Source of the DNA: Rhodospirillaceae bacterium
GTDB taxonomy: Bacteria; Pseudomonadota; Alphaproteobacteria; SMXQ01
Direction of reading: 5' to 3'
Length of the DNA: 48,322 bases
Assembly: GCA_947474495.1 (NCBI GenBank)
Contig: CANJIM010000015.1
Coordinates: 1-48,322 of the forward strand
Shown here in pieces: positions 1-48,322 of the stretch. A program made the position numbers and the translations under genes. The notes beneath the pieces are model-generated. The model had not been told where the DNA came from and searched no databases. It worked only from the letters and a program-made list of their open reading frames with translations. The stretch's first letter is position 1, and the number at the start of each line of letters is the position of its first letter.

Positions 1-495
1 GAGGGCCAGTACCATGGCCAGGTCCTCGACGATCAGCCAGCCGACGGCGATCTGGCCGCGCTTGGTCTCGAGCAGACGCTTTTCTTCCAGGGCGCGCAAC
101 AGCACCACGGTGCTGGCGACCGAGAGCGCGAGGCCGAAGACGATGCCGGCCGGCACGTCCCAGCCGATCAGCAGCGCGAGGCCGATGCCGAGCACTGTGG
201 CGATGGCGATCTGCACGACGGCGCCGGGAATGGCGATCGCTTTAACCGCCAGCAGGTCTTTCGGCGAGAAATGCAGGCCGACGCCGAACATCAGCAGGAT
301 GACGCCGATTTCGGCCAATTCGAGGGCCAATGACTGATCGGCGACGAAGCCCGGTGTGTGCGGGCCGACGATGACGCCAGCCAGGATGTAGCCGACCAGC
401 GGCGAGATGCGGAACCGGTTGGCGATGGCACCGAGGATGAACGCCAGGACGAGGCCAATGACGATGGTGGCGACGAGTGGCGAGTGATGCGGCAT
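1..495 (-). CDS. K+/H+ antiporter, YbaL/KefB type (partial, N-terminal part only)
   Basis: The reading frame opens at ATG 495 and runs off the window at base 1, so only the first ~165 residues are present. The protein begins MPHHSPLVATIVIGLVLAF and continues through several hydrophobic segments with the glycine-rich stretches GYILAGVIVGPHTPGF, EIGVILLMFGVGLHFS and LALSVASTVVLLRALEE. These are hallmark blocks of the monovalent cation:proton antiporter-2 family, and the order and spacing are closest to what I recall of YbaL. The family exchanges K+ or other monovalent cations for protons in the inner membrane. The C-terminal NAD-binding (TrkA-N) domain expected of YbaL would lie outside the window. 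The gene is divergent from exonuclease III, with about 190 bases between them. The family call is firm; the exact member is less so. Confidence 0.85.
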   Translation of the reverse strand, partial: MPHHSPLVATIVIGLVLAFILGAIANRFRISPLVGYILAGVIVGPHTPGFVADQSLALELAEIGVILLMFGVGLHFSPKDLLAVKAIAIPGAVVQIAIATVLGIGLALLIGWDVPAGIVFGLALSVASTVVLLRALEEKRLLETKRGQIAVGWLIVEDLAMVLAL

Positions 496-685
496 CTGCG
501 GTTCGGCCCTCTTCTGCGGTTGTGCGGGGTCGCCTCCCTTTTTATGGACAGCGGGCGGCTGCATCAACCCACAATGACGTCAGGAGCGATTTTTGCGTTG
601 CATCACGGCTGACCCCGATCCCGCGATATGCTACGAAAACTGAGTATTTTAGTATTGAAGCTCTCTCGCAGCAGTCGGAGTCGTC

Positions 686-1495
686 GTGGTCAAGATCGCA
701 ACCTGGAACGTCAATTCGGTGAAGGCCCGCCTGCCTAACGTGCTGGCCTGGCTGAAAGAGGCCGCGCCCGATGTGGTGCTGTTCCAGGAAATCAAATGCA
801 TCGATGAAGGCTTCCCGCGCATGGAGTTCGAGGACCTCGGCTACAACGTCGCGGTCCACGGCCAGAAGACCTACAACGGCGTCGCCATCCTGTCGAAAAG
901 CCCGCTCGATGACATCCGCCGCGGCCTGCCCCACCTGGAAGAGAACGGCGTCGACGACCATGCACGCTATATCGAGGCCGTCACCGGCTTCGGCGATCTG
1001 GTGATCCGCGTCGCCTCCATCTATCTGCCGAACGGCAATCCCTCCGGCCAGCCGCCCGAGATCACCGAGAAATACGCCTATAAGCTGAAATGGATGGACC
1101 GCCTCAAGTCGCACGCGACGGAACTGCTCAAGCAGGAGGAGATGATCGTCCTCGGCGGCGACTACAACGTCATCCCCACCGAGCTCGATGTTTACGATCC
1201 CGACGCCTGGCGCGGCGACGCCCTATTCCGTTTGGAGACGCGCGACAAGTTCCGCGCTCTGCAGAACCTCGGCTTGACCGACGCCTTCAAGGCGCTGCAT
1301 CCGGTCGAGACCCATTGCTACACGTTCTGGGATTACCAGGGCGGCGCCTGGCAGAAGGACAACGGCATCCGCATCGACCATCTGCTGCTGTCGCCGCAGG
1401 CCGCCGACCGCCTCACCGGCTGCCAGATCGACCGCAAGCCGCGCGGCCAGGAGAAAGCCTCCGACCATACGCCGATCTGGTGCGAACTGACTTAA
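686..1495 (+). CDS. xthA: Exodeoxyribonuclease III
   Basis: A 269-residue protein of the exonuclease/endonuclease/phosphatase fold. It removes nucleotides 3'->5' from duplex DNA and cleaves at abasic sites in base-excision repair, in the cytoplasm. The start is a GTG at 686, preceded by CGGAG six bases upstream. Visible catalytic blocks are ATWNVNS (residues 5-11), the metal-binding Glu35 in FQEIK, the GGDYNV block near residue 154, and the C-terminal SDHTPIW with Asp260-His261. Length is normal for the family (about 260-270). The next gene downstream, a broken methyltransferase, starts 23 bases after the stop and may be cotranscribed. Confidence 0.95.
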   Translation: MVKIATWNVNSVKARLPNVLAWLKEAAPDVVLFQEIKCIDEGFPRMEFEDLGYNVAVHGQKTYNGVAILSKSPLDDIRRGLPHLEENGVDDHARYIEAVTGFGDLVIRVASIYLPNGNPSGQPPEITEKYAYKLKWMDRLKSHATELLKQEEMIVLGGDYNVIPTELDVYDPDAWRGDALFRLETRDKFRALQNLGLTDAFKALHPVETHCYTFWDYQGGAWQKDNGIRIDHLLLSPQAADRLTGCQIDRKPRGQEKASDHTPIWCELT

Positions 1496-1518
1496 GCCAA
1501 GAACGCAGGATTAACGGC

Positions 1519-2064
1519 ATGCCCGAACTTTTGCTTGGCTGCGGCTCGAACCGCGAAAAAATTCTGAAGGTACAGGACCGTCCGCAGGATTGGACCGATC
1601 TGACCACGCTAGACTTCAACGCCGATCACAAACCTAATGTCGTCTGGGATCTCGAAAACCTGCCCTACCCCTTCGCCGACGAGCAGTTTGACGAGATTCA
1701 TGCCTAGGAGGTGCTCGAACATACCGGTACGCAGGGCGACTGGAAGTTCTTCTTTGCCCAGTGGGCCGAGTTCTGGAGGATGCTGAAGCCCGGCGGCTAT
1801 TTTTGCGGCTCATGTCCGCTGCCGACAAGCGTTTGGGCCTGGGCCGATCCGTCGCATAAGCGGATCATAGCGCCGGAGACCCTGACTTTCCTCGATCAGT
1901 CGGAATATACCAAGCAAGTCGGCAAGACAGCCCTGTCCGACTTCCGCTTCTGCTATCAGGGCGATTTTCAACGCATGGGCACAAAAACAGCCGGCGAAAC
2001 CTTCTTTTTCGTGCTGCGCGCGGTGAAGCCGTCGCGCATTACTGCGCCGCAAGGCGCCGTCTAG
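1519..2064 (+). pseudogene. SAM-dependent methyltransferase gene interrupted by an in-frame TAG
   Basis: A short class I methyltransferase-like protein begins at ATG 1519 with MPELLLGCGSNREKIL, a compact SAM-binding motif I. It runs for 62 codons to ...FDEIHA and then hits TAG at 1705-1707. The same frame continues directly with EVLEHTG...FWRMLKPGG (the usual post-motif region of type-11 methyltransferases) to the stop at 2062-2064. Related proteins usually have an aromatic residue between ...EIHA and EVLEH, so a TAC or TAT to TAG change of one base explains the interruption. Restored length would be about 181 residues. No other disruption is visible. It could be a fresh pseudogene, a sequencing error, or, less likely, a read-through codon; a GTG at 1711 could restart translation of the C-terminal part. 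Its target is unknown. Confidence 0.75.
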
Positions 2065-2558
2065 GCCGTCAACGTCGCCGCCTTCACCGTGGCGGCGTGC
2101 GTCACCGGAAAATTTACCGAATTGGCGATGAAGCAGCCGTCATGGGCGGCCGCGTGCAGCGCCTTCGCTTTTTCGATCAACGCCGCATCGGCGATAACGA
2201 CCTCGGGCTTCAGCAGCACCGAGACGAAACGCATCTTCTTGTCTTGGATGGCCATCACGCCTTCCGCCTCGTCGCGATAGGAGACGACGCCGATGCCCAC
2301 ACGGGCGCATTCGGCGAGATAGCTCAGCGCATGGCAGGCCGATAGCGCCGCCACCAGCATGTCTTCCGGATTGTACAATTTGGGATCGCCGCGAAAGGCT
2401 TCCGCCGCCGAGGCGATCAGCGGCGGCTTGCCCGGCATCTCGACGCGGCATTCGCGCGAATAGCCGTCATAAGTCGCACGCGGCCCGTCAGGCGAGACGA
2501 CGAGCGGCGCGCCGGTCCATGTCAGCGTCGCGACGAAGCGATGTTCGCGGGCGGACAT
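2061..2558 (-). CDS. OsmC family peroxiredoxin-like protein
   Basis: A 165-residue OsmC/Ohr-fold protein. Such proteins reduce organic or fatty-acid hydroperoxides with a pair of conserved cysteines. Both are present: Cys75 in LSACHALSYL and Cys142 in DGCFIANS. The start chosen is ATG 2558 (MSAREHRF), because the longer open frame upstream is arginine-rich and overlaps ilvD. The gene starts 14 bases after the ilvD stop on the same strand, so the two are probably cotranscribed. Its TAG stop overlaps the TAG stop of the convergent methyltransferase gene within a single CTAG. The subclass (OsmC against Ohr or YhfA-like) is not resolved. Confidence 0.88.
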   Translation of the reverse strand: MSAREHRFVATLTWTGAPLVVSPDGPRATYDGYSRECRVEMPGKPPLIASAAEAFRGDPKLYNPEDMLVAALSACHALSYLAECARVGIGVVSYRDEAEGVMAIQDKKMRFVSVLLKPEVVIADAALIEKAKALHAAAHDGCFIANSVNFPVTHAATVKAATLTA

Positions 2559-2572
2559 GGACCGGCGTCCGA

Positions 2573-4309
2573 CTAAATGTCGGCGTAGGTGTGCGTCTCG
2601 GCCTTGCCACCGCCGTGGGTCACGGCGCCGAGATGCGCCGGGCCGACGAGCTGGGCGTATTTCCACAAGGCGCCCGACTGATGGTTATGGGCGCGCGGCT
2701 TCCACTCCTTGCGGCGCGCCTCCAGTTCGGCGGCCGACAGTTCGACGTCGAGTTTGCCTGTGTTGGCGTCGATGACGATGATGTCGCCTTCTTTCAAAAG
2801 GCCGATCGGTCCGCCGACCGCCGCTTCCGGACCGACATGGCCGACGCAGAAGCCGCGCGTACCGCCGGAGAAGCGGCCATCAGTGATCAACGCCACGGTC
2901 TCGCCCATGCCTTCGCCGTACAGCGCGGCGGTGGTGGAGAGCATTTCGCGCATACCGGGTCCACCCTTCGGACCCTCGTAACGGATGACGATGACGTCGC
3001 CCGGCTTGATCTTCTTGTTCACAACGGCGGCGAAGGCGTCGTCTTCGCAATCGAACACGCGGGCCGGGCCCTTGAAGGTCAGGGTCTTCATGCCGGCGAC
3101 CTTCACGATGGCGCCATCGGGCGCAAGCGTGCCCTTCAGGCCAACGACGCCACCGGTGACGGTGATCGGCTTGTTGGCCGGCATCACCACATCCTGATTG
3201 GTCGGGAACACCACGTCCTTGTGGTTCTCGGCCAGCGTCTTGCCGGTCACGGTCATGCAGTCGCCGTCGAGAATGCCGTGATCGAGCATCGTCTTGATGA
3301 CGACGGGGATGCCGCCGATCTCATACAGATCCTTCGCCACGTACTTGCCGCCCGGCTTGAGCGAAGCGATGTAGGGCGTTTCCTTGAAGATCTTCGCCAC
3401 GTCATCGAGGGTAAAGTCGATGCCGGCCTCATGGGCCATGGCCGGCAGATGCAAGCCGGCATTGGTCGAACCGCCGGTGGCGGCGACGACGCGCGCCGCA
3501 TTTTCCAGCGAGCGGCGCGTCACGATGTCGCGCGGACGGATGCCGAGCGCGAGCAGGTTCATCACGGCGCGACCCGAGGCTTCGGCATAGGCATCGCGGC
3601 TCTCATAAGGTGCCGGGGCGCCGGCCGAAGCCGGCAGCGCGAGGCCGATGGCCTCGGACACGCAGGCCATGGTGTTGGCAGTGAACTGGCCGCCGCAGGA
3701 GCCGGCCGACGGACAGGCGACGCATTCCAGCTCATGCAGCTCGGCGTCCGACATCTTGCCGGCGGCGTGCATGCCGACGCCTTCGAACACGTCGACGACG
3801 GTCACGTCGCGGCCCTGGAAGCGGCCCGGCAGAATGGTGCCGCCATAGAGGAACACGCTCGGCACGTTGAGGCGGATCATCGCCATCATCATGCCCGGTA
3901 GCGACTTGTCGCAGCCGGCGAGTCCGACGAGCGCGTCGTAGCAATGGCCGCGCATGGTCAGCTCGACCGAATCGGCGATGATGTCGCGGCTGACCAGCGA
4001 CGACTTCATGCCCTCATGGCCCATAGCGATGCCGTCGGTGACGGTGATGGTGGTGAATTCGCGCGGGGATCCGAACGCAGCCTTGACGCCGGTCTTCACC
4101 GCTTGAGCCTGGCGGTTGAGCGTAATGTTGCAGGGCGCTGCTTCGTTCCAGCAGGTCGCGACTCCGACGAAGGGCTGATTGATCTCTTCTTCGGTCATGC
4201 CCATCGCGTAGTAGTAGGAGCGATGGGGCGCGCGCTCGGGGCCGACCGTGGTGTGGCGGCTCGGCAGCTTGGACTTGTCGAAAACGGGGCGCTTCATATC
4301 GTCGGGCAT
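2573..4309 (-). CDS. ilvD: Dihydroxy-acid dehydratase
   Basis: A 578-residue IlvD/Edd family enzyme. It dehydrates 2,3-dihydroxy-isovalerate and 2,3-dihydroxy-3-methylvalerate to the 2-keto acids, the third common step of valine and isoleucine synthesis. The three iron-sulfur cysteines are Cys60 (WNEAAPCN), Cys133 ([10 protein letters not shown]) and Cys205 ([14 protein letters not shown]), spaced 73 and 72 residues apart. The length matches the branched-chain enzyme rather than sugar-acid dehydratases, although sugar-acid members exist and cannot be wholly excluded. Start ATG 4309 has AAGGTG five bases upstream. An osmC-like gene follows 14 bases after the stop. The gene is not beside other ilv genes. 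Confidence 0.93.
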
Positions 4310-4407
4310 GGGGGCACCTTGGGTCAGCGGATACGATCAAACGGCTCTCTTGCAGGCCGTTACCATAGGCAAGTGGACCGGGCCGGGCAAGCCGGCGCGG
4401 CAGCGAA

Positions 4408-7095
4408 CTAGGCGGCCGAAAGCCGCGCCAGGGCTTCCACGAGCTTGGCCTTGGCTGTCTCGAAACTGGCCTGACGCTCGCGGTTTTCCTCGATGATCTC
4501 GGGCGGGGCTTTCGCGACGAAGGCTTCGTTCGAGAGCTTGGACACCACCTTGCCGATCTCCGCGTCGGTCTTGGCGATTTCCTTTTTCAGGCGCGCCTGC
4601 TCCTGCGCGACGTCGATGAGGCCGGCGATCGGCAGCACGACGGTCGCCTCGTCGACGACGAACTGGATGGCGCCCTTCGGCACCTCGCCGGCGAGTGGCT
4701 CGGCCGATTCCAGCCGGGCGAGCGTGAGGATCAGGCTCTTGTGGGTGGCGAAGCGCTTGAGCGTCGTCTCCGACGCGCCTTTCAGTGACAGGGCGATCTT
4801 GGCGGACGGCGGCACGTTCATTTCAGAGCGCACGGCGCGGACTGCATCGATCAAACGAACGACCCAATCCATTTCGGCGAGGGCGTCGGGCGCTTGCCAG
4901 CCGGCATTCGGGCGCGGCCATTCGGCGGAGATCAGGCTTCCGCCCTTCCCCTCCGTGAGATTCTCCCACAGTTCGTCGGTGAGGAACGGCATGATCGGAT
5001 GCAGCAGATGCAGGATACGGCCGAGCACCCACGCGGAGGTCGCGCGCGTTTCCGCTTTGGCAGCTTCGTCTTCGCCCTGGAACAGCGGCTTGGCGAATTC
5101 GAGATACCAGTCGCAATAGGTGCCCCAGGCGAATTGGTAAAGCGCGTTGGCCGCTTCGTTGAATTTGTAGCCGTCGATGGCGGCTTCGACCTGGCCGACG
5201 CATTCAGCGAGGCGGCTGACGATCCAGCGGTTGACGACGATCCGCGCCTTGGCCGGATCGTAATCGGCGGTCAGCGCGCAACTGTTCATCTCGTTGAAGC
5301 GCGCGGCGTTCCAGATCTTGGTGGCGAAGTTGCGGTAGCCCTCGACGCGGCTCTCGGCGAGCTTGAGATCGCGGCCCTGCGCCGCCATGGCGGTCAGCGT
5401 GAAGCGCAGCGCATCGGCGCCGAACTTGTCGATCAGGTCGAGCGGGTCGACGACATTGCCCTTCGATTTGGACATCTTCTGGCCCTTCTCGTCGCGCACC
5501 AGGGCGTGGACGTAGACGGTGCGGAAGGGCACGTCCTTCATGAAGTGCAGACTCAGCATCATCATGCGGGCGACCCAGAAGAAGATGATGTCGAAGCCGG
5601 TCACCAGCACGTCGGTCGGATAGTAGCGCGCGACGTCCTTGGCGTTGTCCGGCCAGCCGAGGGTCGAGAAGGCCCACAGGCCCGACGAGAACCAGGTGTC
5701 GAGCACGTCGGCATCGCGGCGCAGTTCGACCGCCTTGCCGTAATGCTTGGCCGCATCGGCCTGCGCTTCGGTTTCATCGTAGGCGACAAAGACCTTGTCG
5801 TCCGGGCCGTACCAGGCAGGAATCTGATGGCCCCACCAGAGCTGGCGCGAGATGCACCAGGGCTCGATGTTGTTCATCCAGTGGAAGTAGGTCTTCTCCT
5901 GCGCCTTCGGCACGAAGACCGTGCGGCCGTCCTCGACAGCGGCAATGGCCGGACCGGCGAGTTTCTTGGCGTCGACGTACCACTGCTCGGTCAGATAGGG
6001 CTCGACCGGCACGCCGGAGCGGTCGCCGTGCGGCACGACATGGGGATGTAGATCGGTCTTGACCAACAGCCCCTGCTCTTCCAGCTCGGCGAGGATCTGC
6101 TTGCGCGCGACGAAGCGGTCGAGGCCACGATAGGCGGCCGGCGCATTGTCGTTGATCTGCGCCTCGGCGGTGAAGATATTGATCGCCTCAAGCTTGTGGC
6201 GCTTGCCGACCTCGAAGTCGTTGAAGTCATGCGCCGGCGTGATCTTGACCGCGCCGCTGCCCTTCTCGGGATCGGAATATTCGTCGGCAACGATGGGAAT
6301 CTTACGGCCGACCAGCGGCAGCACCGCGAACTTGCCGATCAGGTGCTTCCACTTTTCATCGGTCGGATGGACCGCGACGCCGGTATCGCCGAGCAATGTC
6401 TCGGGGCGCGTCGTGGCGACCGTGATGAATTCGCCGGGCATGCCGTCGATCGGATAGTTGATGTGCCAGAGATGGCCCTTCACCTCGCGCTGCTCGACCT
6501 CGAGGTCGGAGATCGCGGTGAGGAACTTCGGGTCCCAATTGACGAGGCGCTTGTCCTTGTAGATCAGGCCTTCTTTGTAGAGATCGACGAACACCTTGAG
6601 CACGGCCTTGGACAGGCCGGCGTCCATGGTGAAGCGCTCGCGCGACCAATCGAGCGAGGCGCCGAGGCGGCGCAGCTGGCGCGTGATAGTGCCGCCGCTC
6701 TCGGCTTTCCATTCCCAGACTTTCTCCAGGAAGGCGGCGCGGTCGAGCAGCTTGTCGTTGGTCGGCAGTTTCGCCGCCGCGCCGCGCGCGAGGCCGATGC
6801 CCTGCGCCGCGAGCTGGCGCTCGACGACCATTTGCGTGGCGATGCCGGCATGATCGGTGCCGGGCATCCACAGGGCGTCGAAGCCCTTCATGCGCTTGTA
6901 GCGCACCAGCACGTCCTGCAGCGTGTTGTTGAGCGCATGGCCCATGTGCAGGCTGCCGGTAACGTTCGGCGGCGGGATGACGATGGTGAACGGCGGGCGG
7001 TCGCTGTCCGGCTGGGCCGTGAAGGCGCCGGACTGCTCCCATTTGGCGTAATGCTTCGCCTCGACCTCAGCGGGCCGGAAGGTCTTTTCCAGCAC
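4408..7095 (-). CDS. valS: Valine--tRNA ligase
   Basis: An 895-residue class Ia aminoacyl-tRNA synthetase that charges tRNA-Val. The HIGH signature is HMGH at residues 50-53, within PPNVTGSLHMGHALNNT, and the KMSKS loop is at 540-544. The central editing (CP1) domain includes the TTRPETLLGDTGVAVHP block. The C-terminal ~70 residues are charged and heptad-like (QEQARLKKEIAKTDAEIGKV), the usual tRNA-binding coiled coil of ValRS. The start is a GTG at 7095 with GAGG six bases upstream. The gene lies downstream of a PopZ-like gene on the same strand, an arrangement familiar from alphaproteobacteria. Confidence 0.97.
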   Translation of the reverse strand: MLEKTFRPAEVEAKHYAKWEQSGAFTAQPDSDRPPFTIVIPPPNVTGSLHMGHALNNTLQDVLVRYKRMKGFDALWMPGTDHAGIATQMVVERQLAAQGIGLARGAAAKLPTNDKLLDRAAFLEKVWEWKAESGGTITRQLRRLGASLDWSRERFTMDAGLSKAVLKVFVDLYKEGLIYKDKRLVNWDPKFLTAISDLEVEQREVKGHLWHINYPIDGMPGEFITVATTRPETLLGDTGVAVHPTDEKWKHLIGKFAVLPLVGRKIPIVADEYSDPEKGSGAVKITPAHDFNDFEVGKRHKLEAINIFTAEAQINDNAPAAYRGLDRFVARKQILAELEEQGLLVKTDLHPHVVPHGDRSGVPVEPYLTEQWYVDAKKLAGPAIAAVEDGRTVFVPKAQEKTYFHWMNNIEPWCISRQLWWGHQIPAWYGPDDKVFVAYDETEAQADAAKHYGKAVELRRDADVLDTWFSSGLWAFSTLGWPDNAKDVARYYPTDVLVTGFDIIFFWVARMMMLSLHFMKDVPFRTVYVHALVRDEKGQKMSKSKGNVVDPLDLIDKFGADALRFTLTAMAAQGRDLKLAESRVEGYRNFATKIWNAARFNEMNSCALTADYDPAKARIVVNRWIVSRLAECVGQVEAAIDGYKFNEAANALYQFAWGTYCDWYLEFAKPLFQGEDEAAKAETRATSAWVLGRILHLLHPIMPFLTDELWENLTEGKGGSLISAEWPRPNAGWQAPDALAEMDWVVRLIDAVRAVRSEMNVPPSAKIALSLKGASETTLKRFATHKSLILTLARLESAEPLAGEVPKGAIQFVVDEATVVLPIAGLIDVAQEQARLKKEIAKTDAEIGKVVSKLSNEAFVAKAPPEIIEENRERQASFETAKAKLVEALARLSAA

Positions 7096-7164
7096 GGAGT
7101 GCCTCGTAACCTTGGGATGATGAACGATACGCCGGCGGCGCCGGCGCGAATATGTGTGCGGAGA

Positions 7165-7791
7165 CTATTCTTCCGCGCGGCGCGACAAGCGCTCCAGTTC
7201 CTTGCGGACCAGGCGCTCGGCCATCGGCGGCAGGTTCTTGTCGAGCCATTCCTTGATCATCGGGCGGATCATTTCCTGCACGAGATCTTCAAGCGTACGG
7301 CCGCTGCCGAGCGAGAGCCCGCTGTCGCGGCTCTGCGAGGAGCGCGCCAACGCCGCGAAGGCGACCGCGGTCGCGCCGGCGGCGGTCGCCGACATCAGGC
7401 CTTCCTCGATCCCCGTGGGCTTGGCTTGGCCAATCACTTCTTCCGAGGAGAACTCGATCTTATCGTCCTGGGCGTCGTCCATCGTTACCTCTGAATTTTC
7501 GTCCGGCTCACCGGCTGCCCTGTCCTCCGGCAGCGGCGGAATATCGTCGTCCAGATCGGCTTCCGTCTCGGCCTTGTCCTCGTCCGCCGGTGCGTCCAAC
7601 GGCGCCTTCAGGCTGACGACCGAGCCGTCTTCGGCCACCATCTGGGTCAATTCGAGGACGTTATCCTCAGGCGCGATGCCGCCGACGGGGGCGGCCGGAC
7701 TGCCCTCCTCGTCATTTTCCGAAATGATGCGGCGAATGGAGGCGAGAATCTCCTCCATGCTCGGTTCTGGTTGGGCCTTGGTGTCGCTCAT
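7165..7791 (-). CDS. PopZ-like polar organizing protein (DUF2497)
   Basis: A 208-residue acidic protein with the layout of PopZ. It has a short conserved N-terminal helix (SMEEILASIRRIISE, residues 11-25), a long acidic and proline-containing low-complexity middle, and a conserved C-terminal helical block (LEDLVQEMIRPMIKEWLDKN onward, to RLVRKELERLSRR). In Caulobacter and relatives PopZ self-assembles at a cell pole and anchors the ParB/parS centromere and signalling proteins. The C-terminal oligomerisation block and the valS neighbour support the assignment. The gene ends 69 bases before valS. The role in this organism is inferred from family and position. Confidence 0.88.
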   Translation of the reverse strand: MSDTKAQPEPSMEEILASIRRIISENDEEGSPAAPVGGIAPEDNVLELTQMVAEDGSVVSLKAPLDAPADEDKAETEADLDDDIPPLPEDRAAGEPDENSEVTMDDAQDDKIEFSSEEVIGQAKPTGIEEGLMSATAAGATAVAFAALARSSQSRDSGLSLGSGRTLEDLVQEMIRPMIKEWLDKNLPPMAERLVRKELERLSRRAEE

Positions 7792-7931
7792 CTCGGATAT
7801 GCCGCGCTATCGTCTGCCGTGGCGCCGTTTGGACGCCTGTTTTTCACTGTAACAAACTCTTCATGGCAACGGTAGCCGCTCGACGCCTCAAACCTGGGCC
7901 AAAAGCGCTAAAAGCCGGGGCCGAAAGCCGA

Positions 7932-9302
7932 TTATTCGCCTTCGATCGAGTTGCCCCACCATTTGCCGCGCATATCCTTGTAATTTTTCTCTTCATCGTA
8001 ATACGGAACCTGCAACCCAAGTTCACGCGCGGTCAGTGAGCCGATCGCGGCTTTCAGTTCATAAGCGGCGTAGATTTCGTTCCGCTGGGCGCCTACAAGA
8101 TTGGCCTTGGCGGTGAGCAGGCTTTGTTCCGCATCGAGCACATCGAGCACGGTGCGCGAACCGACTAGCGCTTCTTTCTCAACGCCATCCAAGGCGATCT
8201 GGCTCGCTTGGATTTCCGAATCGTAAGCACGCAGACTGGCGCTGGCGGTTTCGAGCGATAGCCAAGCGCGAGCCGCACTCTCCATGGCATCACCACGCGC
8301 GTCGTCGACCTGGAATTGGCGTTGAAAGGCCGTTTCCTTGGCTGCGCGGATGCGCGCGGCAATCCCACCGGCTGTATAGAGCGGCACCGAGATTTCAGCC
8401 GTGATGGACGCGCTATTGGCCTCGGTGCTGCGGCTGGTCGTCGACGAGCGATCGACGGACATGGTCCCGCGAACATTCAATTTGGGCCAAAGCTCTCCCT
8501 CAATCGCGCGGATGTTCTCCCGGGCCGACTGCGCCGTATATTCCGAGGCAAGTACATCGGGATAGCGGGCAGAAGAGACGCTGATGGCCTCATCTTGCAT
8601 GACCGGCAGATTGCCCGGAACCTTGGGCACGACGAAATTGCCCTGCGGATCGCCAACAGCATTACGGTAAACAGCGCGAGACGCGGCGAGGTTGCCTTCG
8701 GCCTGAATGCGGTTGGCGGTCGCGCGCGCCAAACCCGCCTCGGACTGCGCGACGTCGGTGCGGGTGATTTCGCCGACGAGGAAGCGGTCATTGGCGGCCT
8801 CGAGCCGACGGCGCAACCGCTGCTCATTATTGATATTGAGGTCGAGCAATGCCTGGTCGCGCACTACGTTGACATAAGCCGACATGGCGGCAAACAAAAT
8901 CTGTTGCTCGGTGGTGACCAAACGAGCGCGGGCAGCCAGAACGTCTTTCTCGGCCCGATTGGTCGCGGCGTCAGCCACAGGATCGTAGAGAGGCTGGACG
9001 ATGCTGAGATCGGCGCCCCGCGGCGTAGTGTAGCGCGTCGCCGGCGAGCGAGTATTGCTGTAGCTCTGGGAGCGAGAAATATCAGCTCCAGCAGATACAA
9101 TCGGACGCCAGCGCGAGAGGGCCTGAGAGACGCCTTGATCGGTTGCGCGCAGAGCAGCGCGCGCCGCGAGCAGTGTCGAATTGGTCTCGTAGGCGCGGGT
9201 CAGGGCTTCGTCGAGTGTTTCCGCCGAGAGCGGCGAGGCTAGCGAGGTCGTGGCGAGCAATACAGCGATAGCGATCAAACTACGGGAGCGAAACAGGAGC
9301 AT
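7932..9302 (-). CDS. tolC: TolC family outer membrane protein
   Basis: A 456-residue outer-membrane channel of the TolC family, the exit duct for type I secretion and tripartite efflux pumps. The start chosen is ATG 9302, with AAGGTGA about eight bases upstream; the open frame extends further, but only as a basic tail overlapping the upstream gene. Residues 1-27 form a signal peptide (cut after SPLSA), followed directly by ETLDEALTRAYETNSTLLAARAALRA, the typical first TolC helix. The repeat-like second half (RTVLDVLDAEQSLLTAKANLVGAQRNE) is also typical. It follows the Pcm-like gene by 16 bases, a common alphaproteobacterial pairing. The RND pump at 14.7-18.9 kb has no local outer-membrane partner and could use this channel. 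Confidence 0.93.
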   Translation of the reverse strand: MLLFRSRSLIAIAVLLATTSLASPLSAETLDEALTRAYETNSTLLAARAALRATDQGVSQALSRWRPIVSAGADISRSQSYSNTRSPATRYTTPRGADLSIVQPLYDPVADAATNRAEKDVLAARARLVTTEQQILFAAMSAYVNVVRDQALLDLNINNEQRLRRRLEAANDRFLVGEITRTDVAQSEAGLARATANRIQAEGNLAASRAVYRNAVGDPQGNFVVPKVPGNLPVMQDEAISVSSARYPDVLASEYTAQSARENIRAIEGELWPKLNVRGTMSVDRSSTTSRSTEANSASITAEISVPLYTAGGIAARIRAAKETAFQRQFQVDDARGDAMESAARAWLSLETASASLRAYDSEIQASQIALDGVEKEALVGSRTVLDVLDAEQSLLTAKANLVGAQRNEIYAAYELKAAIGSLTARELGLQVPYYDEEKNYKDMRGKWWGNSIEGE

Positions 9303-9318
9303 CAGGCTCACCTTACTG

Positions 9319-9969
9319 CTAGAACACAAAAGTCGGTTGCGGCGCGAATCCAGGCAGAAGCGGCGTGGTTGCGTCAAACAGCACGCGGCGCGACAGCGCG
9401 CCATGGCGGCGCATCATTAAAATCGCCTGTCCCGCGCCGCCCTTGTCGATGACGGCGACGAGACGACCACCCTCGGCAAGCTGGTCGGCGATCCGGGCCG
9501 GCACGTCATGCACGGCGCCTTCGAATAGGATGACGTCGAACGGCGCCTGTTTCGGGCAACCGGCGGCAAGCGGCCCTTCGATGACGGCGACATTGTCGAT
9601 GCCCAATCCGTCGAGATTGCCGCCGAGTGATTTGGCGAAACCGGCATCTTGTTCCAGCGCGACGACCGTGCCGGCGAGCTTGGACAGCACGGCCGGGCCG
9701 TAGCCGGTGACACCCCCGACATAAAGGAGGACATCGGAGGGCTTGATCTCCGCCGACTGCGCGAGCCGGGCGAAGAGCATCGGTTCCATCAGCCAACGGC
9801 CGCCGCCCAGCGGCGTGTCGTCATCGACATAGGCGACGCCGTGCGCCTGTTCGGGCACGAAGCGTTCGCGCGGAACCACGAGCAACGCCTGAATCAAGGG
9901 CTGGGAGGTGACTTTATTGGGGCGAATCTGGTTATCCACCATGTTTCGCCGAGCGACCGAGAAATCCAT
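9319..9969 (-). CDS. Protein-L-isoaspartate O-methyltransferase-like protein with altered motif I
   Basis: A 216-residue protein of the Pcm family as found upstream of tolC in many alphaproteobacteria. N-terminal VDNQIRP and the PRERFVPE block are typical, as is the C-terminal GGRLVAVIDKGG. The SAM-binding motif I is unusual: it reads VLLYVGGVTGYGPAVL, where relatives usually have an acidic residue in place of the Tyr and a Gly in place of the second Val. The protein may therefore bind SAM poorly or have another role. Family members repair isoaspartyl residues in damaged proteins. The start is ATG 9969 with a weak ribosome site. It is probably in an operon with tolC. Confidence 0.82.
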   Translation of the reverse strand: MDFSVARRNMVDNQIRPNKVTSQPLIQALLVVPRERFVPEQAHGVAYVDDDTPLGGGRWLMEPMLFARLAQSAEIKPSDVLLYVGGVTGYGPAVLSKLAGTVVALEQDAGFAKSLGGNLDGLGIDNVAVIEGPLAAGCPKQAPFDVILFEGAVHDVPARIADQLAEGGRLVAVIDKGGAGQAILMMRRHGALSRRVLFDATTPLLPGFAPQPTFVF

Positions 9970-10312
9970 CAGGGTACCGTCGTGATAAGCGGCAAGCGCT
10001 TAGAAAATCTGGGCTTTATATACTCTGTTCCTTGCCATGAAAACAACGCTGCACTGCGGAAAACCCGTCGCCGAGGGGGTGCTTTCACCGCTTTGTGTGG
10101 CGCTCAGGCCGCGTCTTCCCGTACTCCCCGGCCAGTAACCATGGGGCGTTGTGGGTTTTTGCCGACGATTTGCGCCGTACGCCATCGCGACCGCCCATCT
10201 TGACCCTATGGGCAGCCGCGGCCTATATCTCCCCTCCCCGCGGCGAGGCTGAGGTCAAGAGGACCGGTACGCCGCGTCCGCCGAGCCGCAAGGCCGGCAA
10301 GGCGCGAGACGG
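9970..10312. other. Intergenic region between the Pcm-like gene and tRNA-Cys
   Basis: These 343 bases hold no convincing gene on either strand. The Pcm-like gene is transcribed leftward from here, and an AT-rich stretch near 10011-10025 may belong to its promoter. A TTGACC/TATATC promoter-like pair for rightward transcription is listed separately. Short open frames across the region have no ribosome site and no recognisable protein. Confidence 0.5.
10200..10229 (+). promoter_or_regulatory. Candidate promoter for tRNA-Cys
   Basis: TTGACC at 10200-10205 and TATATC at 10224-10229 are separated by 18 bases and point toward the tRNA-Cys gene, which starts about 84 bases beyond the -10 element. 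This is a match by eye to a sigma-70 type consensus and is weak evidence on its own. Confidence 0.3.
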
Positions 10313-10386
10313 GGCCGGATAGCAAAGTGGTAATGCTCGGGACTGCAAATCCCGCACCGGGGGTTCGATTCCCCCTCCGGCCTCCA
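10313..10386 (+). tRNA. tRNA-Cys (anticodon GCA)
   Basis: A full cloverleaf can be folded. The acceptor stem GGCCGGA (10313-10319) pairs perfectly with TCCGGCC (10376-10382), followed by discriminator T and encoded CCA (10384-10386). The anticodon stem CGGGA/TCCCG encloses the loop CTGCAAA, with anticodon GCA at 10345-10347. The T arm contains GGTTCGATTCC. Length is 74 bases including CCA. Confidence 0.97.
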
Positions 10387-10538
10387 ACGCCCGCCAAACT
10401 CCTAAAAACCTGCCAAGTATCTGAATAAAAAAGGCGAGACGAGGCTCTGGCCTTGGCGGAAGGGCTCTGTTATAACCGCGCCCTCGCCGACGGGCGGCCT
10501 TGCGAGCAAGGCCATGGGCTCGCGGCGACACCGGCCAT

Positions 10539-10613
10539 TCCGTGGTAGCTCAGTGGTAGAGCAGGCGGCTGTTAACCGCCCGGTCGGGGGTTCGAATCCC
10601 TCCCACGGAGCCA
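10539..10613 (+). tRNA. tRNA-Asn (anticodon GTT)
   Basis: Acceptor stem TCCGTGG (10539-10545) pairs with CCACGGA (10603-10609), followed by discriminator G and encoded CCA (10611-10613). The D arm is TAGCTCAGTGGTAGAGCA. The anticodon stem GGCGG/CCGCC encloses CTGTTAA with anticodon GTT at 10571-10573. The T arm has GGTTCGAATCC. The gene is 75 bases long, 152 bases after tRNA-Cys. Confidence 0.97.
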
Positions 10614-10619
10614 ACATCT

Positions 10620-10644
10620 ACGGGCTTTTTCTCGTGTTGCCCGT
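10620..10644 (+). terminator. Possible terminator after tRNA-Asn
   Basis: ACGGGC (10620-10625) pairs with GCCCGT (10639-10644) around a T-rich loop, six bases after the CCA end of tRNA-Asn. The stem is short and the T run is in the loop rather than behind the stem, so this is only a weak candidate. Confidence 0.3.
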
Positions 10645-10659
10645 TATCCCATTCTCGCC

Positions 10660-10679
10660 ATAGGTAACAAATAGGTAAC
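10660..10679. repeat. Short direct repeat downstream of tRNA-Asn
   Basis: ATAGGTAAC occurs at 10660-10668 and again at 10671-10679, two bases apart and about 47 bases past the tRNA. tRNA 3' flanks are common integration targets, but no integrase gene and no second copy of the tRNA end are in the window. Confidence 0.45.
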
Positions 10680-10834
10680 GCGAAGCATCAGTTTCGCGCA
10701 TTTCCTCGCATCTTCGCCAGCCATCAGCACATCAAGTTTCTCTAGGCCAGTCTTGTCGCAACGGGGCGGGTGCCGCAGGCTTTCGGCGAACTCAATCATA
10801 ACCTCGCGCCTAGCGCGATTTTTGGGGAATGAGA

Positions 10835-11197
10835 ATGCAGCGATCGATGGGGATTGCGCGCGGTCGCCGCGTGCTCGCTTGGGTTGTGCTGAGCCTACCT
10901 ATTCTCACCCTGAGCGTTCTGATCGATGGCCATAGTGCCGTCGGCCAAAGCGCGATCACGCTAGGTTCCGCTCTCGATCAACCGCCCGCCAGCGATTCGC
11001 TGCTATCTAACGGGGCTTTTCGCCTCGATGGTCCGAGCGAAAATTCGACCCTCGGCGAGATGGGCAGCGATCCATACGCCGGTGTAACCACGTTAGGTTT
11101 AAAGCTCTATGGCTCTGGCATAGGGCTGAGCCCTCACCCGGCGGACAACGACACATCGCCGTTACCTCCGCTTGGAAGCACATTGACGCGCCCCTAA
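10835..11197 (+). CDS. Small exported protein of unknown function
   Basis: An open frame of 120 residues from ATG 10835, or 122 from ATG 10829. The second ATG is preferred because GGGGA lies six bases upstream of it and directly abuts the first. The N-terminus is basic (MQRSMGIARGRR) and is followed by a hydrophobic stretch, VLAWVVLSLPILTLSVLI, suggesting a signal peptide or anchor. The rest is rich in Ser, Gly, Pro and Leu, with no domain I recognise and no cysteine. Codon use is less biased toward GC in the third position than in its neighbours. A perfect 10-bp inverted repeat lies 30 bases past the stop. It may be a lineage-specific protein; that it is a real gene is likely but not certain. 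Confidence 0.5.
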   Translation: MQRSMGIARGRRVLAWVVLSLPILTLSVLIDGHSAVGQSAITLGSALDQPPASDSLLSNGAFRLDGPSENSTLGEMGSDPYAGVTTLGLKLYGSGIGLSPHPADNDTSPLPPLGSTLTRP

Positions 11198-11227
11198 GCT
11201 GAGGTTGAGTTCGACTTGCGGAGCAGC

Positions 11228-11252
11228 GCCTCTTCTATCTTCTAGAAGAGGC
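11228..11252 (+). terminator. Inverted repeat, possible terminator
   Basis: GCCTCTTCTA (11228-11237) and TAGAAGAGGC (11243-11252) form a perfect 10-bp stem with a 5-base loop, 30 bases after the small exported-protein gene. There is no T tract after it, so termination is possible but not shown. Confidence 0.4.
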
Positions 11253-11383
11253 CTAAGGCGTGAAGCGATTTCCCCGTTTTCACACGCGTGCTCCATCTCC
11301 TAAGAGCCTAGAGATCACGGCTTAAAGCGACAGAAGCCAGCACTGCATTTTTCTCATATGCGTAACATACCTCGACTCATTAA

Positions 11384-11400
11384 ATGTTATTATATAACAT
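11384..11400. promoter_or_regulatory. Zur-box-like operator upstream of znuA
   Basis: ATGTTAT (11384-11390), three bases, then ATAACAT (11394-11400) form a palindrome in an AT-rich patch 38 bases upstream of the znuA start. Alphaproteobacterial Zur (zinc-responsive Fur-family repressor) sites have this ATGTTAT...ATAACAT form, and znuA is the classical Zur target. Zinc repression of znuA, and probably of the two genes behind it, is inferred from site and gene together. Confidence 0.8.
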
Positions 11401-11438
11401 AATTTCTGTCGCAAAACAGACAGTCCGAGGGGCCCTCC

Positions 11439-12359
11439 ATGCTGCGTGTCTTCGCCGGTGCAATCGCATTGCTCACTTTTCTATCCAATGCGGTTCACGC
11501 CGATGCGCCCAAGGTTCTGGCGACCATCAAACCACTGCACGCCCTCGCCACGTCGGTCATGGAAGGGGCCGGCAAGCCTAGCCTGCTTTTGCGTGCCACC
11601 GCATCGGCGCACACCTACGCGCTCAAGCCATCTGATGTGCAAGCGATCCAGAAGGCCGATCTGATCTTTTGGATCGGCCCAGACTACGAATCCTTCATGG
11701 CCAAATCCATGCGCACCCTGCCGAAAAATGCGCGCGTCGTGCAAATGAGCAAGATATCCGGCGTGACTCTGCTCGCCACGCGCGAAGGCGGCGTCTGGGA
11801 AGAGGAAGATCACAGCCACGGCGCGCACGACGACAGCGAAGATGACATGCATCTCTGGCTCGATCCGATCAACGCCAAGGCGATCCTCGCCGCCATGAGC
11901 GCGGCGCTCGGCCAAGCCGACGCACCGAACGCGACGCGTTATGCCGCTAACGCCAAGGCTGCGGCGGCGGAAATCGACGCGCTCGACGCCGAGTTGATGA
12001 CCAAGCTCGCGCCGCTGAAGGACAAGTCCTTCATCGTCTTTCACGACGCCTATCAATATTACGAAAAGCGCTATGGCTTATCCGCCGTGGGCTCGATCAC
12101 GGTCACACCCGACCGCACGCCGGGCCCTCGCCGCCTCTCCGAGTTGCGCAAGAAAATCACCGAGCAAGGCGCGCTATGCGTCTTCAGCGAGCCGCAGTTC
12201 ACCTCCGGCCTCGTCGGCACCGTGCTCTCAGGCACCAAGGCGCGTGGCGGCGTGCTCGACCCGCTCGGCGCCGCCGCGCCGGACGGCCATGGCGGCTATG
12301 CCGGGCTGATGCGCGATATTGCCAACAGTCTCAGCAGCTGCCTGCTCGCGGCCTCTTGA
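11439..12359 (+). CDS. znuA: Zinc ABC transporter substrate-binding protein ZnuA
   Basis: A 306-residue cluster A-I metal-binding protein that captures Zn2+ in the periplasm. Residues 1-21 are a signal peptide (FLSNAVHA). The metal ligands expected from E. coli ZnuA are visible: His58 (ASAHTYALKPSD), His138 (DMHLWLDP), His202 (FHDAYQYY) and Asp274 (GGVLDPLG). A short His/Asp/Glu-rich loop (DHSHGAHDDSEDD, 124-136) is the mobile zinc-loading loop of ZnuA proteins. The paired cysteines that bracket ZnuA's C-terminal lobe may be represented by Cys247 and Cys301. A Zur box precedes the gene. There is no znuB or znuC nearby; instead a DUF1007 gene and a NicO-family permease gene follow. Confidence 0.93.
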   Translation: MLRVFAGAIALLTFLSNAVHADAPKVLATIKPLHALATSVMEGAGKPSLLLRATASAHTYALKPSDVQAIQKADLIFWIGPDYESFMAKSMRTLPKNARVVQMSKISGVTLLATREGGVWEEEDHSHGAHDDSEDDMHLWLDPINAKAILAAMSAALGQADAPNATRYAANAKAAAAEIDALDAELMTKLAPLKDKSFIVFHDAYQYYEKRYGLSAVGSITVTPDRTPGPRRLSELRKKITEQGALCVFSEPQFTSGLVGTVLSGTKARGGVLDPLGAAAPDGHGGYAGLMRDIANSLSSCLLAAS

Positions 12360-12419
12360 ACGCGCCCCCTGGTCTCAAGACACATGGACGGGAAGACCGG
12401 CGCGGCGATATAGTTACGC

Positions 12420-13031
12420 ATGTCGCTTCGCCGCCTCCGGTCCCATGTCTTCGCCTTTGCCCTGCTCGGCGGCCTACTCATGCCGCGTCCCGGCGATGCC
12501 CATCCCCATGTCTGGGTGACGACAATGATCAGCTTCGTCTTTCAAGACGGCAAGCTCGTCGCCCTGCGGCAAGCCTGGGCGTTCGACGATTTCTTCAGCG
12601 CCTCGTTGATCGCCGAGTTCGATAATAACAAGGATGGAAAATTCGACGCGGCCGAACAAGGGGCACTCGCGACCAAAGCCTTCGCTGCCTTGCGCGAATA
12701 CGACTATTTCAGCCGCGTGCGCCAAGGCGGGCAACTCGCGACGATCAAGAATGCGGAAAATTTCTCCGCCAGCTTGACCAACGGCTTGGTGTTCTACGGC
12801 TTCACCCTGCCGCTCGGCGCACCGCTCGATCCCGCCACAGGACCGATCACCGCCGGCGTCTATGACGAAAGCTTCTTCGTCGATATCGCGCTCGACGAGA
12901 ACGACCCGGTAAAATTCGACGGCGTGCCGTCGGGCGCCTGCAAATATGCCGTGCGCGAAGATCCCGCCGACGCGATCTACGACGGCCTTGTCATCCCGCC
13001 GAGCGTGACGATCGAATGCGTGAAATCGTGA
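12420..13031 (+). CDS. DUF1007 family periplasmic protein
   Basis: A 203-residue exported protein. The signal peptide ends near residue 27, and the mature chain starts with HPHVWV, the typical DUF1007 opening and a likely metal ligand set. Residues 68-79 (DNNKDGKFDAAE) form a canonical EF-hand loop. The family (COG3683) is often annotated as the periplasmic part of an uncharacterised transport system together with NicO-type permeases, and here the permease gene overlaps its 3' end by 16 bases. Following znuA by 60 bases, it is probably in the same Zur-controlled unit. Its biochemical role is not established. Confidence 0.85.
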   Translation: MSLRRLRSHVFAFALLGGLLMPRPGDAHPHVWVTTMISFVFQDGKLVALRQAWAFDDFFSASLIAEFDNNKDGKFDAAEQGALATKAFAALREYDYFSRVRQGGQLATIKNAENFSASLTNGLVFYGFTLPLGAPLDPATGPITAGVYDESFFVDIALDENDPVKFDGVPSGACKYAVREDPADAIYDGLVIPPSVTIECVKS

Positions 13032-14011
13032 TCCGCTGGTTCGCGGCCCTGCTGTTGGCTTCAATCCTCTGGGCCTTGCCAGCCCTGGCGCAGACCAATC
13101 CCTTTACCGGGGCGCCAGCCCGCCAGGGTGAACAGGCCGAGCCGGCCCGCGCGCCGGCCAAACCCGGTGTCGTCGCGCAAATCGCCCGCGAGATGTTCCA
13201 GATGCAAGCTCGCATGAACAAGGCGCTGGCCGGCCAGATGCGCGCCATCCGTGACGGCAGCGGTCTTGCAGGTATCGCCGGCAGCCTCGCCACCGGCATC
13301 GCCCTCGCCTTTCTCTATGGCGCGCTACATGTGGCCGGCCCCGGCCACGGCAAGGCGGTGATCGTGTCCTATTTCCTCGGCCGCGAGGCCAGGCTGAGCC
13401 GCGGCCTGTGGCTCGGCCTGCAGATCGCGGCCACCCATGTCGTCGCCGCCATCGTGCTCGTCTGGGTCGCCGACGTCGCTTTGCGACAAGCCTTCGGCGG
13501 TACCCCAGCCGAGTTGCGCGCCGTGCAGGTGGTCAGCTACGGCGCCATCGTCGCCATCGGCTTGCATATGCTGTGGCAGGCCGCGCAGCGTTTGCGCGGC
13601 AAGGATGCCGCCGATCTTTGCGAACATGGCCACGCGCATCATCACCACGATCACGATCATAGTCAGGAACGTGCGCGCCAGGGCGTGCTGTCTTTCGCGG
13701 TCGGATTGGTGCCCTGCACCGGCGCGACACTGGTGATGCTCTATGCCCTGGCCAACGGCATCGTCTATGCCGGCGTCGTCATGGTGCTGGTCATCGGCCT
13801 CGGCATGGCCGCCGCCATGGCGATTATCGGCGTCGTGACCATTCTCGCGCGGCGCGCCGCCCTTGCCCACCTCCCCGGCGCGCGGAGCGGCAAAGGTCGG
13901 TGGGCGACAGTGTTTCCCGTGGCGCTGCAAGGCGTCGCCGGCCTCGCCATCGGTCTACTCGGCGGCCTGATGCTCTACGCCGCACTGACTGGCGGCCTTG
14001 CCGCCCTCTAA
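13016..14011 (+). CDS. NicO-family nickel/cobalt (or zinc) transporter
   Basis: A 331-residue membrane protein of the NicO/RcnA-type family (COG2215). Residues 1-25 look like a cleavable signal or first membrane segment (LLLASILWALPALAQ). An extended periplasmic stretch follows, then several membrane segments. The HVAGPGHGKAVI block (105-116) is a family motif with two His residues. A His-rich loop, HGHAHHHHDHDHS at 204-216, separates the halves. GLVPCTGATLVMLYALANG is the conserved motif of the second half. Members export Ni2+/Co2+ or are thought to move other divalent metals; here the Zur box and ZnuA suggest zinc. It overlaps the DUF1007 gene by 16 bases, which implies translational coupling. 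Confidence 0.87.
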   Translation: MREIVIRWFAALLLASILWALPALAQTNPFTGAPARQGEQAEPARAPAKPGVVAQIAREMFQMQARMNKALAGQMRAIRDGSGLAGIAGSLATGIALAFLYGALHVAGPGHGKAVIVSYFLGREARLSRGLWLGLQIAATHVVAAIVLVWVADVALRQAFGGTPAELRAVQVVSYGAIVAIGLHMLWQAAQRLRGKDAADLCEHGHAHHHHDHDHSQERARQGVLSFAVGLVPCTGATLVMLYALANGIVYAGVVMVLVIGLGMAAAMAIIGVVTILARRAALAHLPGARSGKGRWATVFPVALQGVAGLAIGLLGGLMLYAALTGGLAAL

Positions 14012-14128
14012 GGTCGGCCATACAAAATCCCTATAAAACCCTGTTACCGATAGTCTTTCTATCGCCTCCAACGGTCCGATAGTATTTGCAAATGGTTCGC
14101 AATTGGACTGTTTGGGGAGGCCATCAGG

Positions 14129-14606
14129 ATGAGCGCGGCAGTGCATGTGATCCGGCGCGACCGCGCCTCGCCCGCGAAGTCGGAGCCCCCTCCCGCCCTC
14201 TATGCCGCGCCGCGCATGCTAGTGGCGGATTTGCCGCCGAACGGCCGTCAGCTGCTCCGTGCCATGCGCCTGCTGGCCGAACATCGCGCCAATTGGGGCA
14301 TCGTGCAGCAGGAGCTATGGCTCTGCTGCGGCCTCGCCCGCGTCGAAAGCGTGCTGCAAGCCCTGGAGGAGTTTCTTGGCGATCCTCGCCATCGAAGGAC
14401 GGCGCCCGCTGCTGATGATGCCCGCCGATGCGCGCCGGATGACCGCCGGCGAACAGGCGGTGATGGGCTTGGTCGCCGCCGCCGGCCAGCAGGAGAACGA
14501 CCGCCTCGCCGCCCACGCGCGCTGGCTCGTGCGTTCCTTGGCGCAGCGTGATCTGATCGCTCAGGCTCTGCTGCTCGGCCAGGGCATGGGCATAAGCCAG
14601 ACATGA
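14129..14606 (+). pseudogene. Small conserved-looking unknown protein with a one-base frameshift
   Basis: The frame opening at ATG 14129 (MSAAVHVIRRDRAS) reads well to ...LQALEEFL at 14377, then becomes an arginine-rich frame-shifted tail. Skipping one base at about 14376-14379 restores a smooth continuation: AILAIEGRRPLLMMPADARRM, then MTAGEQAVMGLVAAA, and ending ...GQGMGISQT at 14606. The restored protein would be about 158 residues, mostly helical, with no domain I recognise. An extra T in TTTCTTGGCG is the simplest explanation. A sequencing error, a real mutation, or a +1 recoding site are all possible. The stop codon abuts a strong hairpin shared with the convergent RND gene. Confidence 0.6.
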
Positions 14607-14635
14607 AAACGCCGGCGGGTTGAGCGCCGGCGTTT
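14607..14635. terminator. Bidirectional hairpin terminator
   Basis: An 11-bp perfect stem, AAACGCCGGCG paired with CGCCGGCGTTT, with a 7-base loop. It sits between the convergent small unknown gene and the RND permease gene. Read on the minus strand the stem is followed by a T run, and on the plus strand it ends in TTT, so it can end transcription from both sides. Confidence 0.75.
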
Positions 14636-14657
14636 CGCGATTCGTCAGGGTGTGCGC

Positions 14658-17600
14658 CTATTCGGCGGCGGTCTTTTGCAGGCTGGCTTCGTGGCGCTCG
14701 AGCGCCAGGATGGCGTCGGCGACATGCGTCACCGGCTTGGTGCGTTTGGCGAGCAGCAGGTAGAACACCGGCACGACGATCAGCGTCAGCGCCGTCGAGA
14801 AGGTCACGCCGGTGGCGACGACAACGCCGACCGCTTGGCGCGCTTCGGCGCCCGCGCCATGGGCCAAGGCCAGCGGCAAAGCGCCGAACACGGTGGCGAT
14901 ACTGGTCATCAAGATCGGACGCAAGCGGGCGATCGAAGCCTCGGTGACGGCTTCTTGCAGGCTGTGGCCGGCGGCCCGGAGCTGATTGGCGAATTCTACA
15001 ATCAAGATACCGTTCTTCGCCACCAAACCGATCAGCGTGATGATGCCGATTTGGCTATAGACGTTGAGCGTCACCCCGGTGAAATACATGCCGATCAAAG
15101 CGCCGGTCACGGCGAGCGGCACCGACAGCATGATGATGAAGGGATTGACGAAGCTTTCGAACTGCGCCGCGAGCACCAGGAAGACGATGACCAGCGCCAT
15201 GGCGAAGGTCCAATAGAGCGAATTGCTCGTCTGCTTGAATTCGCGCGATTCGCCCTTGTAACTCAGGCGGGCGTGCGGCGGCAGCACTTGCGAAGCGATG
15301 TTCTCCATGTAGGCGATAGATTCGCCGAGCGAGTAGCCCGGCGCCAGCGACGCCTTAATGGTGATGGAGCGCATGCGGTCAAGGCGATTGAGCGAGCCCG
15401 GTCCGGCGATATCGCTAACCTTCACCAGGTTGGCGAGCGGCACCAAGCCATTGGTGCGCGTCGATCGGATGAAAACGTTGGACAGATCCTGCGGTGAACC
15501 GCGGTCCTGCGCCTGCGCCTGCATGATCACGTCGTACTGTTCGCCGCGGTCCGTGTAGGTCGTCACCACCTTGGAGCCGAGCAGAGTCTGCAGCGTCTCA
15601 CCGATGTCGCGGACCGAGATACCGAGGTCCGTGGCGCGGTTGCGATTGATGTCGATGCGCAGTTGCGGCTTGGTCTCGTCGTAATCCGACGACAAGTTGA
15701 CCAAGCGGCCGTTCTCGTTTGCGCGCTCGATGATGATGTCGCGCCATTCCGCAACTTCTTGATAGGTGTTGCCGGAAATAACCATCTGGAACGGCGAATT
15801 GGCGCTGCGGCGGCCGAGGCCGGGCGGATTGATCGCCACCGCGCGCAACCACGGATTGTCGCGCAGTTTCGGCGTCATCTCGCGGATGATTTGCTGCGAG
15901 CTTTTATCGCGATCGTCCCACTTCTTCAGAAGAACCGAAATGCGGCCTTCATTCACCGAGCCACCACTGCTACCGGAGTTGGAGCCGGTGACGGTAAAAA
16001 CGCGTTGCGCGATGCCCGAATTGAGCAGACCGAAAATATCCTTCTCGACTTCTCTGATGTGCTTTTCCATATATTCGACGCTGGCGCCTTGCGGGCCTTC
16101 GATCTGCACGGTGAATGTGCCGCGATCCTCGCTCGGGCCGTATTCCTTCTTGATCACCTGGAACAACCCCAAAGCGGTCACCGAAATGACCACCGCGATC
16201 AGCACCACGGTCAAGGGATTGCCGAGCGACCAGCCGAGAATGCGGGCATAGCCTTTGTTCATGCCGATGAAGACAGGCTCGGTCACGCGATAGAGCAGCT
16301 TCTTCTCATCCTCATGGGGCGACGTCAGCATCTTGGAGCAGAGCATCGGCGTCAGCGTCAAGGCGACCAGCCCCGAGAACAACACGGCGACGGCAACGGA
16401 AATGGCGAATTCGGTAAACAGGCGGCCGATGTTGCCCTCGAGGAAGGCGATCGGCACGAACACCGCGACGAGCACCAGTGTGGTGGCGATAACGGCGAAG
16501 CCGATCTGCTTGGCCCCGCGGATCGAGGCCAGCAGGGCCGGTTCGCCCATTTCCATGCGGCGGTGAATATTTTCCAACACGACGATGGCGTCGTCGACCA
16601 CGAGGCCGATCGCGAGGACCATGGCGAGCAACGTCAGCACGTTGATCGAGAAGCCCATCGCCGCCAATACCGTGAACGACGCAATGATCGACACGGGAAT
16701 GGCGACGGACGGAATCAGCGTCGCGCGCAGGTTACGCAGGAAAACGAAGACGACGCCGACGACGAGCAGCAGGGCAATGATGAGGGCGTGGTAAACTTCG
16801 AAAATCGACGAACTGATAAAGGTCGATTCGTCGTAATTGACCTCGACATTCATCCCCGCCGGCATGACGGATGTCAGGCGTGCCATCTCGGCCTTGGCGC
16901 CCTCGGCGACTTCCAAGGTGTTCGATTTCGACTGGCGCAGGATGCCGATACCGATGGCGGTCTGGCCGTTGGCGCGCACGCTCGAACGCAGATTGGAGGC
17001 GGCCTGCTCAACCTTGGCGACTTCGCCGAGGCGGACGGAGTAGCCGCCTTTATTGGCGACGACCATCCGGCTGAATTGTTCGGGCGTTTTCAAATCGGAT
17101 TCGGTACGCACGGTCAATTCGCGGTCGCGCGATTCGACGCGGCCCGACGGCAATTCGACATTCTCACGGCGCAACGCGGATTCGACGTCGGCCACGGTCA
17201 GGCCGCGCGCCGCCAGCGCGCCCTTGTCCAGCCAAATGCGCATGGAATATTTTCGCGCGCCTTGAGTGCGCACTTCGGAAACGCCCGTCACGGTGGCGAG
17301 GCGGTCGACCAGCACGCGATTCGCGTAGTCGGTCAATTCAAGAGCGGTGTGGCGGTCGCTCATCAAGGCGAACCACAGGATCGGGCTGTTGTCCGAATCG
17401 GCCTTGGTGACGATCGGAGCGTCGGCCTCTCCCGGTAGGCGGCGAAGACTCTGACCGACCTTGTCGCGGACGTCGGCAGAAGCGCCTTCGATTTCGCGGC
17501 TCAGCTTGAATTCGATGATAACGCGCGAGCGCTCTTCCTCGCTGACCGAGGTAATCGCCTTAATACCTTGAATGCCCGCGACGGCATTCTCGATGATCTG

Positions 17601-17792
17601 CGTGACCTGGCTCTCGATCACCTCCGCAGAGGCGCCGCGATAGGTCGTCTGCACGCTGACGACAGGCGGATCGATATCAGGATATTCGCGCACCGACAGC
17701 TTGCCGAAGGCGATCACGCCGAAAATCACCAAGACCATACTGATGACGGTGGCGAAGACCGGCCGCTTAATCGAAACGTCGGACAACATCAT
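14658..17792 (-). CDS. RND efflux transporter inner-membrane permease
   Basis: A 1044-residue HAE1-type RND pump that exports drugs or other amphipathic compounds using the proton gradient. The N-terminus MLSDVSIKRPVFATVISMVL is typical of this family. The proton-relay aspartates are Asp400-Asp401 in GLVVDDAIVVLENIH within the fourth membrane helix. The two halves repeat the large periplasmic domain and six membrane segments; the second half includes LFVPIAF-like and GLVAKNGILIVEFANQL blocks. Length is normal (about 1030-1050). The adaptor gene lies 30 bases upstream on the same strand. No outer-membrane gene is adjacent. The substrate cannot be read from the sequence. Confidence 0.95.
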   Translation of the reverse strand: MMLSDVSIKRPVFATVISMVLVIFGVIAFGKLSVREYPDIDPPVVSVQTTYRGASAEVIESQVTQIIENAVAGIQGIKAITSVSEEERSRVIIEFKLSREIEGASADVRDKVGQSLRRLPGEADAPIVTKADSDNSPILWFALMSDRHTALELTDYANRVLVDRLATVTGVSEVRTQGARKYSMRIWLDKGALAARGLTVADVESALRRENVELPSGRVESRDRELTVRTESDLKTPEQFSRMVVANKGGYSVRLGEVAKVEQAASNLRSSVRANGQTAIGIGILRQSKSNTLEVAEGAKAEMARLTSVMPAGMNVEVNYDESTFISSSIFEVYHALIIALLLVVGVVFVFLRNLRATLIPSVAIPVSIIASFTVLAAMGFSINVLTLLAMVLAIGLVVDDAIVVLENIHRRMEMGEPALLASIRGAKQIGFAVIATTLVLVAVFVPIAFLEGNIGRLFTEFAISVAVAVLFSGLVALTLTPMLCSKMLTSPHEDEKKLLYRVTEPVFIGMNKGYARILGWSLGNPLTVVLIAVVISVTALGLFQVIKKEYGPSEDRGTFTVQIEGPQGASVEYMEKHIREVEKDIFGLLNSGIAQRVFTVTGSNSGSSGGSVNEGRISVLLKKWDDRDKSSQQIIREMTPKLRDNPWLRAVAINPPGLGRRSANSPFQMVISGNTYQEVAEWRDIIIERANENGRLVNLSSDYDETKPQLRIDINRNRATDLGISVRDIGETLQTLLGSKVVTTYTDRGEQYDVIMQAQAQDRGSPQDLSNVFIRSTRTNGLVPLANLVKVSDIAGPGSLNRLDRMRSITIKASLAPGYSLGESIAYMENIASQVLPPHARLSYKGESREFKQTSNSLYWTFAMALVIVFLVLAAQFESFVNPFIIMLSVPLAVTGALIGMYFTGVTLNVYSQIGIITLIGLVAKNGILIVEFANQLRAAGHSLQEAVTEASIARLRPILMTSIATVFGALPLALAHGAGAEARQAVGVVVATGVTFSTALTLIVVPVFYLLLAKRTKPVTHVADAILALERHEASLQKTAAE

Positions 17793-17822
17793 GGCGCGCT
17801 ACTCCCTAATACGTGCGGCAAC

Positions 17823-18911
17823 TTAGCCCTTCGTGGTGGCCGTCTGCTCGCTCGCTTTGACGCGCGTACCGTTGCGCACCTTCTGTACACCGCCGATGAT
17901 CACGGCGTCCGTCTCACTCAGTCCCGAGAGGATTTCGGCGTTGCCGCCGAGGCGGGTGCCGAGTTTCACCGACGTCTTGACGGCACGGCCGTCGACGACG
18001 CGGTAGACATATTGTTCGCTACCTTCCGGCACGAGCGCCGATTCGGCGATGGTCATCGCGTTCGCCCGCTCGGCCACAGGCAATTCGACGGTCATCAACA
18101 TGCCCGGCTTGATCTGTCCATCGGCATTGGGAATCTCGGCGCGAACCTGGACCGAACGGCTTACCACATCGACGCGCGAATCGATCGTCTTGACGACGCC
18201 TTTAAAACGCATGTCGGGGTAGACGTCGTTACGCGTGAAAATGACGCGACCGACTCCCAGTTTGGACAGCATGGTCTCCGGCACGGAGAAATCGAGCTTG
18301 ATCACGCTGGTGTCGTCGAGCGTCGTGACCACGGTGCTCTGGCTGAGCAAAGCACCGACGCTGATGCGGCGCAAGCCGAGCCGGCCGTCGAACGGCGCGA
18401 TGATCTTGAGGTCGGCCAAGCGCGAACGGGCCGCTTCTACCTTCGACGTGATGCCCTGATAGGACGACAGCAGTTCGTCGACCTTCGCCTGCGGGATGTT
18501 TTGCGACTTGATCAGCTGTTGCGCGCGCTCATAGAGCAGCTTGGCATTGCGCAGTTCGGCTTCATTCTGCGCCAGCGCCGCGCGCATCTCGCGATCGTCC
18601 AACTCGATCAGGACATCGCCCTTCTTGGCCATCTGGCCTTCTTCGAAATTGACGGCCTTGACGGTGCCGGTGACCTTGGCAGTGATCGTCACCGCTTCGT
18701 TGGCGTAAGCCGTGCCGAGCGCGTCATAGGTTTCAATGACAGGACCGAGGGTGACCTTCTCCGTCACGACATCGACCGCGCGGTTGCCGCCTTGCGGCGC
18801 CGAAGCGGTCGCCGGCGAAACTTTCGACACCGTGACGATGTCTTTGTAATACCAGGTTGCGCCAACGCCTGCCGCGAACAGCAACACCGCGATAATGATA
18901 CGACTCAACAT
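17823..18911 (-). CDS. RND efflux periplasmic adaptor (membrane fusion protein)
   Basis: A 362-residue HlyD/AcrA-type adaptor that links the RND permease to an outer-membrane channel. Residues 1-21 are a signal-anchor (IIIAVLLFAAGVGATWYY). It has no lipobox cysteine there. The barrel-sandwich half reads VTGTVKAVNFEEGQMAKKGDVLIELDDREMRAALAQNEAEL, with a helical hairpin following (RNAKLLYERAQQLIKSQNIPQ). The second lipoyl half is IIAPFDGRLGLRRISVGALLS. It is the first gene of a two-gene operon with the permease. No regulator gene is next to it. Confidence 0.93.
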   Translation of the reverse strand: MLSRIIIAVLLFAAGVGATWYYKDIVTVSKVSPATASAPQGGNRAVDVVTEKVTLGPVIETYDALGTAYANEAVTITAKVTGTVKAVNFEEGQMAKKGDVLIELDDREMRAALAQNEAELRNAKLLYERAQQLIKSQNIPQAKVDELLSSYQGITSKVEAARSRLADLKIIAPFDGRLGLRRISVGALLSQSTVVTTLDDTSVIKLDFSVPETMLSKLGVGRVIFTRNDVYPDMRFKGVVKTIDSRVDVVSRSVQVRAEIPNADGQIKPGMLMTVELPVAERANAMTIAESALVPEGSEQYVYRVVDGRAVKTSVKLGTRLGGNAEILSGLSETDAVIIGGVQKVRNGTRVKASEQTATTKG

Positions 18912-19307
18912 TCCGTCTTACCCTTTTTGGGCAGGCAACGGCCTGCGCTCGGTTCTCGTTCCTCACCACCGCCGAACGTCCGAGTCGATAGAGCGTGAGG
19001 AACATCGTAACAATGGCTCAACAGCTACCGAAACTTCATGACAATCATCGTACATACACACTGGCCGCGACGCACGGCACGCGTTTCAAATGACGGCGCT
19101 CATAGCAAGCTTTTGCGGCCCCTCCCTTCTATGCAGGGAGTGTGCCGCATGCCATCGCCCAAACCGTAACTTCACGCCGCGTAATAATATTATCTTTATT
19201 TTAGCAAATTCCGCAGACATGCGCCACTGGCTGCCGATAATTTTACTAATCGCCCATTTTAGGATCATTTCCCTAGCCCCAGGCAGGATTGGGGCTGAAT
19301 AGAGAAA
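18912..19307. other. Intergenic region upstream of the efflux adaptor
   Basis: About 400 bases without a supported gene. The part next to 18911 should hold the adaptor promoter. A perfect 10-base AT palindrome, ATAATATTAT, lies at 19184-19193 in an AT-rich patch, more than 270 bases from the adaptor start. No tRNA or ribosome-site-led open frame is visible. Confidence 0.4.
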
Positions 19308-19335
19308 CAGCGGACTTCCCGAAAGAAGCCCGCTG
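19308..19335 (-). terminator. Rho-independent terminator after iorB
   Basis: On the minus strand CAGCGGGCTTC and GAAGTCCGCTG pair over 11 bp with one G-T pair and a 6-base loop, followed by a TTTCT stretch. It lies about 30 bases beyond the iorB stop. Confidence 0.7.
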
Positions 19336-19365
19336 CTTAAGCAGTTTCAGCCTGGAAACAGGCGA

Positions 19366-21684
19366 TTAGGCCTGGCTGAGGTAGCCTTTGATGCGGTCCG
19401 GCGACAGCGGTCCGCGGCGGACGCGGACCCCAGTGGCGTCGAACACGGCATTGGCGATGGCCGCCGCGAGCGGCCGCATCGAGGCTTCACCCGCCCCTGT
19501 CGGCTTCTCGTTCGGCATATTGATCAGCACGACGTCGATGGTCTCCGGCGCCTGCATGGTCTCCAGAATCGGATAGGTCATCCAGTCGACGCTCGTCACC
19601 TTGTCGCGGTCGAACATGACCTCTTCGAAAATCGCCCGGCTCGAGCCCTGCACGATGTTGCCTTCGATGGTCATCCGCAGATTTTCCGGATTGATGATGA
19701 TGCCGGCGTCATGGGCGACGGTGAACTTGCGCGGCCAGATCGCCCCGGTCGAACGGTCGACCTCGACCTCGGCGACGATGGCGACCACCGTACCGCCGCG
19801 CCGCGCGTATGCGACGCCACGTCCCGCGACGGTGCCTGTTCCGCCCGGCTTGCCGTTCGGCCGCGAACGCGATTTCCAGCCCGACTTTTCCGCCACCGCT
19901 TTCATCACCGCGATGTCGCGCGGATTTTTCAGATACTTGAGGCGAAATTCGATCGGGTCGACGTTCGCCGCCAAAGCGACCTCGTCCATGAACTGCTCGC
20001 TGGCGAACTGCAGTTGCGGCCCAAGCGGGTCGCGCAAATGCGAGCTGCGCAGCGGATTGCCGTTGCGGAAGAATTGCGGGATGGTTTCCCAGCCCATCGA
20101 CTTGTTGGCGAAACCGTAAGATTCCTCCGGCACGTTGAAGGCCATGGCGGCCTTAGAAACGCTGCCGCCGAGCTGGCTCGGCAGATTGTCCGACGGATCA
20201 CTCTCGTTCGAATTCACATCGAGGCGCGAGAAGCCTTTGCTGTTGAACCAGTAGGCGATGACGTTGCCTTGCGCATCAAGGCCCGCTTTGGCCTGGTGGA
20301 TGGACGCAGGTCCTTTCGGATCCCAGGCGTGGCCCTCGTCGCGCATGCCCTGCATACGCACCGGCTTGCCGATCATCTTGGCGACCATGGCGGCACCCGT
20401 CGCGGCATCGCCCGCGTCGTTGCGGCCGTAAGAGCCGGGCCCCGGCACCCAAATGCCGTGCACGGCGTCCTGCTCCATGCCGAGGATCTTGGCGACGCCG
20501 TCGCGCACATAATGCGGCTTCTGCGAACCGGTCCAGACAGTCGCTGTCTTCCCGCCCTCTTCGATCTGCACCACGGCGCAAGCCGGGCCCATGCTGGCAT
20601 GGGACTGGAACGGCCATTCATATTCCGCCTCGATGACGCGCGCCGCGCCCTTCAGGGCATCGGGCACGTTGCCATTTCCCTCTTCGACCTTCTTGGCGGC
20701 CGAGGTCGCCTTGCGGATGTAGTCGTAGAGACCGTTCTGATCGGGGAACGGCGGCGTCGGCTTCGACCATGTGACGGCAAGCTGCTCGCGCGCCTTGATC
20801 GCGTCCCATTCCTTGTCGGCGACGACAGCGACGAAATCCTTTTGCCGCACGACACGCACGCCCTTGAGGTTCTTGATCGACGATTCGTCGATCTTCACCA
20901 CGGACGCGCCCGCCGTCGGCGGCATCACCATGCGGGCATGGACCATGCCCGGCACGCGCACGTCGGTGACGAAGTCGGTGGTGCCATAGACCTTGCCGGG
21001 AATATCGAAGCGCTTGTAGGGCTTGCCGACGACGCGATAGTCAGCGACCGGCTTCACCTTGGCCTTACCGGTGACGACCATGCCGTTGCCGACCTGACCG
21101 TTCCACTCGACCTTCACGTCGAAGTAATTGCCGCCGATCATCTCGACGTAAGACACTTTCTTCGACGAATCGCCGACGACGGAAACAATGCCGTCGGTGA
21201 CAGTCAGCTTGTCAGCCGGCGCGCCGAGGATCTTCGACGCATGTTCGACCAGCACGCGGCGCGCTTCGGCGGCGGCATTGCGCAGCGGAATGGCGCCGTT
21301 CTGCACGCCGGTTGAGCCCGAGGCGCCGCCCTGATTCACGGTGAAATAAGTGTCGCCCATGATGACTTCGACGTTCTCGAGCTTGACGTCGAGTTCTTCG
21401 GCGACGACCTGGGCGATGGCGACATCGACGCCCTGCCCCATGTCCATCTTACCGAAAAAGGCCGTGACCTTGCCGTCGGCGGCGATCTTCAGCCAGGTGT
21501 CGAGTTGCGTCGGCTCGAGCGCCGGCTTGGCGGCGATGCCGAGGCGCGCGGCTTGCGCAGCGGCCTTCTTCGAGAGCACGAAGGTCGGCACGGCGGCCGA
21601 GAGCACGAAAGCCCCGGTGCCTTGCAGCACGGCGCGGCGCGAGACGGAGAAATTCTTTTTTGCGGGCTTGTTGATGGCGTTCAT
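19366..21684 (-). CDS. iorB: Molybdopterin-binding aldehyde/isoquinoline oxidoreductase, large subunit (IorB-like)
   Basis: A 772-residue xanthine-dehydrogenase-family molybdenum subunit of the IorB branch. It hydroxylates an N-heterocycle or oxidises an aldehyde; the real substrate is unknown. The start is ATG 21684, with GAGGGG upstream; the longer frame lies inside iorA. The Tat signal SRRAVLQGTGAFVLSAA has Arg16-Arg17, so the enzyme is exported folded, probably together with its small subunit. The first molybdenum-domain motif is KMDMGQGVDVAIAQVVAEEL. The active-site glutamate is Glu733 in TGAGEASMRP. The repeated pattern of the first domain is normal for IorB and aldehyde-type enzymes. 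The iorA gene lies directly upstream and ends inside the 12-base gap. No FAD subunit or cytochrome c gene is adjacent. Confidence 0.88.
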   Translation of the reverse strand: MNAINKPAKKNFSVSRRAVLQGTGAFVLSAAVPTFVLSKKAAAQAARLGIAAKPALEPTQLDTWLKIAADGKVTAFFGKMDMGQGVDVAIAQVVAEELDVKLENVEVIMGDTYFTVNQGGASGSTGVQNGAIPLRNAAAEARRVLVEHASKILGAPADKLTVTDGIVSVVGDSSKKVSYVEMIGGNYFDVKVEWNGQVGNGMVVTGKAKVKPVADYRVVGKPYKRFDIPGKVYGTTDFVTDVRVPGMVHARMVMPPTAGASVVKIDESSIKNLKGVRVVRQKDFVAVVADKEWDAIKAREQLAVTWSKPTPPFPDQNGLYDYIRKATSAAKKVEEGNGNVPDALKGAARVIEAEYEWPFQSHASMGPACAVVQIEEGGKTATVWTGSQKPHYVRDGVAKILGMEQDAVHGIWVPGPGSYGRNDAGDAATGAAMVAKMIGKPVRMQGMRDEGHAWDPKGPASIHQAKAGLDAQGNVIAYWFNSKGFSRLDVNSNESDPSDNLPSQLGGSVSKAAMAFNVPEESYGFANKSMGWETIPQFFRNGNPLRSSHLRDPLGPQLQFASEQFMDEVALAANVDPIEFRLKYLKNPRDIAVMKAVAEKSGWKSRSRPNGKPGGTGTVAGRGVAYARRGGTVVAIVAEVEVDRSTGAIWPRKFTVAHDAGIIINPENLRMTIEGNIVQGSSRAIFEEVMFDRDKVTSVDWMTYPILETMQAPETIDVVLINMPNEKPTGAGEASMRPLAAAIANAVFDATGVRVRRGPLSPDRIKGYLSQA

Positions 21685-21695
21685 GATGTTTCCCC

Positions 21696-22166
21696 TCAAC
21701 CCATCATCGTGCCGGCGCGCTTCACAGCGCGGATGATTCCCATATGGGTGCCGCAGCGGCATTTGAGTCCGGCGAGGCCTTCACGGATTTGCGCGTCTGT
21801 CATTTTGGGGTTCTGCTTCAAGAGCGCCGCCGAGGTCATGACCCAGCCGTTGATGCAATAGCCGCATTGCGCGACCTGCTCTTCTTCGAAGGCCTTCTGG
21901 ACCGGATGGGGCTTCTCGGCTGTGCCGAGGCCTTCGAGGGTAACGACCTTGTCGGTCGCCGAAATGGCCGAGACCGGCGTGGCGCAGGAGCGCGTCGCTT
22001 CGCCGTTCACATGCACCGTGCAGGCCCCGCATTGCGCCAGGCCGCAGCCGAACTTGGGATTGCGCAGACCGATTTCGTCGCGCAGAGCGTAGAGCAAGGG
22101 CATGTCGGGATCGACCGTCATGCTGTGGGTCTTGCCGTTGACATTCAGGGTGATTCGTTCGGTCAT
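21696..22166 (-). CDS. iorA: (2Fe-2S)-binding small subunit of molybdenum hydroxylase (IorA-like)
   Basis: A 156-residue two-cluster iron-sulfur protein that passes electrons from the molybdenum centre of IorB. The plant-type cluster uses Cys41, Cys46, Cys49 and Cys61 (GCGLAQCGACT). The second cluster uses Cys101, Cys104, Cys136 and Cys138 (QCGYC, KCRCG). The start is ATG 22166 with AGGAAGGA six bases upstream; a TTG two codons earlier is less likely. The protein has no signal peptide of its own, so it would be carried out with the Tat signal of IorB. A dyad operator candidate lies about 190 bases upstream. Confidence 0.92.
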   Translation of the reverse strand: MTERITLNVNGKTHSMTVDPDMPLLYALRDEIGLRNPKFGCGLAQCGACTVHVNGEATRSCATPVSAISATDKVVTLEGLGTAEKPHPVQKAFEEEQVAQCGYCINGWVMTSAALLKQNPKMTDAQIREGLAGLKCRCGTHMGIIRAVKRAGTMMG

Positions 22167-22355
22167 GGTCAATCCTTCCTCTCTCGAAGGTTACGACGTC
22201 GGGATTTGAGCTCTCTCCAGGCCGCCTTGTTATTCATTCTAGGTGGGGCGGCTGCGCGAAGTCTCCTGCCGGAACCCGCTGGCGTCAATCTATGCTTTGA
22301 GATGCGAAGGACGATTATTCGCCGTTGCGCCGGCCATTTTTCCAATCAGCACAGT

Positions 22356-22379
22356 CGCTATATACGCAAAAATATAGCG
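22356..22379. promoter_or_regulatory. Inverted repeat upstream of iorA (operator candidate)
   Basis: CGCTATAT (22356-22363) and ATATAGCG (22372-22379) are perfect 8-bp arms with an 8-base spacer. It lies between the end of the molybdopterin-binding fusion gene and iorA. The TATAT-N8-ATATA core is the same as in the dyad upstream of xdhC. Confidence 0.5.
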
Positions 22380-22394
22380 CTGTTCGCAATAAGA

Positions 22395-24065
22395 TCAGCC
22401 GGCGTTAGCGCCGACGTTCTTCTGCAGGAAATCGGCCAACGCCGCCGGCTCGTCGATGTCGAGCAGCACGCAGTCATCGGCCATCGCCACTTCGGCGACC
22501 GCCTCCGGATAAGCGCCGATCAAATGGCGTGCACCGACGTCGCCCTGCACCTTGCCCATCTCCTCGAAGAACGGCCGGCCCCACAGCACCGGATTGCCGC
22601 GCTTGCCGCCGGATGTCGGCACGACGATGGCACGGCCCTCCAACGGATTGAAGGCGGCGATCAATTGATCGAGCACGCTGGCGGGCACGCTCGGCATGTC
22701 GCCAAGCTGCACCAACGCACCGTCGATCTCGGTGGGCAAAATAGGAAGACCTGCTTTGAGGGAGGTACTGATGCCTTCGGCATAATGGGGATTCTCGACG
22801 ATGGTCACGTCGAGCCCAGCGAGCGCGGCGCGCACCGCCTCCTGCTGATGGCCGACGACCACCACGACCGGCCGCGCTTGAGAGGCGAGCGCGGCCTTGA
22901 CGACGCGGACAATCATCGGCTCGCCGCCGACATCGGCGAGCAACTTGGTCGGACCACCGGTTTTGTCGATGAAGCGGCTGGAGCGGCCGGCGGCCAAGAT
23001 CAGCGCGGCGATCTTCGGCATTTTGGCGGCGCCTTTTCGCCGTTCGGCTTCTGCGCGCGGCAAAGGCCGCGACGGAATCTCCATCAGCAGGCCACCAACG
23101 CCCATGCCCTGAATATCGCGCGGGCCGACCGGGATCCCGGCGAGCAAACGCTGCATCACCCAATCGACGCCGTTGAGCTTGGGCGAGCGCGCGCAGCCCG
23201 GCAGGCCGAGGATCGGCGCTCCATCGGCGCCCTTAGCGAGCAACAGAAGATTGCCGGGATCGACCGGCATGCCGAAATGCTCGACGGTGCCGCCGGCCAG
23301 TTCGATACCGACTGGAATCACGTCGCGCCGGTCGGCGATTGCCGAAGCACCGACGATCAACAGCAGACCGCAGCCCTCGGCCTTCAGTGCCTTGATGGCG
23401 GCGGCGATCTCATCCGCCGCGTGGCCGCAGCGTTTTTCGGCTGTCAGATCGCTGCCGAGCACGGCCAGACGTTCGGCGGTGATGCGCGCCGTCTTGTCGA
23501 GCACGCTCGCCTTCATGTCGGGCAGACGCGTCTGGATCAAGCCCACCTTCTCATGACGCAAGGGGGCGACGCGGATCAGCGGGCCGCTTGTTGCGGCGAT
23601 CTCAGCGCAAGCCTTTATCGCCGCCTCTGGCGCGGCATAAGGAATGATCTTGACCGTGGCGACCATTTGCTTGGCCTCGACCAAGGCATAAGGCGCCAGG
23701 GTGGCGATGGTGATGGCGGGATCGATGCGGTTGATGGCGTCGATGCGTGCGGCGTCGAGCAACACGAGCCCGGCCGTCGCGGCATGGAGATTGACCCGAC
23801 CGGTAAACGCGGGACCTCGGTCTAGGCCCTCACCCGTCGCCGCCCCCATTATGGCTTGGGCAACGATATCCGCCGCCGCGTCCTCGCCGACGTCGCCCGG
23901 CTCAAGACGGACCACGGTGACCTTCGTCGCGCCCGCCGCTTGAAGCGCGGCCACGTCCTCATCGGTCAGCAGATGGCCCTTGGCAAAGCTGCGCGCGCCG
24001 GCACGTTCGCGATGGACCAGCCGCGCGCCCGCCGCCGTGGCGATGGCGACCTCGCCGTAGATCAC
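22395..24065 (-). CDS. Molybdopterin-binding / MobA-like nucleotidyltransferase fusion protein
   Basis: A 556-residue two-part protein. The N-terminal ~330 residues resemble the molybdopterin-binding (MoeA/MogA-like) fold ([22 protein letters not shown], and [14 protein letters not shown]). From Met349 a MobA/MocA-like NTP transferase domain begins with LAAGRSSRF (357-365), then [12 protein letters not shown] and [15 protein letters not shown]. The second half probably makes the cytosine or another dinucleotide form of molybdopterin used by hydroxylases of the xanthine-dehydrogenase family. It overlaps xdhC by 4 bases (ATGA) and lies upstream of iorAB, a setting that supports cofactor tailoring for that enzyme. 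The role is inferred from domain content and position. Confidence 0.87.
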
Positions 24066-25114
24066 GCCGCCGCGTCCTTTTTGTCCGACGATTTGTCGCC
24101 GTGCAGCACCTGCGTCATCTGCGCCAGCACCGAGATGGCGATCTCGGCCGGCGAGACGGCGCCGATGGCGAGGCCGACGGGACCGTGAATGCGCGCCGTC
24201 TCGACGTCGGTGAAGCCCTGCTCTTTCAAACGTTCGAGGCGCGAGGCGTGCGTCTTGCGGCTACCGAGAGCGCCGATGAAGAAGGCGTCCGAGCGCAGCG
24301 CCGAAGCCAGCGCCGGATCGTCGAGCTTCGGATCATGCGTGAGCGTGATGACGGCGCTCCGCGCATCCGGCTTGAAGGCGGCCAGCGCCTCGTCGGGCCA
24401 ATCGTTCGACAGGGTCACGCCCGGAAAACGGAATTCGCTGCCGAAGGCGCTGCGCGGATCGATCACCGTCACCTCGTAGCCGGCCATGGCGGCCATCGGC
24501 ACCAGCTGCTGGGCAATATGCACGGCGCCGACGATGGCAAGACGGCGCGGCGGCGCGATGACATTGACGAAGACGCGCTTGCCGCCGGCCTCGACCGGCG
24601 CGCTCTTCTCGCGCGATAGCGCCCGCTCGGCCTCCATGCGCAAAGCCGGATCGAGCGTCAGCTCGCTTTTGACGGGAGCAGACGGCAACAAGGTTTGCGC
24701 GCCGTTGTCGAGATCGGTGGCGATGGCGAAGGGCGTCTTGGCTTCGGCGGCTTTAAGGGTGGCCTCGAGCATCGGCTCATGGCCGTTCACCGCCGTCACC
24801 AGGATCTCGACCTTGCCGCCGCAGGCGAGGCCGACGTCCCACGCCTGTTCGTCGCTGATGCCAAATTTGAGCAGACGGGACTTGCCGTCCTTGATGGCCT
24901 CTTGCGATTCGGCGATGACCGCGCCTTCGACACAACCGCCCGACACCGAGCCCTGAAAATTGCCGGCATCGTCCGCCACCAGCTGGCTGCCGACCGGGCG
25001 CGGCGACGAGCCCCAGGTGGCGACCACCGTCGCCAAAGCGACGCCCTTACCCGCCTTTCGCCAATCGGCGGCGGTGCGCAGGATGTCCAGGGTGCTCTCT
25101 TTGGCGTCGGTCAT
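24062..25114 (-). CDS. xdhC: XdhC/CoxI family molybdenum-enzyme maturation protein
   Basis: A 350-residue XdhC/CoxF-type protein. Such proteins bind molybdenum cofactor, promote its sulfuration and hand it to apo-hydroxylases. The N-terminal XdhC_CoxI domain has [18 protein letters not shown] and [13 protein letters not shown] (55-67). A Rossmann-like domain begins near residue 191 ([12 protein letters not shown]). The start is ATG 25114 with GGAG five bases upstream. It is the first gene of a probable operon with the molybdopterin-binding fusion. An inverted repeat lies just upstream. The specific client, IorAB or the CoxLSM set, is not shown. Confidence 0.88.
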
Positions 25115-25124
25115 GGCGGGCTCC

Positions 25125-25150
25125 GGGTTATATCTTAATAAATATAACCC
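25125..25150. promoter_or_regulatory. Inverted repeat upstream of xdhC (operator candidate)
   Basis: GGGTTATAT (25125-25133) and ATATAACCC (25142-25150) are perfect 9-bp arms separated by 8 bases, centred about 23 bases upstream of the xdhC start. It overlaps an AT-rich patch that could be the promoter -10 region. The core TATAT-N8-ATATA recurs upstream of iorA. Confidence 0.55.
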
Positions 25151-25185
25151 CTCGACGCCGGCGATCCAAGGGATTCGCAGCGGAA

Positions 25186-26370
25186 CTATTCGCCAGTAAA
25201 GGCCTGAATCCCGGTCTGGGCGCGGCCGAGGATCAGCGCATGGATATCGTGCGTGCCCTCGTAGGTGTTCACCGCCTCGAGGTTCATGACATGACGGATG
25301 ACGTGATACTCATCGGAAATGCCGTTACCGCCGTGCATATCACGCGCCATGCGCGCGATATCGAGGGATTTGCCGCAGCTGTTGCGCTTGAGCATGGAGA
25401 TCGCCTCGGGCGCCGCCCTGCCCTCGTCCATCAGGCGGCCGAGCCGCAGGCAGCCTTGCAGGCCGAGCGCGATTTCCGTCTGCATGTCGGCGAGCTTCTT
25501 CTGAATCAACTGATTGGCGGCGAGCGGCCGGCCGAACTGCTTGCGCTCCAAGGTGTAGTTGCGCGCCGCATGCCAGCAGAACTCCGCAGCGCCGAGCGCG
25601 CCCCAGGAAATGCCGTAGCGCGCGCTGTTCAGGCAACCGAACGGACCTTTGAGGCCCGAGACCGTGGTGAACATGTTCTCCTCGGGCACGAAGACGTCTT
25701 CGAGGGCGATCATGCCGGTGGCCGAGGCGCGCAGGCTCATCTTGCCGTGGATCACCGGCGCGCTGAGGCCCTTCCAACCCTTTTCCAGGACGAAGCCGCG
25801 AATCTCGTCGGCGTCATTCTTCGCCCAGATGACGAAGACGTCGGCGATCGGCGCGTTGGTGATCCAGGTCTTGCTGCCCGACAGCACATAGCCGCCGTCG
25901 ACCTTGCGCGCGCGCGTCTTCATGCCGCCGGGATCGGAGCCGGCGTCGGGCTCGGTCAGGCCGAAGCAACCGATCCATTCGCCGGTCGCCAGCTTGGGCA
26001 GATATTTGTCCTGCATCGCCTTCGAGCCGTAGGTGAAGATCGGATGCATGACGAGCGAGGACTGGACGCTGAGCGCCGAGCGATAGGCTGAATCGACGCG
26101 CTCGACCTCGCGCGCGATCAGGCCGTAAGCAACATAGCCGGCGCCGGCGCCGTAACCTTCGATGGTCGCGCCGAGCAGGCCCAACTCGCCGAGTTCATTC
26201 ATGATGGCGCGGTCGAAGGTCGCTTCGCGGTTCGCCATGAGAATCCGCGGCATCAACTTGTCTTGGCAGTAGTCGTGCGCGGCATCGCGGATCAGACGCT
26301 CGTCCTCGGTCAATTGTTCGTCGATGAGGAGCGGATCTTCCCAGTGGAAGGCAGCTTTGGACGCGCACAT
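25186..26370 (-). CDS. gcdH: Glutaryl-CoA dehydrogenase-like acyl-CoA dehydrogenase
   Basis: A 394-residue FAD acyl-CoA dehydrogenase. The closest group is glutaryl-CoA dehydrogenase, which converts glutaryl-CoA to crotonyl-CoA and CO2 in lysine, tryptophan and aromatic catabolism. Supporting blocks are [30 protein letters not shown] and the catalytic Glu371 in [16 protein letters not shown]. The length is normal. The start ATG 26370 has only a weak ribosome site. It stands alone between xdhC and the Bug-type binding protein gene. A general acyl-CoA dehydrogenase cannot be fully ruled out, but the motif set and C-terminal pattern are those of GcdH. Confidence 0.85.
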
Positions 26371-26477
26371 GGGGGCAACCTGAAAAAGTCTGGCGGAAAT
26401 GGAAGCCGCCCGGCCGTGGATTTTTTCGCACCACGAACCGAGCGGCGACGCGTAGCGGTCAGTTTACTATAAAACGG

Positions 26478-27500
26478 CTATTCCTGCTGAAGAATCGGAC
26501 GAATCTTGTCGAGGAATTCCGGCTTGATGGTCTTCTGCACGTCGGCGATGACACGATCCAATTCGTCATGCGTCGACGGCGTGATCTCAAAGCCTTTGCT
26601 CTCCGCGTATGTGACGAACTCTTTGTTCGTCAGCAGATCCATGAAGCCTTTGCGCAGAATCGCCATGGTCGTGGCCGGCGTTTCTGGTGGCGCCGCGAAG
26701 GCGCGCGAGAATACCGAGCCGCTCATCAGCAGGTTGAAGATCGCTTTCTGCTCCTCGTTTTCCGCAACTTCAATCAGCAACGGCACGTTCTCCAGGCCGA
26801 TGGCGCGCTTCGAACCGTTCTGGATAATCGGAATGATCTTGCCCTCCTTCACCCAATCAGGGTGCGAGATGCGGAAGCTGGCCCACGAGCCGCCGCGCGC
26901 GAAAACCTCGCCGCGCTCGATGGCGATGTCGATTTCCGACACGTTGCCGGGGAAGCCGTGCACGATCTTGAACTTGGTGCCGGCCATCTGGTTGAGAACG
27001 GCGGGAATGATGTAGGTCTCGGAGACGCGACTGTTGGCGCCGAGAATCACTTCCGTCTTCTTGATGTCCTCGAAGGTCTTGACGCCGGCGGTATGCCACA
27101 CGGCGATGACGCCGTTGAGTGACGCCATATTGCCGAGCCACTGGAATTTCGCGACATCGAACTGGCGCGGCGCGTCCGGGAAAACGAACTGATCGAACGG
27201 CAGCAAGTTGGTGCCGAGGCCGATCACTGTGCCGTCCTTCGGCGCCTGCCGGTAGAGGTAATTCATTGCCAGGCGCGAGCCGGCGCCGACGCGATTCTCG
27301 ACGATGACGTTGGGATTGCCGGGAATGAACTTGCCGATATTGTCCGCCAGCAGCCGCGCATAGAGATCGTAGCTACCGCCGACGCCCGACCCGGCAATCA
27401 CGGTGAGGCGCTTGCCCTTGTAGTAATCCTGCGCCTCGGCTTCGGCCGCGACTGCACAAACCGCGAGCAGCGCTACCACACATTGTCCCAGCCTCTTCAT
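26478..27500 (-). CDS. Tripartite tricarboxylate transporter (Bug/TctC-type) substrate-binding protein
   Basis: A 340-residue periplasmic binding protein. The start ATG 27500 has AAGGGG nine bases upstream and gives a clear signal peptide (residues 1-24, ending AEAEAQ). The mature start YYKGKRLTVIAGSGVGGSYD and the following YLYRQAPKDGTVIGLG pattern are those of Bug/TctC proteins, which bind carboxylates or small aromatics for TctAB permeases. No tctA or tctB gene is in the window, so it is an orphan binding protein, as is common in this family. The ligand is unknown. It is divergent from the TAXI gene, with a 401-base region between them. Confidence 0.82.
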   Translation of the reverse strand: MKRLGQCVVALLAVCAVAAEAEAQDYYKGKRLTVIAGSGVGGSYDLYARLLADNIGKFIPGNPNVIVENRVGAGSRLAMNYLYRQAPKDGTVIGLGTNLLPFDQFVFPDAPRQFDVAKFQWLGNMASLNGVIAVWHTAGVKTFEDIKKTEVILGANSRVSETYIIPAVLNQMAGTKFKIVHGFPGNVSEIDIAIERGEVFARGGSWASFRISHPDWVKEGKIIPIIQNGSKRAIGLENVPLLIEVAENEEQKAIFNLLMSGSVFSRAFAAPPETPATTMAILRKGFMDLLTNKEFVTYAESKGFEITPSTHDELDRVIADVQKTIKPEFLDKIRPILQQE

Positions 27501-27901
27501 CGATCGTACCCCTTGGAATTGTCTGTTTACGATACGCGAGATTGTGAGGAGCCCACGTTTGCATGAGTTCACGCTGCAAATGTCGGGCCGGTTGTGTTCC
27601 CTCGTCGCTGCGCGCCCGTGAAACTGATTAAGTTTCTTATGTAAGTTGATACGATATATGCGGTGGTCAATTTTTCAAACTAGCGACTATGCACTCAGAG
27701 TAAACCGCTAGTTTCATCAAACCGGGCTAATCAGGAGTTCATGCGGCCCATGGTCTCGGCGCAGTATGGATCCAATCCGCCGTGGCGATATCCGGATAGA
27801 ACATCCCGCCTCTTTCCCTTACAATCTGCAACCCGCACGCTTCGCGGCCAGAACGTCCACGTTCAACCAGCAAGGCCAACAAATAAGGCCCGGAGGCTTA
27901 T
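27501..27901. promoter_or_regulatory. Divergent intergenic region with two dyads
   Basis: This 401-base region separates the leftward Bug-type gene and the rightward TAXI gene. GAAACT/AGTTTC (27620-27625 and 27631-27636, 5-base spacer) and AAACTAGCG/CGCTAGTTT (27677-27685 and 27706-27714, 20-base spacer) are perfect inverted repeats, and both contain AAACT or AGTTT half sites. The region is AT-richer than its surroundings. No gene is supported here. A shared regulator of both flanking genes is possible. Confidence 0.4.
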
Positions 27902-28864
27902 ATGCGAATTTCTTTCACGACTGTTCTGCGCAGTCTTTCCGCTGCTTTCGTCCTGACGCTCGTGGCCTGCGCGGCAGCACCCGCGCAGGCGCAATTCGTC
28001 AATGTGCTGACGGGCGGCACGGCCGGCGTCTATTACCCGCTCGGCGTCGCCTTGAGCAAAATCTACGCCGACAAGATTCCGAAGGCCCGCCCCTCAGTCC
28101 AGGCCACCAAGGCCTCGGTCGAGAACCTGGTGCTGCTTGAGGCCGGCAAGGGCGAAATTGCCTTCACCCTCGGCGATTCGCTCGTCTTCGCCTGGGAGGG
28201 CAATGCCGAGGCCGGGTTCGAAAAGCCGCTGAAGAAACTGCGCGGCATCGCCGCCATCTATCCGAATTACATCCAGCTCGTCGCCACGGCGTCCTCCGGG
28301 GTCAAAACGCTCACCGACCTCAAGGGCAAGGGCCTTTCGGTAGGCGCCGCCAAGTCCGGCACCGAATTGAACACCCGCGCGATTCTCGCCGCCGCCGGCA
28401 TGAGTTACAAAGACATGGGCAAGCTCGAGTACCTGCCCTTCGCAGAATCGGTCGAGTTGATGAAGAACCGCCAGCTCGACAGCACGCTGCAATCGGCCGG
28501 CCTCGGCGTCGCCTCGATCCGCGACTTGGCCACGACCAACGACGTCACCGTCGTCGCCATCCCGCCCGAGACTGTGGCCAAGATCGGCCCGCCCTACGTC
28601 TCTGTCGTGATTCCGGCCAACACCTATCGTGGCCAGACGACTGACGTGCCGACGGCCGCCGTCGTGAACTTCCTCGTCACGCATGACGGCGTATCCGATG
28701 AATTGGTCTATCAAATGACCAAGACGATGTTCGAGAACCTCGGGCAGATGGTGTCCTCGCACGCCGCCGCCAAGGACATCAAGCTGGAGGGCGCGCTCGC
28801 CGGAATGCCCATTCCGCTGCATCCGGGCGCCGCGCGCTACTATAAGGAAAAGGGCATCAATTAG
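27902..28864 (+). CDS. TAXI family TRAP transporter substrate-binding protein
   Basis: A 320-residue periplasmic binding protein of the TAXI family. The start ATG 27902 has GGAGG six bases upstream. Residues 1-30 form a signal peptide (ending PAQAQ). The mature chain begins with the signature TGGTAGVYYPLG (37-48) and continues with NLVLLEAGKGEIAFTLGDS, typical of TAXI proteins. These feed TRAP permeases that use the sodium or proton gradient to import organic acids or other solutes. The fused permease and a DUF1850 gene follow at once. Ligand unknown. Confidence 0.92.
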   Translation: MRISFTTVLRSLSAAFVLTLVACAAAPAQAQFVNVLTGGTAGVYYPLGVALSKIYADKIPKARPSVQATKASVENLVLLEAGKGEIAFTLGDSLVFAWEGNAEAGFEKPLKKLRGIAAIYPNYIQLVATASSGVKTLTDLKGKGLSVGAAKSGTELNTRAILAAAGMSYKDMGKLEYLPFAESVELMKNRQLDSTLQSAGLGVASIRDLATTNDVTVVAIPPETVAKIGPPYVSVVIPANTYRGQTTDVPTAAVVNFLVTHDGVSDELVYQMTKTMFENLGQMVSSHAAAKDIKLEGALAGMPIPLHPGAARYYKEKGIN

Positions 28865-28885
28865 TCTGACAGGGAGCATGCCGCG

Positions 28886-30979
28886 ATGACCAACTCCACC
28901 ACCGCCGCCGCTCCCGAAAAGAGCTTTTACGAAGGCGCGCTCGATGCCGTCGAAGGTTTCGGCAAAGGGCGCGCCGCTCTTATCATCTACGGCTGCGCCG
29001 TCGCCTTCTCGCTGTTCCAGCTCTACGTCTCCGCCTTCAGTCCTCTGCCCAGCATCGTCGTGCGCTCGATCCATGTCGGGTTTCTCTGTCTGCTCACCTT
29101 CGCAATTTCCGCCCAGCTCGTCGCCGGCGTGCGCCGGGTCTTCGCCTGGATACTGGCGCTCGTCGCCTTCGGCCTGAGCAGCTATCATTGGATATTCCAT
29201 GACGACCTGATCGTACGCGCGGGCAATCCGAACACCGCCGACATCGTCGTCGGCGTGCTCGTCATCGTCCTGCTGTTCGAGGCCTCGCGCCGCGTCGTCG
29301 GCGTGGCCTTGCCACTCATATGCGCGATTTTTCTCGCCTACTGTCTGCTCGGACAATATCTGCCTTATCCCTTAGACCACCGCGGCTACGACGTGGTGCA
29401 GGTCATCGACCATATGTTCGGCGGCACCGAGGGCATCTACGGCATCCCGATCTATGTATCGGCGAGCTATATCTTCCTGTTCATCCTGTTCGGCAGCTTC
29501 CTCGAGCGCGCCGGCATGATTCAGCTGTTCACCGACGTCGCCATGGGCACCGTCGGGCACAAGCGCGGCGGGCCCGGCAAGGTCGCCGTCATCGCCTCCG
29601 CCCTGATGGGCACGATCAACGGCTCGGGCGTCGCCAATGTCGTGACGGACGGTCCCTTCACCATTCCGCTGATGAAACGCTTTGGCTTCAAACCCGCCTT
29701 CGCCGGCGCGGTCGAAGCGACCGCCAGCATGGGCGGACAGATCATGCCGCCTGTCATGGGCGCGGTCGCCTTCATCATGGCCGAAAATCTCGGCATCGGT
29801 TACGCCGAGGTCGTCCAGGCCGCGGTGATCCCCGCCATTCTCTACTTCTTCGGCGCGTTCTGGATGGTCCATCTCGAAGCCGGCCGCCTGAACCTGATGG
29901 GGCTGCCGAAGGATCAATGCCCCAGCGCCATCGGCGCCTTGCGCAAGAATTGGCACCTGATCCTGCCGCTCGCCGCCCTTGTCTATCTGCTGTTCGCCGG
30001 CTATACGCCGCTGTTCGCCGGCACCGTCGGTATGGCGCTCACATCCGTGCTGATTCTCGGTACCACCATCGCCGGACAGTTCGGCAATCTCCTCGTCCGT
30101 CTCGCCTTCTGGATCGCCGTCGGCGTCGCCGCCTCGGCGTTCTTTCAATTCGGCATCGGCGTCGTCATCGCCCTGATCGCCGTGCTGATCCTGATCAATG
30201 TCTTCACCAAGGGTGGCCGCGAAACCTTGCAGGCCTGCGTCGATGCCTTAGCGCTCGGCGCCAAAAGCGCCGTCAGCGTCGGCGTCGCCTGCGCCATCGT
30301 CGGCGTCATCATCGGCACCATGACGCTGACCGGACTCGCCACCAATTTCACCCGTGTCATCGTCTCCGTCGGCCAGGACAGTCTGTTCCTCAGCCTGCTA
30401 CTCACCATGCTGAGCTGCCTTGTGCTCGGCATGGGCATCCCGACGATCCCCAACTACATCATCACCGCCTCGCTGGCCGGACCAGCGCTGCTCGAACTCG
30501 GCGTGCCGCTGATCATTAGTCATATGTTCGTATTCTATTTCGGCATCATGGCCGACCTAACACCGCCCGTGGCTCTCGCCGCCTTCGCCGCTTCGCCGAT
30601 CGCCAAGGCTTCCGGCCTCTCGATCGGCATTCAATGTATGCGCATCGCCATTGCCGGCTTCGTCGTCCCCTTCATGGCGGTCTATGCCCCCGTGCTGATG
30701 CTGCAGGACGGGGGCCCCATGGCCGATCAGTTCGGCTATCCCGTCGCCGTCGGCTATATCGTCATCAAGGCCCTGATCGCCATCACGCTGTGGGGCGCCG
30801 CCACCATCGGCTATCTGGTCAAGCCGATGACTTGGCCGGAACGCGGTCTGGCCGTTATCGCCGCCTTCCTGCTGGTCGTCGCCTTGCCCATAACCGACGA
30901 AGCCGGCTTCGTGCTGTCGGCCCTGGTTGTCGGCTATCATTGGCGGCGGACGCGGATCGTGCGCGCCGCGGCGGCCTGA
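28886..30979 (+). CDS. Fused TRAP transporter permease (4TM/12TM, DctQM)
   Basis: A 697-residue integral membrane protein. It joins the small DctQ-like and large DctM-like subunits of a TRAP transporter, the form that goes with TAXI proteins. After a short soluble N-terminus, four membrane segments lead to a long DctM part with GTINGSGVANVVTDGPFTIPLM and ATASMGGQIMPPVMGAVAFIMAE, the conserved blocks of the large subunit, and later GMGIPTIPNYIITASLAGPAL. The start ATG 28886 has AGGGAG nine bases upstream. It lies 21 bases after the TAXI gene and 4 bases before the DUF1850 gene. Confidence 0.94.
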   Translation: MTNSTTAAAPEKSFYEGALDAVEGFGKGRAALIIYGCAVAFSLFQLYVSAFSPLPSIVVRSIHVGFLCLLTFAISAQLVAGVRRVFAWILALVAFGLSSYHWIFHDDLIVRAGNPNTADIVVGVLVIVLLFEASRRVVGVALPLICAIFLAYCLLGQYLPYPLDHRGYDVVQVIDHMFGGTEGIYGIPIYVSASYIFLFILFGSFLERAGMIQLFTDVAMGTVGHKRGGPGKVAVIASALMGTINGSGVANVVTDGPFTIPLMKRFGFKPAFAGAVEATASMGGQIMPPVMGAVAFIMAENLGIGYAEVVQAAVIPAILYFFGAFWMVHLEAGRLNLMGLPKDQCPSAIGALRKNWHLILPLAALVYLLFAGYTPLFAGTVGMALTSVLILGTTIAGQFGNLLVRLAFWIAVGVAASAFFQFGIGVVIALIAVLILINVFTKGGRETLQACVDALALGAKSAVSVGVACAIVGVIIGTMTLTGLATNFTRVIVSVGQDSLFLSLLLTMLSCLVLGMGIPTIPNYIITASLAGPALLELGVPLIISHMFVFYFGIMADLTPPVALAAFAASPIAKASGLSIGIQCMRIAIAGFVVPFMAVYAPVLMLQDGGPMADQFGYPVAVGYIVIKALIAITLWGAATIGYLVKPMTWPERGLAVIAAFLLVVALPITDEAGFVLSALVVGYHWRRTRIVRAAAA

Positions 30980-30983
30980 GCCC

Positions 30984-31373
30984 ATGCTCTGCCTGAGTGC
31001 CGGCGCGCTGAGCGTAGCGCTGGCCCTCAACACGTTCACTCTCACCTGGGTCCATTCGGTTCAGAAGACCGAAATCCAGGAAGATTGGCGCGTCGAAGCA
31101 GACGGTCTGCGCGTCATCGAATCGCGCATCAAAGGCTCCGCTGCCGGCTACGACCCGCCAGCCGATTCCGTCCTGCGGGACGGCTGGTGGCGCTATGATC
31201 CTCATCTGCCGCCGCTGCATGAATTGCGCCTCGCGCGCTCCGGGGCCGTCGCCGATTGGCGGCTCTGCGCCGATGGCCTTTGCAAACCTATTAGCGCCTA
31301 TCTTCCGCCCATATCTGACGCGGAAAGCCAGGAGCCCCTGCTGCTCAGCGCCTGTGATAAACCGCCGGGCTGA
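30984..31373 (+). CDS. DUF1850 domain-containing protein
   Basis: A 129-residue protein starting at ATG 30984, four bases after the TRAP permease stop; the longer upstream frame overlaps the permease and is discarded. It begins with a hydrophobic stretch (LSAGALSVALALN) that may be a signal or anchor. It then reads FTLTWVHSVQKTEIQEDWRVEADGLRVIES, the DUF1850 pattern with a conserved HSV and W motif. Members are regularly found beside TAXI-TRAP genes, so a role in the transporter is likely, but no biochemical function is known to me. Two cysteines lie in the C-terminal half (LCADGLC). Confidence 0.8.
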   Translation: MLCLSAGALSVALALNTFTLTWVHSVQKTEIQEDWRVEADGLRVIESRIKGSAAGYDPPADSVLRDGWWRYDPHLPPLHELRLARSGAVADWRLCADGLCKPISAYLPPISDAESQEPLLLSACDKPPG

Positions 31374-31454
31374 TTCATTCCATTTCGGCATGCCGCCCGT
31401 ACCAGAAAAAAGCTTAACCACGGCCGGTCCAGGCCCTATAAAATAAGAAAAACA

Positions 31455-31479
31455 CGGGTCTGGCGTTCGTCCGGACCCG
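31455..31479 (+). terminator. Hairpin between the TRAP and Cox-type genes
   Basis: CGGGTCTGG (31455-31463) pairs with CCGGACCCG (31471-31479) with one G-T pair and a 7-base loop, 82 bases after the DUF1850 stop and 75 bases before the coxL-like start. It has no T run behind it. It may be a weak terminator or a 5' leader structure of the coxL-like message. Confidence 0.35.
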
Positions 31480-31553
31480 ATCTCCATCGAAGAAGCTTTC
31501 CGGCCGCTGTCCGCGGCGCGCGGAAGTCTTGTCCAAAAGGGTCGTAGAGCGTC

Positions 31554-33890
31554 ATGGGACAATACGGAATTGGTCAACCGATTCGCCGCAAGGAAGATGC
31601 GCGCTTGCTCACTGGCAACGGCCGCTACACCGACGACGTCAATCTTGATGGCCAGGTCTACGTCTACTTCCTGCGCTCGCCCTACGCCCACGCCAAGATC
31701 AACGCGATCGACACCACCGACGCCCTCGCCGCGCCCGGCGTCATCGCCATCTACACCTCGGCCGACATCATCGCCGACGGCGTGAAGCCGATCCCATGCG
31801 AGGCCAACGCCAAGTCGCTCAAGGGCGTGCCGCTGTTCAAGCCGCCGCGCCATGCGCTGGCCTTCGAGCGCGTGCGCTACGCCGGTGAACCTGTCGCCAT
31901 GATCATCGCCGAGAGTGTCAACGCCGGCAAAGACGCCTCCGAACTGATCCAGATCGATTATGAGGAACTGCCCGCCATCGCCGATACCTCGCGCCTCGCC
32001 GACGCGGACGCGCCCCTCGTGTGGGACACGCTCGGCAGCAACGTCGGCCTGCATTGGGAAACCCAGGAATCGGCGGTCAGCGAAGCCATCTTCAAGAGCG
32101 CGCACAAGACCGTCGAACTGAAGCTGCTGAACAACCGCCTGGTCGGCAATCCGATGGAGCCGCGCTGCGCGGTGTCCGAGCATGACCCGAAAACGGGCCG
32201 CACCACGCTCTATGCGCCGAGCCAGGGCGGCCGCCGCGTCATTAATGCGATCGCCAAAGAAATACTGAATGTGCCGCCACAGTCGCTACGGATGATCTCG
32301 CTCGACACCGGCGGCGGCTTCGGCATCCGCAGCAAAACCTATCCCGAGCTGGTTCTGATGGTGTGGGCGGCGCGCAAGCAGACCCGCCCGCTGAAGTGGC
32401 GGGCCGATCGCGGTGAAACCTTCGTCTCCGACGTTCACGGCCGCGATCAATCGACCAAGGCCTCCGCCGCGTTCGACAAGGACGGCAAGCTGCTCGCCGT
32501 GCGCAACGAAACCATCGTCAATGTCGGCGCCTATCTCTCGGAGAACGGCGCCATTCTCGCCATGATGGGCGGCGGCAAGATCATGGGCACGGCTTATGAC
32601 GTGCCGGTGCTCTACTTCTCGGTGAAGAGCTGCTTCTCCAACACGGTGCCGACCGATACCTATCGCGGCGCCGGCCGTCCTGAAGTGAACTTCATCATGG
32701 AACGCCTGATGGAGCTCGGCGCCCAGGCTTTCGGGATCAGCTCGATCGAGATGCGCAAGCGCAACTTCATCCGCGAGTTTCCCTACAAGACGCAGATGGG
32801 CTGTCTGATCGACAGCGGCGACTTCCCCGGCACGCTCGACATGACTCTCGACAAGGGCGACTACGCCGGCTTCGAGAAGCGCAAGGCCGAATCGAAAGCG
32901 CGCGGCAAGCTGCGCGGCATCGGCATCGGCTATTACGTCGAAGGCGCCGGCGGCCGCCCCGTCGAGGAAATGCGCGTCCGCTTCGAGAAGGACGGCAAGG
33001 TCAAGATTTTCGCCGGTACCTTCTCGCACGGCCAGGGCCACGACACGGTCTATTCGCAATTGCTCAACGAATATCTCGGCGTCGATGCATCGAAGGTCGA
33101 ATTGATCCAAGGCGATTCCGACACCTCGCCGAAGGGCGCCGTCGGCACCTTCGGATCGCGCAGCTCGATGATGGGCGGCGTCGCGATCAAACGCGCGTCG
33201 GAAGCCATCGTCGAGAAGGGCAAGAAAATCGCCGGCCATCTCATGCAGACCGAGCCGTCCAAGGTGACATTCAAAGAAGGCGTGTTCCACGGCGGCACGA
33301 GCAGCGTTACGCTCGAAGTGGTCGCGCGCGCCGCGCAGGATCCGAGCAAGCTCCCCGAAGGCATGGAAGGCCCGCTCGACGAGAGCTACTATTACGAACG
33401 CCAAGGCGAGAGCCAGAACTTCCCCAACGGCTGCCATCTGATCGAGGCCGAAGTCGACCCCGACACCGGCACCGTCGAGATCGTCAAGTTCACGGCGATC
33501 GACGATTGCGGCACCGTACTCAATCCCCTGATCGTCGACGGTCAGGTGCTCGGCGGCATCGCCCAAGGCATCGGCCAGGCACTCGTCGAAAACACCATCT
33601 TCGACAACGAGACCGGTCAGCTGCTCACCGCGTCCTTCATGGACTACGGTATGCCGCGCGCCAGCGATTTCCCGATGATCGGCATTCACTTCAACAGCGT
33701 GCCGTCGCCGACCAACGATCTCGGCGTCAAGGGCGCTGGCGAAGCGGGCGCCTGCGGCGCGCCGCCCGCCCTGGTCCACGCGGCACTCGATGCGCTGAAA
33801 GAATACGGCATCCGCCATATCGACATGCCGCTCACCCCCGAAAAGGTGTGGCGCGCCATTCAGGCCGCCAAGTCCGGCAAGGCTGCTTAA
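31554..33890 (+). CDS. Molybdopterin-binding large subunit of a CoxL-like (form II) hydroxylase
   Basis: A 778-residue xanthine-dehydrogenase-family catalytic subunit. It has GIGQPIRRKEDARLLTGNGRYTDD at the start, FSHGQGHDTVYSQLLNEYLG for the molybdenum domain, and Glu730 in GVKGAGEAGACGAP as the active-site base. The loop that separates real CO dehydrogenases from relatives reads TYRGAGR (369-375). This is the form II pattern, and the selenium/sulfur-copper-binding cysteine of the form I motif is absent. It therefore probably hydroxylates an organic ring or aldehyde, not CO. CoxG-, CoxS- and CoxM-like genes follow. The TAXI-TRAP genes lie upstream on the same strand. The ribosome site is weak. 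Confidence 0.9.
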   Translation: MGQYGIGQPIRRKEDARLLTGNGRYTDDVNLDGQVYVYFLRSPYAHAKINAIDTTDALAAPGVIAIYTSADIIADGVKPIPCEANAKSLKGVPLFKPPRHALAFERVRYAGEPVAMIIAESVNAGKDASELIQIDYEELPAIADTSRLADADAPLVWDTLGSNVGLHWETQESAVSEAIFKSAHKTVELKLLNNRLVGNPMEPRCAVSEHDPKTGRTTLYAPSQGGRRVINAIAKEILNVPPQSLRMISLDTGGGFGIRSKTYPELVLMVWAARKQTRPLKWRADRGETFVSDVHGRDQSTKASAAFDKDGKLLAVRNETIVNVGAYLSENGAILAMMGGGKIMGTAYDVPVLYFSVKSCFSNTVPTDTYRGAGRPEVNFIMERLMELGAQAFGISSIEMRKRNFIREFPYKTQMGCLIDSGDFPGTLDMTLDKGDYAGFEKRKAESKARGKLRGIGIGYYVEGAGGRPVEEMRVRFEKDGKVKIFAGTFSHGQGHDTVYSQLLNEYLGVDASKVELIQGDSDTSPKGAVGTFGSRSSMMGGVAIKRASEAIVEKGKKIAGHLMQTEPSKVTFKEGVFHGGTSSVTLEVVARAAQDPSKLPEGMEGPLDESYYYERQGESQNFPNGCHLIEAEVDPDTGTVEIVKFTAIDDCGTVLNPLIVDGQVLGGIAQGIGQALVENTIFDNETGQLLTASFMDYGMPRASDFPMIGIHFNSVPSPTNDLGVKGAGEAGACGAPPALVHAALDALKEYGIRHIDMPLTPEKVWRAIQAAKSGKAA

Positions 33891-33924
33891 TCAGATAGAC
33901 GACTTTAAGTGAAGGAGACGCGTT

Positions 33925-34386
33925 ATGGATATGAGCGGCGAACAGCGCATTCCCGCCCCGCAACAGATGGTGTGGGACTCGCTTTACGACCCTGAAGTGC
34001 TGAAGCTTTGCATTCCAGGCTGCGATTCGGTCGAGAAGACCTCCGAAACGGAATTCACCGCCAAGGTCGTCGTCGCCGTTGGTCCGGTGAAGGCCAAGTT
34101 CACCGGCGACGTCTCGCTGCTCGATATCGACGCGCCCAATAGCTGCACGATCAGCGGCAAGGGCAATGGCGGCATCGCCGGTTTCGGCAAGGGCAACGCC
34201 AAAGTCGAGCTTACGGCCGACGGCAATGACACGATTTTGAAATACACCGCCCAGGCTTCGGTCGGCGGAAAGCTCGCCCAGATCGGCGCGCGCTTGGTCG
34301 ACTCGACCGCCAAGAAGCTGGCCGACGAGTTCTTCAAGCGTTTCGTCGCGCACATGACTGAAAAGGCCGCTTCCGGCCGCGCCTAA
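33925..34386 (+). CDS. coxG: CoxG family protein (SRPBCC fold)
   Basis: A 153-residue protein of the carbon-monoxide-dehydrogenase subunit G family. It starts [20 protein letters not shown] with the typical [11 protein letters not shown] and [19 protein letters not shown] blocks. CoxG belongs to the START/Bet v 1-like fold and is thought to recruit or anchor the hydroxylase to the membrane. The ribosome site GAAGGAGA precedes ATG 33925. The gene lies 34 bases after the large subunit gene and upstream of coxS. A hydrophobic-ligand-binding function is possible. Confidence 0.88.
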
Positions 34387-34472
34387 GCTCATCTTGCCCC
34401 TGTCGCAGGGGCGGCTATCATCTGCTATGTAAGAAAACAAGCCGGCCAGGCTGCCCAACAGGAGAGAGACCC

Positions 34473-34970
34473 GTGGCCAAGATTTCCATGACGGTGAACG
34501 GCAAGACCGTGAGCGGCGACGTCGAGCCGCGCACCCTGCTCGTCCAGTTTATCCGCGAGCATCTCGGGATGACCGGCACCCATGTCGGCTGCGATACCAG
34601 CCAATGCGGCGCCTGCAACGTCCATTACAACGGCGAAGCGGTGAAAAGCTGCACCATCCTGGCGGTCCAGGCCGACGGCAGCGACGTCGTCACCATCGAG
34701 GGCTTGGCCAAGCCGGACGGCACGCTGCATCCGATGCAGGCCGCCTTCCGCGAATATCACGGCCTGCAGTGCGGTTACTGCACCCCCGGCATGGTCATGG
34801 TGGCGGTCGATATCGCCCGCCGACTGCCCTGCGCCGACGAGGCCACGGTGCGCGAGGAGCTCTATGGCAACATCTGCCGTTGCACCGGCTATCAAGGCAT
34901 CGTCGAGGCGGTCATGGCCGGTTCGGAAGCCATGCAGACCGGCGTCCTGCCCCTCAAAGACCATCACTAA
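34473..34970 (+). CDS. coxS: (2Fe-2S)-binding small subunit, CoxS-like
   Basis: A 165-residue two-cluster iron-sulfur subunit of the CoxL-like hydroxylase. The first cluster uses Cys40, Cys45, Cys48 and Cys60 ([10 protein letters not shown]). The second uses Cys100, Cys103, Cys135 and Cys137 (QCGYC, ICRC). It starts at a GTG, 34473, with AGGAGA upstream. It carries electrons from the molybdenum site to the FAD of the CoxM-like subunit. The CoxM-like gene starts 11 bases later. Confidence 0.93.
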
Positions 34971-34981
34971 GGGAGCGACCG

Positions 34982-35779
34982 ATGTATAACTTCGAATATC
35001 GCCGCGCCCAGTCGGTCGCCGAAGCCGCCAAGCTGATCAAGGAAGCCGACGACGGCAAGATCCTGGCCGGCGGCATGACCCTGATACCGACGCTCAAGCA
35101 GCGCCTGGCGCAGCCGAGCGACTTGATCGACATCGGCAAGATCGCCGAGCTCAAGGGCATCAGCGTCTCGGGCAAGACCCTGACCATCAAGGCGATGACC
35201 CGCCATTTCGATGTCCACAGTTCGCCCGAAGTGAAGAAGGCCATTCCCGCCCTTGCCGTCCTCGCCGGCGGCATTGGCGATCCGTCCGTGCGCCATCGCG
35301 GCACCATTGGCGGCTCGACCGCCAATGCCGACCCTGCCGCCGACTATCCGGCCGGTATCGTGGGCCTCGGCGCCACCATCGAAACCAACAAGCGCAAGAT
35401 CGCCGCCGATGACTTCTTCACCGGGTTGTTCGAAACCGCTCTGGAGCCCGGCGAATTGATTATCGCCGTGCATTTCCCGATCCCCGACAAAGCGGGCTAT
35501 CTGAAGTTCGCCCACCTCGCCTCGGGCTATGCCACCTGCGGCGTCATGGTTTCCAAGACCGGCAATCAGGTTCGCGTCGGCGTCACCGGCGCAGGCCCCA
35601 ATGCCTTCCGCGTGCCGGAAATGGAAGCCGCCCTCGCCAAGACCTTCACGCCCGACGCCATCGCCAATATCAAATACCCGGCGGACGAGTTGCTGTCGGA
35701 TATGCATGCGAGCGCCGAATACCGCGCCCACCTGGTCACCGTGATCGCCAAGCGCGCCGTCGCCGCCGCGCTCGCCTAA
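34982..35779 (+). CDS. coxM: FAD-binding medium subunit, CoxM-like
   Basis: A 265-residue FAD protein of the CO dehydrogenase/xanthine dehydrogenase medium-subunit family. The start is ATG 34982; the open frame upstream overlaps coxS and is rejected. FAD-binding motifs are AGGMTLIP (29-36) and TIGGSTANADPAADYP (108-123). The subunit passes electrons from the iron-sulfur clusters to a quinone or other acceptor. It is the last gene of the operon, followed by a strong terminator hairpin. IorAB elsewhere in the window lacks such a subunit. Confidence 0.92.
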   Translation: MYNFEYRRAQSVAEAAKLIKEADDGKILAGGMTLIPTLKQRLAQPSDLIDIGKIAELKGISVSGKTLTIKAMTRHFDVHSSPEVKKAIPALAVLAGGIGDPSVRHRGTIGGSTANADPAADYPAGIVGLGATIETNKRKIAADDFFTGLFETALEPGELIIAVHFPIPDKAGYLKFAHLASGYATCGVMVSKTGNQVRVGVTGAGPNAFRVPEMEAALAKTFTPDAIANIKYPADELLSDMHASAEYRAHLVTVIAKRAVAAALA

Positions 35780-35797
35780 AGCGACCGCCAAATAGAC

Positions 35798-35834
35798 TTA
35801 GGGCCTGATTTTCAATATGAAGATCAGGCCCTAA
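35798..35834. terminator. Strong bidirectional terminator
   Basis: A long stem starts with TTAGGGCCTGAT (35798-35809) paired with ATCAGGCCCTAA (35823-35834). Five more inner pairs, one of them G-T, give 17 pairs and a 3-base loop. TATTTT follows on the plus strand. It separates the end of coxM from the convergent exported-protein gene. Confidence 0.85.
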
Positions 35835-35855
35835 CTATTTTAAATTACTAATAGT

Positions 35856-36263
35856 TTAAGGCGTTTGGTCGCCCGATGGGATCCACGCCTCGACGCCGAT
35901 ATGCTTGGCGCCGAGCATGGTGAATTGGCCGGTCAGGGTGCCGTCATCGGCAACGTCATAGAGCGCCAGGCCGGGGGCGCTGGCCGGGCCATAATTCAAA
36001 TAGGTCACGGCGAAGGTTTTGTTCTGCAGGATGCCGGTGCCGTAGAGCACCTGGTTCTGAATCTTCCAGATCACCGAATAGACGGCGTCCTCTTTGACGA
36101 CCAAGACCTGGCCTTTGTATTTCGATCCGCCGCCGGGCTCGCGCCCCTCAATGAAATATTCGCCATCCAGTGGCGCGGACGTGGCCGGACTGGCCAGCAG
36201 GGCCGGACTCAGGGGCGCCAAAGCCAGGGCCCCCGCCAGCAAACGCGACAAAACCGGTCCCAT
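35856..36263 (-). CDS. Small exported protein of unknown function
   Basis: A 135-residue protein from ATG 36263, with GGAG about nine bases upstream; a TTG five codons earlier is an alternative. Residues 1-29 look like a signal peptide (LSRLLAGALALAPLSPALLASPATSA). The mature part contains short beta-rich repeats: GQVLVVKEDAVYSVIWKIQ, YGTGILQNKTFAVTYLNYG and GLALYDVADDGTLTGQFTM. These look like an all-beta exported fold, but I recognise no named family. A TetR-type operator-like palindrome lies just upstream, so expression may be inducible. It is monocistronic and ends at the shared terminator. Confidence 0.7.
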   Translation of the reverse strand: MGPVLSRLLAGALALAPLSPALLASPATSAPLDGEYFIEGREPGGGSKYKGQVLVVKEDAVYSVIWKIQNQVLYGTGILQNKTFAVTYLNYGPASAPGLALYDVADDGTLTGQFTMLGAKHIGVEAWIPSGDQTP

Positions 36264-36283
36264 GGGCCGACACTCCAATTTCG

Positions 36284-36301
36284 GGACAGATCGGTCTGTC
36301 C
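36284..36301. promoter_or_regulatory. TetR-type operator-like palindrome
   Basis: GGACAGA (36284-36290) and TCTGTCC (36295-36301) form a 7-bp-armed palindrome around a 4-base centre, 20 bases upstream of the exported-protein start. An AT-rich GATATATC (36302-36309) sits directly upstream on the minus strand and may be the -10 element. The form is like operators of TetR/AcrR regulators, but no such regulator gene is in the window. Confidence 0.5.
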
Positions 36302-36390
36302 GATATATCAGCTTACGAAATCGCCCCGGCCTTGGATATCACGACTCCGTTGCCCGGCCGGCATGGCTGCCCTGCCCGCTCTGATGGGCT

Positions 36391-39021
36391 CTAGGGCTTG
36401 AGCGCGGCCACACGCTCCTGCAGATGGGCAACGATGCGCTGCGCGCCTTCGTTCCCGCCATCACCAGCCAAACGGCGGATCTCATCCGCCGGCACCGGTT
36501 TGCCGAAATGCACCGTGACCTTGACGAACTTCGGGCTGTGGCGATGGCGCGGCAGGGCTTCGTAGGCGCCGTCGATATAGGCCGGCACCACGGTGACCGG
36601 CTGGGCGGATAGCACAAGACCAACGCCGGGCAGGAAGCGCTGCAACTCGCCATCCGGCGAGCGCCAGGCTTCCGGAAACCACACCAGGCCATTGCCGCGC
36701 ATCAACACTTCCTTGCCCATGGTCAACGTGGCCTTGGGGGAGCGTTCGTCGACCGGGAAAATATGCGTGGCGCGGGCAAAGCCTTTGCCGAGCGCGGTTT
36801 CGAACAGGCGCCCGACATCGCCCGACCAGAACAGCTTGCGCATACGTTTGTATGGCAGCACGCCGGCGACAACCGGCGGGTCGATGTCGCTGACATGATT
36901 GGCGACGATCAGCACCGGGCCATCCATCGGGACATTCTCCAACCCGGTGGCACTGATGCGGAACATCGCCGTGAGGCCGAGACGATTGACCCAATAGAGC
37001 ATCCAACCGAGGAGACTGAGCCCCGGCCCGGTCGGCGCGAGCCAATGCTCGGCCGCGGCGGCGACGTCGGCCGGCGTCTCGCCGACCACTCCGGTCGAGG
37101 GTTTGGCCTTGGCCAAAACGCTCAACAGATCGCGCACCGTGTTGACGTCCTGCAGGTCGGCCTCGCGCATTTGGATGCCGAGGCGCGATTCCAGCTCGAG
37201 CGACAGGGTCATCCACTCGAGCGAATCGATGCCGAGATCGAGTGACATATTGGCATCCAGCGTGATGCTGCGATCGGCATAGCGGGCGCGCAGCAACTCC
37301 CAAGCCTCGCGCGTCGGCGAGGCGCTCACCAGCGCCTGATCCTCGGCACTCATCGCCGTCGATTTCGGCTTGGCCAGGCCGGACTTGGCCTCGTCGTAAA
37401 GCTTAGGCAATAAGAAGCGGCGGTACTTGCCGAGGCGGGTGCGCGGCAGCGGCTCGCGCACCAGGGCATAGCCGGCGATACGCTGATAGCTCGGCAGCGT
37501 CTGCGACTTTTCCGACAAGGTGACGCGGATGGCATCTTCCAGGCGCGTCAGACCGGCGGCGCGAATCGCCACCGGATCAGGCAAGACCACGGCAACCAGC
37601 TTGCCGTCTTTCTCCAGCACCGCGATCTCGCGGATATAAGGGCTGCCGGCGTAGTGCTTTTCGGTTTCTTCCGGATAGACGTTCTTGCCGCCGCCGAGAA
37701 CGATCATCTCTTTGGCGCGGCCGGTGATGAAGACATAGCCGTCGGCATCGGCATGGCCGAGATCGCCGGTGCGGAACCAGCCGTCCTCGGTGAAGGCGGT
37801 CGCATTGGCCTGCGGATTGTCGCGGTAGCCCTTGAAGACGCTGGCGCCCTTGAGCTGAATCTCGCCCATGTCCGGCATGTCGCCGTCGCTGTCCGTAATC
37901 TTGGCGACGCGTACCTGGCCGCCGCCGATCGGCCTCCCCTCGCTGCCGACGCGCTGACGGTTCGGTAGGTTGGCGGTGAACATCGAGGCCGTCTCGGCGA
38001 GGCCATAGCCGCTGAGCACCTGAAAGCCGAGCGCTTCGAGCCGCCAGACGGCCGCGCCTTCGAGCTTGGCGCCGCCGCTCGCCATCAGACGCAGATGGCC
38101 GCCGAGCTGCTGATGCAGTTTGCCGAACAGCGTCTTGCCGATGTTGTGCTCGAATTTTTGCCGCGCGAACAGCGAGAGCTTAAGCAGTTTGGCATAGGAC
38201 CAAGCGGCAAGCCCGCCGCCCGCCTCGACCTTGGCCTCAATCCCAGCGAGCAAGGCGGTGAACAGGCGCGGCACGCCGACCATGACGGTGGCCTGCGAGA
38301 CGCGCAGCGCCGTGGCGATCTGCGGCCCGGTCGCCGCCTCAGGTAGCACCAGGGCCGCACCGCTCGCCAGCGTCGTCAGCAGGCCGACGAGCAGTGGAAA
38401 GACATGATGCAGCGGCAAGGGCAGCAGCACGCGGTCGGCTGGCGTCGCGATCTTCTCGGCGAGCAGCGCGTCAACATTGGCGGCCAGATTGGCGTGGCTC
38501 AGGGCGAAGCTTTTCGGCTTGCCGGTGGTGCCGGAGGTATAGACCACCATGGTCTCGTCCTCAGGCGAAAGCTTCGGCAGTTCGCCGGCAGGATCGGCCA
38601 TCCAGGCGCGCCAGCCGTCCGGCGCGTCGCCGCCGTCGAGCAGCCGCATACCATAGGATGCGCCACTCGCCGTGAGATGCTTGGCATGGGCCGCCGTCAC
38701 GAAGGCCAGCTTGCAGCCGCTGTCATGCAGGAAGCCGGCGATGTCCTCCGGGCTGCCGAGGTCGTCGCAGGCGACGGTGAGCGCCCCCGCGCCGGCCAAG
38801 GCCAGGCGGACGACGATCCAATCGATGTGGTTGGGGCCGACGAGGCCGACGGGATCGCCCGGCTTGATGCCCTGTGCGACGAGACCATGGGCCAAGCGCG
38901 TAGCGAGGCGGGCAAGCTCGGCCGACGGTGTCGGCTGGGCGCTGTCGCCGACGATCTGCAGAATGGCCGGACGCTCGCCTTGCGCGGCGAGGCTACGAAG
39001 AAGGTCGGCGGTCATCCACAT
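36391..39021 (-). CDS. Acyl-CoA synthetase / acyl-carrier / acyltransferase fusion
   Basis: An 876-residue three-domain protein. Residues 1-~545 form an AMP-forming acyl-CoA/acyl-ACP synthetase (YTSGTTGKPKS at 161-171; GWFRTGDLGHADADGYVFITGR). A phosphopantetheine carrier domain follows with Ser600 in DLGIDSLEW. The C-terminal part is a PlsC-type acyltransferase with NHVSDID (708-714) as the H-x4-D catalytic motif and FPEAWRSPDG in place of the usual FPEGTRS. It could activate, hold and transfer a fatty acid to a phospholipid or other acceptor. The start chosen is ATG 39021; ATG 39048 is possible. It is a single gene with no operon partner. The acyl acceptor is unknown. Confidence 0.88.
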   Translation of the reverse strand: MWMTADLLRSLAAQGERPAILQIVGDSAQPTPSAELARLATRLAHGLVAQGIKPGDPVGLVGPNHIDWIVVRLALAGAGALTVACDDLGSPEDIAGFLHDSGCKLAFVTAAHAKHLTASGASYGMRLLDGGDAPDGWRAWMADPAGELPKLSPEDETMVVYTSGTTGKPKSFALSHANLAANVDALLAEKIATPADRVLLPLPLHHVFPLLVGLLTTLASGAALVLPEAATGPQIATALRVSQATVMVGVPRLFTALLAGIEAKVEAGGGLAAWSYAKLLKLSLFARQKFEHNIGKTLFGKLHQQLGGHLRLMASGGAKLEGAAVWRLEALGFQVLSGYGLAETASMFTANLPNRQRVGSEGRPIGGGQVRVAKITDSDGDMPDMGEIQLKGASVFKGYRDNPQANATAFTEDGWFRTGDLGHADADGYVFITGRAKEMIVLGGGKNVYPEETEKHYAGSPYIREIAVLEKDGKLVAVVLPDPVAIRAAGLTRLEDAIRVTLSEKSQTLPSYQRIAGYALVREPLPRTRLGKYRRFLLPKLYDEAKSGLAKPKSTAMSAEDQALVSASPTREAWELLRARYADRSITLDANMSLDLGIDSLEWMTLSLELESRLGIQMREADLQDVNTVRDLLSVLAKAKPSTGVVGETPADVAAAAEHWLAPTGPGLSLLGWMLYWVNRLGLTAMFRISATGLENVPMDGPVLIVANHVSDIDPPVVAGVLPYKRMRKLFWSGDVGRLFETALGKGFARATHIFPVDERSPKATLTMGKEVLMRGNGLVWFPEAWRSPDGELQRFLPGVGLVLSAQPVTVVPAYIDGAYEALPRHRHSPKFVKVTVHFGKPVPADEIRRLAGDGGNEGAQRIVAHLQERVAALKP

Positions 39022-39252
39022 ACGGTCGTCGGTCTCCCTGCGGCGCATTCGGTCTGGCCGCGCTTGATCAAAAGGTTAGCAAGCGATGGCCCGAGAACCA
39101 AGTGTCATCGCCGCCTAACCGTCTCTGTAGCCATAGAAAATCATCTGGTGAAGGTTCGCTCCGGGCTTCCCTGCGGCGGCGTTTCGATTAAGATTAGCCG
39201 GCCTTTGCCGGCTCGGCCCGTCCGAACTGGCTACATCCAATGGGGGATACCG

Positions 39253-40353
39253 ATGATTCGTTCGACGCGCCTTTGGCTCCTGCCCGCGCTGCTCACCGTT
39301 TTTACCGCGCAGGCGGCGCTCGCTCAGGAAAAGGTCCTCAACGTCTTCAATTGGAGCGACTACATCGCCAAGGACACGATCGAGAAGTTCACCGCTGAAA
39401 CCGGTATCAAGGTGAATTACGACGTGTACGACGGCAACGAGATCCTCGAAGCCAAATTGCTCGCCGGCAAATCCGGCTTCGACGTCGTCTTCCCTTCGAC
39501 CTCGCCGTTCTTCGTCAAGCAGGTGAAGGCGAACATCTATCAGAAACTCGACAAGTCGAAGCTGCCCAACCTCGCCGGGCTCGACAAAGGCGTGCTCGCC
39601 GAACTCGCCAAGTTCGACGCCGACAACGCCCATGGCGTGCCCTACCTGATGGCCGGCACCGGCATCGGCTACAACATCGCCAAGATCAAACAGCTGATGC
39701 CCGACGCGCCGATCGGCAGCCTGGCGATGGTCTACGATCCCAAGGTTCTGACGAAGATCAAAGGCTGTGGCGTCACCGTGCTCGATTCGGCGGACGAGGT
39801 GTTCAGCAGCGCGTTGGCCTTTGCCGGCAAGACGCCGACCAGCCTGTCGGACGACGATCTCAAGACCGCCAGCGACGTCGTGTTCAAGGCGCGGCCGAAC
39901 TACAAATACATCCACTCGTCGGCCTATATCAACGATCTGGCCAACGGCAACACCTGCGTCGCCATGGGCTATGCCGGTGATTTGGTGCAGGCCCGCGACC
40001 GCGCCAAGGAAGCCGGCGGCAAAGTCGAGATCGGTATTTTCCTGCCCAAGGAAGGCTCCGCCTTCAACCTCGACGTGATGGCCATTCCGGCCGACGCGCC
40101 GAACGTCGCCAACGCCCATGCCTTCATCAATTTCCTCCTGAAGCCGGAGATCATCGGCGCGATCACCAACGAAGTCGGCTATGCCAACGCCGTGACCGCT
40201 TCCGACAAGTTCGTCGAGACAGCCATCCGGTCCGACCCGGTGGTCTATCCGTCGCCGGAACAGCAGGCCAAGCTCTATACCCTGCCGCCGACCGACCAGG
40301 CCTACGAGCGTGCTCGTACGCGCGCCTGGACCCGCGTGAAGACCCGCTACTAA
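39253..40353 (+). CDS. potF: Polyamine-type ABC transporter substrate-binding protein (PotF-like)
   Basis: A 366-residue periplasmic binding protein. The start is ATG 39253 with GGGGGA nearby; the very long upstream open frame opposite the synthetase gene is spurious. The signal peptide ends near residue 24 (TAQAALAQ). The mature start EKVLNVFNWSDYIAKDTIEKF is typical of PotD/PotF proteins, as are YDGNEILEAKLLAGKSGFDVVFPS and the ending. It binds putrescine, spermidine or a related amine for the potG-H-I transporter that follows. The exact ligand is not determined. Confidence 0.92.
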   Translation: MIRSTRLWLLPALLTVFTAQAALAQEKVLNVFNWSDYIAKDTIEKFTAETGIKVNYDVYDGNEILEAKLLAGKSGFDVVFPSTSPFFVKQVKANIYQKLDKSKLPNLAGLDKGVLAELAKFDADNAHGVPYLMAGTGIGYNIAKIKQLMPDAPIGSLAMVYDPKVLTKIKGCGVTVLDSADEVFSSALAFAGKTPTSLSDDDLKTASDVVFKARPNYKYIHSSAYINDLANGNTCVAMGYAGDLVQARDRAKEAGGKVEIGIFLPKEGSAFNLDVMAIPADAPNVANAHAFINFLLKPEIIGAITNEVGYANAVTASDKFVETAIRSDPVVYPSPEQQAKLYTLPPTDQAYERARTRAWTRVKTRY

Positions 40354-40374
40354 ACGCTTCGTCAGGAGTTGCTA

Positions 40375-41478
40375 TTGTCACCAGCCGCCGCGTCCCCGTT
40401 CCTTCGCATCGAGAACGTCACCAAACGCTATGAAGGAACCGACGCGCCGGCCGTGGCCAATGTGAGCCTTGACGTTGGGCGCGGCGAGTTCTTCTCGCTG
40501 CTCGGTGCCTCGGGCTCGGGCAAGTCCACGCTGCTACGCATTCTCGCCGGATTCGAGACGCCCGACAGCGGCCATGTTTTCATTGACGGCCGCGATGTCA
40601 CCGACCTGCCGCCCTATGAGCGGCCGGTGAACATGATGTTCCAATCCTACGCCCTGTTCCCGCACATGAGCGTTGCCGACAATGTCGGCTTCGGCCTCAA
40701 GCAGGACGGCATGCCGAAGGCGCAGCGCACCAAGCGGATCGAAGACCTGCTCGACATGGTCCATCTCGGCAGCAAGGCCAAGCGCAAGCCGCACCAACTC
40801 TCGGGCGGCGAACGCCAGCGCGTGGCGCTCGCCCGAGCGCTGGCCAAGCACCCCAAGCTGCTGCTGCTCGACGAGCCGCTCGGCGCGCTCGACCGCAAGC
40901 TGCGCGAAAGCACCCAGTTCGAATTGAAGGCGCTGCAGGCGCGTCTCGGCATCACCTTCGTCATGGTCACCCATGACCAGGACGAGGCCATGACCCTCTC
41001 CAGCCGCCTCGCCGTGATGGATCATGGCCGCGTGCTGCAGATCGGCGCGCCGAACGAGGTTTATGAATCGCCGACGAGCCGCCATGTGGCGGAGTTTCTC
41101 GGCGCCGCCAACCTGCTCGACGCGGCTGTCACCGGCTGGGCCAGCGGCATCGCCACCCTCGCCTGCGACGGTTTCGACGGCAGTTTCAAGGCGACCGCGC
41201 CGAGCCCGCTGAGCGCCGGCACGCGCGTCGCCATCGCCGTCCGGCCCGAAAAAATTCGCCTGTGCGGCGCGGCGGACGACGCCGACAACAAGCTGCACGG
41301 CCAAGTGAAGGACGTCGCCTATATCGGCGACGTCTCGACTTACAACATGTGGCTGGCCGGCGCGCGCAGCTTGCGCGTGCAGACGACCAACAGCAAACGC
41401 GGCGGCGCCATGCCGGCAAGCGGTGAAGAGCTTTGGCTGTCATGGGACGCGGCGGATGCCGTGGTGATCTCCGAATGA
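40375..41478 (+). CDS. potG: Polyamine-type ABC transporter ATP-binding protein (PotG/PotA-like)
   Basis: A 367-residue ABC ATPase that drives the importer. The start is a TTG at 40375, with AGGAG six bases upstream; a TTG two codons earlier sits right on the ribosome site. Motifs are Walker A GASGSGKST (44-52), the signature LSGGERQRVA from 142, Walker B LLLLDEP with Asp166-Glu167, and HDQDEAM. A C-terminal TOBE domain follows (AIAVRPEKIRL). It lies between potF and the two permease genes. Confidence 0.94.
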   Translation: MSPAAASPFLRIENVTKRYEGTDAPAVANVSLDVGRGEFFSLLGASGSGKSTLLRILAGFETPDSGHVFIDGRDVTDLPPYERPVNMMFQSYALFPHMSVADNVGFGLKQDGMPKAQRTKRIEDLLDMVHLGSKAKRKPHQLSGGERQRVALARALAKHPKLLLLDEPLGALDRKLRESTQFELKALQARLGITFVMVTHDQDEAMTLSSRLAVMDHGRVLQIGAPNEVYESPTSRHVAEFLGAANLLDAAVTGWASGIATLACDGFDGSFKATAPSPLSAGTRVAIAVRPEKIRLCGAADDADNKLHGQVKDVAYIGDVSTYNMWLAGARSLRVQTTNSKRGGAMPASGEELWLSWDAADAVVISE

Positions 41479-41506
41479 ACGCAGTTCATTCAAACGGATT
41501 GAAGCC

Positions 41507-42403
41507 ATGAGTCAACCGCGCGCCAAACTCCCGCCGCTGGCCTCGCTCACGCCATATCTCTGGCTGCTGCTGTTCTTCGCGGCGCCGCTCGGCATCGTCC
41601 TCAAGATCAGCGTCGCGTCGCCGGTCATGGGCCAGCCGCCCTATACGCCGCTTTATGAGGCGGGCCAGTGGCTGATCAACTGGGACAATTACCGGCTGCT
41701 GTTCGACGATGGACTCTATATCGCCGCGCTGCTCAACTCGCTCAAGATCGCCGCCATCTCGACGTTCGTCACCCTGCTGATCGGCTATCCGATGGCCTAT
41801 GCCATCGCTCGCGCCAAGGAGAGTCATCGCAGCATACTGATGATGCTGGTGATCCTGCCGTTCTGGACGTCCTTCCTGATCCGCGTCTATGCCTGGATGA
41901 GCATTCTCAGCACCACAGGCCTCTTGAACAATTTTCTGCTATGGCTCGGCGTGATCGACCAGCCGCTGGAGATTCTCTACACCACTTTCGCCATCCATCT
42001 CGGCATCGTCTATTCCTACTTGCCCTTCATGGTGTTGCCGCTAGTCGCCACCCTGTCGCGCATGGACCTGACGCTGCTCGAAGCCGCCGCCGATCTCGGC
42101 GCCAAACCGTGGCAAGGCTTCTTGCGCGTGACGCTGCCTCTGTCGCTGCCCGGCATCCTTGCCGGCTGCCTGCTGGTCTTCATTCCGGCGACCGGTGAAT
42201 TCGTCATTCCCGATCTGCTCGGCGGGCCGGAAGCGCTGATGATCGGCAAAGTGATGTGGACGGAGTTCTTCTCCAACCGTGACTGGCCGGTGGCCTCTGC
42301 CCTCACCGTCGCGCTTCTGATTCTGCTGGTCGGCCCGATGATCGCCCTGCAGTCGCTGCGCAAGCGCGAAGCGGCAGCCGATGCCAAGGCGGCGACCCCA
42401 TGA
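41507..42403 (+). CDS. potH: Polyamine-type ABC transporter permease (PotH-like)
   Basis: A 298-residue integral membrane protein with about six membrane segments. The EAA loop reads EAAADLGAKPWQGFLRVTLP from Glu192, the site of contact with the ATPase. The N-terminal segment PPLASLTPYLWLLLFFAAPLGIVL is typical of PotB/PotH. It lies 28 bases after potG and overlaps potI by 4 bases (ATGA). Confidence 0.94.
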   Translation: MSQPRAKLPPLASLTPYLWLLLFFAAPLGIVLKISVASPVMGQPPYTPLYEAGQWLINWDNYRLLFDDGLYIAALLNSLKIAAISTFVTLLIGYPMAYAIARAKESHRSILMMLVILPFWTSFLIRVYAWMSILSTTGLLNNFLLWLGVIDQPLEILYTTFAIHLGIVYSYLPFMVLPLVATLSRMDLTLLEAAADLGAKPWQGFLRVTLPLSLPGILAGCLLVFIPATGEFVIPDLLGGPEALMIGKVMWTEFFSNRDWPVASALTVALLILLVGPMIALQSLRKREAAADAKAATP

Positions 42404-43218
42404 GCGCGCACAAGAGGCCGATCTCGCCGCTCTATGTGATGCTGGCCTTCGGCTACGCCTTTCTCTACGCGCCGATCGTGCTGCTGGTGTTCTACTCGTT
42501 CAACGAGTCGCGCCTCGTGACAGTGTGGGCCGGCTTCTCGACCAAATGGTACGGGGAGCTGTTCCGCAACGAGCAAATCCTCAATGCCGCCTGGCTGAGC
42601 CTGCGCATCGCCGTGGTCAACGCCACCTTTGCGACGATCCTCGGCACGCTCGCCGGCTTCGTCATCGCCCGCTACAAGCGTTTCCCGACGCGCACCGCCT
42701 TCCTCGGCCTGATGTCCGCCCCCCTGGTCATGCCGGAAGTGGTGATGGGCCTGTCGCTGCTGCTGCTGTTCGTCGCGCTGGAAACCGCCATCGGCTGGCC
42801 GGCCGGGCGCGGCGCCGTCACCGTCACCATCGCCCACATCACCTTCTGCCTCGCCTTCGTCGCCGTCATCGTCCAGGCCAAGCTCGCCAGCTTCGACCGT
42901 AGCCTGGAGGAAGCCGCAATGGACCTCGGCGCGCGCCCGTGGAAGGTGTTCTGCGTCATCACCCTGCCGCTGATCGCACCGGCCTTGGCGGCGGGCTGGC
43001 TGCTGTCCTTCACCCTGTCGTTCGACGACCTGATCGTCACCAGCTTCACCTCGGGCCCCGGCGCCAGCACCCTGCCGATGGTGATCTATTCCAGCGTCCG
43101 CCTCGGCGTTAGTCCGCAGATCAACGCGCTGGCCACCATCATGATCTCGGTCGTCGCCCTCTTCGTGGCGGTTTCCGGCTGGTTGCTCTACCGCCAGGAC
43201 AAGGCGAAGCGCGCTTAA
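42400..43218 (+). CDS. potI: Polyamine-type ABC transporter permease (PotI-like)
   Basis: A 272-residue membrane protein, the second permease of the transporter. The EAA loop reads EAAMDLGARPWKVFCVITLP from Glu171. The ATG overlaps the potH stop by 4 bases, so the two are translationally coupled. It starts with the typical YVMLAFGYAFLYAPIVLLVFYSFN. A hairpin terminator follows 60 bases later. Confidence 0.94.
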   Translation: MSAHKRPISPLYVMLAFGYAFLYAPIVLLVFYSFNESRLVTVWAGFSTKWYGELFRNEQILNAAWLSLRIAVVNATFATILGTLAGFVIARYKRFPTRTAFLGLMSAPLVMPEVVMGLSLLLLFVALETAIGWPAGRGAVTVTIAHITFCLAFVAVIVQAKLASFDRSLEEAAMDLGARPWKVFCVITLPLIAPALAAGWLLSFTLSFDDLIVTSFTSGPGASTLPMVIYSSVRLGVSPQINALATIMISVVALFVAVSGWLLYRQDKAKRA

Positions 43219-43279
43219 GCGCCGCAGCCTGCGGCGTCGAGATATCCCAAGCACAGCCCGCCAGCGGGCGCACAAAGAA

Positions 43280-43311
43280 AAGGGCCGGCTCGCTTGCGCG
43301 GGCCGGCCCTT
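43280..43311. terminator. Bidirectional terminator after potI
   Basis: AAGGGCCGGC (43280-43289) pairs with GCCGGCCCTT (43302-43311). On the plus strand TCTTT follows, and on the minus strand TTTTCTTT follows. It lies between the convergent potI and binding-protein genes and can serve both. Confidence 0.75.
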
Positions 43312-43338
43312 CGTCTTTAAGCAATCAGCTGATTGCGC

Positions 43339-44421
43339 TTAGTCCTTAACGTACGGGATGCCCAGGAGATCAGCGAACTCCTTGTTGTAGTCCTCGTACT
43401 TGGCGAAGCAGTCGGCGCTGCAGATCGCGAAGTGCTTGCCCTTGGCCTGCTCGAAGAGCGAGCCGCCCTCGACCCAGGGGAAGCCGCGATAGGCCGCCTT
43501 GTCGATGACCGGCTGACCCTTGGTGGCGAGCCAGAGCGTCACCAGCTGCACCGTCGCCGGGGCCTGGCTCCACTTCGGAATGCCGACGCGGGTCGCGAGT
43601 TCGACCGGAACGACGTCGCCCAGACGGAACTTCAGGGTCTTTTCACCCTGATCGATCATGCGCTGCGTCGTGTGGTAGTTGATGTAGCAGGTCAGGCCGA
43701 ATTCACCGGACACGACGCGGGCCAAAACCTGGGCCTGGCCGTTGGTGACGACGACGCCGTTGGCCTTCATCTTCTTGATGTTGTCGTAGGTGGCCTTCGA
43801 GGTCTGGGGATCGAACATCAGCGCCTGGGCCTTGTTGCGGCCGTCGATGATGTTGGTGCCCTTCCACTTCGGATCGGCGCAGTCAGCAAAGGTCTTCGGC
43901 GCGTCAGCGTCCTTGATCATGTTGACGTTGTAGGCGATGCCGCGCATCTGCGCGACGGTTGCCAGATAGCGGCCCTGCGGATCCATCGCCGCGGGGTGCA
44001 CCTTCGGCCAGCCGGCCGGCAGCGAATCGCTGAGCGCCTTGTAGTCGTACTTCGGCTTCACGAAGAAGCCGGCATCCCAGTACTGCTTCTCGAATTCCGA
44101 CGCGACGTCGAACATCTCGTAGGGCGGGAACTGGCCCTGCTGGATCGAGATGAAGTAACGCTGGAAAGGCGCAACGCCGGTTTCGCGCTTGTAGTCGACG
44201 CTGATGAAGGGGAATTCCTTCTCGAGCGCTTCGAAGACTGGCTTCGCGTCGGACGCGGTCCAGTCGAAGCCGATGCGCAGCTTGCCGCCGAGCTTGGCCA
44301 TCTCGGCCTTGGAATCCTCGACGAGCTGTTCGTAGGGCGTAGCGGCGCTGACGGTCGCGACATGCGCGAAAACCAGGGCACCCACAGCGGCGGCAGTCAG
44401 CCGCGCGACGGTGTTCCGCAT
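43339..44421 (-). CDS. ABC transporter substrate-binding protein (family 1)
   Basis: A 360-residue periplasmic binding protein. The ATG 44421 has AAGGAGGATC upstream, the strongest ribosome site in the window. Residues 1-26 are a signal peptide (FAHVATVSA). The mature part reads KLRIGFDWTASDAKPVFEALEKEFP and FEKQYWDAGFFVKP, the pattern of family 1 extracellular binding proteins near the iron(III)/thiamine/polyamine group. No permease or ATPase gene is adjacent in the same direction, so it is an orphan or shares the convergent Pot transporter. Ligand unknown. Its strong ribosome site suggests high expression. Confidence 0.85.
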   Translation of the reverse strand: MRNTVARLTAAAVGALVFAHVATVSAATPYEQLVEDSKAEMAKLGGKLRIGFDWTASDAKPVFEALEKEFPFISVDYKRETGVAPFQRYFISIQQGQFPPYEMFDVASEFEKQYWDAGFFVKPKYDYKALSDSLPAGWPKVHPAAMDPQGRYLATVAQMRGIAYNVNMIKDADAPKTFADCADPKWKGTNIIDGRNKAQALMFDPQTSKATYDNIKKMKANGVVVTNGQAQVLARVVSGEFGLTCYINYHTTQRMIDQGEKTLKFRLGDVVPVELATRVGIPKWSQAPATVQLVTLWLATKGQPVIDKAAYRGFPWVEGGSLFEQAKGKHFAICSADCFAKYEDYNKEFADLLGIPYVKD

Positions 44422-44819
44422 AAGTAGATCCTCCTTAAAAAAACATTTGGGGGGTCGAAGCGGCCCAAAACGGACCGCCAGTCAGGCTTCGCAACTGTCG
44501 ACTTCGCCCTCTCGAGGAGAGTCCCCATCCAGCTTTGCGAAAGGCAATAATCAAAAGAATTACGTTCCGAAGCGTCCGCTGTCTTCATTCAGGCCCTTGC
44601 AAATCGAAGGCCATTTTGTTTTCTGTTGATATAGTCTCCGCTTGCCGAAACGCTGTCAATGCGCCTTCCGGCAGCTTGCCTGTAAATGGCGCAAAACCAA
44701 GGGTTTCGAGCCCAGCTTTTGACCAATAGCCGCAGCCAATCGAAGCCCCTGCTTTTGCCTATGCCAGGCGACTTTCTTACCGCCAATCCTTCGCCTTCAA
44801 ACGAGTTATCCCCAGCATC
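44422..44819. other. Divergent intergenic region before the gamma-glutamyltransferase gene
   Basis: About 398 bases between the leftward binding-protein gene and the rightward gamma-glutamyltransferase gene. It should hold both promoters. An AT-rich stretch at 44540-44570 and another at 44610-44635 are the likeliest places. No gene, tRNA or clear dyad is supported here. Confidence 0.4.
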
Positions 44820-46403
44820 ATGACACAGCCGACCGCCGCCGCACGTCCGCGCGTTCAAACCGCTCAAGGCCGCCATGGCGTTGCCGCCGCCGGCCACCCC
44901 CTCGCCACTCAAGAAGCGTTGCGCGTGCTGCAAGACGGCGGGAACGCCGTCGATGCCGCCGTCGCCGCCGGCCTGCTGCTGACCGTCGTCGCGCCCTACG
45001 CCGTCACCCTGGCGGGCGACGTCTACATGCTGATTCGCGATCCCAAGACGAAGGCGATCGCCGGCCTCAACGGCACCGGCCGTGCACCGACCGGCGCGAC
45101 GGCCGAACGGTTCGCCAGCGGCATTGCCCGCGAAGGCATTCTCTCCGCCTCGATCCCCGGCCTGCTCGCCGCCTTCCAGGACGCCCTCGAGCGGCACGGC
45201 ACGCGGGACATGGCGCATCTGATCCAGACGGCCATCCGCATCGCCGAAGACGGCTTCCCGATCTTCCCCTATTTCACCGCCCAGACGCGCCAGCGCGGCG
45301 AGCTGGTGAAGAGCGATCCGGAGGCCGCCCGCATTTTCACGCCGGGCGGCGAGGCGATGACGCCGGGCACGCTGTTCAAGCAGCCCGAACTGGCCGCTGT
45401 GATGCGCAAGATCGCCAAGGACGGCATCAAGACCTTCTACGAAGGTGAAGTCGCCGCGCAGCTCGTCGCCGCTGGCAAGGCGCAAGGCAGCCTGTGGACG
45501 CTGGACGATCTCGCTGGTCATCGCAGCAGCTGGCAGGAGCCGATGAGCGCGCCGTTCTACGGCCATGACGTTTTCACCATGCCGCCGAACAGCTACGGCC
45601 CGACCCTGCTGCTACAACTGCTGTACCTGCAGGCCGGCGGCATCCACAAGGTTGATCCCAACGGCGAGGAGTTCATCGCGCGCGGCTATGCGGCGCGCAA
45701 AGTGGGCTACAAGACAGCCGGCAAGTTCATCGCCGAGCCGACGCTGACCGAAGCGCCAATGCGCGAGTTGCTCGCCAAGACGATCGCCGAAACCTCGAAA
45801 TTCGGCGGCCTCAAGCCCAATGAGGGCGCCATGCCGCCCGAGGCGAAGGACCGCTGTACCACCAACGTCGTCGTCATCGACAAAGACGGGCTCGCCGTCT
45901 CCATGATCGAAAGCATCTCGGCGCCCTACGGCGCCGGTGTCGTGCTGCCCGGCACCGGCATCCTGCTCAACAACCGCATGGCCGGATTCAACGTCGATCC
46001 GGCGAGCGCCAATTGCGTCGCGCCCGGCAAACGCCCGGCCCATACCCTCGCCCCCTGCATGGTCACGAAGAACGACGAGCTGGTGATGAGCGTCGGCACG
46101 CCCGGCACCGTGGGCCAGACCTGCGTGCTGGCCCAATTTCTCGCCCGCGTGCTCGGCTGCGGCCAGGCGCTGACGGCGGCGGCCGAGGCGCCGCGCTGGT
46201 CAGCGGACTTCCAGGGCAAGCTGGTGATCGAGGATTGCATGGACGAAGCCCTGCAACAGGCCGTGCTCGCCAAGGACGCCGAGGCCAAGGTGATGCGCAC
46301 CGGCTGGATCAGTTTCGGCTCGATCAAGCTGGCTATGGTCGAGGGCGATGGCTTTATAGGCCTAGCCGATCACCGCCGCGCCGCCAGCACCGCCGGCTAT
46401 TAG
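44820..46403 (+). CDS. Gamma-glutamyltransferase family protein without a signal peptide
   Basis: A 527-residue Ntn-hydrolase of the gamma-glutamyltransferase family. It contains GVAAAGHPLATQEALRVLQDGGNAVDAAVAAG, the standard N-terminal block. The nucleophile expected after self-cleavage is Thr347 in DRCTTNVVVIDKDG. Classical enzymes have His after the two threonines, where this one has Asn. Members hydrolyse or transfer gamma-glutamyl groups from glutathione or gamma-glutamyl amines. There is no signal peptide, unlike secreted E. coli Ggt, so it probably works in the cytoplasm. No ribosome site is obvious at ATG 44820. It lies between an amine-type transporter and an amidase gene. Confidence 0.87.
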   Translation: MTQPTAAARPRVQTAQGRHGVAAAGHPLATQEALRVLQDGGNAVDAAVAAGLLLTVVAPYAVTLAGDVYMLIRDPKTKAIAGLNGTGRAPTGATAERFASGIAREGILSASIPGLLAAFQDALERHGTRDMAHLIQTAIRIAEDGFPIFPYFTAQTRQRGELVKSDPEAARIFTPGGEAMTPGTLFKQPELAAVMRKIAKDGIKTFYEGEVAAQLVAAGKAQGSLWTLDDLAGHRSSWQEPMSAPFYGHDVFTMPPNSYGPTLLLQLLYLQAGGIHKVDPNGEEFIARGYAARKVGYKTAGKFIAEPTLTEAPMRELLAKTIAETSKFGGLKPNEGAMPPEAKDRCTTNVVVIDKDGLAVSMIESISAPYGAGVVLPGTGILLNNRMAGFNVDPASANCVAPGKRPAHTLAPCMVTKNDELVMSVGTPGTVGQTCVLAQFLARVLGCGQALTAAAEAPRWSADFQGKLVIEDCMDEALQQAVLAKDAEAKVMRTGWISFGSIKLAMVEGDGFIGLADHRRAASTAGY

Positions 46404-46557
46404 AAAGGGCGATTTATGCTTGCCAATAAGGCAGCCCAGAGAGCAGTTTAGCGCCGCCATTCGGCCCGCCATCGGCAACTCCGATCACGGACCATCACCC
46501 CAGTCTTCGCCGCCAGATTCATCCCGTGGCGGCCGTTCATCCGAGAGGAGAATTCCC

Positions 46558-47628
46558 ATGGCCGAATATATCAACTTCGAGGTCGCCGCCCTCCAGACCC
46601 GCACCTGCCAGCTGTCGCTGACCGACGCGGCCGAGCGCGACCGCCAGATCCGCGCCAACATCGCTCGCATCTGCGACCTGATCGACTACGTGACCTCCTT
46701 CGGCAATTCCGAAGTGAAGCTGGTGGTGACACCGGAATATTCGATCAACGCCAACTTCCGCCAGATCACCCTGGAACAGTGGATGGAAATCTCCACCACC
46801 ATTCCCGGCCCCTACACCGACATCCTGTGCGAGAAGGCCAAGCAGCGCAAAATCTACCTCGCCTGCAACATGCTCGAAGTGCATCCGGACTTCCCGCGCC
46901 GCTTCTTCAACTGCTCGTTCCTGATCAGCCCCGAGGGCAAGATCGTGATCAAGCATTGGAAGATGAACAACAACTGCTGGGTCTTCCCCTACACGACGCC
47001 GGCCGACATCTACACCGAGTTCTGCCGCAAGTTCGGCCGCGAGAGCCTATTCGCCGTCGCCAAGACCGAAATCGGCAACATCGGCCTGATCACCTGCGGC
47101 GAGCTCGGCTTCCCCGAAAACGCCCGCTGCACCATGATGAACGGCGCGGAAATCCTTTGCCACCTGACGTCCGAGCCGAACAACATGAGCCACGGCGACG
47201 TGCGCAACTGGGCCAGCTTGCGCACCGCGCGTGCCTATGAGAACAAGGCCTATCTCGTTGCCGCCAACATCGGCCAGTACGAGGGCGCGCTGCGCGGCCT
47301 CGGCGACAGCCATGGCGACTCGGCGGTGCATTACTTCGACGGCTCGATCCTGAACACGATCAATGGCCCCGGCGAAGCGAGCATCAAGGGCCCGATCAAT
47401 CTCAACGATCTGCGTCGCGCCCGCTCCAAGCCGTTCCATCCGACGGTGATCCGCGCCGAGCTCTACGCCAAGGAATACGCGTCCTGGCCGAGCTGGCCGA
47501 ACGACGGCTTCGCCGACAAACCGATCGAGAGCATCCAGGACACCCGCGCCATCTTCCACCAGTTGGTAAAGAAGCGTCAGGAACTGGGCATCGACCGCCC
47601 GGCGAAGAACTTTAACCAGGTCGACTAA
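46558..47628 (+). CDS. Nitrilase-superfamily amidase (aliphatic amidase/formamidase-like)
   Basis: A 356-residue carbon-nitrogen hydrolase. The start is ATG 46558 with GAGAGGAG upstream; the longer frame is not used. The catalytic triad is visible as Glu60 (VTPEYS), Lys135 (IKHWKMN) and Cys180 (LITCGELGFPE). The Glu-Lys spacing is that of aliphatic amidase AmiE (Glu59, Lys134, Cys166), with an insertion before the Cys. It therefore most likely hydrolyses a small amide to acid and ammonia. It follows the gamma-glutamyltransferase gene by 154 bases and is followed by a strong terminator. It could act on the same metabolites, but the substrate is not known. Confidence 0.85.
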   Translation: MAEYINFEVAALQTRTCQLSLTDAAERDRQIRANIARICDLIDYVTSFGNSEVKLVVTPEYSINANFRQITLEQWMEISTTIPGPYTDILCEKAKQRKIYLACNMLEVHPDFPRRFFNCSFLISPEGKIVIKHWKMNNNCWVFPYTTPADIYTEFCRKFGRESLFAVAKTEIGNIGLITCGELGFPENARCTMMNGAEILCHLTSEPNNMSHGDVRNWASLRTARAYENKAYLVAANIGQYEGALRGLGDSHGDSAVHYFDGSILNTINGPGEASIKGPINLNDLRRARSKPFHPTVIRAELYAKEYASWPSWPNDGFADKPIESIQDTRAIFHQLVKKRQELGIDRPAKNFNQVD

Positions 47629-47647
47629 CCCTGGTCGCAAACGAAGA

Positions 47648-47680
47648 AAAACGGGCGGTCCCCACAGGGCCGCCCGTTTT
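47648..47680. terminator. Rho-independent terminator after the amidase gene
   Basis: AAAACGGGCGG (47648-47658) pairs perfectly with CCGCCCGTTTT (47670-47680), with a further CCC/GGG pairing inside after one bulged T. TTTT closes the plus-strand side. It can also stop the leftward glycosyltransferase transcript. Confidence 0.85.
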
Positions 47681-47700
47681 CGTTTCAGAGCTACGTCGGG

Positions 47701-48180
47701 TTAGAGATGGCCGCGCGTGAAGCCGCGCTCGAGGCGGTCGACGACCGTCTTGAGGTCATATTCGCTCTCGATGCGTTCGCGCGCCTTGGCGATCATCGCC
47801 GCATGCAGAGGCACATCATCCATCAGGCGCGCCATGGCCGCAGTGAGCGCCGGCACGTCACGTTCCGGCACGATCAGTCCGGCGCCGCCTTCGAGCAATT
47901 CGGGAATGCCGCCGTTGTCGGTGGCGATCACCGGCACGCCGCAGGCCATGGCCTCGATCAGCGACACCGGAATGCCCTCCTTATCGCCATCGCGCGCGAC
48001 GATGCTAGGCAGCGCCATGGCATCCCAGTCGCCGGCAATCAGGCGCTGCAGGAAGGTCGCGTGCGGCGCCGTGCCGGCGAAGGTCACAAGGCCCTCCAGC
48101 CCGAGATCGCGCACCTGATGCTCCAGTTCGCTTTGCAGAGGCCCCTCGCCCAAAATGTCGAGCACCACGCCGCGGTGATC
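47701..48180 (-). pseudogene. Glycosyltransferase family 4 gene, 5' part removed by an IS element
   Basis: The C-terminal ~160 residues of a group 1 (GT4) glycosyltransferase. It has the GEGPL block, the EGIPVSLIEAMACGVPVIATDNGGIPE region with the E-x7-E nucleotide-sugar motif, and the closing helices to the TAA at 47701-47703. The frame continues upstream only to about 48180, where the IS end begins, and soon meets a stop inside the IS. Family members are usually 350-420 residues, so the acceptor-binding N-terminal half is gone from here. A GTG at 48168 is the only internal start. The remainder, if made, would lack activity. The intact rest may lie beyond the IS, outside the window. Confidence 0.78.
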
Positions 48181-48322
48181 TGCCCCCTTCAGAGTGGTCC
48201 ATCGACTATTTTAGTGTGGACCCTGAAGGAGAGAGAAAATGGGCAAGAGACACGGGCCTGAAGAGATCATCGGCAAGCTGCGCGAGGCAGAGATCGTACT
48301 GGCGCAAGGCGGCACGGCGAGC
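48181..48322 (+). mobile_element. Left end of an IS3-family insertion sequence (partial)
   Basis: At 48181 a TG-starting terminal sequence (TGCCCCCTTCAGAGTGGTCC) interrupts the glycosyltransferase gene. Behind it CCTTCAG...TGGTCCA and TGGACCCTGAAGG form an imperfect hairpin, followed by a GGAGAGAG ribosome site and the first codons of the transposase. The boundary at 48181 is inferred from where glycosyltransferase similarity stops and from the TG end; the other end and any target-site duplication are outside the window. Confidence 0.7.
48239..48322 (+). CDS. IS3-family transposase OrfA (partial, first 28 codons)
   Basis: From ATG 48239 the frame reads MGKRHGPEEIIGKLREAE and continues to the window edge. 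This is the start of the helix-turn-helix OrfA (transposase_8 type) of IS3-family elements, the DNA-binding half that is usually joined to OrfB by frameshifting. GGAGAGAG precedes the start. Only 28 residues are visible. Confidence 0.82.
   Translation, partial: MGKRHGPEEIIGKLREAEIVLAQGGTAS

Follow-up and report, generated by a model that had tools for sequence, protein, structure and literature searches.

Two perfect dyads in a 48,322-bp stretch of DNA from a Rhodospirillaceae bacterium (the window) raise the question of whether the maturation genes and the enzyme genes of a molybdenum hydroxylase answer to one regulator and, if so, to which. The preliminary description had reported two dyads sharing a TATAT-N8-ATATA core and an 8-bp spacer, and direct reading of the sequence found them exactly as claimed. 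The iorA-side dyad, CGCTATAT-ACGCAAAA-ATATAGCG (positions 22356-22379, without strand), pairs at 8 of 8 arm positions across an 8-bp spacer, and the xdhC-side dyad, GGGTTATAT-CTTAATAA-ATATAACCC (positions 25125-25150, without strand; 24-bp core at 25126-25149), pairs at 9 of 9 across a spacer of the same length.

All the genes concerned are encoded on the minus strand. The xdhC gene (24062..25114) encodes a molybdenum-hydroxylase maturation factor of the XdhC/CoxI family (Pfam XdhC_C, 9.5e-41; XdhC_CoxI, 2e-24; NCBIfam NF045664, 7.5e-60, below the family cut-off). Its end overlaps by 4 bp with a mocA-like gene (22395..24065), the product of which has a C-terminal NTP-transferase domain similar to molybdenum cofactor cytidylyltransferase (Pfam NTP_transf_3, 5.4e-36; TIGR03310 MocA, 5.4e-43, below the family cut-off). 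The enzyme is encoded by iorA (21696..22166), for the [2Fe-2S] subunit (Pfam Fer2_2, 3.8e-25; Fer2, 2.5e-08), and iorB (19366..21762), for the molybdopterin-binding large subunit (Pfam MoCoBD_2, 2.4e-41; MoCoBD_1, 6.6e-28). Judging from the sequence, iorA probably starts at the ATG at 22166, the listed ORF beginning at a TTG at 22172. The xdhC-side dyad is situated 11 bp upstream of the xdhC ATG (25114) and is directly followed by a GGAG ribosome-binding-like sequence, and the iorA-side dyad is found beyond the mocA stop (22395), with about 190 bp separating it from the ATG of iorA. The two dyads do not frame one cluster, as had been proposed; each heads a minus-strand unit of its own, xdhC-mocA for maturation and iorA for the enzyme. 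At the end of mocA, a terminator-like hairpin (22398..22415, minus strand) parts the maturation unit from the iorA dyad, with 3 such hairpins found against 2.4 expected, which makes it weak evidence.

A pattern search of the window for TATAT-N8-ATATA returned these two dyads only, compared with 0.01 cores expected per window from shuffled sequences, and none of 100 shuffles contained two. Beyond the two, the window holds no perfect dyad with arms of at least 8 bp and a spacer of 8 bp. Such a dyad is common per se (8-bp arms, mean of 0.95 per window under a Markov model); with TATAT in an arm, none appeared in 20 Markov-simulated windows. Across the 2.99-Mb genome, the bare core occurred at 6 sites versus 4 for the reversed control pattern, which is no clear enrichment, and the core with its outer bases, allowing at most 1 mismatch, was enriched (6 sites versus 1 control site).

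The geometry spotted by eye belongs to an operator that is already established, which removes the need to invoke a new regulator. The published consensus of the ModE box, or Mo-box, is ATCGNTATATA-N6-TATATANCGAT (PMC545781; PMC2700814). When sites were scored over the 14 positions of CGNTATAT-N8-ATATANCG, with symmetrical arms and N8 spacing, the iorA dyad matched at 14/14 and the xdhC dyad at 12/14, its outer C/G being replaced by G/C. The CG outer pair typical of mod-gene boxes is thus present in the iorA dyad, a canonical Mo-box, and absent from the xdhC dyad (GG/CC). Across the class, the GG/CC-ended variant was found at 7 sites versus 2 control sites, and 0 of the 5 genomes carrying it outside the genus encode ModE; the GG/CC ends do not look like a general ModE variant. 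Assignment of the xdhC dyad to ModE is based instead on its core, its spacing, its position and the boxes that occupy the equivalent place elsewhere (see below). We consider it likely, from these sequence features, that both dyads are ModE operators, the iorA dyad being the predicted operator and the xdhC dyad a probable one with variant outer bases; for the iorA site alone, the assignment can be made with greater confidence than for the two sites jointly. A second molybdenum-hydroxylase cluster in the window, with CoxL-, CoxG- and CoxM-like genes (31554-35779), contains no box of at least 12/14, its best match (11/14, at 34980) being inside the CoxM-like ORF. No perfect dyad in the window is longer than the one at 35798-35834 (arms of 12 bp around a 13-bp spacer), which closely follows the CoxM-like gene, at the place of a terminator.

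The preliminary description left the regulator unknown, which no longer holds, as the motif corresponds to the ModE box known from the literature and the genome carries a ModE gene beside modABC and a box at modA. The ModE gene, on a contig other than that of the dyads, is adjacent to and convergent with modC of the modABC cluster, and the box CGTTGTAT-CCTTGTGA-ATATAACG is located 20 bp upstream of modA. The protein (146 aa) has the ModE DNA-binding domain and matches TIGR00637 at 7.9e-25, its 86.8 bits falling short of the cut-off of 98.5 bits. Its closest solved structure is 2ijl (4.3e-29), which we take to be the ModE protein of Agrobacterium tumefaciens, followed by E. coli ModE (1b9m/1o7l, 2.3e-11). 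Full-length ModE has molybdate-binding C-terminal TOBE domains, whereas no TOBE domain was found in the 146-aa protein, which is DNA-binding only; the one TOBE domain above cut-off in the genome has the strand and place of modC. An alignment-free AlphaFold model of this ModE was of poor quality (pLDDT 57) and was left out of the reasoning.

Short ModE proteins have been met before. That of A. tumefaciens, reportedly the subject of work by Hoffmann et al. in 2016, likewise consists of the DNA-binding domain only; it is said to bind two Mo-boxes at modA and to follow the status of the molybdenum cofactor (Moco), its known target reportedly being modABC. In the literature searched, no report was found that this protein controls xdhC or iorA genes. 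Desulfovibrio also has a single-domain ModE reduced, as here, to the DNA-binding domain, with unclear signal input and a different predicted box, CGGTCACG-N14-CGTGACCG (PMC545781). The operators of ModE in E. coli and Geobacter sulfurreducens, and of MopA/MopB in Rhodobacter capsulatus, follow the same consensus as the dyads described here, and modA is preceded by a box in these organisms as in this genome. In R. capsulatus, MopA and MopB bound to Mo-boxes repress the molybdate transport genes (PMC6925177). The present sites differ from these known operators in their predicted targets, a molybdenum-hydroxylase maturation operon and iorAB, and in the outer bases of the xdhC box, GG/CC in place of CG/CG.

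Conservation was examined in the genus and beyond. Within the genus, for which the comparison comprises one genome (G001), all 26 bases of the xdhC dyad are identical. The iorA dyad of this relative, CGCTGTAT-TTTTTAAA-ATACAGCG, located 194 bp upstream of iorA, has one base changed in each arm with perfect symmetry kept, as well as a changed spacer; the contig starts exactly at this dyad, so that the comparison covers the dyad and its iorA side. A TTGACG-like element between the box and iorA is common to the two genomes. Two boxes are present upstream of modA in G001, and one of them sits within a longer inverted repeat, AGCAAGCGGCCAAGCG ... CGCTTGGCCGCTTGCT (L136:1128-1179). The proposal that maturation and enzyme genes share one regulator is supported insofar as both dyads are kept in this relative and belong to one motif class.

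Outside the genus, four genomes carry a box upstream of xdhC or of a coxI-type gene, with CG at one end or at both. The xdhC promoters of L020 and L034 have CGTGATAT-N8-ATATAACG and that of L033 has CGATATAC-N8-ATATAACG, all three being intergenic and 23-35 bp upstream of the xdhC start, and G008 has CGTTATGT-N8-AAATATCG upstream of the coxI-type gene heading a split xdhC locus. Weaker xdhC-promoter sites were detected in L045 and L046. Elsewhere in the family, iorB loci showed no box, even in two members with ModE. As a test of the earlier idea, the orthologous promoters thus gave a divided answer, with both dyads kept within the genus and the xdhC box recurring further away, but the iorA dyad seen within the genus only. 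ModE presence did not discriminate between xdhC loci, as it was found for 6/6 loci with a box and 24/30 without one (p 0.56). Examples of cultivable relatives with both ModE and an xdhC box are Reyranella sp. CPCC 100927 and Vineibacter terrae. In the family members G003 and G007, in which no ModE was detected, a box-like CGTTATCT-N8-GGATAAGG occurs just before the coxI-type gene of a split xdhC locus (L205:1111-1134), with a resembling sequence in L206; these remnants are possibly decayed boxes. The iorB ortholog of G004 (L152, G004:C16:49146-51533) was reported with one in-frame TAA stop.

The link between box and regulator was apparent at the level of the class. The 105 kb surveyed around 32 modE genes contained 21 boxes scoring 12/14 or better, compared with none from a Markov model. 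In 385 alphaproteobacterial genomes, there were 32 perfect sites versus 3 control sites, and ModE was encoded by 27/28 genomes with a perfect box versus 70/357 without (p about 7e-17, relatedness being ignored). The expectation that such dyads would exceed chance across the genome was borne out for the full box, which tracks ModE across the class, but not for the bare core, which is near chance. Among the 27 annotated perfect sites, 18 adjoin modA or modB and 1 adjoins moaA. Five perfect boxes in ModE genomes (L213, L214, L217, L220 and L221, each at 1501-1524) precede, or appear to precede, genes for NAD-type aldehyde dehydrogenases, which are not molybdoenzymes; four of these calls were made by Pfam Aldedh beside the site and that of L213 by the N-terminal sequence after the site only. 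One guess is that these boxes spare molybdenum by switching aldehyde oxidation from a Mo-dependent to a Mo-free route and back.

Several candidate sites were rejected. Fourteen strong matches located about 430 bp ahead of xdhC, most of them in Reyranella-type loci, were set aside as coding sequence: in L022, the one inspected, the match is inside the upstream CDS (RYRDVDIA codons), and the others were rejected because they have position and sequence in common with it. Of the two-mismatch matches in the own genome, at least 6 (L102, L104 and L108-L111) encode the motif R[YH][MI]xx[YH]I[PA]G and were likewise discarded, the single gene tested being TctC. A third box-like dyad of the own genome, CGTTATAT-CCGCCGCG-ATATAACC (L013:2407-2430 = G000:C33:7406-7429), between divergent cytochrome c and second iorA-like genes, was not retained as an additional part of the regulon, being absent from the orthologous promoter of G001.

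Other readings of the dyads have to be weighed against control by ModE. Coincidence, in which the AT-rich core common to two unrelated dyads would be accidental, could draw on the near-chance frequency of the bare core in the genome and on the fact that perfect 8-bp arms with an 8-bp spacer arise about once per window at random; however, the same core occurs twice, at both promoters of one locus, the arm changes in G001 are paired, and the motif co-occurs with ModE, so that this reading is disfavoured and very improbable. Hardly more probable is a role of the dyads as hairpins of the leader RNA, controlling translation or termination, rather than as protein-binding DNA. Both do fold stably (-18.5 and -15.4 kcal/mol, with z-scores of -3.1 and -2.6), and the xdhC hairpin would stand immediately 5' of the GGAG sequence, but folding does not discriminate here since any perfect dyad folds in this way, and several modA and xdhC boxes have imperfect arms and yet keep the ModE consensus. 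A covariance-model search of the leader against Rfam, with E values up to 1, gave no relevant match and no Moco or other riboswitch, leaving the hairpins with no fitting family, and the association of the motif with the ModE gene also speaks for a DNA site.

Somewhat more weight is due to the explanation, unlikely as we judge it, that ModE acts at the iorA dyad alone, the one with canonical CG ends, and a different dimeric regulator, whose AT-rich core is similar, at xdhC. This would suit the lower score of the xdhC dyad and the lack of a link between the GG/CC variant and ModE elsewhere in the class. Against it, the xdhC dyad shares the core and spacer of the iorA dyad and the placement of the modA box, and in other ModE-encoding genomes xdhC is preceded by CG-ended boxes. 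On the evidence of these sequences, we prefer ModE at both sites. Points that count against it are the GG/CC ends of the xdhC dyad, the restriction of the iorA box to the genus, the failure of ModE presence to sort xdhC loci by box and the perfect boxes at aldehyde dehydrogenase genes. In this reading, xdhC-mocA and iorAB would probably be new additions to the targets of a regulator long known to respond to molybdenum, with co-regulation of maturation and enzyme genes as a plausible outcome. The finding is best read as a modest extension of the known ModE regulon, not as a new kind of system.

By analogy with the ModE family, a ModE dimer would bind each box with one subunit per arm. At xdhC, it would most likely repress xdhC-mocA in the manner of ModE repression of modABC, because the box lies close to the start codon (11 bp), as does that of modA (20 bp). 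At iorA, binding could possibly activate transcription or act on an additional promoter, given that the box is about 190 bp upstream and beyond the conserved TTGACG-like element. Since this ModE is without a molybdate-binding domain, it probably does not sense molybdate directly and would respond instead to cofactor status or to a partner protein. We tentatively put forward, while regarding it as more doubtful than the operator assignment, that a ModE free of the molybdate domain jointly controls modABC, xdhC-mocA and iorAB by sensing the state of finished Moco. The own domains of short ModE do not explain how it senses, and the promoters described here are concrete places at which to ask which of molybdate, Moco or a partner it reads. 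An operon that finishes the cofactor specifically for hydroxylases, together with the enzyme genes next to it, falls within the probable regulon of a short ModE and, if the joint control holds true, the supply of Moco, its finishing and the demand for it would form one feedback loop under ModE.
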